Shown here one piece after another: positions 1-64,000 of a DNA stretch of 64,000 nucleotides. The DNA is from Glandiceps talaboti. Lineage: Eukaryota > Hemichordata > Enteropneusta > Spengelidae. The stretch lies in NCBI RefSeq assembly GCF_964340395.1, contig NC_135555.1, forward strand, positions 5,534,501-5,598,500, written 5' to 3'. The first letter of the stretch is position 1; the number at the start of each line of letters is the position of its first letter. A program made the translations under genes and the position numbers. The notes below the pieces were generated by a model. It saw only the letters and a list, made by a program, of their open reading frames with translations. It made no database searches and was not told the DNA's origin.

Positions 1-426
1 TAAATCACAGATGTTTATTGGGGTTTTAGAATTCTGAGAGAATCTTCACAGTATCCTGTACATTCAGTTATATTTTCCTGAGGTAACTCTGATAATAGAA
101 TTATTAACTTAATGAGAGTGTTACATCTCACACATGATATTTGTATCATTAAGCTTCTTATGATTTGCTTCACAAACATCATGTGTGATATTTTTTCTAT
201 CTGTTATACTGAACTATTCAATCATGATTTATAACTAGCATCAACAGATCTCATAGAATGATACAGCTGATCTGAAACAGAAGATCTTTGGGAATTAATG
301 TTATTCCTTAAATTACCAAAAAAAATGCAACACTCTAAAAGCAGGACAGTATTTTGCATTTGCATTTGTCTTTGCATTTGCATTTACATTTGCATTTGTA
401 TTTGTATTTGTATTTGTATTGCTTAC
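1..426 (-). other. PIEZO intron 13 (partial) with (CAAATG)n-like microsatellite
   Basis: This is the intron that follows exon 13. Directly behind its donor, 354-420 is an imperfect hexamer array (plus strand CATTTG/TATTTG). No exon or other feature was seen in the rest. Confidence 0.7.
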
Positions 427-554
427 CTGTACTTTTATTATCAGGTTCATCAAAATTATCACGTACAGGAACTACTTCACTAGATTCACCCTCAGCTGCT
501 CTACCTTGGTCTTCCTCTGTCACATCATCTTTTTCTACTGAGCCTCTTGTTCGT
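427..554 (-). CDS. PIEZO: PIEZO coding exon 13 (residues 723-765), acidic linker
   Basis: Acceptor GCATTTCTTCTAG/ACGAAC (phase 2 entry) and donor AGTACAG/GTAAGC (phase 1). It encodes RTRGSVEKDDVTEEDQGRAA, then EGESSEVV and DNFDEPDNKST. The sequence is acidic and low in complexity, as in the corresponding cytosolic linker of vertebrate PIEZOs. The call rests on splice signals, correct phase and linker character rather than residue identity. The next exon lies outside the window. Confidence 0.8.
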
Positions 555-2309
555 CTAGAAGAAATGCAGTCAATTAACACCCATAATATACAAAAATGAA
601 TATTCATGGACTTTAGATTCATAGTATCAACTGAAAATTCTATTCAGAGTCAAAAAATTTTGAAAACAAATCCCAAATTTGTACTGATGTCTCATCAACA
701 TTGTCAGGGGTGTACTACAAAGGGCAGGGCACCCCTAACTATGTTAATGAGATGTCAGTGAAAATCTGGGTTAACGCCCAAGAAATATTTTGACTGTGAG
801 TAGAAATTTTCACTTGTTCCTATAATATAACTTGCATTTGATAAGCGAAGTATTGCTTTCACTAGTATGTAATTCTAAGTATGGGTGGCTTGTCAAAAAG
901 AAATTCTGAATGATGATCAATTATATTCTATGCCAGTATGTAGCTAGCTATTAGCATGTGTGCATAATTACAGATACACATGTCAAGCACAACACAAACA
1001 GCAATTTTACATTAATTCTTTTTTTTGATTGACCAACAAATAGCACAACAATTTTGAACACTACAATGTATTAGGTAAACCCCAAATCCTAAACTGACTT
1101 AATATTACTTTTATATTATACATATGGCTATACGAAGATCACAGATAGAGTCATGCCATGGGTATTTATTTAGAAACTATGCTAACTGGGGTACTTGCAA
1201 CTATACAAAGTCTAAGAGGTATCCTAACATTAAATGTATAATTCTAATGTTTGTTTTCTTTGTAGGGCATCTACACATAGCGACATGTGATCATATTTCA
1301 ATTAAACCCATGGTTTAGAGTAACCTTTCACATGAGGTCAGCTGAGGTCATAGTAAACCCATACATCAAACAGATCAATGTTTGTACCTATATATTGTTA
1401 CAGTAGTATTTCTGTCAATAGATCAAAACATGGTGTAACTGGACTGAAATATTTGATATTGTGAGCACTCCTATTAAAGCTAAACTAGCTGTAACTGGGT
1501 TATTATAGCAAAAGTTACACGCTATTGTGATGAGCCGGAATTGAAACATAGCCCTTTATCCTGATCAAAACATGTTACATCATCACTAAACATGCTAAAG
1601 CACTGTACATGTCCTTCTTGTATAACTACAAGGTTGTCAAACATAGCTTGGTGCAATCATGTGTAAGTCAATGTGGTATTGATTTCACACATAATTCAAT
1701 TATCACTTGTCACCCTATATCCTCAAAGGTTCAGAACATAATTACAGTAAATATTTTAAGATGCCAATCTAGCGTTTTTATTTTCTAGACATATTTGATA
1801 TCATCACTGATGTAAGTACAATGTAGGACTTTCAAGACCTTATTAGTAAGGTTCATAGCAATCAGGTGAAAGTCAATATAGTTTTAATTTCTAGACATAT
1901 TTGATATCATCACTGAAGTAAGTAAAATAGAGGTCTTTCAACATCCAGAGCCTTAATAGCAATCTGGTGAAAGTCAACATGGTTTTAATTTCACAAACCA
2001 TCCAATTACTGAGTGTTACATCATGTCTCAAGCTAACAGGCCTTGTATCTCTTCAACCTTTGAACAGTCAATACTGTATTAATTTCATACACACTCTGCT
2101 CAGCATGCCAAAGACCAAATGGAAGCAAACACAGGCTTCTCCCAGACTAATCAATCAGGTGAATGTACTGAAGTCATACCCCACAGACAGCCAGGTGTTT
2201 CCCTTCCAGTGAAATGCCTGCAAGTTTCTGAAATCACTTTATAGAACTATGGTAACGATTCAAGAGAAGTATAAGTCTGATGAAAACGTTTAACTCTAGA
2301 TTTCATTAC
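555..2309 (-). other. PIEZO intron 12, with degenerate tandem duplication at about 1640-2090
   Basis: No coding exon was recognised. A segment with TTTCTAGACATATTTGATATCA occurs near 1782 and again near 1890 (about 110 bp apart). Weaker copies of the adjoining GTCAA.(A/G)TGGTTTTAATTTCA part lie on both sides, which indicates local tandem duplication. Confidence 0.6.
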
Positions 2310-2462
2310 CTGTAACTGGACTCTGCTATTGCACTTAATGTCAGGAATGGTATGTGATAGTAATGTAACTGGACCACAATGATGATCACAAATATGGTAG
2401 GTGTTAATAGTCCCACTAGAAGGCCTGATGTTCCATACTGCTGTAAACCAATATCTTCCAAA
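2310..2462 (-). CDS. PIEZO: PIEZO coding exon 12 (residues 672-722)
   Basis: Acceptor TTTTTCCACAG/TTTGG (phase 2 entry) and donor TTACAG/GTAATG (phase 2). It encodes LEDIGLQQYGTSGLLVGLLT, then PTIFVIIIVVQLHYYHIPFL and TLSAIAESSY. This matches vertebrate LGDLGLEQF...LF.SILVP and LQLHYFHRPF. A different overlapping frame also opens here but does not align with the family. Confidence 0.95.
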
Positions 2463-3087
2463 CTGTGGAAAAAGGATAATGAAATCATACATCTGTCTGT
2501 GTAAGCTAAATTGTACAAATTATCAAACAGTTTTGCTATTTAAATTAAATAAACTTTGATCTTTAACAAATTCTATTCAACACAACTGTATTTTGTTTCA
2601 ATCAAGCCCAAGGCAGGGTGAATGAGTTGGTAGTAGATTGAAAGAAGCCAATGGGATTCTTATATTTACATTTTTTTTTTCAAATGTTCTTTTTCAATGA
2701 CATTTCTTGAAAATATTTAATCCTAAGATATTACAGTGGTTGATATCTACTAGTTATATGAGTACCTGAATACAGTTAAGGTAGTTATTGTACAGTCTAG
2801 TATATAACTAAGCAATATCTTCCGATGAGTATTGACAAGTAGTTTCATCCAAACATTCTAATTACTAAAAGTTTTATGTAATCCATCTTTACATGTGAAA
2901 AGGAACACAGAAAAAAAGGATTTCTACATAAAAGCTTGACAATCAAACAGTTACTAATTAGTTGCCGCCCTGTCAATTGCAACTTCTTACACTGTCACCA
3001 CTGTCCAACTTAGGTAAATTCTGCCAATCCCATTAAATTCTGCCGGTATGCTGAGAAGTTTTCAAACTGATAAACAGGACAACTTAC
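2463..3087 (-). other. PIEZO intron 11
   Basis: It contains the dead copy of the exon 11 3' end (3006-3072) and otherwise AT-rich spacer. Confidence 0.7.
3006..3072 (-). repeat. Diverged tandem copy of the 3' end of PIEZO exon 11, donor destroyed
   Basis: This stretch aligns without gaps to 3080-3146, with roughly four fifths of bases identical by eye. It repeats the coding bases from the QFENF segment through the splice donor. In the functional exon the minus strand reads CCACGTAAGTTG; in the copy it reads TTACCTAAGTTG, so the obligatory GT is now CT. The copy is therefore probably an inactive partial exon duplication within intron 11. Confidence 0.8.
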
Positions 3088-3236
3088 GTGGATTCTGCCA
3101 ATCCTGTTCCATTCTGCCAGTATGCCGGGAAGTTTTCAAACTGATAGGTGTAAATGATAACCAAGACACACATGGAATAGAAGACAACAATCCACCAGTA
3201 TGTCAACATAATAATCCTCCATGCTTTGTATGATAT
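3088..3236 (-). CDS. PIEZO: PIEZO coding exon 11 (residues 623-671)
   Basis: Acceptor ATTTCAG/ATATCA (phase 0) and donor TCCAC/GTAAGT (phase 2). It encodes ISYKAWRIIMLTYWWIVVFY, then SMCVLVIIYTYQFENFPAYW and QNGTGLAES. This matches the vertebrate AFWWLVVAYTMLVLIAVYTFQFQDFPAYW. It is hidden in ORF calls because it is short and lacks a Met. A mutated copy of its 3' end lies 74 bp downstream (3006-3072). Confidence 0.95.
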
Positions 3237-3627
3237 CTGAAATATCAAAGTAAGTATCAATCTGAGTTACTATTCATTCGTCAATTGTTGATTACAGTCA
3301 CCTCTAGAATTAATTTTTGGAATTACTCAGTTGATAAGTTAAGTTTGTGATAGCTTTAGACCATGCATGGTCCAAAATTTGTATTTGCATGTAAAACACC
3401 AAGGTAGTAAGGTCTATCATATCAACTGTTGCTCACACCTTTTTTCAGCTACAGTCACATTTTTTTGTTTTCACATTTCCCCACACAAAGATGAGTTTGT
3501 GCCTGCAGAGAATAACATTTGACTATATCTATATAGTTAACAGACATCTTCATTTCATGGTTATCAGATATCTTTCTCAACTTGAAAACCTTTGCAGTAT
3601 TTGTACAAGTCTAGTGTCATCACTTAC
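3237..3627 (-). other. PIEZO intron 10
   Basis: AT-rich spacer between exons 10 and 11; nothing else recognised. Confidence 0.7.
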
Positions 3628-3836
3628 CACTAATACTATCATATAGAACAGCCATAGTCCCATGTAGACAATTCTATAGACTACAACTTGTTCTTGTAGA
3701 CTGACTATGAGGAACATGGCCCCACATAGTACTATCCAATACTTTGACAAGAAAGATTGTACCATCTTGCCAATTTTCCTGACAGTCTCACTGTCTGCAC
3801 CATCTTGTAAATCTCTTGGAGTTTCTGCATCTGGTG
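3628..3836 (-). CDS. PIEZO: PIEZO coding exon 10 (residues 553-622)
   Basis: Acceptor TACTATATAG/CACCAG (phase 1) and donor TTAGTG/GTAAGT (phase 0). It encodes a charged linker, then SFLSKYWIVLCGAMFLIVSL and VVVYRIVYMGLWLFYMIVLV. This matches the vertebrate KYWI..CAGMF.VVS and VVYKIVYMFLFL. Two helices of a blade repeat are here. The open frame extends on both sides into intron; those flanks are not coding. Confidence 0.96.
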
Positions 3837-5169
3837 CTATATAGTAAAAAAAGGAAAACAGAACAGACATGCTCAATGAAAAGAAACAGTTACTGATGAC
3901 TGATAATATTACGAAAATTATGAATTTTAGCCCCTTCACTATGAACTAAAGACTGTAACGGTTAGAGTGATAGCATAAAATTTAAATACTGTGGGTGAGG
4001 TACAGTTGAAGTAGTATAGTAGAGGATAGTATAATTGTTTATTATAGTGACATGAGGTTTACCTGAAAAGTTTACATTGACAAAAAAAAAAACAATAAAT
4101 AAATAATAACACCTCCCAGCCGAACAGTAATTGGGACTATATAGTCACTAATCATTCCACATTCATCTGAACCGAATATACTATTGGCTGCATTATATTG
4201 ACAATTACTAGGACATAAGCTGGACGGTTGCAGAGTTAGTTCACACTAACAAGTTGACTGACATTCAACACTGACATTTAACAAGTTGGATACTGTATCC
4301 ACTTCTATACATCAAATCAAAGCTACTATTTCAAACCTATGCTACTTGTGCCTTATCAATTTACAGTACTGGCACCAACTGACACATCTCAAATTGTAAC
4401 ATACTTGTACCAAATGTAAGCATTGTCCTGTCACGAGATGATCACTTTCACTACATCTTAGTGATAGTGGGGCATAATTACTACATGTAAATCAAGACCG
4501 TGATAAGGTTACTATGTCAGATAATAAGTTTTGCACTGCAATATCCTAGCCTATAGTACACTTGACCCTGTCCATGTTACATTAGATATCACATTTCAGG
4601 TTGCCCTGGATGAAGCCAACTTTGTCTAATTTTAGTGGCAATCCTTCTTGATGTTGTTATGAGGGTACCACCTCCTGGACATATAAATTACTACAAAACG
4701 ACCTAATTGCTGGAGTACAACCTAATACATCATAGCAACTACTGACCACCATGAATTCCTATCAATGACCACTTTCTGACATAAAGTTGGAGTTTTATTC
4801 AACTTTTTACACATCTGAAATCTTAGAAAAATGATTTCAAACAAATTGAATCTCGTATTTGTCTTGCATGTTGTGGTTGTGAAAGGATTTCTAATATTTT
4901 GTACACTGGTGGCTTCAACTTTTGCAGTAACTTAATTGGCTGAAAGTGACTAATTAATATTCCCATGTTGGCCCAAACACTGAATAAGCATATGATCTGC
5001 TGAAAGTGACTTTTGCTAGAATCCCAAGTTGGCCCTGACACTGAATATTCTTATAGTCCGAGTCTTATACTGAATATGCCTGTACTGATTGGCTGAAAGT
5101 CACTAGGATTAACACTACCATATCTGGCCTTGATCTTGATCAAGTCTTAAACATGTGATTGACACTAAC
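3837..5169 (-). other. PIEZO intron 9, with diverged repeats at about 4930-5125
   Basis: Three imperfect units of about 60-70 bp share (T)GGCTGAAAGTGACT, then CCAAGTTGGCCC and ACACTGAATA. The rest shows no feature. Confidence 0.6.
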
Positions 5170-5305
5170 CTGTGTGATGTTCTGTTGAAAATATCAAACC
5201 AAATGGTTGAAGGCCTATGGTTTCATCAGATACTTGTTGCTTCTTTAGAAGCCGTTCCCTGGCATACTGACGTAAAGTTAACCAAAAAATACTAGTATAC
5301 AGGAT
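5170..5305 (-). CDS. PIEZO: PIEZO coding exon 9 (residues 508-552)
   Basis: Acceptor CATGTTTTCCAG/ATCCTG (phase 0) and donor CACACAG/GTTAGT (phase 1). It encodes ILYTSIFWLTLRQYARERLL followed by KKQQ and a variable linker. LLYT..FWL.LRQ..(K/R)E(K/R)LLK is the family motif for the end of this helix and the basic segment after it. Confidence 0.94.
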
Positions 5306-5765
5306 CTGGAAAACATGGAATACACGACATATTATTACTGAACGCAACAAAATAGATATTTGGGTGAAATTTTGACAAAAATCATAGAGATTTTTGCAAT
5401 ATATATGCACTAATCAAGACTCCATCAACATAAATTGCTTACGACAAGTAACAAAGAAAAATGGTAGTGTCTTCTTTTTCTATTCTCTATTATAACAATG
5501 GGATCATTTTAAACTGTCTGCACAAACTAACAAATTCTGCCACACACACATACTGGGACTGAACCAATTCATTCAGAATATTATAATACACTAGACAACA
5601 TACGTGTGTGGTTGTGTAATATAACAAAATTGAACTGAAGAACAAAGTTACATATTTTATTACATGGAGAATGGCAATAGATGTCCCAGTGGGAGTTTTC
5701 ACGTTCTAACATATTAAATTGTTGTAGTAAAACTTGTGCTCATCAGAAATGTTAGAACAACTCAC
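5306..5765 (-). other. PIEZO intron 8
   Basis: Spacer between exons 8 and 9; no feature recognised. Confidence 0.7.
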
Positions 5766-6026
5766 CTTTACTGCTATGTGTACACATGGAAATTCATGTT
5801 TGACAAGTCCAATGTCTTTGTAATTGACAGTGCCTTCTGTAGGTAGCTCACTGTCAGACAGATTCAGACCATACACATAGCCAATAATGAGTAGACATTC
5901 AGCATAGATGACAAGGAATGGAGAACTGTAGAGACATGCTGCTCTGGAACTAGGTATCATCCAAATAAAACAGGCCCATAGTAGTAGTACAAAGGTTAAC
6001 CAGCTATGGTATGTTATACTCCATGC
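5766..6026 (-). CDS. PIEZO: PIEZO coding exon 8 (residues 421-507)
   Basis: Acceptor TTACCTGCAG/GCATGG and donor GTAAAG/GTGAGT; phase 0 both ends. It opens with AWSITYHSWLTFVLLLWAC, almost identical to the vertebrate sequence and among the best-conserved stretches of the blade. FIWMIPSSRAACLYSSPFLV and a further helix (IYAECLLIIGYVYGLNL) follow, then a loop with SELPTEGTVNYKDIGL and the segment HEFPCVHIAVK. This is the strongest single piece of evidence for PIEZO in the window. Confidence 0.97.
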
Positions 6027-6474
6027 CTGCAGGTAACAAACATACACACGAAGATGCAAATGAGACTATTGCCTATATAAGGAAATGGAAAATACCTCTT
6101 TTGACTTACACAAATGTGTATTGCAGCAATAAATATGGTTTTCATTGGAGGAATTGAATAGCCAAGAGACTTGTTTCTTTTGCTGTTGTTGTTGATGTTT
6201 GTTTCTATTTGTGTATACAGTTTCTTCTTTCTTTCCTTCTTTTTTTTTGGGGGGGGGGGGGGGGGTGGGGGTGGGGGGGTGTTTGTTTTGTTTTTTTATT
6301 CTGGCTAACAGCATTATCAAACCTGAAAGTAAACACTCTGAACTACATGTAGGGATTGAAATATGATTTCTCAATTTCATTGTTTTCCAGTTTTATTTTA
6401 AAGTTTTATTTTTAATGTATGGGGGGAGGGGGGCATACATGTGTAAGAAAGTAATTCTAAAATCATATGCTCAC
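6027..6474 (-). other. PIEZO intron 7 with long G-run (6249-6283)
   Basis: The plus strand has an almost uninterrupted run of G with a few T at 6249-6283. It can form G-quadruplexes on the non-template side of PIEZO. A second short G-run lies near 6421-6433. The ORFs here are simple-sequence artefacts. Confidence 0.7.
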
Positions 6475-6747
6475 CATCATAACAATGAGAGAGACAGTAT
6501 AACTTTGCCTCATGATAAATAATAGAATAGACATCCATGGTTTCCTGACATGGCCATGGAATTCCAGTTGTTGTTCTGTCCCTGATCCGACATTACTGGA
6601 ATATTCTCCACTGGAGGTTGGAGGAGGGGATGCAGAACGTGATATTACTGCCTCTCCCTCAGTGGGGGAGTCTCCTTGATCAGCAGAAGCAGATGCCATT
6701 GAATGATACTTAGGTATCCGTTCCTTACTCCTATCATCCACCAACAG
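6475..6747 (-). CDS. PIEZO: PIEZO coding exon 7 (residues 330-420)
   Basis: Acceptor TTGAATTACAG/CTGTTG and donor ATGATG/GTGAGC; phase 0 both ends, 91 codons. The first 65 residues are a low-complexity cytosolic linker rich in Ser, Pro, Glu and Gly (ASASADQGDSPTEGEAV, SASPPPTSSGEYSS). The exon ends in the start of a conserved helix, MRQSYTVSLIVMM, equivalent to vertebrate MDQSYVCALIAMM. Confidence 0.93.
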
Positions 6748-7106
6748 CTGTAATTCAAATACATGGATTGCATGTCAACATTTGAATGTGACAAATACTA
6801 CACATGACATGCAGTTGAACATCATCAGAATTAACACTTGTCTGTGGTTGATAACATTATATTGTTATGTGTATATTGTGATTACATACATAATTACACA
6901 AGTCAGGTGTTTTATCTTTATGTCCTGACTGTTTGAAAATTTACTATTATTTCCAATTGAAAGTTTGACCTACCTGCAAAGGTAAAATGACACAAAGAAA
7001 ATGAAATCTGCATTTTGAATCTTGATCAAAATCTTATTTATCAGAGATGTTCATTTTACTATTCTGAACATGTGGCATACGTTAGTAGTAAACTGAAGTG
7101 TGTGTG

Positions 7107-7146
<40 letters not shown>

Positions 7147-10100
7147 AACTAAACTTTGTTTCAGAATGTTCATATTATGCAACCTTACAGACTTTTTTAC
7201 ACAGTCTTCATTAGCATGTCCTTGAAATTACTCAAAACTTTGAGCTTGTATACATCTCTACAGTACACATCGTGTTACCTGTACTGTAATGATACATACT
7301 CATAAACTTACATTCTCAATGTATTGTAAAATAGCTGTTAAGTTACTGGCATGGGGAAAGGGTTATTACAAAATTTAGAATTAGCTCTGGACATGACATC
7401 TAAGTCAAACGAGGAATAGGAAAACACATTCCTTGGTTTTGTATACAGATATCTTCTTCTTTTTTCGTATGAAACTGAAAGACTGATAATTTTATATGGA
7501 TTGTATGAATGTACTATTCTTCACACCATTCAAGGTTGGCCTTCTCTCTAACAGCATTGGTGTAAAAGTGATGAAATCATCATGATATTTATGAGGTTCC
7601 CATTCACTATGTTTGAATGTGATCGCATCTCTGACAGCATTAAATTTCAGATTTTTGTTCATAAAAGAGAATAGAGTAAATACCAAAATATTTTGCCTTC
7701 CAGAGCTAATACTGATGACTTTTATTTGTAACACCTTTAATGACTACGAAACATAGATCTAATATTTATCTATATCTATATCTATAGCTTTTACAAAATA
7801 CTTTATCTTGCAAATACTATGCTAGCAGGTCTGGGTGCACAAAGTTACCAGTGTTTGTATACACTAAATGTTACCTTACATTAAATAAAATAAATAGAAA
7901 TAAAGGAAAACTATGTGTTGTCATCCGTTATGAAACACTGAGCTGCTCCATAGTCAACATTTCATGTGTATCTGTGTTTTAATAATTAGTTGGTAAATGG
8001 TATATTTGGGAGAACAGAGTAAGGAAAGGCATCAGGTTTACCAGCAGAGAAGAAGCAAGACGTAAATAAGTTTCAGCCTGAATACATTAACTAGCTGCAA
8101 GAAAGACAAGGCTTATAGAAGAGAGCAAAATACACTACTACAACAACATTCTCAACATTGCAAATCGTTAGTATCACACAGTCATAGACTTCCAATTCAC
8201 TCAATCACCTTCCAATGACTAGATATTCAACACTTCATCGTTTTAGTTCCAGGAAGAATTCCACAGTCAAATTTGGATGATGCTAACAAATCATGACAAA
8301 GTGAACCCAAGGTTAGGTAGGTAGATATGTATATATACAGTGATATTTCCATGACATGACTTGTTCATGAAATGGTGTACAAGATGCAGGGACTATAGCA
8401 AATAAGTTATCTATATGAGAATACAATAATTGCATTTGTCTTTTTATAACTCACTCTAAGAACAGACACATATTTCCCCATCATTTCTTTGTACTGTCTT
8501 ATGACACAGGTTCATGACAACTGTGTATTCTTTTACACAGCACTAAATTGACTGTGTAATTAATATTCACCAACAATATGTTAAAGAATACTAAGACTTT
8601 GATTGTATAACCTTAGTGAGACTAAGGATTTGGACCTGTATGTATGTGTTTAGCATAATTTTATCAAAGGTGGGGGTGGATTGTCAGTGGATGGATGGAT
8701 TCATACTACTACAATTCTCATATAGTATGTATGATTTAAGCATACTGAACTGATTCCTGGCTTGACCACCTCAGTCTTTCTTTACATCTCTTTGTCTGTA
8801 GAATCCTTCCTGAGACACGAAACTCAAAACCCCAAACCTACTGTCACTTCACATGTCAAACAAAGATTGTGCAAGTACCAACTCCTTAGCAAACTCCGAG
8901 AATGGTATTTGCCAGCATGTCATATGAACTGAGTGACTGTGTGGTCACCATGATGATGTAATGAAATACCACATATACAATGAAATGATCATGTCAAAGA
9001 GTATGAAATCATAGAAAATCTTCCTTCTCCATTTCACTTGTATTACTTTTATCAACAAGGCACTACTTTACAGGGTAGCACACTTCAACCAAAGCAGTCA
9101 ATTATTCTATGTAAAATATTGGAAAGTGAGCTGTCTTCTTTTTCGTCAGAGAAACCTGACTGAAAACACCACATGCAGAATACTATGTGCTTGTTAGTTT
9201 TGTGAGATTATTCAAAATTAATTGTTTGTTATCACAGTTTATTTTGACGCTGAAGAAGAAAAATTTTCTAGGTTGACAGAAGCAACCCGACACCAACCTT
9301 GAGTTTAGGATTCAGCTTTGTATTTACAGCACGTAATTGGAAATAGAATGGAGATTGAATGAAGAGAAATAAATATAACATTACAGTCAGTATTACAGGC
9401 TAAAATAAAAAAATTATTATTACATTGAATATTATATAAATGTTAGTATGACACATTAATTAAATCAGGTGTGTGGTGAATAGAAAAGGAGACACAACTA
9501 AAGTAGCGATCAGAAGTAAAAGAAGAGAAAAGAAGCAGTGTTATTTTAAAAACGTGTGTGTGAGTTTTTATTATAAAGGGGATAGTGGAAATAGTTAGAG
9601 ATTATAGTTGACACATAGATAGGGGGATAGAAATCAGCTGTATACACTTGCTCAATGCATGGTTGATAATGTTGAATACCAAAACATCTTTTTTGTGACA
9701 AGGAAAAGACAACACGACTATAAATACACACAGTGACTACAATAATGAAATGGGAGAGAATGGTCAAAATGCAAAAATGATTATCATGATTAAATATGAG
9801 CAGTCCATCAGTAAAGTCACAGCGACGAATATTGCACTGTCACAGCTTTTGACTCTACTGAGCTACAATTTAGAAAGTGAACTAAGTATTTGTTTGGTTC
9901 ATTGGTGAGTATGAAATCACAACAGAAATAGAGAAATAGAATTAAAGATCATTCATCCGTCCATTCATCAATTCATTCTCAGCCCACATACTAGCACACT
10001 TCTGTAAATAATAGTTGATACGTATAACATTATCTCATGTCTATACAACTTATGTTTTCACAACATGTGGTTTATATGAAAACACAACGTAACAGAAACA

Positions 10101-10417
10101 CAATAAGCTTTTATAATGGCACCAATATGAGTGTCTTGTGAATTAGTGAACATTGACTGTCATGATCTGTGCAGTGAAAATAAAATAGTTCTATCATCTT
10201 TTATGCACTCATTTCTTTTAATTTGTTGGTAAATATTTTATGAAAAGTTGATATAATAGTCAGTACTTCTACTTTCTAGATACATTGAATGAATGTTCTT
10301 TGTGTTGCAGCATGGCTTTACATATAAATAACTGTGATATTACACATGTTTATTTATGTAACTATACATTTATTTTAAACGTTTGAATCTTGGTCTGGAT
10401 TTGTTTTTCTGACGTAC
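6748..10417 (-). other. PIEZO intron 6
   Basis: This is a 3.7-kb intron without a recognised exon or element apart from a (TGTC)n microsatellite at about 7099-7147. CpG is sparse. Confidence 0.6.
7099..7147. repeat. (TGTC)n microsatellite
   Basis: GT run followed by about eleven TGTC units within PIEZO intron 6. Confidence 0.95.
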
Positions 10418-10486
10418 CTCCCTTTCTCCAGAACTGTGTCTACGTCTCCTCCTGTGACGGGTTTTATGGGTTACTTCTAACATGTG
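10418..10486 (-). CDS. PIEZO: PIEZO coding exon 6, short polybasic linker exon (residues 307-329)
   Basis: This is a 69-nt exon with acceptor TTGCTATAG/CACATG and donor GGGAG/GTACGT. It encodes HMLEVTHKTRHRRRRRHSSG plus ERE. Phase 0 on both sides fits the neighbours exactly, and the position matches the poorly conserved cytosolic linker after TM block 2 (a charged linker in vertebrates too). Because length and phases are multiples of three, skipping it would keep the frame, so it could be a cassette exon. RRHSS resembles a basophilic-kinase (PKA-type) phosphorylation site. It has no homology anchor of its own; the call rests on splice signals, phase and position. Confidence 0.7.
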
Positions 10487-12336
10487 CTATAGCAACAAAG
10501 AATTCAATCATGAGTGAACTGTGTGTAAATTAACCGTGAATATGTGTTACCACTAAAACATTTGCAGCATGGGATTCATGCACAATTATCAAACATACTA
10601 TGCCCAACCATGCCATAAAATGAGAACGTCAAGTTAAAGAAAAAAAAAGGGCGAGCTAAACTTACTGGGAAAGATTCCTGCCACCAAGGATGCATGAAAG
10701 AACAGCAGAAAATGACAAGCAGATGTTAAAGCACCAGTTAGTATGATAGGAGAACAATTCCATGAGATGATGATAACGGTGATACCCGAACTTTGCCGTG
10801 CCAACTCCAGATAGCTAATTCTAATTTGTGACATCAATATAAGTTCTACAAATCTAATAACTGTAACAGCAGCAGATCATTAGCCTACCAATGTTTTGGT
10901 AATAATATACAAGATGTTGGGGGAAATATTCACTCTTTAATACATTACGGTGTACTTTTTTCATGTCAGGTTGATGGGGTAAATCTTTGCCAAGGAAATC
11001 TCTGCATTGTCAAGAGTATAATGCTAAAGTTTGGTATATATAAATTGAAAGTATGAGATCGATCTGCTGCTGTAATCCCTGTTGCTAAGTACCAGACCAT
11101 GTTATTAAATACTACCAACAAACCTTTGTACTACCCAACTAGACACATAAACGTACAATTTTTAAGGATGTAACAGTAATATCATGGTGACGTGATCTAT
11201 TGTGTAGCATACATTTTCATGATACAATAAACACACATCAATATTGATGCCACAATGACAATGTTGTGATGAAGCAATACTATATAATGTTCCTGCTATT
11301 AATGATATTACAGTAGCAATACTATATGTTCCTGCCATTGATGATGTTTACATTAGCAGTACTATGTTCCAGCTATTAATGACAAAGCAATATACTATGA
11401 TCCTACTATTCGTGATGAAGTAATGCTGTGTTCCTGCTACACATACGCATGCTACTCAGGTGCTCCTATCTCAGATAGGCTAAGCTTTGTGTCAACACAT
11501 AAGATTACGGTAAATATTACTTGTTACACTCACAAAAAAAAGAGTCACATGCAAAACAAGTTGAACACAATTTTAGAAAGGTTCGAGACCTCTCGTGGGG
11601 ATATCAGGATGCATTTGCACTTTTAACGACATTACACCACCTAACTACTAATAGTGTTTTGCTAAGGTTTTGCAATAATGGTGACAAAAATGGGGAAAAT
11701 CTTTCAAAAGTGTGCAGTTTCCCATGTATCATAACTTTGGTGTTGAACCCGGCCAGTAAAATCATTGGGAACTATACATTTGTACATTTTACCACTTACC
11801 ATCCTAACAAAAACACTATTAGTAGCACCAAAGGTAGGGGAGGGAGGGGGGATCAAAACGGAGGGGGAATTGCAGATTCAAGCTGACCAAACAGGACTAA
11901 TGAAGCCATGTCGTAGCAATGTTATTACATGGCAACAAGTTACAATGTAAACAATACTGGTATCATATCACCACATATATAATATAATGACTGGCACAAT
12001 GGGGGAACATACAGCTACAATGTAGGTTTGCAGTGATAAATTCTCTTCTAGAAAAAAAAGGTTAGCATATCAGGAGGTTCTTGGTACACACACTCCTCAA
12101 TACTAGGCTGACCTGAATATTTGGCACTTCACATCAAATGATAGACAATCACTATGAACAATCATATAGCTGAACTTGTCATTGGAATCACATTCAGTCC
12201 TGATACCTGCAATTCAGATTCTGATTATAGATTCTAACTTGGCATGCATGACACGCTTGCTCCACTGTATATACACTGTGACAAAATCACACATTCTCAT
12301 TCCATACACAATCGATCAAGGCAATCAACTACCTAC
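10487..12336 (-). other. PIEZO intron 5, with minisatellite-like array at 11269-11440
   Basis: Five diverged units of about 36 bp carry GCAATACTAT..GTTCCTGC.ATTAATGAT. The open frames at 11423-11950 show no family resemblance and no supporting splice context, so they are left out. The remainder has no feature. Confidence 0.55.
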
Positions 12337-12502
12337 CGGGTTTTGAATCCATTGACATGTCAGTAGAGCTAAGTACCAGTAATATACAAATAAAATGATG
12401 GGATTGACATACACTGGCCACTCTAGAGCTGTATTGACATGGAGTATGTATGGCTCTGCACATGTTTTATCATAAGTAATAATTGCTGTTAAACCAAATA
12501 AC
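12337..12502 (-). CDS. PIEZO: PIEZO coding exon 5 (residues 251-306)
   Basis: Acceptor TTCTTACAG/GTTATT (phase 2 entry) and donor AACCCG/GTAGGT (phase 0). It encodes LFGLTAIITYDKTCAEPYIL, HVNTALEWPVYVNP and the next helix IILFVYYWYLALLTCQW. The LFGLT start, the single Cys of the lumenal/extracellular loop and L.WPV..NP are family landmarks (vertebrate TGLDWPVYASP). Confidence 0.95.
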
Positions 12503-13046
12503 CTGTAAGAAGAAAACACTTTCATTTGGCTAAGAGTGTATAAAAATTTGCACAACTCAATGAAATTACTTTTAATATTTTTACTGAAGGTGGTTCAACT
12601 GATTTTCCCCTTTCTGTTGTCCAGTGTCAATCTAAGCAAAACATTGTACTTTTGAATTTCAAGACTTGCATTTTGTGAACACCAAACATTGTATTGGAAC
12701 ATTCTTACAAGCGAGAGCACGCATTTCTGTGGAAGCAGGTATGTTTCAAATGGTGCTGTAAAGAGGCCTGTAGTTTCTGACATTGCATTTTTTGGAAATA
12801 AACTTTACAAGAAACTCAAAAGTATCTAGAGGTGTAGGGTCAAAACACTGCCTATTTGAAATAATAACATACGACTGAGGCACAATCTTTGAATATTACA
12901 ATTATCATGTGTTTTCAAACCCTTTCAATACTACTTGCCATCTCAGACCAGCAAACAATTTCATTACAAAGCAACAATGTGCTTACAATATAAACAATAA
13001 TGTTTGGTTATCTGAGTTGTCATATACTTTTTTGACAAACACTTAC
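12503..13046 (-). other. PIEZO intron 4
   Basis: Short intron; nothing else recognised. Confidence 0.7.
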
Positions 13047-13518
13047 CTTGCATATAAACTGTCAGGATGTAAAGCTGTTTGAAAAAACTGGAATTGGTAA
13101 AGATAGAGAGCTACAAGGTGAGCACCACAATAAGTCAACATAACAATCCGGACATAGACCAGCTTACGTCCCCAGCTGTTGTAACATGACCACCAAGACA
13201 CAACAATAAGAAAAGTAATAAAATACACAGAAGATGTCACCGATGGTAGGATTATACCAGCTAATGCTGTTAGAAAACAGGTGGTGAAAGACCACAATAA
13301 ATCCATTGCCACAGTTCTTTGTGTAGTCCTTCTGTGTACAGTTGTGCCAGTCTCACTTCTAGAGCGCTCATTTTTTGTCAGTTTATAGCAAACTGCATAG
13401 ACTATGATTGAGATTATACACATGGAAACATCTGGGGCTACAGCTCTGATGGCATCAACTACTGGGATATCTAAACGTTGAAATCCTATCTGTCGTAATG
13501 CTTTCTCTAATGTTGAAC
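13047..13518 (-). CDS. PIEZO: PIEZO coding exon 4 (residues 94-250)
   Basis: At 472 nt this is the largest exon in the window. The acceptor is CACCTCACAG/GTTC (phase 1 entry) and the donor GCAAG/GTAAGT (phase 2). It holds an amphipathic segment (IGFQRLDIPVVDAIRAVAPD), a helix (VSMCIISIIVYAVCYKL), a basic loop rich in R/T/S, then helices around LLWSFTTCFLTALAGIILP, SSVYFITFLIVVSWW and the YLYQFQFF segment. The PS.TSSVYF and LYLYQ.QF motifs are strongly conserved in PIEZO proteins. The ORF runs further upstream, but the splice site and family alignment set the exon start. Confidence 0.96.
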
Positions 13519-14432
13519 CTGTGAGGTGAACAGAACAAAACACAAATATCAAATCAAGGCAAATAAACATCACTCCTCTGGGGTTATAGCTTGCATGTAT
13601 TACAATGTGGTGAACTAGAGTATGAAGAGAAAATATCGGTCTATGCATCAGTTTAGTTAGCACTAAACCTTGAAGTAAATATCAAAATGGAAATGAATTC
13701 ACTATTTCACAAAAGTTAAACATTCAAGTCCTCAAACATGTGTCTATGATAGTATCAACTTTGTATTTCACTAGGTATAAGGAAACCATCACTGTGTTGT
13801 TTCCATGTCACACTTTCACATCTCCCAAAGGAATTCAAACTCAGATAATATGTTTTAGCAATTATGTCTGTTTCAATTTGCACCCAGTCCCACCATCCAG
13901 TCGGTTATCATTCATCATGAAATATACAATTATCAGAAACAACTGATGAGATAAAGGTTGACAAGTCATCTCATCAAAAATGTAATCATTTTTCTCATCT
14001 TAATAGTATTACTACTGACTGCAACAATTCCAATTCTGGCTTGTCTTGGGAGATTTGACTAGACACTGGATAACCTCTGAGACAGGCTTCCTTGAAAACA
14101 TGAACATTATAACTGTACGGTGGTCAGATTAACTCTGGCAGGACTTCATTAATCTTACTCCATAAACAGCAAGTTGTCTACTAATTTATTATGACACACA
14201 TGCTCACACAATTATTATCCCTATTCCCCTGACTGCATCAAGTTTATACTGTCACCTCAGGTTACATTATTCAATCAATTATTGTAGCTGTATCCTGTAA
14301 TTACTTTTCCAATATTTTATGCCCTTGTTACGTAGGTTGCTACAACTCAGACACTGCACACTTTTGTATAGGAAACAGAAATTTATCAAAAGTTGTACTT
14401 GTTGTGAATGGAATGTTTTTTGAAACTGTTTT

Positions 14433-14496
14433 GGTTACACCATAGCCCCCCATCCACCCACCCACTTTAAATGGGTGGAGGGTCTGTGGTTACACC
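14433..14496. repeat. Dispersed GGGTGGAGGGTC hairpin, copy 1
   Basis: ACCATAG...TCCACCCA and TGGGTGGAGGGTCTGTGGT form an imperfect hairpin, flanked on both sides by GGTTACACC-type words. A cleaner copy is at 32162-32199. Confidence 0.6.
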
Positions 14497-16664
14497 CAGC
14501 ACAGTACTGAACCACCGGTGCATGGGTAAATATATTTGTCTACCTGTAGACAAAGTTTGGTGCAATATATCCAGTCATAATGATTTTTGGATGTGTAATC
14601 AACAATCAGCGCCCCCACCCCCACCCCCTCCATGAATAATGATTTCAACCTATTACTACACCACTTTTAGATAGCATAGAGCTCTAATTAACATGTACAA
14701 TGTCTAATCATTCGTATTTTAACAATTTATAGTGAATAATAATGTTGGTTATCTTATTGAAAAAATAATACTCCAGTTCCAGTAAGTGAAGGTTTATTGA
14801 TACTCTCAGAGCACACATCGTTGCAAACCACAGCCTCTTTTGCGACACAGTCCAAAATGCGCCGCCAACAGGCGTTACTTCATTATTTCGTTACTTCGCA
14901 GTGTCACGGAAGAAATAACAGCTCTGGTTTGTGAGAATGAGGGCACATTATCTTTCCCTTATTTCATACGTTTGTTATAGGTTGCTACAACTCATAGACA
15001 CCATAAAACCGTAACATATAATAGGCAAAATAATAATCTACTAAATACTGACTAATTTGATGCTGTTTTTAATACCAAAAATCATGTTCTATTTTAAGTA
15101 TTTTAATTTTAATACTTTCATAACTAATAACATAACAAATCTGTCAATATGTAACATTCAAACTAGTTAAAATGGTAAACACAGTTTTGTATACTGCAGT
15201 CTGTGGTTTGGTAACAGCTTGAGAATGCTTTTGTAGGCTATAATCGATAATCCTATCTCTAACCACACTGTTATGATATCATTGAAGAAATAGTTGTATT
15301 TATAGAATCTCCACAGTCATTCAACTGCTGTAGTGTATATTTCACATACATGTAGCACATCTGATAGAAACATGTAACAATCTATCAAAAGTTTATGTTA
15401 GGAAATATCATATTTTATGTTTGATATGTAATGTGGTAACAAAACTTAAAAGTGAAGTGTTTATTGTTGTACATGCATCATAAGGAAGTTGTTATATGTA
15501 ATGACATCATAAACATTTTATTATTTGGTTTAATCTTTAAGTTGTGAACTAGTGTACATCATCTGATACTTTTGACAATCAGTGACTTCTATAAAATGCT
15601 GCAAAAAACAACCTCATTACAAATTATAAAGTTCAGCGGATATCCTGATGTGTAGGTACATATAAAATTTAAATGTTGTTTTTTGATGTGTCATGTTTCA
15701 ATCACTGTACATCTCAAGTTCCGACTGCCATGTTGATTTTACCATATTGAATGACATCAGAGTTAACTTTGGGGAAAAGGTTTTTCATAAATCACAAAAC
15801 GATGTAAATTTCTGCTGTGAGTGAAACAACACCTTTGTTTGAGGGTCCCTTGTTCCTGACAGGGTTTTCAAAGTGTGAGACCCCAAGGTACGACTGTATG
15901 TGTTTCTGTTTGGCTAATTGCTGTACTTCAAGAAGTATAATCATGCATATATGAAAGCTATCAGTATAGACAAACCCACAGTTTTTGCTTTATTTTCTTT
16001 TGAAGGGATGAACTAAACTCTTCTCAAACTTTATGTACAGTAGCCTGTAGTGTTTGCTTGTGCGTCACTGTTGAGATGAACCAGGAACAGGCTCGACTTG
16101 AACTGATTCCAACAATTCTTTAAATGTTTGTTTACTAGTAGTAGTTCTAAACATTGCAATATATATTCGAAGTCTAAATAAACCAACTTTATTTATGAAA
16201 TCTAATGATTCGTTCCACGAAATGTTTCCTCCTACAAAAATTATGGCCTGTTCAATTCATCATACCAGGGTGTTTAAAAGGAGATTACTTTTCTCTTAAA
16301 ACATCACAAGTTTAAAGAGTATACATATAACTGGTTTGTTATTATCTATAGGAAGAATCAACTCACAGGGTGACATGTACTATTCCAAACTCATTATTTA
16401 CAAATGATACAAACCATAGTCATCTAGCCACTATTCAAATACCTATAAACTATAGTGTGCAAAGTTTTTGAACTAAAATAAACTTCTATAAATTAATATC
16501 AGTGTTTACTTGAAGGGTAAGTACAAGTTGGTAAACTTCATCTGTGTTTACTTAGCTTTCTATAAGACATTCCACATTTAAAATTTGATATAAATTAGAT
16601 GTACTGGAAACTTGATGATGTGTACTTTTCACATGGTTTCCCTTTCTTAATTAACCCATCCTTA

Positions 16665-17050
16665 TCCTGCCTACATCACAGATCTGTGAGTCCATTTCAC
16701 TCTTTACTATCTGCTTGCACCAGTATCACTGTCAGTGTCGACCCATGATTAACGTTTGAAATATCTGCTCAAATTGATTGGTCACAATGAGGAGTAATAA
16801 TGCTACATTAGAATATATTATTATTCAAATGAAGTCATTATGTAAGTGTGCACTCATTACTCAGATTAACACAGAGGCTAACATCAACATAATTTACATA
16901 TATGCTAATTTTACATAAATTTGTATAAATAGGTATTGTATTGACGCTCACTGGGGTTGTGGCTGAATTGATGGGTTGATGCTTGTTCTAGCACAAACAG
17001 TTAGTAAAAAGTGTTAGTCAAAATCACAGGTCTGTGATGTAGCAAGGGCT
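16665..17050. mobile_element. MITE-like element with imperfect terminal inverted repeats
   Basis: The left end (CCTGCCTACATCACAGATCT at 16667) is mirrored by the right end (complement CTTGCTACATCACAGACCT, about 17025-17045). Weaker matching continues inward for about 25 bp. It has no coding capacity. A related, shorter foldback is at 36003-36090. No target-site duplication was identified. Confidence 0.5.
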
Positions 17051-17908
17051 TGCCAGTCCTAGAACCTTAGCAAAAACACAGCATACATCAGAAAATTATA
17101 CAAGTGACTTGTGGCGTGACATCACTTCGAAATGTAAAAGTAAATGAGTACATCAATTAAAAAGTACTGAATGCACACTACAGTAATTTGCTATTGATCT
17201 TGTCTTTGGTGAAACTATAAATCACAAAAAACGATTATGTTGTTGACAGAGACATTAAAACAGGGTTTAAATTGTACTAAGCTGTTAAGTATGAGTTTGG
17301 AATACTTAAGTAAACATCATTGATTGAATGAAGTTGGTCAAGACTGTCACTGCAAAAAACTTCTGAATTCAAATCTATCAATTGGTTCTTCTAGGAAGCT
17401 TTTAATATATGATTCAATATGCATGTACAAGTTAACTTTTTCAAATTCCAGCAAGCTATCTTATTGACATTACAAAGTAGTGCAGTTCTTTCTTTTGGGG
17501 GGTGGGGGATGGGATGGGTGGGGGTGGTGTGGGAGGGAGGGGTTGCACCATGCCAGACAGCATGCCAAGGCCATGGAATGTCTAATAGTATGTGTCCTTA
17601 CTGAGTAAACAGCTGGGAGTTAATCATTGTTTATGTCCATAAGTCCTGATTGACCACCTCATATCCAAACAAACATAACAGATTAAAGATATAATGATGC
17701 CATCATCATGGTCCCCATCTTGCTAAACTTATCCCGATGACATCATCATTTCAGACTATAATTATACTACAGCTGTTGCAATCATATCATGATAGCCAAA
17801 TAATATTGCTCATCCCGTACATTTCAAACACTGTGTCAACATTTTGACAGTTAAAGGGTGTAATATCTAGTCTTTTTTTTTCAATAATAAATGGATATGT
17901 ATACTTAC

Positions 17909-18028
17909 AATATTCCAACCAGTGGCCATATGGCTGTAATGCTAGCAAAACAACTTGAAATGTAACCTGAGCTCCAACTATGATGGATGTCAAGATGACA
18001 ATGGTTTTCAAGAAGCGACCAGTGTGTC
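17909..18028 (-). CDS. PIEZO: PIEZO coding exon 3 (residues 54-93)
   Basis: Acceptor TTTATTGTAG/GACAC and donor GAATATT/GTAAGT; both phase 1. It encodes GHTGRFLKTIVILTSI followed by a hydrophobic stretch ending LLALQPYGHWLEY. The GHTGRFLK motif is near-identical to the vertebrate GHTGRLLR at the same place, and one blade helix is complete in this exon. Confidence 0.93.
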
Positions 18029-19262
18029 CTACAATAAACAGACAAAAAATACAAATAATCAACAATATAAAACAAACGTTTGTATTTTGGTACAACATGA
18101 TTTGATATGCAAATACAAATACAGTAAGAAGATAGATTGTATATAGAATTGAACATAATCATCTACAAAAGTTTACTGAATAGTTATCTTCTTTGTTGGT
18201 TTGTATTTACAGATGACAGTCATGATATTGGCAACATATTATAAGTCACACAATACTAAACAGGATGTCCGTTTCCTAAGCTTTATAATTTTGAGATTTG
18301 TACTGAAATTGAGACAAATATTATTGAGATAATGGGTGTTTTTCCCTTTCTTCAGCCATGAAAGGCAAACAATGATAACTGTTTATCTAACAGTAACACA
18401 AGGTATTTTTACATCGTATTGAAGTATAGTATTATCACAAGGCAATTCACAGCAAATACAATGATATATAAACTATCACTTGAACACAAGTCATTTCTCC
18501 ATGGTATTCAATACCACAGCTGTCTTTACCATCCCAGAGCACTGTGTACATGCAAGTTGACATGACATCATTTCTGCTTCTTTTTCTTTCTATGTACTTA
18601 ATCCCCGGCTTGAAATTACATAAAACAGATACTTGTGTGGCTCCACTGAATACAAACTGTGTCCTCCCTAAGGCCACCATGATAGGGATAAGATAACTGT
18701 AGCATAATACAATGCAATCCTTTCCAGAGTACAAAAATTAAAATAGTGCATACCATGCCCAAACTTTGTGCTTTGGAATATGCTTGAACATGTGGTTCTC
18801 AGATGCTATGTAATTTTAGTCACATACATAGTAATTTTTAATAATAAGACTTGATTTTGTGATCTGCTTTTAGAAAAGTACTAGATCTAATATTTCTGAT
18901 GGTAAAAAAAAAATTTTGGACCAATTTCACCCATTTTTGAATTGATAATAATATTGCATAGTAAACTCAAAGTTTTCACATAAGATTGTCATGATAAATC
19001 ACATGATCATTAATTGCTACTAACAAATATACATGTACATCCCTATACGATATTCGGCAAGACTGCTTATATCTGTATTATAGATGACAGACAATGACAC
19101 AGACAGATTCATAGACAGACAGACACAGACTGACTGATAGCCTCAGATAGACGAAGATACAGACAGACTGACTGACTGACTGAATGACACACAGATGGAT
19201 GGACGGAGGGACAGACAGACTGACAGGCAGATGGGTGGATGAATGGACACAGACAAACAGAC

Positions 19263-19344
<82 letters not shown>

Positions 19345-21845
19345 CCCATAAAAAGAGCATTCACTTCAGCTTTCAGTCAGCTCCATCCCACATATTGGCT
19401 AGTAGAAATGGATGATAAGAATCAAAGCATATGGCGAGTCTTTGCCTAATGTCAGTCTGTTTGATATTCTACATGTCTACCACTGCAAGATAGTACATTC
19501 GCAGACACATCGTGTTTACACAATCAAACTCTTTAAAATCATGGTTGTTGTCTACTTTGTGTGGAAGACCCATAGGACATTTACCCTCATCGAAAACATA
19601 GAAAGCAATCATGTTATTTTTCAGATTCCATGAATGGGTAATAACTTTCAGATGTTGTTATCAGTAACTAGCGGGATGCCGATTATCTCTAAAGCATATT
19701 ATACGTCAGCAATCACACACTGTACACAAAGCAACTTGCCCTCGGCTCATACATACTAGATACTTAAAAACAGAGTATACTCTGCCAAAGACCTAGATGT
19801 TAGGACATTGTATAAACTGAATATCTGAATGAACGTAATAACTTTATTTTGACATAGTCTTACCATGTTTACTTAGGAGGAAATGACGATAATCCACAAC
19901 ATGGGAATAATGTTGATAGTTTTGACTGTTGATAGTACATTGTAACTGCAAGTAATGTTTTATACTGTAACAGTAACTCTACATGTATCTAGCAGTGTAC
20001 ATTCATTGCTACAGCAAATTGTGAATGTCTCACAAGACTCTATCCCAATGAAAACATGAAAGTTTTGATAGTACCGGTACTACAATGAATTTCATACCGC
20101 ACATTGGTCTAGCTGTTTCTTGTTTGTCTGATAAAATAAGAAACCCAATCTGTTGGGATGAATACATTTATCTCTTTAGATTATATGATTTGTTGATATG
20201 GCTTTTAAACTTTAATGCATGTTTTCTACTTGGAGCTTCAAAAGGTTGTAAATTGGTAACATCATTGATGCTGCAACTTGTCAACTTGTAGTTAACATGC
20301 AATTCATTTTGGTGCACATGTGCCAAGAATGTGTCTACTGCCTTTATATTGCCGACCGGGACATTTCCTAACCCAGCACACTGTAAGGCCATAAGTTAAG
20401 TACATATGTCTATGGATGAAATATGGATACACTAAAAGTATACTTGTTTCAAAGAGAGTAAGAGTTGCCTCATCAGTAGCACTGCCCATTCACAGTTACA
20501 GTTTCATCAAAACGTGTGCACACGTTTGAAGAGAAGGGAGGTATGATATATAGATAGCCCTGAGACTTGCTATGTTCACTATCACTGGCTCCATTTCAAT
20601 GGTCTAAACAGTATTGTCAAGCCTATATAGCCAAGTCTCTGGGCTAGAATATAGAACACATGTAATGAACATTTATCATGAAACTGCTTAAAGATAAACT
20701 TAAGCAGTGGTCTGCACTCAAAAAATATGGAAGAAACATATATTGTACGAAAACTATTGCAATGTTGGCAGTGTCAGTTTTGGTCAGAATAGGACATAGG
20801 AAATGAGTTGGGAAAAGGAATGAGACTCTCATCAGAGGAAGGATGGGAAGGAAGGACGGAAAACAAGGCAAGGGGAAGGTGAGGAAATTGGGAAGAAATT
20901 GAAGGGGAAAGACAAGAAATGAGGTGACGGGAAGGGAGGGGAAGCAGAGGAGAAGTAGGAGAGGATCATGGGAAGGAAAAGGGGGTTACTGAAGGATAAC
21001 ACACATACATATAAGTCAGCTGTTTTAATAGTCTTACAACTAAATTGTAAATGTATTGTTCCTCTGACATATTTGTAAGCAATTGGACACCCACAAGTAC
21101 TATATGTTGTTCAGTTGTCTATAAGAATTAATCAGCTGAGTGTGTCCTATACTTGTACATCAATGGGAAACTGGAATGTCAAAATAAACTAGTAATGGTT
21201 TCCTACTATGCCAGGAAGGTCAAGACAACCACACGCAGTGTACACTGTGCATGTGGGTATGTTGACATTTTTAGGGAATATAACAATCAGAGTTTTGAGA
21301 ACTATTTCTGAATCAGTGGTTTGACCTACAACTGCCTACAATCTTGGCTATCTCTTATGGCTTCTTTTTCTTTGCCGTACAGTTCATGCTCAGTGTCAAC
21401 ACTTTACTCACTTTCACAAACATGCATGGGTAACAAATTGTATTTGTATGAAATCTAAGTTTTTATCCTCTATATTTTCAAGTTATACTTTACCACCAGT
21501 GTTCACGGCTTCAATATAAGATTATTGCATTAATGTACTCTACAAGTTTTAGTGCCATTTGCACTCACATGCATTTACTAAGGATAGTTTCAAAAGGAAT
21601 TTAGAACTTGTTTGCATATTTATCTACACAGTAAAAGACCATCCCTACATTAATTGGGAGTAGATTGATTATTTCTTGCATATGCAAACAAGGTTTGAGA
21701 TTTCTAACAAATCTTCAAACACATAATATATCACAATTCTCTGGTTTCCTTGACAACTTTTCTGAAAAAAAATTACCCATCATATAGCATGTGTAGAGAA
21801 AGGTTCAGGGAAAGACAGGTACAGAAGTTTTTGAACAACACTTAC
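18029..21845 (-). other. PIEZO intron 2
   Basis: It holds a long (ACAG)n array (about 19086-19344) whose translation gives the SVCLSVCL-type false ORFs. A purine-rich stretch lies near 20810-20990. No exon was recognised. Confidence 0.6.
19086..19344. repeat. (ACAG)n microsatellite array
   Basis: Imperfect tetramer array, becoming perfect from about 19266 to 19343. Confidence 0.95.
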
Positions 21846-21941
21846 CTTGCATGGACTCTTTTGTAGGACTGGGCAGCAACGGTAACACCAGTAAACAAGT
21901 GAAATATAAAAAGGAGAAAAAATTGTATCGAAAGATACATG
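21846..21941 (-). CDS. PIEZO: PIEZO coding exon 2 (residues 22-53)
   Basis: Acceptor CTCTTTACAG/CATG and donor CAAG/GTAAG; phase 1 on both sides. It encodes CIFRYNFFSFLYFTCLLVL and then PLLPSPTKESMQ. This is the second half of the first hairpin, with the conserved LPLLPSPT turn (vertebrate LLPWFPGPT). The three-frame check matters here: the longest ORF across this exon lies in another frame and is a shadow. Confidence 0.9.
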
Positions 21942-23822
21942 CTGTAAAGAGAAAGAAATGAACACGGAATTAGCAAACAATTATTTAATCATATAATTAT
22001 AACTTATTTACAGTGAGAGTATGTTTTATATGTATTTTGTTTGTTATTTTGGTTGAAGACTTTCCGTCTAAATATGTAGATGTGCAACATACATGTAAGT
22101 ATAGAAGCATGTGTTCTTGAGTGCTATAGATAATGAATGACAGGCATGCACTGGTGGAACCAAGTACTGCTATCTCATCCAATTTTGATAAAAAGTATTC
22201 TACAAAGTAATCTATAGAAACCACAAGGATATCATCTTGTATTTTCTAGTGTTTTTAAGAAGTAGAAGTCAAACTCTTCTATTTACATATAAACAGGAAT
22301 TGTGAGGAGAAACAAATGGTGAGTGAATTAACTAGACAAACACATCGATAGGAATGTACTCATGGTCAGCCACAACAAACATATAGAGTACATTCTATGC
22401 ATAACTTAGTTAGATACTTCATTGACAAATGTCAGCAATAGCTTTCTACTAAAACCTTTGAAGTGTTTCATTCATTGTTATTATATACACTTAATACAAC
22501 CTTCACATGTATATTAAGTTGCATCTCAATTCTATTATACCGAGTCTGTATCACAGTATGTCTCAATTATTTCACTCTTCATATTTTTAAATTATATTTA
22601 CAAATAAAAATATTTGAAAAGTGGTCATTTGTGGAAAAATATAAATATTATGACAAACTTTGCATAAGAACAGTTGCATGAACTTGTTTAGTAATACTCT
22701 TTCTTACTTTCTTCGTCTGCCATTTTTCTCAATATCTCGTTATTTTTACTATGCACTTACAGATTCAGTTTTGAGAAGAATTTGACATTTTCAGCATTTG
22801 CAAACTTTATCATATATGTATGGAATACTTCAAATAGATAACATCACTTTAAAATTTTGGTAGATTGTTCATTTATATTGTTGGCCAACAATTAGTTGCT
22901 GACGTTTGGGGTCACAGCTGAAAGAGAAACTTTAAACTCTATCAATAGCATGATATACTTTCTGTTTTAATGTCAAACCTACACTTACACCAAACATCGA
23001 TGGAAATATCTATACCCAACTGAATTGACATGAACTTCCTTTGGTAAAAATTCAAGTAAACGATTTTCACATTCTTGTGAAATCAAATTGACATAAATCA
23101 CTAGTATATATGTTGGTAATGTGACTGAAATCTTAAGCTGTATCAAAGAGTGTCTCCAAACAGTTCATTTCTCACGACTACATTACAAGGTTACTTGTTG
23201 ACTGGGTTACTAGTAGGTAGTTTTGTACCTTTGCCTTACTAACATGTATGAGTCAGAAAAAGTTATGGATATGATGTCTATGTATCTGACAATGTACTTT
23301 CATTCACATGTGTGTTAGGTTCATATATCACTGGATCAAATATTTAGTTGTGATGATAATACCCCACTGAACCACTGAATTGACTGATACTTGTTATATA
23401 CGACACTGGTATAGATTTCCAAAAAGACTGGACAACATCAAAGCTATCAAAGCCATCAGGTTTACATATTCTATTCAAATTGTTGTTTAATAATAAACTA
23501 ATGTTTACCCCTACATGTATTCCTGATTTACAAGTTGATTTATTCATTAATTAGATTTATTTCAACTGTCTTTGCATTTCTTTAATTGTTTTTTTCCATC
23601 CAATACTTACTAATAAATGAAACAAAACTCAAAGAGTACACTCAACCCTTTTCAGTGACTCGGCTCCTAAAAATGTTTACAGGAAAATGGCAACTTGGGT
23701 CATAACCCTCTTGCACCTCCATAAAATTTGAGGATCTGTTTGTCTCATAATATACCCATCATGTATCAGTATATTTGTCTGGGTTGTTTCCTTCCCAACT
23801 TTGTGACCTTTACAATGTAAAA

Positions 23823-23905
23823 CAATGTTTGTGGTCACTCCTGAAACCTAAACCAGGGAAACTTTCCTGGTTGAAGTTTCAGGAGTGACCACAATTCAAA
23901 CATTG
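23823..23905. mobile_element. Foldback (hairpin) element
   Basis: TTGTGGTCACTCCTGAAAC is exactly mirrored by GTTTCAGGAGTGACCACAA. Inner arms CCAGGGAAA/TTTCCTGG extend the stem with one bulge, and outer AATGTTTG/CAAACATT arms lie on either side. Non-coding and MITE-like. Confidence 0.6.
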
Positions 23906-25111
23906 GTGAATTATATGATATCCCCAACAAACTGTGGGGGAAGAAGTTCAGAGTTTTCTGTGTGTGTCAGTAAAACATATTTTAGAAGCTATCAAGGACT
24001 AAGTCACTTAATTCATGTCATTGTTAATGGTAAGGCTTTAGAACCCAACAGCAATCTACTAAAGTACATGTATTTCATGTTTCGCATGCATGCTATACAC
24101 ATATATACCATCATTTTGAGGAAGGGTAGGGGGTGGGGGGCAGGGATGGTGCGGTCTAGCATTATTTTCACCAGTACATTGTACTGCCAGTACTATGGTG
24201 CTTTGTAACTATATGTCACAATTACTTCTTGGTCGGATAGACTACTTTATAACTTTCAACAGTATGTGTCAATTTTACATTGGCTTTTATCAAAAGTGAT
24301 GTATGGACTCGCATCATGACAGCGTGTACAGAAGGTTACACGGCTAGTCAATAATTTCCGGTTCTGCTTCACACACGAGACCACACACAAAATACTGGAA
24401 TAATAGTACAAATAAATAAAATAACTTTTTATTCAATATAGTGATGGAGTTGATTACTATAACAGTTATACCTAAGTGTTCTCAGTGTTACTTAACATTC
24501 AGAAGTGACAATGTTGCTCAATATTCTTAACCAATAACATTCAACCTATGCCTCATCTGTAGTATGCATTCCAGATGCCAGAATAGAAATCACACTTTTA
24601 CAAGTTACAGTACATAACTGAAATACATAGTTTGATTTCGCCAAACCATGCACTGTATTAATACATACCTATTTTACTAGACAACTGAACTATGGGGATG
24701 AGACCAGTTTATGGTCTTGGTTGGTACTGTTGTCAACTGAATAGGACAATATTGGTTCTTATAAAGTCCACAACAACCATAAACAAGCGATCAAGAGAAG
24801 AGTAGCCCTGACTACAGAAGACAGCAATTTAACCAAATACAGTTGAACCCATGGGCTATCCTTTGCTGACTTTGATACACTTATTCACTATGACTATGAG
24901 ATGATAGTCTAAACTTGTGGTAAGCAATCATCATTTTATTGATTTTGATCTCTTTAAAATACCATCAATAACTTTAATCTATCATGTACATGTAGGTAAG
25001 AATGACAGGACGATATTGTCTAGTAGGTGAAATATAAATTCCTAGAATACCAGTGACTAGATATCAGAAGATTTACAACATTTAAAACAAATCAACCGAC
25101 CCAATTCAGAC

Positions 25112-25116
25112 TCTGT

Positions 25117-25166
<50 letters not shown>

Positions 25167-25350
25167 CTGTGTAACTGTGTCTGTATGTATGTATGTATGT
25201 ATGTATGTATGTATGTCTGTGTGTGTATGTGTGTGTCTGTGTCTGTCTGTATGTCAGTCTGTGTGTGTGTGTGTGCATGTGTATTTGGTGTGTATATGTG
25301 TGTATGTGCATCTGTTTGTGTTTCTTGTGAGTATGTGTGTCTGTGTGTCT
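25112..25350. repeat. Compound (TG)n/(TATG)n microsatellite
   Basis: TG run, then TGTA tetramers and interrupted TG. The ORFs on both strands here are translated repeat. Confidence 0.95.
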
Positions 25351-27313
25351 AATAGTGTGGATTTTCCTTGCTAGAGTGTCCATTTGTTTGTTTGTTTTTG
25401 CTTGTTATATTTCATGTTTTTGCTTCGAAACCCTGGTAAAGACTTCACTTATTAATCATTAGAATTGTGGGAAAACAAAGTAAAAGGCCTGGGGAACTCG
25501 GGTAGACTTTATACATATTATACAGAGAATGTCATTGTCAAACACTGCATGATAGTCACAAGTCTTTGGGCTAGCCATGACATGGTCATGGTCACTGTTA
25601 AGTTAAGGTGTGGTTTAAATTTCCTATTCTCAGCACATACCATTACCACACAAAGATCATTATATCAGGTAACAATGTTTCTTGGGACTTTTACGAACTG
25701 ACAATTTATCACTGTCACAATTTCCGGAACAGATACATGTACAGTGAAACCTTGGAAACAAGTATTTGCAGGCACCATCAGGATGAACAGTCTCCTAAAA
25801 AAATGATTTGTTAAGCTTTTATCAACACTTGATAAAAATATTTTGAATTACTTTCCAAGATAATGCAGTGTGCATTGAGTACAGCCACACATGCAAGGAC
25901 AGAATATACATGTATATTGATGCTGATGGATAAAACCAGTCGTAATGTACAGTACGTGCAAAGAAGTCATTTTAAGGTCATTAATCTACTCTGAAAGGAA
26001 TGTACTTGTGAATGTAGGGTCCACCGTGATTGGCTGGCATGGAATATAACTACAACACAAATAAATAATAAAGGCAAAAAAGAAAATTATTAAAGTTATT
26101 TTGCTGATCTCATGATCTATAGGTACAGGAAAAGCTAGTCTAAGTGTGCAAGAAACCTGTAAAGTTGAGTTTTGTTGAGACAGTCCAGTTTTCTTTTTTG
26201 TTCCTTTTTTTTTTCTCTATAAATACAAATCATATATCTTTTTATTTAAAAGCCTAGTGCTTCATGATCTAAATCTCATCAAAATAGCCATTTAACTATT
26301 TTTTATGCCATTTCTTGATATCATTTTATCAACTGACTGAGTGCAATATATGACCACCTGTTGGCAGTTGTTGTACATCATCATTGTCATCCTTTCCCAA
26401 AAACAATAATGGTATCAAAAATTGTTTTGTTATCAGTGTTTCATATGAACAGAGACAGTTTTGCTGAATAGCAGCTAGACAGTCATTGTATGATTACTGG
26501 CCATAAAGATGATAAACATGGTAACATGTGGACATGAAGTTTAGTCGTTCAATTGGTTACTGATGTACACAATTATTAAATACCATGCCATCTGAAATAC
26601 AAACAAGTGTTTTAAATTTTGACGCAAATATGGTTTGATTTATAAATGTGTATTTTTGAATCATTATCAACGGCATCTTGTCAGCCTGTGCACCAAATTA
26701 TTAATATGGCCTCCTTACTGTTGGATTTAATAGTTCATCTACATTCTACCTAAAAGTCATCCAGCATGTACCATGTCTTGTTGATGATGGGGACCAACTG
26801 GAATATATCAGATTCTGGTCAGGTATCAAAAGGAACTACCGACAATCAAATTTGTAAAAATAAATACCTTAAATAGCACTTATTCATGGGAAACCTTACA
26901 CAACACTGTTTAAAAATAAAACATACCACAGAGCAATCAACAATACTAGACAGCAAGACTCTCTGATGCAAACTCAGACACACTGATGTTCAGCGTGTAA
27001 ATTTGTACACAAACCTTACAAAACCTTAGCTCCTTTCACAGACCTATCAGTTTACCATACATGTTTCTAGTATATCAAACACATCCAAAGTTCATTACAA
27101 GTTTGTGCGCTGGAATCACTTTCTTATCATGTTATTTGGTGCAAGACTTTCCTGTTTGTTCAAGGTGAAAGTTAAGATTCCAATATGCCAAAACTATGTC
27201 TATTATGCTGTATACAAATTACACAGTACATTTGATGATTGGTCAGTCACTTGAATACCTCACATCACAATTTTACTATCTTCATTGTCTAAACTGTCAA
27301 GGTTGGGGGTATA

Positions 27314-27613
27314 TGAGTGATGACATCCCTACAGCTGCTAAGGAAGAGGGTTAAAGTGATGACATCTCTACAGACATTAAGGGAGGGGGGTACACGTATG
27401 AGTGATGACATTCATATTGACTTGATGGGTATGAGTGATGACATCTTTACAGATATTAAAGAAGGGGATATGAGTGATGACATCCCTATAGACGTTAAGG
27501 GAGGGGGTGCAAGTGATGACATCCCTATAGATATTAGGGGAGGGGATATGAGTGATGACATCCCAATAGACATTAGGGGAGGGGTATGAGTGATGACATC
27601 CCTATAGACTTTG
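27314..27613. repeat. Minisatellite of about eight 33-45 bp units
   Basis: Units read GAGTGATGACATCCCTATAG, then ACATTAGGGGAGGGGTAT, with variation. The 90-codon open frame across it (MSDDIPIDIRGG repeats) is a translated minisatellite. Confidence 0.85.
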
Positions 27614-29936
27614 GGATTGTCCCAATGCTGTATTAATTTTTACACAGTATAATTTTACATCTACCACCAAATACATGTAAAATTCATCACAGTGAAGTTT
27701 ACATTCAAGCTGTTAAATACTTTAAGTGTATGTTTAAATACAAACCTCAACAATCCAAATGTTCTTACTGATAACAGTCATACTTATCTCACCATAAAAG
27801 AATTTTGTTAGTTATAAAATACAAAATCTTCACGCTATACCCTCTGGTCTATAAACAAGTAGCCATTCATCTTTGAACATGACATTTATACTATCCACCA
27901 TGGACTTGCCACATTTCTGGTGTTAAAACAATCTGACCACACCCAACAATGATATGCAACGTACTTGCAAAGAACAGAAAGACAAATCTGTGTCGACTAC
28001 TACTTCTGTACACTGTGTCATGATGCCAGTCCATACATCACTTTTGAGAAATTATTGATATGCACTGCATACATGTATTAAATAAAGAATACACTCCTAC
28101 AACAGGAAAAATTCAAATATTTTGGTGCAAAATTGAAAAGATGTATATATCGATCAAACAAACCATGTATATATTATATAGTGTATTTCTGCAAATATGA
28201 CAAAAATATTTCGATCAAAAAGTTAAAACAAAATAACAGAAATCACTCAGAAATCATTCATTCAGGAAATGTGGTAATGTGAAATATTTTTAAAAATTTT
28301 CACATGCCAAAGATACAAATGTTTTGTTTAACTATAGCAGGATGGAGACTGCACAGTCAAATTAATACAGCTAGCATTAGTCAAGAATTTTGAACTGGAT
28401 GGTTTCAATCAATAACATATCTTATTTAGGATCACATGTCACTTAGACTTGTACCCTAATGGTATGTTTTGGGTTATTGCCATGGCAACTTGACTTAATT
28501 CATAGAGAGTCAAAATCTGCAAAAACAAACTAAACCGTTGTTAGTGTGATGCTAGTGTGACCTTTGCAAGATTCCCTGCTGACAATGGTCAACTTGGTAC
28601 ATGGGACGTGTATGTACCACAGTATCTGTTTAATGGCAACCAACTTTAAATAGTTTGTTTGATGACAGATTTTGCTGGCATGTCTTATCGTTTTCCCTAT
28701 GTTATTTCACTTGATTTATATTTATATGAAATGTCACCTTTGGGTTCATTTGCAGAATTTGCAGTACCAGTAGCCTGAAGGAACTTGCCAGATGACTTTC
28801 AATAGCCATCTCTTCAACAATGTCTTAGAAAATATAGAATTGGTTGAAAGATGAAATTTGTCTATTTTCCATTAATCCTACTATTAAACAGGAAACTTCA
28901 TTTGCAGTTTTACAAAGTTCTATTGTATTAACTTTTAAAAAATAATATTAAGAGCAACATAATTTCTGCAAAGTGTGGGTGGGGTTCTTTTTATGGCAGA
29001 GGTACGGTGGGAAACAGACAAAAAGTTAGATGAATTCACAGACAACAATTTCCACAGCCCCTTTGAGCAATGTCCTTTGGGTTAAAAAATATATCAATGT
29101 GGCATGATTATTTTATTCTTAATCTGGACTAAGGTTTTCCTAACAGATGGTTGGCAAGTCCTAATTCAGTAGGTCTCCATAAATGGTACATGTAGTCTAC
29201 ACACAAATATTTACCACCGCCTAATTCACCATGGTAAAAATGAAACAGAACATAGTACTTTCTAGGGTAAAAGATCAAGAAACTCCTTTAAAACCTAGAA
29301 AGAATTGAAGAGCCAGTGCCAATACATCAATCTTATACAACAGACTGTTTTCTGAAAAGGATCAAGTGGCTAGTTTCTTCAAATTTCCATTCTTATCACA
29401 AGAGAGATATATCAGGTCAGAAAGAATTTGAGGGTTGGAAATGTTGCCATTAGGGGATTACATTTATCAGTATTGTCATGTTTTACTCACAACAAGTTCA
29501 ATGTAACAACGTCCTTGTCTCTGAGAACACAGAAATGATGAGTTCGCTGGAGACAGTCCAACTCCCAGCTTAACTTTAAAAGAAACTCTGAAGTGATAAC
29601 AACATTTACAGGGAAAACACACTGTTGTGAAATTTTCACTGCCCCAAAGTTTATTGTGACAACTTTCACCTTAGTCTACCCTGCCAAGCTCATTCAATGA
29701 GCTAATAAATTCTTTCCTAAGCGATCCACAAGATGAACTGCCATGTTCCAATTCCTTGACTAAGTCAAAGCTTTGGGGAACAGCAGCTGGGTTGAACTCT
29801 AACATCAATATCAGAATGAAAGCAGATTGGAAGTGGCAATTGATACAGAACAGTATTGTACAGCTGATTGCATCACTTAGGAAAACAGGATCAGTTACAC
29901 GGACAACTCAAAGATCAAGATCATCCAATCAAAACG

Positions 29937-30218
29937 TTAAAGATACAAACCTTGGTAAACTGTGAAGGGATAAAGAACCCAAAACAGTCCTGGAATGATA
30001 TACTTTTGAAAGTGTGGGCGATGGATATGTTCTTTCTTCTTCTCAATTTTGTGTCGAGTGTCCTTGATATTCTGTTTGAGTTGCGTCTTGTATTGAGGAA
30101 CTTTCTGGGGTATCACATTCCCAGCTTTCCGTAGAAAGGCAACCACTTTTGTATCATGCTCTCGTATTTTCTCAGACGCTCCTTCTTCAAACACAATCCT
30201 GTACTTCTTGACAGACAT
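29937..30218 (-). CDS. Possible nested small ORF, unrecognised 93-residue protein
   Basis: The ORF begins ATG TCT GTC AAG AAG (context CCAACCATGT) and encodes a Lys/Arg/Glu-rich N-terminal 75 residues (MSVKKYRIVFEEGASEKIRE at the start). A hydrophobic segment, YIIPGLFWVLYPFTVY, follows near residues 75-90. Its composition looks protein-like rather than random: charged residues, no simple repeat. A good donor, CCAAG/GTTTGT, sits just before the stop, so it may be a first exon. The 150 bases upstream are locally CpG-rich and include an NRF1-like word, CGCACATGCGCC (about 30359-30370). I recognise no family. It could be a nested gene, a retrocopy fragment or chance. Confidence 0.3.
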   Translation of the reverse strand: MSVKKYRIVFEEGASEKIREHDTKVVAFLRKAGNVIPQKVPQYKTQLKQNIKDTRHKIEKKKEHIHRPHFQKYIIPGLFWVLYPFTVYQGLYL

Positions 30219-31018
30219 GGTTGGGGAAAAAACTACAGGTTTTTCACAAACTCACATCTTCCACTACACTGTACATACATGTACATCCCCCTAAAGTTTA
30301 GAGTCTGTGATATGCGACACTTCTTCCATACTGAGATGGAGAGTAAACTTTCGGCATCCTACGCACATGCGCCTGTGGAGTCAGTCTGGGTGTGGATGGA
30401 GTGTGGGAGGCTGGGACCACTATCAGGCTGATTAATGGGAGAAGATTAGGACACAGCCCAAGGAAATAGAAACCACATGGCATGTATTACCTCAAAGCAG
30501 GTCATAGTCAAAACTGACAACCCTCAGCCAGCTGCAGGCATGTGCTGGTGACGCCATACATCACATTTATATAAACAAACGACAACATGTATGATGTAAA
30601 ATGCATTGTTGATTAATATGTCTGAACAAATTAACCAGTGTGTTTATTTGGTGTCCATTGAGACCAAGGTACTTTCAATCTACACATCTTGTACACATTT
30701 GACCTTCTGTAAGTATTGCTGAAGTAGACCATGGATGCAGCTACTGCCAGGACACTTAATTTCTCATCAATCCTAACCCCTATTGTACTGTGGGAAATTT
30801 TATCCAGATTCAGTTACACAACTTCCAAATCCGTTCAACTTCCTTGTTGGTAACGAATCAATCTCTGACATGGTGGCAAATGTAGCTGTATGAAAACTAG
30901 GCAGCTGGAGGAAAACTTGTCTAAGAAATATGAGCATGGCTGATAGAGAGACTAACCAGTACCCTCTACATGTAAGTTGGATTTTGGTGATGGTATCTGT
31001 ACAAATGTAGGTGTTAGT

Positions 31019-31313
31019 TGTCAAAGTATGATGTTGCCAGCATTTACCAACTTTCTCCTTTGCGGAAGCCATTAATAATGTACACAGTGACTTCTAAATG
31101 TTTGATGTTGTTGAAGATCAAGTTGAATTTATGAACTTGTCTCATTACTTTGATAGGATTTTATGTGGGTTTCAGTAGATGCTGTAAAATTTTCTTGTCA
31201 AATTATGGTGTTGCTGGAAACTATGCTTTCCTTTGTGAAAGCCGTTAATGGTGTATGCTGACACCAAAAGTCTGGTAAGGGCTGAGGGTCAGGTTGAATT
31301 TATGTCTCATTAG
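31019..31313. repeat. Diverged direct duplication (about 120 bp, 178 bp apart)
   Basis: The stretch from about 31019 (TCAAAGTATGATGTTGCC...) recurs from about 31197 (TCAAATTATGGTGTTGCT...). Both end in GGTTGAATTTATG..(C)TCATTA-like sequence. Non-coding. Confidence 0.6.
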
Positions 31314-32161
31314 CTTTTAGGTTACCAAGTTATCAATTATTTTGAGTATCTCCATACATTCATTTGCAGTATGAATTAGGATTCACTACTTTCATATAAT
31401 GAATGTGAAAGGATTGTTCCTTTATATCAAATGCCAATGATGGCACCCCACAGTAGAAAGGACTTGACTTTTATATGTTGCCTCTTTATACAAATCATGA
31501 TTTTCATGTTCCTTGATTTTGACAATTCACACATATGGCTCTTGTGTTCTAAATCAGTCACTTATGAAAAATAGCAGTGGACTATTGAAAATGAAAAGAA
31601 CTACAGACATGTTTGTATGGATTAGTGAAGATATATACATTACTGTTTCATTTACACATGATAAAAACTATTAAATACCACAAGGACTTGTAGCGAAGTT
31701 TGTTATTTTTCTTGTGTACCATGACTGACTTTATGAACAGTTCTCTGCTACATGTAGCTATCTAGGGCAAGCTGTGAAAAGAGCATACACATTTTACTGC
31801 AGATACTAGTATCATTTTGTTATGAAAATAGTTTCACGACCATGTCTGAAACTGTCAGTGAAAGTTAATTGAAAGAGTAAACATTCATAATACTTCACAG
31901 TGCATGTAATTCCATTTGTATAGCCTCCAGGCATACATGTATGTCAACACCCATTATCCTCATGGGAATAGCATTAGCCACTTATTCTCAAGTAATACAA
32001 TATTGGGGGGGGGGGGGAACTTTTGTCCATGGAGTTTGGAAAAGCTTGTACACATAGTGACAACTGTCAGGGTTTGAATGATACAATTTGTACCATCATA
32101 GTCTAAAACACATAACAGCCAAGAAAACCATGCACTCCCCTTTGCTTTCACTTTAGGTTGC

Positions 32162-32199
32162 ACCATAGACCCTCCACCACTGGGTGGAGGGTCGATGGT
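32162..32199. repeat. Dispersed GGGTGGAGGGTC hairpin, copy 2
   Basis: The 17-bp arms (ACCATAGACCCTCCACC and its complement with one mismatch) surround a 4-base loop. The surrounding sequence, about 32116-32345, is itself a roughly 150-bp direct duplication sharing GCACTC.CCTT..TTTTCACTT..GGTTGCAC. Confidence 0.65.
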
Positions 32200-33799
32200 T
32201 GCACTCAGAAAATGGATGGGAGGGGGGGGGTGTCATGCACATACATATCATTAGTACATACAGACAAGAAAACAATGCACTCTCCTTGTTTTCACTTAAG
32301 GTTGCACTCAGAAATTCCAAATAGATGGGGGTCATGCACACTTCATAAATTGTGATATTATGTCTTGAGTAAACATCCTGTCCTCAATTTTCAAATACAT
32401 TCTTATGCCTATCAACCTATCTCATCCCCAACAGCACTCTCTTATCAGATTGACTGCTCAAAGTTTATGAAATATGACTGCTGTTATTGAAAAGTAACTT
32501 TGACAAATGATTCAAATGTAATTTAAAATAAATTTCAGAGATATAAAATTTCAATTTGTCAGCTATTAAACAGCAAAGATTGTTAGATCATGTTGGATGC
32601 TGTTGAGTAAGTAATATTGAATTTCATTTGACTGGTTTATTTTCCTAATAATATTCCATTGTTTATTTCCCTGCTAGTTCTGCTAATCTATCCTCATGCT
32701 ATTGAAGGCCCTCCCCATCATATTTATTGAACACTCCCTGAAATGAGACGTCAGCCATTCATTTAGTGTCACTGTGATCTTTCTAGTCTTCACAGCATAC
32801 ACATTGCAGGAAATCAGTGATAAGCCTGGTTTACTTTGATGCCATTACCCAAACAAGGAGAAAGAGTCGAGTCGTGCCCAAAATGAAAACTAAGACATGT
32901 CATGAGAACAGTTTCCTTATCTTAGAGATTTCTTAATAGCCATATTTACAGATGGTCAGTACCGTCTTAGAGAGCAATGGCTCATTCCATCAAACTCAAC
33001 TTTACATTTATAGCAGCGTAACTCTGCCCTCACCCATCATATATCTCTCATCTGTCATGTTGATGTATGACTTCGGAATTCCACACTCATTGGCCCTAAA
33101 CAGAGTTCACCCTCATTGTGGACACTTTAAATTATTATCATATCCAACCACTACTCAATGTCCCAATGGATTTTTGATTATTACGTTACAGTTTTAAAAC
33201 AAAATATTATGTTTAGATTTTATTCCATATCAAATACAAACACAGACTGTGTTCTTTGAAAGTGGAGAATGTTCAGAATAAACAAAACTTGACACAGGGT
33301 CATTTGGAAAGAGTCTCCTGAGAACTACAACATACTGCAAAGTAGTATAGAAACTCAATAAAGAGAAAATGAAATGTCCAATATACCATGATGGAATATA
33401 AACTATGTGTAGCTGTGATTCCAATATCAATTGCTGGTGTGCATGGATCATACAAAGTAGATGTAAAAATGAATGAGATGCATTTGTCATCACCAAAAGT
33501 TGGTATTCCTAGGCTATAATACCTTATACTAGGTGGTGACCAGCGTGCCTAGGATCCCCACCCGACTGAATTCTCGGTTAGTGTGCCCTCTACGCTAATA
33601 ATGCATGCCATGCCACTGACAAACATGTGATACATAAAAAATAAAACTTGGTGTTCCTCTTTCCCTTTTAAACCAATAGCTACAATTTTTTTATAAAAGG
33701 GCACACTGATAATTTATGTGCAATTTTTAACACCTTGAGCAAACTGTTGTAATTATTCTAATTTTTATTTATCTGACAAGTCATTTGATATGTAACTTC

Positions 33800-34107
33800 T
33801 ATTGTTGACCTGGGCAGGGGTCAAACATCAAAGAGTAAATGGATTTGTTTGTCATCATAAGAAAAGCCACACTTTATGACTTAATACAAACTGTCCAGTT
33901 TGTTGTTATTGACCTGGGCAGGGGTCAATGTCAAAGAGAAAATGGTATGTCAGTTATCATAGGAAAGGCCAGACCTTATGATCAAACATAGATTGTAATG
34001 TGTCCTTATTGACCTACGAAGGGGATCAATGTCAAAGGGTAAATGAATTTGTCTGTTAGCAAAAGAACGGACAAACCTCATGACCTAATACAAAGTGTAG
34101 TTCATCC
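33800..34107. repeat. Three tandem diverged units of about 100 bp
   Basis: Each unit contains TTGACCTGGGCAGGGGTCAA (or a variant), then TCAAAG.GTAAATG and CTTTATGAC/CCTTATGAT. They start near 33804, 33905 and 34006. Confidence 0.75.
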
Positions 34108-34823
34108 TACAGTGTTACAATAATAATGTATTCACACAGCTGACTGTTATGTTATGTTATGTTATATCATTTGTTTACTAAAGTGTTCTATGTAGACTTT
34201 TTCATGCTGACTATTGTTTACACTTTAATGAAAGGGTTCATGATGGCATAATGATATCAACAGGAATGATAGTCAAATTACTGTGGAGAAGTACACTGTA
34301 CTTTCAGCTATTAATTACACTTATAACATCTGCTGGCACTTTTATTGGAATACGCAAAGGTAAAGTAATGTGTAACCATTACAGCACAACATTTATGCAG
34401 GTATACATGTACATGTAGCCACATCTCGATGTAAAACTAAAATTGGTCCCTGGAAATATAGAAATGAGGTTAATTTTTTTCAAAATAGAAACATAACTTA
34501 AACATGGTATCATTATCAGGTAGTCACTTTCAAATGAAACTTCTCTGTGATCATATGTTATACCAAGCCATATGGTAGTATCCAAACTAAATACACCATT
34601 TATTTTTTGATTATTATCATATGTCACTACATTGTAACATGTAAGTGCACTGCCAGTTTTGTTATGCTAGGTGAAAATTACAACATTAGGGTAAACTCCC
34701 TTATTTTGGTTTTAAACTTTAGAAATATGGTTTTCATAATTTTAAAGTAAATATCATTATTCTCCGACATTCTAATCATTACCATAGGAAATAGCTGTAA
34801 CACATTCACTATATAGTCCTTAA

Positions 34824-35160
34824 AGTGGTCATATGAATGAAGAATGGGTATTTATTTTGGATTTTTAATTCATATAGCAATTTTACCTCATCACCCTACT
34901 TGAAGAATCAATTTCAAACAACAAAGACTGTGTTTGTACATTGCGAAAAACTAAAAAATTGTATTAAAAGTTTGTTACTGTACATACAATAACAAAGATT
35001 TTACATATTTATTTATGAATCTTTTGCAATTTATTGAGTCACAAACAAGGACTTGGCATATGTTGTTTCACATTGATTTTTCAAGTAGGAAGCCATGATA
35101 AAATTGTTTTATAAATTAAAAATCCAAAATAAATACCCAATCCTCATCCATATGCCCACT
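34824..35160. mobile_element. MITE with long inverted arms and TTAA target duplication
   Basis: The element is bounded by TTAA at 34820-34823 and 35161-35164. The terminal arms AGTGGTCATATGAATGA... and (complement) AGTGGGCATATGGATGA... remain alignable for at least 55 bp, sharing GGGTATTTATTTTGG. Similarity continues inward for perhaps another 60-80 bp. It is 337 bp with no ORF. TTAA duplications are typical of piggyBac-superfamily elements and their MITEs. The duplication and arms are seen; the superfamily is inference. Confidence 0.7.
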
Positions 35161-35481
35161 TTAAAAACTTTATTACACGTTCAACCCATCTACACATTAC
35201 AATACATCATGAAAGGTAACTTCTGTCAATCATAATAGTTTGCATAGTCAGAACAAAGAAAACTATTATTATATCATTCACAAAGACATGGGCTATGGAA
35301 GCCACATTATCAAATAATTTGCAAATATCATTTCTTTTTAATTAAAAAAATAGCATGTTATGAAATCTGACCATGTTCAAAATTTATTTTACCACAGTAC
35401 TCAACCAAAATTATAATTTAATGAACAAGTATGGTTTATATCGTGGAAAATGTGTATGTTTATTTTATCACATTTCCTCCC

Positions 35482-35990
35482 TAAATGCCCGGTTACACGA
35501 TGCAACGAGCAACTCACTATTAAGCAATTGCCTCGTGTACGCCCTCCATCGCAGGGCCTTGCAACATCATTAGGTGCGTCACAAGGAAACCGACATGTCA
35601 GTTATTCTGCAACTCATCGCAAGTTGTTTCTTGAGTTGCTTCATGAATTTCCCCATTTCCACTTCGTCGCGTCACAAGCAGTAACCTTTGATATATACCC
35701 TGGGTATATATCAAAGGTACATGTAACCCACATCTTCCACTACACTGTTTTCTGTCATTTTATTGGTAAATATTAGCAATTTTATAGCATTTCTGCCAAG
35801 TTCTTGCCACTAGGAGACTTGACCTCTATGACCTGTAACATTTATATGTCTACGTATGTGCAAGACTTAGCCCTTGCGACTCGCCAAGCAACTAGTTGCC
35901 TTGTGTATGCACTCCGTCGCAGTTGCTAGCCTCATCACATGCGACGAATAGCTTCATGAGTTGCATCGTGTACATGTAACTGGGCCTTTA
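35482..35990. mobile_element. CpG-rich MITE-like element with terminal inverted repeats
   Basis: The left end TAAATGCCCGGTTACACGAT (then GCAAC) matches the complement of the right end, TAAAGGCCCAGTTAC, then a 6-base insertion and ACACGATGCAAC. Inside, AACTAGTTGCC/GCAATTGCC and CGTCGCAG-type words recur. A 17-bp arm hairpin (ACCTTTGATATATACCC, one-base loop) sits at 35684-35718. CpG is much commoner than in the surrounding intron, which suggests a fairly recent insertion. No transposase ORF. Confidence 0.6.
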
Positions 35991-36002
35991 AACAGTGGTA
36001 CT

Positions 36003-36090
36003 CCAGCCTGCCTACATCACTGATCTGTGACTCAGCTATGCTTGGATGGTGAAACAAGCACAGCAGAGTCACAGATGTAAACAGGCTAGT
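36003..36090. mobile_element. Short foldback related to the 16.7-kb element
   Basis: AGCCTGCCTACATCACTGATC and CTGTGACTC on the left are mirrored by GAGTCACAGATGTAAACAGG and CT on the right. The left arm has an extra stretch of about seven bases. The shared words suggest an internally deleted member of the same family. Confidence 0.45.
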
Positions 36091-39000
36091 GGTTCTCAAA
36101 CTCCAACAAACAATGCTGTAATGGATTTAGACAATTTTCAACAATGCATTATACAAATAACTCCTACATGTACTTCTGAGGGGTTCAAAATGCACAGTAC
36201 TGACATAGTATTAGGAAAGGAAAATAAATCTCTGAGAGAAACACACTTCACTAATGGGAAGGGCGTGACAGGAACTGTAATGTTGAATCCACTTACACTG
36301 GAGCCCTGTGACCCAATTCGTCCATCCCTATTGCTTTGTATTTAGGTCATCCTCAACATCATAACATTTATTACCTAAATAAACATACAAAGGGATTCAA
36401 AGGTTAAAGGCTTCGCGCTCATATTACTCAAGGCACTTATAAGTGGGATTTCAACTTACGAAAGCACCGCCCTCTATTGGTAAAAGAAAACTATGTTTAG
36501 CAATCTCTGTATTGTCAAATATATAGTTTTGAATTCTTATGTTCAAACTTCAAAGAATTGATTAAAAAATCAGTTAACATACACAAAGGCATGTCCTACT
36601 TTTACCTATATCATGTACATGTATCATTGCATTTCTATTAATAGTTTTATTGTATTTATAAATAGATATCTAGAGATTTTAATGAACTTGTAATACCAGT
36701 AGTAATCTACTGCATACAACACACCATATATTATATATACTGTTGTTCCTAAAACAGCAATACTTTTTTGCTCATTGTAATGTTTGAGAAACCTACACAT
36801 CATACTTATTTCATACACATCAAAACACAAAGAGTCATGTAATAACTCGGTCTGCCACAAAATTCACTTCTAACCCCCCCCCCCCCCCCTCAAAAAAAGA
36901 GAAGATTTTATGCTATATACACTAGCATGCTAAGATGAGTTTAAACAAGCATGACTAAGTTTTGCCTACTGATCCGCGAGCCTCCCTAACTCACAAATTA
37001 TATTCAGTACAAAACACGTAGCCACATTACTACCTTTACTTGATGGTGTAAATACATGGACACTTTACACATACATTGTTGTAGGTCATTTCAGGTCAGC
37101 CATGCAGTCCCAATTTGTATGGTATCAATTTTACGTTTTCACATTTGCATTCAATAAATTTATATGACAACATTGTTGAAGTACATGTAACACCCTGTCT
37201 ACCAGCACCCTGCCCTACCACATTGTCTAGTCACACTTTTATACTACAGGGAGTGTTTTACTCCATGAATAACAAGGTCACGTAAGACAACATGATGATA
37301 AAATTTTATATGAGAGTATTCCTACCATGGCTACTACAGTGCACACTATTCTCCTATAAAAGTGAATGTTTTATGTGTGTTGACCATATGCTAGGACCCT
37401 GCCATCATTTCTAAACACCCATGAACTGCCATTTACTGAAAACTTACAGACATATAATATATGTGCTTGTTTTATACATAGTGTCAAATGTCTGTCACAA
37501 TATTGTATGTAATTTGTAAAACTGCCATCACATTAAATAGGGGTGTACTTTGTTCTTTTGTTATATAGCATGAAGTCTCATCCCTTTTTACAAAATGTAG
37601 ACCAAATATAACACACTTTCCAAGCTGCCAAATACAACAAAACAAACTTACTGGCAATCTGATAGAGATACTACACCATGCCAATAAATGATGCTGCCAG
37701 TGAAGTAAATATAATTAACAAGTGACTTTTAACCTTATAATACAAATTATCTGATTGGTTTTTACACTGCACAACAGTAATCAACTAGTACAGCACATCA
37801 ATTAATTGACACCTCACCATTATCCTAAACTCAATACTGGTTGTTTACATCAATCTCCTGCCATACACACTCTCATATCATTATCTGCTAATCAGGTGGG
37901 GTTAAAGGGCTACAGTATACAAATGTACATGTCCCAACTTGACATAATTCCATATTTCCAAAAGGTTTTCAACAAGAGTGCAATGACTGCCTCATTTGTA
38001 TTCATTATATCAATACCATGTATATAGTGTCACATGTCTTCACAATGAACATAATCTTTGGACTGAGTCTGAGACAGTGAGAGTGCTCCAAATCTGAACA
38101 CTACGTGTTTTTCAAGTATATATAACAACCTGGATAGGGATGATGATGAAAATAAATAGACAAAATGAGACACTCTGGCTAGAACCGTTCACTGAAACCT
38201 ACAACGACAGAGTCAGAGAGTCTAATTAAAATAAAACATCTTAGATCACAGACCTCTGGGTAGATACATGTAAATGGTCATCATGAGTCATCATATTAGC
38301 ACAGGAGAATGCAATCTTAGATCTAACAATAATTATGTTTTGTTAGATTTTTGCATGCAACACATGAATGAACTAACAGTCAGACAGAAGTCAAGATAAA
38401 GTGTTTTTTTCTGAGCTGCACAGTACGTTAATAATTCCAGTCATCTAAATTCAATTTTGAGTCCCGACATCACACAGTATGATGCCAAGGAAGATCTATT
38501 ACCTGATAATTGATGTAATCCTTGTAATCAACCTGTACACTTCAGTCATTGAATTCTAAGTACCTAGATACACACTTAAGTTGTCAATAATGATGCCCAT
38601 CAGAATATACACTTATTGAAGCAATCAATGCTGTCATCATCTGTTTTCTTGCCTAGAGCTAAATGCTGAAATTAATGTACCATACATAGGAAATGCACAA
38701 AGCTTACTATAAAAGTATAACATACATGTATGTTGCAGGATAGAAACCAACACAATTATCTTCTATGTTTACCAAATATCTTCAGCTCGTATGATGCCCT
38801 AAGTTACTGGGAAGACATTTTTTTATACCGTTTTGTTATTCATATTTTTAATTTACATCTCTTTCATTCAATTTCTTGCATTCTTTCCTTTCAAGGTAAT
38901 AAAGCAGTTTTCAAAAGTTTCAAAATGTTTTCAATTTTGTAAATAACTAGGTACTGACAGATACATGGTGAAATCAACAGTAACTAGTAATTACTTTTAA

Positions 39001-39501
39001 CTTTTGTCACCAGTTTGGCAATCATATCAGACTGGAAGAAGACATAGTGTTTTTGTTATCTCAGGGTGGTACATGTAAGTACTGTATGCCAAATCTATCT
39101 GAGCTCCCAGATTACTTTAACAGTTTTTACTTCAACAAACTCATAGTATAAGGTATGTAAATCAATGCAATTTTTTTATGAGATTTTCTCCTCTAACCAA
39201 GGTTTCCCAGCCCAACAGGCAATAGCAATGTGACCTGTTATAATTCTGTTTTATTTAAAACATGTGGTATTACCAAAGAATCAACCTACATTATATTACA
39301 TGTATATGGCCATACATATCATTTTGTAAAATAGTTTCATACGTGTACCAAAAGTCAAACATGAGTTGAATAGGAAATGGACATTGTGTGGTAGCATTAT
39401 ATTTAAATTTCACATATGGTGACATATCTAAAGTAAAACAGTATTTTATAGCAGTTTTATTTCCTGTCAGTGAAGTCTTGGTTTTATTTCCACTAGGAAG
39501 T

Positions 39502-39815
39502 ACATGTACACGTGCAACCCCAGTGTAACTGAAGCTACTGAGTTTCTGACTAGTAGACATTGCAGCATACTACACTAACACTACTTTTGGTATGCACCGC
39601 CACAGTAATTATGATAGCTTAGGATGGGTCCAAGATTCCACTCCCATTTAATTTAGTGCATTTAACTTGACACTTTTGACATAACATTTGTTACTATTTT
39701 GTCAGAGGTGAAGCCAAGTTACAGTGTAATTGCAGCTACTGAATGTCTGACTAAAGTAGACACTGCACTGCAGCACTACAAACCTCACAGTAGTGATCAT
39801 GATATTTGTTAATAC
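39502..39815. repeat. Diverged direct repeat pair (about 90 bp units, 205 bp apart)
   Basis: Both units contain CAGTGTAA(C/T)TG.AGCTACTGA, then TCTGACTA..GTAGACA and TGCAGCA(T/C)ACTAC. Non-coding. Confidence 0.55.
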
Positions 39816-40823
39816 CAGTAGTATAGACAGAGTCAGTAGTGTGTCATTACTGAAGTGCCTGTGGCTACTCTAAGCTTTCACACTTAATATTTAACATACA
39901 AATGATAATCTGTTTGAATTCAACCAATCTCAAATAAAAGAGAGGGTAATAAACTGACAAGCTGATACAGTCTTTTGGTTTTTGTAAGCAAATCCCAGGA
40001 ACAGAGAGGCAGAAATCTTATAAAACATATTTCATTATAGACTATAATTTTGTTGTAGACATCTGTGCTGGGATTACCAGGAAATTCAGACAGATTTTAC
40101 ATCCTTAACAAAAATACTTTGGTTGTCATATGTACCATGATGGGGGCATGACATTTCAGTAGTCATCACAAGTTTCAAATCACGCCTCATGGTACCACAG
40201 ACACTGCAGCAATGGAAGTAATTCAGAGTATCAAGTTTGATGCTACCATGGCAATGGAAATAATTCAAAGAATACACTAAAATATATTTGGCATCAAGCA
40301 AAGCAAATGATTAAGATGTAAAATGTCAGACCCCTACCTGCAAATGAGAATGAAATTTGAATAAATCTGACATATGAAATGGTAAGTCAATTATCTATTA
40401 CATGTACCTATAATTCATATTATAGAGTGACATAGCGATGATATATAATACCAATATGGTGATAGGTCATGTTACTTGTACTATTTGAAATTTCCAAGTT
40501 TAACATCTAAATGATTTAATGCAGAATTTAGATTATTATGATAGCATAATATTTGAAAAATCTAATCACAAAATCATATTTTACCTAATATTAGTGATAA
40601 TCATCCAATTTTGATCTATGCAAGGTTGCTGACATGACAAAATAGTTTTGAGGCATTAACAACAGATGTGAAGACTGTCTATTTCCATGGCTAAATTTAG
40701 ATACATGGTTAACATTCAAAAGATGATGAGAGTTATAGTGTTAAATTCAATACCAAACCATATTTATTTCATATCAAAAATATTTGAAATCTTAACATTG
40801 TCCTACTTGTGATATACAGACTA

Positions 40824-41127
40824 CAGGGTTCGAAATACTGGTGGTTTTGCATCCAAAGACCACCACTTTTTCAGTTTGGACCACCAGACTTAATTTTTGG
40901 TGGTCCACATGAACCACCACTTTATTCTGATTGTCATTGTATCGTTGTCGCAAAGTACTTTTGAGACAATGATCATTTATGCGTTCTTTTTGTGTGCACC
41001 GATCATAGCACATGCACAGGAAACAGTGACTAAACTGTGGACAACTAATTTGTTGCTGTGGACCACCAGAATCAAAACTATGTGGTCCAAGTAGACCACT
41101 AAAGAAAAAATTGAATTTCGAACCCTG
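40824..41127. mobile_element. MITE-like element with 13-bp perfect terminal inverted repeats
   Basis: CAGGGTTCGAAAT at 40824-40836 is exactly mirrored by ATTTCGAACCCTG at 41115-41127. The inside carries many copies of GACCACCA/TGGTGGTC on both strands. The 304-bp element has no transposase. CAGGG ends are common in hAT-type elements, but the flanking 8-mers do not match, so the superfamily is open. Confidence 0.6.
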
Positions 41128-42658
41128 GACTCACTATACAGAGTACATACAAGAACTGGCACCTTTACATATGCAAATTGATTATGTGGTCAACATTTAT
41201 TTGTACAAAATGAAGTAGATGACAGGATGCCACATGGTTTCTAGTATTAAAATCAGGTCATGAACTCTGTCATGTGAAAATTAACTCATTGCAGCCATAG
41301 TGTTAAAAGTTACAGATTTACATTATAGTCTAACCCAAATTATGATATTTTATATTTTGAAGGTCAGAATGGTCTCAAATTTATGATTTCAACGCTGTTA
41401 TCACAATACATTTATCAAACTACACATTGGTAAATAAGTTTAGGGTCACCAGGAAAAAAAAACTACACAGGTATGGTTGAGTAATCAAAACAACAACATT
41501 TGTTTGTTTGGCCTAAATTAGAATCCATGTTAGTCACATGTGACATATTTTTAACCTGAGATAAAAGGCTGCAACAAACAGTCATTTGAAAACATTCATC
41601 CAGCCAATCAAAGTTAAAAGAACTGTAAAAAACATGATGTCATTGATTTTATGTAGATGACAAATATGATATATTGCAAATATTACAAAAGTTTTCGGTT
41701 TCTGTCAACCTCCAAATATCCATTTCATAATTAATATCTGATATCTGGTATAATTCTAGATTATGCATATATTTTACAATACATTACATTTGATGTATTC
41801 AATATTACATGCCTCGCTAGAGGCTTTTTTATCTACTGAATTGGTTACTACCAGTAGAATTTGATTTCTAGATACAAAAGTGGTACAAATATAATTCATA
41901 AACCTCCACTGAATTTCAATCAATTTTTTTTTAGTCAGAGAAAAGAAAGACTTCCAAAGGAAACATGTACATACATGTACATCATGCAATACACCCATGT
42001 ATAGATCTATAGTATGAACATGATATTAAAATCTCTAGTGGTAGATGTATGTGTTGGTCTTAAAAATTAGGTTCACAGTTAGTATTTATCTATCATTTAG
42101 ATATCAAAAGCATTTCATTTGTTAGATTATGATAGTGGAATACTTTCATGTTTCATGATCACATAAATACAAATCCTGTTTCAATCTGTTGGTTCTGCCT
42201 TTAGCAATGTGTTTGAATGTTAATCCATATGCACATCTCTCACATAGTTTCACTGAAAGGTCATAGAGTTTAATTATTTTTGGAACATGTCTAGATATCT
42301 CTATCAAGAGCCAAGTAAATCACAGGACATAAATGTACTTTTTTCCTCTATACTTCTACTTGTTTAATTTTATAGCTAAGGAGCATGGGATGGGAAAACA
42401 ATCATGTATGATGTAACAGTAAACATTCCTAAAAATACACAGCCTTACTACATGTATAAAAATAGAATTTGATTTTACTAAAATATTTATTGTTTCATGT
42501 TTATTGGACATGTGCAATGTGTGCAGAATTCAATCCACCGATACATTGGACCATTTCAAATTTTACACATGATGATGTCACTTCTGCACTCTGATACATG
42601 TACAAAACAAAAGTTTTGGTCTGAAAACCATTTCAAAAGTGTCTATGAACGAGCTTTC

Positions 42659-42660
<2 letters not shown>

Positions 42661-42718
<58 letters not shown>

Positions 42719-42878
42719 TATTGTCTGCTGTGCTGTGCTGTATTTCATTGCATTGCATTGCATTGCATTGTGTTGTGTTGTGTTGTAGTGTATTGCATTG
42801 CATTGCATTGTATTGTTACATTGTATTGCATTGTATTGCATTGCACTGCGTATTGTATTGCATTGTATTGCATTGAGA
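42661..42878. repeat. (GT)n followed by (CATTG)n array
   Basis: A GT run lies at 42661-42716. Imperfect pentamers CATTG/TATTG/TGTTG continue to about 42878. The ORFs on both strands are translated repeat. Confidence 0.95.
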
Positions 42879-43066
42879 AGCTACAGTAGAATTGTATCAA
42901 GGGTCTGTTTATTTCTATTATCCTATCCTATCAATGTTTGCAGTCAACCATGTAAAGTTATGAATTATTCATCACAAAACACTTATTTTATATTATCCTG
43001 CACTGGTCTTCAACTATGAGGGTCAGTGCAATACATGGTGGTTATTTGTCACTGGGGTACAAGATC

Positions 43067-43127
43067 TCACAATTTCTTTAAATCATTAAATGTAATCCAC
43101 AATTTCTTTAGATCATTAAATGTAATG
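43067..43127. repeat. Tandem duplication of about 31 bp
   Basis: CACAATTTCTTTAAATCATT, then AAATGTAATC, is repeated once with a single base change. Confidence 0.85.
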
Positions 43128-43249
43128 CTGTTTCATCCATACTTCCAATACCGTCGCACAGGAAAATATGCACTGGACTGATTTCACTCTGTAACATTCT
43201 ATGGAACTATGAACAGGTCATTGACCTACAACATATGTATAACTATAAT

Positions 43250-43293
<44 letters not shown>
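43250..43293. repeat. (GAT)n microsatellite
   Basis: About fourteen perfect GAT units. Confidence 0.95.
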
Positions 43294-43294
<1 letters not shown>

Positions 43295-43474
43295 AGATCT
43301 AGAACACAATCTATCTAAAGATAGAAGTATAGATACATACAAGCACTCTAAATTCTAATTTATAGTACCGACACCGTGTATATTGTATACAACTGTAACA
43401 AAAATGTTTTTTGTAAAATGACACAAGTGCATGCTAAAAAGCTGGCAATTTATTCAAACTGGGTGTGGAAGGTG

Positions 43475-43504
43475 TGTCTGTCTGTCTGTCTGTCTGTCTG
43501 TCTT
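43475..43504. repeat. (TGTC)n microsatellite
   Basis: Short tetramer run followed by imperfect GT sequence. Confidence 0.9.
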
Positions 43505-45414
43505 TGTGTATGTGTATGTCTGTGTGTTGTATTGTGTTATTGTGTTGTGTTGTATGCAACTATTTTAATCTATATACAAATTTCATGGAATTAAGGGTCT
43601 TATTATGTAACATGAATAATGAATTTTATGGAAGCAGACACAATAAGACTAAGAGACAGCCCGGTGTTAAAATTCTAAAGACATCACCATTACCATATTC
43701 AATTGACCTGATACAATGGCTTCATACCAAGTATTACATTTCAAAATGGTGATAATAGCAGCACATATTTCATGGAATGATAACATGGCGTGTGCCACAC
43801 ACAAGTCATTCATTAGCAACGCTATTTTGAAAGCAAAATCATCAGCAATGGGATTTACATCCTGTTTTCTCTGACTATATGTCAGAAATACTTGAAATTA
43901 CCCTTACTCTGTTAAAAATGATGTACACATGATTTAAAGGATTTGCTACCCTGTGGTAGACATATATCTACATTCTCTACAAATACAAAATATCATATTT
44001 ATCATCATGCATCACTTTAGAGCTAGATTTTTCTTTCGGAGCTACAACAATTCCTAAATGAGGTTACGAGCATCTAAACTACTTTGTTTCTCTTCCTTCC
44101 TCGCAAAGCAAGTCATAAAACCAAACACTTGGAGGAAGGTTTACAGCAAAACCACAGGAACAAAACAGACACATTTTACTCTGAACTTTTAGTTCAAATG
44201 TAAATTACTCTGTAAATATGCAAGTCATGTACATTTTGCTCATTCTAGAATTCCATAATAATGAAGTTATCATCAATATTGAACAACAATATTTGTTACA
44301 TGTATACAAGCACTAAACAAGTATTATTATTCTATCTCCAACAGCTGTAATATATTTCTTTTTACAAAAAAATTCACTGGCACGATTACAATGGTGATGA
44401 CATGTCAAAACCTATTAGTATTTCATATGGACTTATCTGAATAGTCACCACATCCTGTACTCTATTATACTGTTTGTACAAAATCTTTCACTTATCTTTT
44501 CATTACAACAAAAATCAACAACACCTGTGTTACCACATTGTGTGGTATTTCACCTGCATAATTGACTGTATAGACTAATAGAATGAAATGAATAAAAGTG
44601 ATCATTATGATTTACAGTGTGTGTTTGTCTTTCTTTCATTCTTTCTGAATGGATATCACCTTCAATACTAACTTCAAAATATTAAACCATAGGTAACAAG
44701 TTAGGTTAGACTATTGCTACCAAATTTTTGAAAGTCATGGTAACTTTGACTTAACTTGTTGGTAAATGAAATGTGTTATAACCAAGCTTGTTGGTGTAAA
44801 GAGCTCTGTAAAAAGTTGTTGCTTTCCCCTCACAAACCGATATTGGTTTGAACTCTTCATTTCAAATTGATTTCCCTTGCAACTAAACCAGTCATTTACA
44901 TTCCCATTTCTTCTTTTTCTGATAACTTTCATTATTTTGTACTCCAATTCAATTCATATCGTGAGACTGGTTAATATTATTATTAAGCACTTTCTGACTA
45001 TCTTATATAATAATGTTCACACACACGTGCACTGCTAAATCATCTACTTCTTTATGGCAAAAGATCTTTAACCAGTTCAACGGTGATGTTAGATTGAAAA
45101 TGGCTCTATTCAACCACAGACATTGGAGAAAAATACTCTTCAATATCTATGATTCAATCTGCCACTCATTTTATATCACCTCATGATTTACCTCACCGAC
45201 GCGATGTCTACCTTCACCTGTAAACAACACTATCATACGTGTTTCTCATTGAAAATCACTGTGCGTCATTTCTCATCAGTGGCGTCTAAATTCAGAAAAT
45301 TAGCAAACGTCTGAGAAAATTTTTCCACTAAATTTTAAATCCCTTCATATAAGTTATTGGTTAAATATAAATACCATACCACACAATATTGTTTAAATAA
45401 ATATTCAAAATTAC

Positions 45415-45478
45415 CTGCTAGCAGGGATAGAGGAAGTAGTGCATTGAATAACAACTTGCAGGTGATGGATGATGCCAT
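45415..45478 (-). CDS. PIEZO: PIEZO coding exon 1 (residues 1-21)
   Basis: The exon encodes the initiator Met and MASSITCKLLFNALLPLSLLA, the start of the first blade helix. Its end (NALLPLSLLA, then A-C across the splice) copies the family pattern of LLP..LLAAC. The ATG context GAAAATGG has A at -3 and G at +4. The donor reads GCAG/GTAATT, phase 1. An acceptor-like tract, TTTTCACAG, ends at 45506. The exon may therefore extend to 45505 and be spliced to something upstream; the 27 added bases are open in frame (VLQSPRTKK). Confidence 0.85.
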
Positions 45479-45505
45479 TTTCTTCGTTCGGGGACTTTGC
45501 AATAC

Positions 45506-46150
45506 CTGTGAAAATGTGAAAATTTGCTGGTTGAGAGTTCAGGGTTTACGCTATGTTACAAGTGCGCTTCAAATACCGTCAGCTTCGGGGAGCGACATTC
45601 ACTGTCGTCTACCGTGTGACCAAAATTCAGCAGCATACGATATTTGTCAACATTAAGGCTTATTTTCTTGATTGTGTCTTTTTAAAATCTTTGGCGTGAG
45701 TTACAACTTGATTGAAGAAGTTTACAAACAATTCTGAAATCGGTTTTGCCGCACGTAATTCGCGTACAGTAAAATTGTGGACGCCTCCATACTCCATATC
45801 GCCATTTTTGAAAACATGAATATCGGGTCATAGTTCAAGAACTCCCCAAGATACTTTAAAAAATCAAAAGCCTGGCATTGGGCTTTCTCAGTCGAGCGCT
45901 CGTATGTAATATACATGAAGTATATATGTCTAATCAGCATCTGAAGTTGATAAATTTTCTCCATCGTTTGCTTTGTTTCTTGTGATTCCAGTCATTTAAT
46001 AGCGGTACAGATGAGCTGCACCCCCGGGACCGCACCTGTACTACAGGTACCCATGCTCTATCTGTTATCACCCTGCTCTATCAGTACAAGTCACGAAACG
46101 GCAAGAACCAATAACCGTTATAAACCCCGTGCTTGGGACCACGGCCCGGA
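45506..46150 (-). promoter_or_regulatory. Probable PIEZO 5' flank/promoter region
   Basis: The sequence immediately upstream of the PIEZO ATG changes from CpG-poor to CpG-containing DNA. It includes a GC-rich patch near 46015-46060 with the palindrome ACCTGTA.TACAGGT. No TATA box was identified with confidence. If the 51.6-kb exon is used instead, this is the 3' end of that intron. Confidence 0.4.
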
Positions 46151-47764
46151 CAGTCAACCTCAATCTCCATGTCTCTTTATATGATTTTGTTTTTTAAACA
46201 ATTTCTCTTTCACGGAATGCATTTTTTCGTAATTTTCTCTGGACACCTTGTTCCTCGGTCTTTATCGTAGAAATGACCACCTGTTCACGGTTGACCGGAA
46301 TCTCGCTACACACAAGTAAAACCGGTAGACAGAATATGGTGAGTCAGAGCCGGGGTGCGACGCCTCTCTCGTCACAGGTTGACATTTAATCGATGTTTTG
46401 TCACACTACGATTTGGTACATACAGTATTCACATTGAGAAGGGGAAGGGGGCTTTCCACTCACGTTTCTTTAAAATATCACATTATAAAATAATAATACA
46501 CTTGATCGTGGGTAGTAGATGGATAGGGCGGGCCTAGACCTACATTTGAATTGTCTGTTTTGTAGATGGTTAATAAAAAATATTGTTTTTACCAAATAAA
46601 TGTCAGTACAACGTTTTGATGCTTAGAAATTAAAATCGTCATCTCTACACATAACTACCTGCTTCATTTTACCATTTTTACCTTAATTCGGGTTATATTC
46701 CATCAAAGTGTTGTCAGACGTTTCTTAATTCTATTTCTATACTCTGCACGTATGTCTATGTATTTACTCTCCGTACACACCTCAAAGTGTCTGCAGAGAG
46801 TAATAAACTATTTAACAGAACTTGAATTACTGATATCGCAAGGATCTCTTCTTGCAGTTTAAAAGTCGAGAAAGGTCTATATATAGTATTGTGTTTGTCT
46901 GAAAATCTACTGATAGATATTTCTTCGGGGGGAAATTAAGCTTACATTTTATAATAGCCTTTTGAGTTGAACGATAAACACAATCAACGAATGACTTAAA
47001 CTTTCAATTCCAATTAGCCTGGGTTACCGTGACCATAAGCCTTATAATTGAAACGAAGAAAACGCCTCTTGAGTAAATATGAACTTTCAGTCATGCCACG
47101 GTCTTTGTGGGGGGAAGTCAACGATCATCTATAAAAATAATATTGATGCATAAATTACCGTTCTTATCGTCTCCATGGATACTAACTTGTCTACCATCGT
47201 TACTTTTCAAGCTTTAAGTCTCCGAGCCCGTACCGTGACTACGCCATATTCCAAGGTATATTTGCGGCAACGGGCGTTACGTTACTCGGAATAGTCTTTC
47301 GTCCGTTTTTCACTTAAGGTGAATGTCAGCAAATCCTTCGTTTTCAAATGTTTTACAAGCAAGTTAATTCCATGGTCCATCGAACGGTTTCTATGGTCTG
47401 AGATTACATCTGTAGATGCTATCACAATGAATTGAATAGGTAAGTCGAAAATCGTGGCAAGCTCGACCTCGTCAAATATTTATTTTTATAGAGCAATATG
47501 GTATCAGTTGAAATAAGTTCTAAACCAATATAAAAGCCCATAAAGTATGCATATATCGCATTCATTCTATATAGCGCCTCCTAACAGACGGAGTTCTTTC
47601 GATCGCGATCCATTATGACACTACGATGGCGTATTTCAAATACACACAACATTTAAAACTGTGCAAACAATTTTTAAAAGTGTAATTTTCTCCGATTATA
47701 CTCTATCTAGAAGTAAATTCGTGGGTGTATAAATTGGCTCGATGCGTTGTTACTCTCACTGAGT
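46151..47764. other. CpG-rich spacer upstream of PIEZO
   Basis: No ORF of family character was seen. CpG is common (for example 47220-47310 and 47590-47640), as in unmethylated invertebrate intergenic DNA. Nothing else recognised. Confidence 0.5.
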
Positions 47765-47795
47765 ACTGACGGAATGAGCTGAGATAATTAAGTAT

Positions 47796-47901
<106 letters not shown>

Positions 47902-47999
47902 AAGTCAGTGGTAAGATTTGTCCGTAGTACAGTGCTCGATACGTCTGCACGCAGAGCGGAGTATATGTTGAGGGTAGAAGAAAATCAAGTCGGGTTTTT

Positions 48000-48044
48000 C
48001 GTCTCTACAAGCCTGTTTCGTGAGTAAATCACTCGTCAGGAGAT
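48000..48044 (-). ncRNA. Type-I hammerhead ribozyme, minus strand, copy 1
   Basis: Exact mirror of the plus-strand copy across the palindrome axis, with identical core, stems and loops. Predicted cleavage is between 48006 and 48005. On this strand it would be in sense with any PIEZO transcript starting at the 51.9-kb exon. Confidence 0.85.
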
Positions 48045-48060
48045 GTTGATGTACATCAAC

Positions 48061-48105
48061 ATCTCCTGACGAGTGATTTACTCACGAAACAGGCTTGTAG
48101 AGACG
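48061..48105 (+). ncRNA. Type-I hammerhead ribozyme, plus strand, copy 1
   Basis: The core reads CTGACGA (48066-48072), stem II GTGA/TCAC with loop TTTAC, and GAA (48086-48088). Stem III is ACA/TGT with loop GGCT (48089-48098), and the cleavage-site A is at 48099. Stem I pairs TCTC (48062-48065) with GAGA (48100-48103), then an A/C mismatch and C-G. All invariant residues of the hammerhead consensus (CUGANGA...GAA, H17) are present. Self-cleavage is predicted 3' of 48099. The very short stem III is typical of animal retroelement hammerheads, which may act better as dimers. Confidence 0.85.
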
Positions 48106-48134
48106 AAAAACCCGACTTGATTTTCTTCTACCCT

Positions 48135-48207
<73 letters not shown>

Positions 48208-48331
48208 GCAAAGTAGGTTGGTTGGAACTTGAGGTGCTTAGTTGTAATATTTCTAAGCACCTCAAGTTCTTAGTTGTAATATTTCTAAGCAGTTCAAGTT
48301 ACTGACGGAATGAGCTGAGATAATTAAGTAT

Positions 48332-48429
<98 letters not shown>

Positions 48430-48527
48430 AAGTCAGTGGTAAGATTTGTCCGTAGTACAGTGCTCGATACGTCTGCACGCAGAGCGGAGTATATGTTGAG
48501 GGTAGAAGAAAATCAAGTCGGGTTTTT

Positions 48528-48572
48528 CGTCTCTACAAGCCTGTTTCGTGAGTAAATCACTCGTCAGGAGAT
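48528..48572 (-). ncRNA. Type-I hammerhead ribozyme, minus strand, copy 2
   Basis: Mirror copy in palindrome 2; predicted cleavage between 48534 and 48533. Same core and stems as the other three. Confidence 0.85.
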
Positions 48573-48588
48573 GTTGATGTACATCAAC

Positions 48589-48633
48589 ATCTCCTGACGA
48601 GTGATTTACTCACGAAACAGGCTTGTAGAGACG
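48589..48633 (+). ncRNA. Type-I hammerhead ribozyme, plus strand, copy 2
   Basis: Same 45 bases as the 48061 copy. Predicted cleavage is 3' of 48627, exactly 528 nt after the first plus-strand site. Confidence 0.85.
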
Positions 48634-48662
48634 AAAAACCCGACTTGATTTTCTTCTACCCT

Positions 48663-48751
<89 letters not shown>

Positions 48752-48752
48752 G

Positions 48753-48829
48753 CAAAGTAGGTTGGTTGGAACTTGAGGTGCTTAGTTGTAATATTTCTAA
48801 GCACCTCAAGTTCCAACCAACCTACTTTG
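48753..48829. repeat. 33-bp arm hairpin at the end of element unit 2
   Basis: Arms CAAAGTAGGTTGGTTGGAAC... (48753-48785) and the exact complement (48797-48829) flank an 11-base loop. In unit 1 (48208-48300) the right arm breaks off after CACCTCAAGTT and a second copy of the loop region follows. Confidence 0.9.
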
Positions 48830-48889
48830 ATTATTCCCGCCCTGCTTACCCAAGCATCGAGCACTCTATTCTACGAGTTTGATACTATT

Positions 48890-48955
<66 letters not shown>

Positions 48956-48957
<2 letters not shown>

Positions 48958-51042
48958 TGTTCATGTTGGCATATTTGCACATTGAGTATACACGGGTAAT
49001 ACAAGCAAGGCTCTTAGCGCATTGAGTGGGTAACAGAGGGAGCCGAGCTAGCATAATGGACTGGAAAAAAGATATGTTACATTCATGATCATGAGAACAA
49101 CTCATCAATTTTATTTAAAAGATCACTTGATCCGTGATCAGAAAACAGAATTAGAATCGCATTTGGTGATAGTTTGTAATTTTTTATCGGAATATGGATC
49201 TTTAATCAAGAAAATATGAATAAATATGTACATGTATATTGGAAATATTAATACATGTGATCTATCAATGTAACAATGATGGGTGACACACCAAACTATG
49301 TCGAGTGAGAGAAGTGTAATATGAACAATACATGAAATGCATATATGGCTGTAGGGAATTACTGTATCGGAGGATAGACTGTCTTCAAGTTGCCTTTTAA
49401 ACTTGAAATGTATACTTGACTTGTTTTGTTCAAAAATTTATATTTCGGATGTCGCCCCTGTATTACTTTTTACATCTGAAGTACCAATTTCATCCTTAAA
49501 GCTCAATAAATGTACTTTGATATCAATTTGGATGATAAAAATGTCATTTATGAAAAGTGAAAGCACCCCAACCCCCCACCCCACCCCCACCCCCACCCCC
49601 CGCCCATGCATCGACTCAAGTGAGTTGTATAAAACATATGCTTATAGGGGGCACATGTTACATTTTAGAAACGACAAGTTCTGCTAGAGTCATGACAATA
49701 ATACAGTACAGCACGTACCACGTTGTATACCTAGTATTATGATATACTAATCAATGAGAAAAATAACTACGTGTGCTACTATATGGCAATTTGACAAGTG
49801 GCGTTGATATGAATTTCATATTACTAGAAATGAACGAAGTTAACCCCGAGCTATCAATCACACAGCATTTTTTCCACGTTATGTATTACATCTGAACAAA
49901 CTCTCTGAATCAGTCCATCCGAAGACAACGCCATTGAAATATGACCCAATTAATCTAATTTCAGCGGCTCTTCAAACACTTTCTAATATCATTTCATTAG
50001 TTATGGCTTCAAGTTACGACATAAATATCCAACGGAAGTTACGCAACTCAATGACAATCAATTAATTACTATGTGACAATAATATAATTGAATATGAATG
50101 TTTTAAATGTAAACAATTGATAATAAAAAAAATATGTTTAAGTAATGGTTGCGATGTCGACAGAAAATCATCAAGATTAAGTAATGTGCAATGCCTGGAT
50201 GACATGTCCCTTGAATGCATAGAATTATTTTCATAATTAATGTGACTCTTTTTGTCTTTTTTTTTCAATTATTCTCTAATCCAATGTATAATTTTCTAAT
50301 CCAATGTATAATATTTAATGAAGGGAAAGTTCGAGGTATGACAGGTCCTTCACATCATACTTGTCACTGAATCCTGGGAGTTAATACGTATAATTCGATA
50401 AAATTTAATGTTTAGAAAAAGGCAATATGTCACAGTTGTCATATATTCATTGATGTGACAGCACTATACAATAGTTAGCTAACATTCAGAGTTTAATTCA
50501 TTGCCGATTCTTAGCGGCTCCTCCATCTGTCTATCATTTACACAATAAACAAAACACGGACAGTTTGACAATGAATTATGTATTGCGCATGCTCATTTTG
50601 TTTTCGAAGTGAAGGCAAGATATATATACTAACTTGTTACTGTTTAATCCGTGATCTCAGTGAGATCACTGTATAAGCTGTAACATTAAAGAGTGAGTTA
50701 TTGCATTGACGTTAGAGTAGTTGATTTAATTACCATAAGAGAACGCATGAAGTGGTAGGGTCAATGGTGAAAGTGAAATTTAAAGGTCGAAACAAATCGG
50801 AAATGTAACTATTCCCCACCCAACTTCATCCTAAAAAACATCTATCGTTTTAGATTTTGAAACTACATAAGTTCAGAGGAAAGCACTTTACCAGACATTC
50901 TTTAGATCTTCCCACTGGGTTTATATTGCATATACGTATACATGTATGTAAGTTATACCCTGATCAGAGATGTCGTGTCTATGGTTGATACACGTACTAT
51001 CTTTCCATCCTTTCCATTTATGATCTAATCGGTCGATTGATT

Positions 51043-51050
<8 letters not shown>
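48956..51050. other. Spacer between ribozyme element and microsatellite block
   Basis: A C-rich run at about 49564-49605 can form a G-quadruplex on the minus strand. A 23-bp tandem duplication (TTTTCTAATCCAATGTATAA) lies near 50272-50313. No gene was recognised; the ORFs here have no family resemblance. Confidence 0.5.
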
Positions 51051-51297
<247 letters not shown>

Positions 51298-51422
51298 GGG
51301 AAGGCGGATTGATTTTCAATTTATCAATCATTTGTTTTGCCAGCGCTGACAGTGTTAGCAAAATTAAGCTTATAAGATCTTGCAAATATATGCCGGTCTA
51401 AAAAAATCTGTCTTTTTAAAGT

Positions 51423-51423
<1 letters not shown>

Positions 51424-51486
<63 letters not shown>

Positions 51487-51494
51487 GATGATGG

Positions 51495-51558
<64 letters not shown>

Positions 51559-51577
51559 CGATGATGATGATGATGTT
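51424..51577. repeat. (GTT)n followed by (GAT)n
   Basis: About twenty GTT units, then about thirty GAT units, next to the donor side of the 51.6-kb exon. The ORF of Leu and Met runs is an artefact. Confidence 0.95.
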
Positions 51578-51643
51578 ACAAAATCATAAACTATCAGCTA
51601 CTCTATGGATTAAGGACAAATATGATAAATTGTTTTACTTTAC

Positions 51644-51898
51644 CAGAACTGCTCTTCCAAGTCTTCTTTTCAGGAAGCGGGCAAGTGATGAGGTAGCCTT
51701 CTTGAAACTACGATGTCTCCTCCAAGTCCTTCCGTGACCGTGACTATGACCGTGACCGTGACCATGGCCATGAGTATGAGGATGAAATCTAACAGAAGGA
51801 ATTCGTTCAGGACCATTTTCTTCGCGTGTCTTATCCTCACCTTCCGTTATCACTGAGTTCAAGTTTTGTCCTTTCTCTGTCATTGCAATGGTCGACAT
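51644..51898 (-). CDS. Candidate His/Gly-rich 5' coding exon, possible alternative first exon of PIEZO
   Basis: From ATG at 51898 (context CAAAATGTC) the exon encodes 85 residues and ends at the donor GTTCTG/GTAAAG, phase 0. It runs from an acidic/polar N-terminus (MSTIAMTEKG) through a His-Gly repeat (HTHGHGHGHGHSHGHG, residues 41-56) to a strongly basic segment (RTWRRHRSFKK, FLKRRLGR). The acceptor at 45506 in front of the PIEZO ATG is phase 0 compatible. Splicing there would give ...GRAVL-VLQSPRTKK-MASSITC, in frame into PIEZO. PIEZO proteins do not normally carry such an extension, so this could also be the first exon of another gene or an 87-residue unspliced ORF. The frame is open upstream only to a stop near 52006. 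Confidence 0.45.
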
Positions 51899-53262
51899 TT
51901 TGTAGCTGTTGTGAAGCGTGGTTGGTGAGTAGAAAATCTCACCTGGTGTTGAAGTAACGGATGCAAAAATGCCGTCAGTTTGGTCGCTGTTCACATTAAC
52001 CAACTACTTAGCTTCTTTACAAGAACGCATGTACTGGAATGTTTTCTTTGAAAAATGATGTGTTTGGTTTTTACCCCAAGTAGCGATGACCTAATGGGTG
52101 ATGAATAAATGAAAGAAAATGTGAGTAGCGAATGATGTAATTAGTTGAATGTCGTATTGTAAACGACACACATTCACCAATGATACGCCATCCCCGGTCG
52201 ATATCCCAAACTTATACATATTAAAATATTATTGAATACCACAATTCCTAGAGTCATCACCTATTTATAGAAGCAATATGAAGAAAGTGGAGAGGGGGAG
52301 AGGGGGAGGCGACGATCGAGGAGGGAGGCGGAGGATGAAGATGGGGTGAGGTTGGAGAGTTTCTAAAGACAGATCCGGATTTGAATATTTAAAGAAGGAA
52401 TCCGTTTATAGGTTACCTTTACTGTTATGTTTAATTTCTCGTATTTATTCTTGACTATAATATCACATTGAACGAAGATAACGTCGGAGAAAGTGCAATG
52501 ACCAGACATGGATCGAGATGCACTTTTAATCAATAAGAATGGCCTCTAGCGTGTTTGACAGTTCGTTAGCCATTTCCTCGCAAAACATTAGAGAGTTTAG
52601 GACATCAAAATATTACCACTCGTGAGACTGTGAGTTCATAATTGTTATATTACCTGGAGTACTACTAGTATATGAACTCGTTAATGTATTCGTCCTATTT
52701 TGACTCGTGTTGTCATTGTATCAGGATTATAATCTGTCACTTATTTCACCAGGGGGCAAAATGTCATACAGAAATCAATCGTACTGAAACCCACGGGACG
52801 TCTACAAGGCTAAAAGTTTTGTTTTCTTTTGCGTAAATAATGTGCGGAAGTGAATCATATTGGATTATCGGGATGTCTGACTAGACGGTGATCAATTGAC
52901 TGTAGGTATTCATTTTTGTCATTTCAAGTGTCAGTCCGATCTATATAATTGATACTTCAAGAATTTCGAGTAAAATAATAACGGTGGTACAAGTATAACA
53001 AGCTATACATTTCGGCCATTGACCCGATTGAACTTACTGCCAGATGTTTAATATGTCAATTCGTCTGTGGCGTCAAGTTGCATGCAGATCAATGCAGTGG
53101 AACACACTTAATCGGGCAATACTATGTTTTGCACTATCAAATCAAATTTTGCAAAATTAGATAATATTGCATTTCAGTTTCATTTATAATGAAAGAGAGG
53201 AAAGAGAAATATTGTGAATCAGCATAGTCACTTATTGCGAAGTAGTAATTTAAAATAAAGGC

Positions 53263-53312
53263 GTTGTTGTTGTTGTTGCTGTTGTTATTGTTGTTGTTGT
53301 TGTTGTTGTTGC

Positions 53313-53346
<34 letters not shown>
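53263..53346. repeat. (GTT)n microsatellite
   Basis: Interrupted by GCT and ATT units; minus-strand Asn-rich ORF is artefact. Confidence 0.95.
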
Positions 53347-53944
53347 ACTCGAGATGTAAAGTATGGCATACTTTTGGAACACTTAGTAAAAACAGATTCG
53401 CCTCCATGAAACTAAAAGTTGGCGGAAAAATATATTCCGATTTGACGGTAGACAGTCCATGAATGTCTACATAAAACAGCATGAACTGATGTATATAAAC
53501 GATGTATGAAGTCAAAATAATTATACATTCCAAAGGTATCATCTTTGAATATTTGTCCTTGAGTTTCTGGGAATTGTCACGTACTGCATCAGTCAGAAAG
53601 TTAGTTTTGAGTCCAGGGTTTTATCAGCAAGGTATGCAGGTGGTCACTTCATCTTCAAATTTACGAGACTTGTCGTACAACTCCCACGAGCAGTGAATAT
53701 AGTGAAGATATATTCCCTTAAGCTATGGTAACTTTACCGTCTAATTTAGCACTTCCGACAGTTCAGTCCGGTCCTGTACCATGAAAGGATTTCGAATTTT
53801 ACAAAACTGAAGTGCATGATGTACATTGTCACTCCTAGCTTACATTTTCTTTCTATAACACATTACAGCACTAACATCGTCGCCATCCGCACCACTCCAT
53901 TAACAGTAATGATATTACATTTGTAATGACAGCAGCATCAAAAT

Positions 53945-53945
53945 C

Positions 53946-54004
<59 letters not shown>

Positions 54005-54078
54005 CCATACTTGTCAGTTGACTATCAACATAACCATGACAACCACACCACACCACACCACACCACACCACACAACAC
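53945..54078. repeat. (CAA)n and (CCACA)n microsatellites
   Basis: About twenty CAA units to 54004. After a 40-base gap, pentamer CCACA units run at about 54044-54075. Confidence 0.95.
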
Positions 54079-54635
54079 CAAACAACCAACAACAATGACA
54101 ACAGCAATCAAGAGAAAACAACAAAAGAGATTCGTCGATGTCAGTGCAACGTCTATAACATCACGGTCAAAATATCAAAATTCAGCACCTCACGAATAAC
54201 ACATCAAGAAAACAACCGTGACTATTTCTGCCATTCCATAGATAATGATTACATAATGGAGACTTTATGTTTCCGTGCCCCAGGAGGGAGAGGTGATAAA
54301 TTGGCACATACATTATGAGTAACAGATCCCACAAGCGTATAAAATACAACAGGTTGGTAATTTCCATCAAATATTCCTTTCTGTTATTAAAGTTCTTTAT
54401 CCGGCCATAATTTGTTACCATTGACACATTTTAAGTTTTTCGACCCCCTTTTCATTCACACAAGTTCTGAATATCAAAATACACGGTACTACGATAAATG
54501 CAATTTGTTCGGGTTAGACACACATCAAAATAGTAACAATTTAAAGGATCTTTCCTGACTCAAATCTGTTCTATTATGATCTTATTTTCAAGATTGTTAT
54601 TTAGATGCATATATTGACGTATTTGTACATACATA

Positions 54636-54686
54636 CATACATCCATCCATCCATCCATCCATCCATCCATCCATCCATCCATCCAT

Positions 54687-54755
<69 letters not shown>
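54636..54755. repeat. (CATC)n followed by (AC)n
   Basis: About thirteen tetramers, then about 33 AC dinucleotides. Confidence 0.95.
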
Positions 54756-54758
<3 letters not shown>

Positions 54759-57700
54759 AATGGTCATTAAACTTCGTGGAAAAATCAACGATATTTGTGC
54801 TAGGGTTGAGCAGAAATGGCCAAGTGTACTCATTACAGAGAGTGTATTTTTGTAACAATGGCCAATGCGACAACAAGAAGTTCACGTAGAATGGTTTTTT
54901 GCAATCCCTGGATGAACATTATAATATTTTACTGACATGTACACAGACAAGTGTATTAAAAGTATAAGTACAAATATTACAGTACCCTGGGGTAAATATT
55001 TATGACAAAACACAGCGCAATTTTAGGAATGTAGATTATGAGATGAGATCTTTTTTTTCAATCAAACTTGGACAGCCTGAAGAAGTATAGCATGCTGTAT
55101 AAATCAACTGCACAATAAATAATTGCTATTAAAGGTGCAAGATATCTCAATATTTCACTCATATCGTCGGATAAATCAACAGTACGTGGAAGGGCTGCAG
55201 GGTACAGATGCTTACAGGCCACTCGTATTTTTATCATGATACATGTACTGTATTCTACTCACCACCACTCATCCAAGTAGAGACATCATGCATACTTTTT
55301 TATATTTCATATTTTTTATTGCAATGCCTATGGACTTACAAAGAGTTGGGACATAAAATGAACCATAACAGAAAACTCCAATCACAGTACAAGGCATTAA
55401 AGTCAAAACTTAAGTTTACCATTCTTGTGACAATGACTTACTTTTATGCACAACTGAATATTCAACTTGTCATTTATTTATAGTTTATATTATATGGTAT
55501 ATTTTCAGAAGACGAGTTAAAGCTAGTTGAACTACCTATGACGTACGTAAGTTTAAAAGGGAACACCGTTAACAGGTAGTATATGGAAGATAAGACATTC
55601 GTACCAAGCTAGCAACTATCACTCAGTGGTTTAGAAGCCTGATATGGCTGAACAATACAAAGTTCTTACAGTCTACGTTACAGGAAATAAAGGTATTTTT
55701 TATAAACTTTGTGTCCTGGAGCAATTTTTAAAATTTTATATTACGCACCATTGCCGAAAAACACCGAGTTGAAACTTATATATAATCCTCATTCATTTTT
55801 CAATGTAGCTCCTCTGGACCACATTTATGCAGATGCATTTGATAAACATTATAAAGTTTAAATCGTGTCCCCTAAGTCTTCACGGTGACATTTTTCATAG
55901 AGATAAATAATGTATTTGTGACAATCTTAACGCCTTGCTCGTGCTTTATTTTGCAACTCTCACATTGTGACATTATCTCGCTTTGAAAAAAACTATGCCG
56001 ACAGATTGCCGAGTCAGCAATCTTACGATGTGAAATTACTATTCTCGTTTAATTAACGATACAATATGCATGAAATATATATGCCGGTCTATAAAAGAAG
56101 AATGAATATACAAAAAAAATGATGAAATACATTAGCAAACAAACAAGTAAACACATAAATATCAGATTAATACCAACAACTATCATGACACGATATCGTA
56201 TAGGACATGTCCTGTACAATGTTATATTCAAAGACAGTGAAATAACTTTGAACAGATGTGGTTTTTACGAGTGTAGAGCTGACTTATCCGTGAACATCCA
56301 CACGAGACACGTAGACTTAGTCGACGCCATCGAGTGTCTTGTCATGGTTTCGAAATAAATCAGGAAAATGGCAAAGCTTGTTATAAAACAGTAATCATTT
56401 ATCAAGGACAATGTGAATTCACTGTACATTTTCATATTAATAAAGATTTGTTCCTGATGAAATAATCATTTCGGAAAGATATGGAAAAGGGAACATACAA
56501 AACGAAATCTTACAATCCAAAAACAAATAGATATCGTACACGTAAGATCGTCATCATATCCTAAAGACAGGGTCTTCAACATAACAGTAGTAATTTTAAT
56601 AAGCACAACATAATGAATTTTACCGACGTGCTGAGAAAATAGAGTGTATCGAAAAAGCGGAACGTTATCTCTTTTCCTTGTTTGAAGCTGTGCTTGGATA
56701 GACTAGTGATTGCAACCTACCTTACGCTGCCTTGTCCTGCAGATACACAATGATATCAAAGACAGGCGAGGTAGTCCCACTATGTCGGTGATAGTAATGC
56801 AATTTAACGTGGCTCATAATTTATGATGAAATAATTCCTAATTATTTTTGTCATTAATATCGGAATTTATTCTGACTGTACTTCACCGAAGCAACCAATC
56901 ATTTTTTCTGTCAATTTCTATAAGCCATGGTTTGATTATGATGTCGCTTAAAACGCCTCCGTGTGAAAGATGTTTGGTGTGTCTCTGCTCAAATAATGAG
57001 ACGGACATAACGTACAAGAATAACTCTTTATGAAAACAGACTATCAAATATGTAAGATAACTAAATAGTTGACATAGGAATGTTATATTGTGTTCTTTGT
57101 AATCATTTGTATTGATTTGGATGTGTAACCTCACAAGGTATATGTTTACTTTGTTAGGGTTTAAAGAAACAGAATAATACAAATGAATTATCAACATAAT
57201 CTCTACAAAACGTTCACCACTAATCCTTTAATCTCGTGGTCCGGTGTTTGTCCTACACAAGCTTATCTTTAACATAATCCCTGTCTTTTTTCCTACGATA
57301 TTGTAATTTGATGACGTCACGATAACGTCAACTGTTTTGACAGAACATTTGACATTAAAGATTGCATAGATGACGATGATGAACCAAAACGATTTTTGAG
57401 GTCATCCCCCTCGTGACGTTTGGACTACCTGGAACATAGTCAATATAGATTGGAGATAATGTCCCTTGAGTGTTATGCTACATTTGACAGTTATAATGGA
57501 CGATAATGATTAAAGCTGTTACATTTTCAAGTAGTAAATGCCATCCAAGTATATCATAGCATCCACTACTACGAAATAACCATTGTCGTACTGAAGTTTA
57601 CAAGAAAATCACAATTATTCTCCGTCTCTCCGAAGATTTCACTCTCGATTAAGCTTAATATTCGAGATATAAAAAAAGGGCAAGGGCACACAAAATGTTA

Positions 57701-57927
57701 GGTTGAAGTGTTAACACATTATTAGATTTAACATAAAAAGTGTACTCTTAATATTTCTGTAATCTAAAATCTCAATGTTGAAGAAAATGTTTGAGAATGT
57801 AATCACCTTTTACTTCAATACTTACACTGTCTTGTGGTAATTATTTCAATGTTAGTTGTCTCATGCATACTAGTATCATCCTAAAATCAGGCAAATTTTT
57901 AATAACCTAAAAGAATTGTGTTATTAT

Positions 57928-58078
57928 TTTGGCGGGAAAGGTTTTTTATCATGATAATTATCCCATAAATCCTAAAAACAGGTAAAGGCAACAAAAAAGA
58001 AAATTGCAAAAACAAGAACTGTGTTCTTATTATTTACTAGGAGGTAAATATTTCGATCACGTAACCTTTGGCGCGAAA
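57928..58078. promoter_or_regulatory. Two consensus E2F-like sites
   Basis: TTTGGCGGGAAA at 57928-57939 and TTTGGCGCGAAA at 58067-58078 both fit the E2F/DP consensus TTTSSCGC in full, 139 bp apart. They could mark a promoter whose transcript is not visible as an ORF, or be chance in CpG-rich DNA. Confidence 0.35.
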
Positions 58079-59822
58079 GTGGTTTGTAGTGAAGAGTAAC
58101 TAGAATAGAAATTGATGGCACAGAAGATATCGTTTGTGTAGTGATACATTGACCATCATTTATCACTCAATATTTGAAATGCCATATCAGGAGGTAAAGA
58201 TCTTATTCCATCTGTGTCGTTATTTCAATCATTATAAAAGAAGTACCGCTATGATTACGACCAATATATTATGTATATGTGTGCATGCGCGTGCGTGTGT
58301 GTACGTGTGTGGGTGGGGGTGTGCGTGTGTGTATGTGTGTGAATATTCTTCTTGGAAATAGACTTTGGAAATTCCACCTTTGAAATTTCGATTACATTTT
58401 AGAAAACCAATATATATGTATACAGCTTTATGCATAGACTATATTTAGCTATTAATGCACTATGAATTTTGCAGTCAGTCTGCCTCTGTATATTATCATG
58501 TACGCTATTATTAGAATTTTACACTTTACACTAAGTTAAGCTTATTTTGAGTTGTGACTCTAAAATAACTACTTACATTGAAGACATCGTCAACAAAACT
58601 ACACACGATCAGCTTTCGCCCCCCACCCCCACCCACCACCATACATACACACACATTTATAAAGAGCGCCATCAGTGTCATAATAATTATGAATTCATTA
58701 CATGTTCTAACGAATAAACACTACAAAGTAATATACTGTACACAAAATTAAAAACTGGGCCAGGGTGGCATAAAACAAAACTTCGAAACTTATTAGGTGC
58801 GACAATATTCTAGCTTTCTGTCATCAGGTCGAAAAACAAAAGCAGTAGTAACATGCAAAGGAAAGCTGAGTTGGAGCAACGTATTGCTCTAGCGTCATAT
58901 GCATACTAATATATTTTCTGCTGCAGTTTAGTATCATCGCCACGTACGGTTACACATATGTCTAAATACAACATCCCGGGACAAAGAAATGTTCAAAACC
59001 GTACAACAGAATATGTCCACTTCAGACACACACCACGTTTGTAATATAATGTATATATAATGTTTAATAAATATATAAATAATATATACATAATATAATG
59101 TTTGTAATATAACTCGAGGTGTAGGGTCTATGAATTAATGAATTTACGTGTTTGACTGTATAGTAAGATAGTCGTGCTTTTCTACCCAATCAGGTGATAA
59201 CTGACAATGTGGCATGCATGTCGTACCTTACAGACTACTTACTTCTGTACTCTAAAATATCGCATATCATATTCCTATAAACATAAGAACTTTTACACAC
59301 ATTAGGAAATGTTAGGTAAGAAACAGCTGTACATTTAGATTGTTCACAATTGATTGAATATGAGATAGACAAGGAGCAACATCTTTGAACTTTTTTAGAA
59401 AGTGGAATATGATGCTTGGATATACGCGGTGTAAACATATACAGTAAGCATCATTTAGGCTTCACTACACGTGTTGTGTCGACTCTTACAACATTGGTAT
59501 ATTATAAAAAATATACACTGTCAGTACTTCAAAGTTCATGAATACAATTATAATATTCACATATCATGTAGGCCTAGGCAACTATAGTATACACTGTAAT
59601 CATATACAATTTTTCCTGACACGTCCCATAATCTTATGAAAATGGAATAAAGAAGTTTGTGAAATTTAGAAGAGTTCAATCTGAAATGATTTGTATTATG
59701 GTGAAACTCAACACTGTGACAAATCCCTTGAATTGTAAAAGGCTAAATCTCATGCATATTTAAAAATGTGTGTATAGTGCTTAAATTTATCTGTAAGTAA
59801 AATGAAATATGAATATGATGGG
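58079..59822. other. Spacer upstream of the 60.25-kb gene
   Basis: Short interrupted GT run (58277-58340), a C-rich run near 58619-58640, and AT-rich DNA. No gene recognised. Confidence 0.5.
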
Positions 59823-59924
<102 letters not shown>

Positions 59925-59959
59925 TATGAAATATAGGTTAAATCACAAATCCCTAGGGA

Positions 59960-60252
59960 TTGTCACGTAGATAAAAGCGGGTAAATGATGCATGCCCAGA
60001 CCGTACCGCGGTGCGCATCATTTACCCTCGTCACGTGTGCCACGGATGGTTTGCTCCTCGTGAGCAAAGAATCGTTGTAACGATACGACATGTACGACGC
60101 CCCCATTCGACATGTTCGACGATAGTTTATTATTACCCGCCTAAGGGAGCCTATTTAGGTCAAGGTTCGATCAAAATGGTCAAAGTATGGTGTCAAAGTC
60201 TTTCTGTTAACCGTCTTTTCAGTCATAGTTTGATCGTTTTACCCCGTTTTAG
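59960..60252 (+). promoter_or_regulatory. Probable promoter/5' UTR of the 60.25-kb ORF
   Basis: CpG-rich stretch directly upstream of the ORF. It holds a perfect 13-bp inverted repeat GGGTAAATGATGC / GCATCATTTACCC (59979-59991 and 60015-60027), two GTCACGT words (one within a CACGTG E-box at about 60032), and the pair CGACATGTAC/CGACATGTTC. No TATA box was identified. A stop codon (TAG, 60250-60252) directly precedes the ATG in frame. Confidence 0.4.
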
Positions 60253-61008
60253 ATGATACCAAGGAAGAGTAAACTCCTTATTGCTGTCCTATCCATTTTT
60301 ATGATACTTAATGTAGCAAAGATGGACAGCAATGCACATAAATTCACGTCGGAAGAGGGGCATACAGCGGACGAACAGTCAACGCGTTCGGACAGCGATG
60401 TCGACAAGAAGTTGAGTGAACGACAGCTAAGTGTGGCGATTTCTGACTTTGCACTTGCTGTTACATCGTTAAATGCAGCATTCGTTATTCTGAGCGTAAC
60501 GAAACTTGGATCTTTCGGATTTTTGTTAATTGGTACGGCGGCATCATGTGGTGTTGTACGGTTCGCCTCCTCTTCGCCACCACAGCATTTGATCGGGTTA
60601 CATGCCATGTTTTCATGGCTTGCTGGTACAGTTGGACTATCATGCATAGCATCGGCTTTGTACAGGTCACACGGTCAATACATGGTCTCCAGTGCGCACT
60701 TGGCTGCTTCTTTGGCACTTACAGCAGTTACAAGGATTCTTGCACCAGAAGTACAAGATGTAGCAAGTCAGGCTGTTAGTGGGGCTGCCGTCATCTCAAT
60801 CTTGATGTTCAGTTTATTCAAATTTAACCCGTATGGTCTTGTTGGTGCATCAATGTACGTGTTGTCTGGTATTGTAGGAACTAAAGGTTTGCTACTTGGT
60901 ATAAAATGTGTGGATTGGTTTCACTACATCCTGGCATTTGCCAACGTGGCGTTGATGAAAGCATTGCAGAAATATGAACCGTTGGTATTCTACAGACCTA
61001 AAACATAA
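60253..61008 (+). CDS. Unrecognised multi-pass membrane protein (251 residues, single exon)
   Basis: An uninterrupted ORF from ATG to TAA. Residues 8-24 (LLIAVLSIFMILNVAKM) form a hydrophobic N-terminal segment, possibly a signal anchor. Residues 25-60 are a charged Ser/Asp/Glu/Lys-rich stretch. From about 62 to 237 there are six or seven further hydrophobic segments, roughly 62-82, 87-104, 111-137, 143-163, 172-190, 194-217 and 221-237. Small residues (Gly, Ala, Ser) are frequent within them, and the tail is short (QKYEPLVFYRPKT). I do not recognise the family. Composition is non-repetitive, codon use looks coding, and the start is fixed by the in-frame TAG just before it. That TTTTAG also resembles a splice acceptor, so a non-coding 5' exon is possible. 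Function unknown; intracellular or plasma membrane. Confidence 0.75.
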   Translation: MIPRKSKLLIAVLSIFMILNVAKMDSNAHKFTSEEGHTADEQSTRSDSDVDKKLSERQLSVAISDFALAVTSLNAAFVILSVTKLGSFGFLLIGTAASCGVVRFASSSPPQHLIGLHAMFSWLAGTVGLSCIASALYRSHGQYMVSSAHLAASLALTAVTRILAPEVQDVASQAVSGAAVISILMFSLFKFNPYGLVGASMYVLSGIVGTKGLLLGIKCVDWFHYILAFANVALMKALQKYEPLVFYRPKT

Positions 61009-63071
61009 TACAGGTGTTGTCATGGTGATTAGAACTGGATGAACAAGGATATCGACATTCCATCATTACCAAGAATGTATGGAACAGTAACAAATATGGT
61101 ATGAATGACTAAATCACAAGCAGACAAAATCAGTCTCCCAACAAAAACTTTCAGACAGTGACCAGTGGAACATGAACCATATCAAACAGTGGCAGAACTG
61201 AAGGGTAATTGTACAAAGTGCAAGGAATGGGATATGTATATATTACGAAGAAAAGTGTGACATCATTGGCCTGGAAATATTGTAAACTGCATCCACCAAT
61301 ATGTGCCTGACAATAATAAGTAGGAAGAAAATAGTACTATATAAACTTCATAATTTATGGCCACAGGAAACATGAAATTAGATTTACATGTATAACATGT
61401 GGGTTAAGTGTGCTGATTATTAGGATCTGTGAATCTTCATAAATTCACTCCAGTGGCTTGGCTAAACCACAATCCCCTGACACAGGATAATTTATATGAA
61501 ATATGCTGACTTTGACAAATCAAGGGCATAACAGCAGTATACTGGGACCATTATGAACTCTAGTGTGTATCCTCTGGTACAAACACCTTCATGTCACAAG
61601 ACTTATGACCAAAGTGTGGCTTTTGATCACCATTTCCAATATCACATACAAGAATAGTGAATACTATCATGTTTGTATATGATAGTGAAACATACGTTTG
61701 TATACAATGTAGAAGGAAATATACCAGTATATTTGTAGAAATGTAGGAATTATCAGAAAATGAATGTGTAGACAGGGTTGGACAATATAATGACAACAGC
61801 TACAGTAGGTAATGAAGAGAACTGTTTGTTAAACAACTATCATGTAGAGACCATTTCTGGTGGAAATCGGGACTTGGTTTAGTGTAGTATAGGGAGTATC
61901 ACAAAGTGAAGTTACAAGTGTCACCCAACAAAGATACCAGAGAACATGTGATATCACAAAGTACATTGTAAATCATAATCTTGGAAAAATTGGACCAATA
62001 CAGTTGTAACAATGAGTAAATGACCAAAACTGGGACATTATCAATATCGCACTAACACCTTTTGTGTAAAGGAATGATACTGTGGATGATGGAACTGTGA
62101 TAACATATAAATACTGATAGAATTAGATGCAACAAACAATGCTTCAACTGATGAAATAAGTCTTTCTACCTTTGAAGGCAATACAGCCTGTCGTGTTCCA
62201 TGTACAGGACTTTAGGTACACTGAACTTTGTGAGTTGTAATTTGACAGTAAAAGTTAGTGTGTTTTCTTGTATACTGTGTATGTGTATGTGTATCATGTA
62301 TATGGTCGGGTAACAACTTTGGTATGTAATTGTGTGGTACGGTACAAATCAACAGAGGAAGGCAACGAAGTTGATTATAATAATGCTTTTTATTCAGCAA
62401 TTTAATCAAATATCATGCCTAACATGCAAATTGCAAATTATGTTGTGGAATTTTCTCAATGGCAAGTAAACTGGACTTGGGGGTCACCATGCAGTGTTGG
62501 ACTTCTGAATAATGTTGTCAATGGTATTACGTACAGTCAAACTTACAAATCAAACTGTGCACAATGATATTATCCAATCATGTCAATGCATTGTGTTATC
62601 CAATCATATTACTGTATAAGATCACCATAGCAACATTTGGTGTCCATAACATCATTTTGACATAAATCGTAAACTAGTATATCGATAGCCTGCCATGTAC
62701 TGCTACTGATACAAGCATTCAAAATACAATCAACTGGTAATCATTCATATTATTCCCTAATACATTCCTACAGTTTCTCAATCTATTTCTACAACAGCCA
62801 ACTTAGACTGTAAGATACACCATATCGTTCCGCCCTCACTGGCTGGAGGAGTTGACTGATGTGTGAGGGCGCCCCATACCTTACAGACTACAGCCAACTT
62901 TATTTACCGTACAATTTCTCTGCATGGCTGTTGAACTTTGCATATATTTTCAGAATGAAAACAAAAATAGCAAGATAAAGTAGATGTAATCAAAGCAACA
63001 TTTATGTGGAAAAAGTGTTGAAAGAAAAGATTAATACAATATTTTTTATTGTATTATGTATGACAAATAAA
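61009..63071 (+). other. Likely 3' UTR/flank of the 60.25-kb gene, ending near an AATAAA
   Basis: A CpG-poor, non-coding stretch. The first canonical polyadenylation signal I see on the plus strand is AATAAA at 63066-63071, so the 3' UTR could be about 2 kb. A variant signal nearer the stop is possible. It includes the foldback at 62805-62889. Confidence 0.35.
62805..62889. mobile_element. 85-bp foldback element with 11-bp target-site duplication
   Basis: ACAGCCAACTT at 62794-62804 and 62890-62900 flanks a mini-element. Its ends are AGACTGTAAGATA and (complement) AGTCTGTAAGGTA, with inner arms CGCCCTCAC/GTGAGGGCG around a 21-base loop. An 11-bp duplication fits Mutator-like insertion (inference). 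Confidence 0.6.
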
Positions 63072-64000
63072 GGAAAGGAAACTGACAGCAATACTAGTAA
63101 TAGAATGGTCTAATAAGGTAGAGAATTAAAATTGAAAAACATTTTTAGAAGGTTTAAATTTGAAAATAGTCAAACGTTGTATCAGTGACAAAATTCACTT
63201 GCTACAAATTACTAAGCATTGGAAAAGTCAAAACCAGGAAAATTATTGAATCGATACTCATGGACAAACATTTCCTGAAATGCATTTAAATACTTGTATC
63301 AGTGTGTTTTTATGCTCATCACTGTAAAAGGATGAAGACAGGCTGAATATCAGGTTGTCTGACAAAACTGTCATTTTACTTTGTGGATTGGCTAGCAATA
63401 GAATTTGCTAAAACTTCTTATTAGCCTCATGAGGCTTTTATTCTTACGTGAGAGAAGTGAAATTCCAAACTTGTCGTTGAATCAGTGACTTAACAGTACA
63501 AGTTTAGAATGACAACTTCCTGTTTGCATGAAACTATTTCTAATGCTTTAACAATACATTTTTAATGACAAATATCTGTTTGCATGGACTTATTTTCACT
63601 TTTTCCTGACAGTGGAGTGTTGTTATAAATTGTCTACATTTCCGTATGGAATGTGATTTGTGAATAAAATATTCTTAAATACTTTTAACAACTTACAAAG
63701 ATATAACAATAAAATATTCAAACTTTCAGTTGGTGTAAAAATTAACATGCGCAAAAGAAAACACTAGCTAAAACCCTAAAATTCTCTATAAAATATGATT
63801 CCTCAGAAAGCTACGCATACAAAGTCCAAATTGACCAACCTATAAATGGTTAATTTAGCAATAAAAAATAATAAACAACATACACTGGCCAAAGTTTGAA
63901 GTTTCTAAAATAAAATACATTTTTTTTGTAACCTGCTACATAATTTGAAACATCATTCATAACTTATTTACCTCTTTAAAAATAAATAGTGCCAATGGCT
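63072..64000. other. Right-edge sequence, no feature
   Basis: AT-rich and CpG-poor, with another AATAAA near 63663. No ORF or repeat was recognised. Confidence 0.5.

Follow-up and report, generated by a model that had tools for sequence, protein, structure and literature searches.

In Adineta vaga and other animal Penelope elements, pLTRs lie head-to-head in inverted orientation, with a palindrome at their junction, an optional tail on one side and AT-rich targets, as described in the main text of PMC3846280. Self-priming was suggested there for the junction palindromes of rotifer Penelope-like elements (PLEs), whereas the word "hammerhead" has 0 occurrences in this main text. Minimal hammerhead ribozymes have been located in the LTRs of PLEs, usually without helix III (PMC6155905). 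For Poseidon of Anolis carolinensis (PAc), it was reported that both strands are cut and extended and that two internal reverse transcription start sites bound the tail (PMC11167929). Animal retrozymes consist of short direct tandem repeats that are expressed as RNAs of ~170-400 nt (PMC7229834). The integration mode of PLEs is poorly known, and many near-identical copies in AT repeats provide a countable record of it.

Here, we compare with these systems a window of 64,000 nucleotides, i.e., the whole stretch of Glandiceps talaboti DNA that was analysed. We find that its hammerhead-bearing palindromes are very probably one of many outcomes of head-to-head PLE insertion.

Results

Two perfect palindromes of 182 bp were found in the window, each built from 91-nt arms that are 100% complementary with 0 nt between them, and they match each other over 182 nt at 100% (Table 1). 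Both are held in a tandem duplication with an offset of 528 that is exact over 47807-48204. An earlier note on this DNA had described spacer-less perfect palindromes with head-to-head hammerheads, which our analysis bears out. Its suggestion of a hairpin able to hide the ribozyme is in agreement with the predicted folding energy of the full palindrome (-165.5 kcal/mol).

Table 1. Features in and around the two palindromes (positions in the window; N and T, arms without and with tail)
Feature	Position	Strand	Remarks
Tandem duplication holding both palindromes	47764..48813	.	47764-48269 again at 48300-48813, AT length differs
(AT)n arrays	47799..47899, 48139-48204, 48335-48427, 48667-48748, 48893-48955	.	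first array left of pair 1
Palindrome 1	47962..48143	.	arms 47962-48052/48053-48143, spacer none
Palindrome 2	48490..48671	.	same sequence as palindrome 1; arms 48490-48580/48581-48671
GTAC centre	pair 1 48051..48054; pair 2 48579-48582	.	arm overlap (gap -4)
PLE family A T arm, pair 1	47899..48054	-	reference positions 369-524
PLE family A N arm, pair 1	48051..48143	+	reference positions 369-461
PLE family A T arm, pair 2	48427..48582	-	
PLE family A N arm, pair 2	48579..48671	+	
Hammerhead motif, palindrome 1	48062..48103	+	C3 at 48066, A17 at 48099; descriptor match 48066-48099
Hammerhead motif, other strand of palindrome 1	48002..48043	-	descriptor match 48006-48039
Hammerhead motif, palindrome 2	48590..48631	+	descriptor match 48594-48627
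Hammerhead motif, other strand of palindrome 2	48530..48571	-	descriptor match 48534-48567
PLE family B N arm	48749..48791	-	duplicate of this arm alone at 48205-48247
PLE family B T arm	48799..48892	+	head-to-head N/T pair with 48749-48791

A type I hammerhead core in its minimal form, with CTGANGA, GAA, H17 and three stems, is present at four sites. Our strict descriptor (CTGANGA, stem II, GAA, stem III, H17 and a stem I of at least 4 pairs) gave five matches in the 64-kb window and a mean of 0.0 matches on 30 first-order Markov shuffles of it. Four matches are the palindrome sites, and the claim of a complete core on each strand of both palindromes thus stands. The predicted cut between 48099 and 48100 likewise agrees with the position proposed before. 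The fifth match, at 3893-3927 (+), has weak AT-rich stems unlike those of the PLE families and probably arose by chance.

The Rfam covariance-model check suggested in the earlier note did not support the hammerhead reading: with Rfam 15, a hammerhead was found neither at the gathering threshold in the 64-kb window nor at E <=10 over 47900-48800 or E <=5 window-wide. Matches within the AT arrays (pestivirus 3'UTR, mir-297, mir-1277, LhrA and others) all stayed below gathering scores, and we rejected them as noise. At E <=1, however, Rfam likewise failed to detect the related hammerheads that families B and C carry in loci L026, L047, L036 and L014, and its silence hence says little on these minimal forms. 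With a covariance model built solely from families B and C, the four window sites came out on top in the 64 kb, at 12.1 bits versus 10.5 for the next match, but with E 0.83. Between families A and B, 7 of 11 stem pairs differ on both sides and 4 are the same, while all 11 are Watson-Crick and the core is kept; in family C, a T-T mismatch closes stem II. In the predicted folding of one arm the ribozyme fold is disfavoured, with -3.8 kcal/mol versus -12.9 kcal/mol for the best other fold, tertiary contacts being uncounted. Such a weak predicted fold alone does not exclude activity, since the hammerhead of the Anolis PLE required its protein to cleave (PMC11167929).

The 590-Mb host assembly (47 contigs) contains 545 exact copies of the 45-nt core, 288 forward and 257 reverse, as well as 58 exact occurrences of the 26-nt palindrome centre, two of which lie in the window. 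The first core places, on C1, C2, C4 and C5, were listed with positions, and our main sample comprised 60 of these loci (C1, C2 and part of C4; 81 exact cores) plus the window (4 exact cores), leaving out some listed C4 places and all on C5. Loci L029-L031 and L072 were studied outside the main sample, as were L073-L079, which were examined for the cut-site question. One sampling batch began with seven head-to-head pairs and was completed with 13 single cores in the order of the list, which makes pairs over-represented; selection by exact core, moreover, biases the 5' ends. Loci L037 and L038, ~13 kb apart, have the same unusual junction of family A with a family C tail fragment, which suggests segmental duplication.

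Longer copies of the hammerhead-bearing end continue into a PLE ORF, for which the folds of a reverse transcriptase and of a GIY-YIG-like endonuclease are predicted. The pointer of the earlier note to Penelope-like elements is supported, as is its hammerhead reading. The predicted RT is consistent with the telomerase-like type of PLEs, with telomerase, DGR and group II RTs tied within 1 by VIA Z, and the endonuclease is placed C-terminally as a predicted GIY-YIG domain (best Foldseek E 0.22, weak by itself). Pfam, NCBIfam and PDB sequence searches with the L072 ORF gave no usable hit. An RVT_1 profile search of the genome, in which 150 of 4932 candidates from all kinds of RT were scored, was uninformative. 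A PLE C-terminal match at G000:C26:12998201-12998356 lies in an open frame of 2717 aa, far above PLE ORF length. No complete direct pLTR-ORF-pLTR tandem was seen in the loci fetched.

For the hammerhead-bearing end we used a reference of 524 nt, with C3 at 384 and the cut between 417 and 418. Most family A arms end on it either at N (CTCAAC, 456-461) or at T (CTTCCT, 524), the T arm extending 63-68 nt beyond the N arm. When arms less than 400 nt apart are counted as head-to-head pairs, the 61 loci contain 32 pairs, and their outer ends are N/T in 31, N/N in 0 and T/T in 0, one pair having an interrupted arm (L021). The Penelope arrangement of inverted pLTRs with an optional tail on one side is thus seen in 31 of 32 pairs. 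The 35 single hits comprise 18 N, 11 T and 6 other ends. Under independent ends, at least 31 mixed pairs out of 32 would have a chance of P about 1e-9, a value that overstates the strength because both window pairs go back to a single duplication, two pairs come from L027 and some descent may be shared; spacer-less pairs in particular could in part stem from one master palindrome, and the pairs are therefore not fully independent. Outside the sample, L074, L075 and L079 add three more N/T pairs with tails only partly seen.

The inner junctions are spacer-less at GTAC in 14 of the 32 pairs and mutually different in the other 18. Outer ends are mostly followed by (AT)n, in which target-site duplications are unreadable, and the ATATA that follows the N site matches (AT)n. 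Exceptions include L017 and L054, each flanked by CA repeats on one side, and the diverged family A pair at 3851-4094 of L044, which sits in (ACAT)n. Within the tails, between N and T, a GAGCACT block is kept in families A, B and C; in the tails of A and C, GCTC could pair with GAGC, perhaps as a protein-bound stem-loop.

Next to the palindromes lies a family B N/T pair (48749-48892). This window pair, the L010 pair and the L026 arms, which are 946 nt apart, are all N/T in family B, and L040 contributes one T/N pair of family C. At L039 (793-1042), two T arms of family C stand head-to-head with AT and other sequence between them, which may break the one-tail rule or represent two independent inserts.

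Variants recurring in more than one pair lie on both arms, namely 432T (L044, L054, L058) and 377G (L021, L044); 334G and 374C are found on both arms of one pair each. One-arm variants number 22, each occurring once among all arms, and some are adjacent and probably single events. L074 bears a change on both arms that is absent from the main sample. In four pairs (L009, L013, L024, L043) the arm overlap is below 30 nt and this comparison is nearly blind. The pattern fits copying of both arms from one source RNA, with one-arm changes arising later.

The 5' ends cluster just upstream of the hammerhead. When L072 is added to the 61 loci, there are 100 family A hits of at least 40 nt; the start lies within 365-375 for 69 of them, including 40 at 369, although core selection forces at least one arm to begin before 384. 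Of the 24 hits of family C, which was not selected on its own core, 9 begin at 70-80, immediately ahead of the family's hammerhead C3 at position 81; such a start close to the hammerhead is also seen for 3 of the 8 family B hits. From these positions we infer a candidate transcription start just upstream of the hammerhead. In families A, B and C it carries CAG, which we take to resemble an Inr motif.

A genome pattern search for 5' ends at the cut site preceded by six A/T bases gave 0 places. GAGACG... with a non-A base before it occurs at 8 places genome-wide, and all 8 were inspected. In three (L073, L077, L078) a point mutation has altered A17 while the remaining core is intact, and at the other five the arm begins at the cut site within 1-2 nt (L010, L074, L075, L076, L079), the L010 arm being fused to an internal part of the ORF. 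By comparison, the range 385-455 contains the starts of 8 among 100 family A hits, at 7 of its 71 positions. As an intact core lies nearby in only L010 and L079, only these two of the five resemble the comparison sample, and an excess of 5' ends at 418 is therefore not proven. The five ends are at most suggestive of cleaved RNA.

Discussion

Each palindrome very probably is a head-to-head double insertion of a 5'-truncated, hammerhead-bearing PLE end (pLTR) into (AT)n that was later tandem-duplicated. By analogy to the published Anolis PLE, the PLE endonuclease would cut both strands of the AT repeat. The two DNA ends might then prime at the two observed sites, N just upstream and T just downstream of the ~65-nt tail, on what we infer to be one common PLE RNA. 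Both cDNAs would traverse the hammerhead and finish at nearly the same 5' end of the RNA, the observed end cluster just upstream of it being the presumed transcription start. Their 3' ends in the self-complementary GTAC could anneal, and fill-in would yield a spacer-less palindrome. The hammerhead would be the PLE's own ribozyme, and the head-to-head pairing would have no special function; transcribed as a unit, it would presumably form mostly hairpin. This reading accounts for hammerheads on both strands without an antisense function.

Taken together, the N/T rule and the variant pattern suit a single RNA on which reverse transcription started twice, once for each DNA strand, and they make such strand-primed double copying directly testable. 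In a more far-reaching form, PLE integration would be obligately asymmetric: one RNA would be copied twice, once per cut strand, with the two RTs forced to begin at different sites. Such a reaction would be recorded directly in the palindromes, and the minority of inserts with a 5' end at the cut site (five places) would stem from cleaved RNA. We offer this form tentatively, with slightly more doubt than trust.

Self-priming, as proposed for PLE junction palindromes in the main text of PMC3846280, would let one cDNA (or an antisense RNA copy) fold back or switch strand at its end to make the second arm. We consider it unlikely here, as the centre is without the loop that simple fold-back priming requires, and the process does not predict why only one arm has a tail. 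If AT microhomology set the second outer end, N/N pairs should moreover be common, but 0 of 32 were seen.

A non-autonomous foldback unit, mobile like a retrozyme and copied whole, could have spread from one master that made most spacer-less copies. It would explain the GTAC centre common to 14 of 32 pairs, 13 of which also have asymmetric N/T outer ends, and the 58 exact centres genome-wide. However, all 18 pairs with other inner junctions were counted as N/T too, 432T lies on both arms in L044, L054 and L058, whose inner junctions all differ, and none of the one-arm variants was seen twice in the sample. We therefore regard a master palindrome as improbable, even more so than self-priming. 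A ribozyme architecture dedicated to self-cleavage of either transcript, with a hammerhead on each strand, matches the intact core on both strands, but we reject it as hardly credible, because truncation of one arm reaches into or past the core in 6 of the 32 pairs (inner ends 392, 407, 429, 440, 444 and 453), the core is likewise spanned by 32 of the 35 single hits, though in a sample chosen by core, and the unit is predicted to fold as a hairpin with 91-bp arms.

Double insertion of a PLE end is hence our preferred reading, and the mirror arrangement most likely results from it and does not represent a novel type of element. The undescribed spacer-less mirror element considered in the earlier note is not upheld, with 14 of 32 pairs spacer-less and 18 of 32 joined otherwise, and with inverted pLTRs described in the main text of PMC3846280. 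Among the literature matches listed (titles and abstract beginnings, with most subscription journals outside), we found none that treats hammerheads within palindromes of this kind or a rule of strictly one tail per pair.

Already described in the literature are hammerheads in PLEs, pLTRs in inverted orientation, tails on one side, palindromes at the junction and the presence of two start sites. With the Penelope elements of Adineta vaga and other animals, as covered in the main text of PMC3846280, our element shares an ORF with RT and endonuclease, inverted pLTRs, the junction palindrome, the one-sided tail and AT-rich targets. It differs from them in that the palindrome is often the sole remnant of the element, within (AT)n and in many copies. 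In PAc, too, a hammerhead lies where pLTR and ORF meet, the tail is bounded by two internal start sites and targets are AT-rich (PMC11167929); the cutting and extension of both strands reported there would also apply to our element. The PAc start sites show neither a strand difference nor target homology (PMC11167929), whereas here the N site matches (AT)n and each of the two sites serves one arm of a pair. A location in PLE LTRs is shared with the minimal hammerheads of PMC6155905, but stem III, which those usually lack, has 3 pairs here. Animal retrozymes, as described in PMC7229834, share the type I hammerhead and dispersed non-coding copies; in contrast to them, our copies are mostly head-to-head or single, with an end common to a coding PLE. 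Direct repeats were seen as partial ones in L021 and L023, as one +/+ neighbour pair listed on C4 and as the window's own duplication. To these described systems, the present analysis adds a counted one-tail rule and the signal of a shared template.
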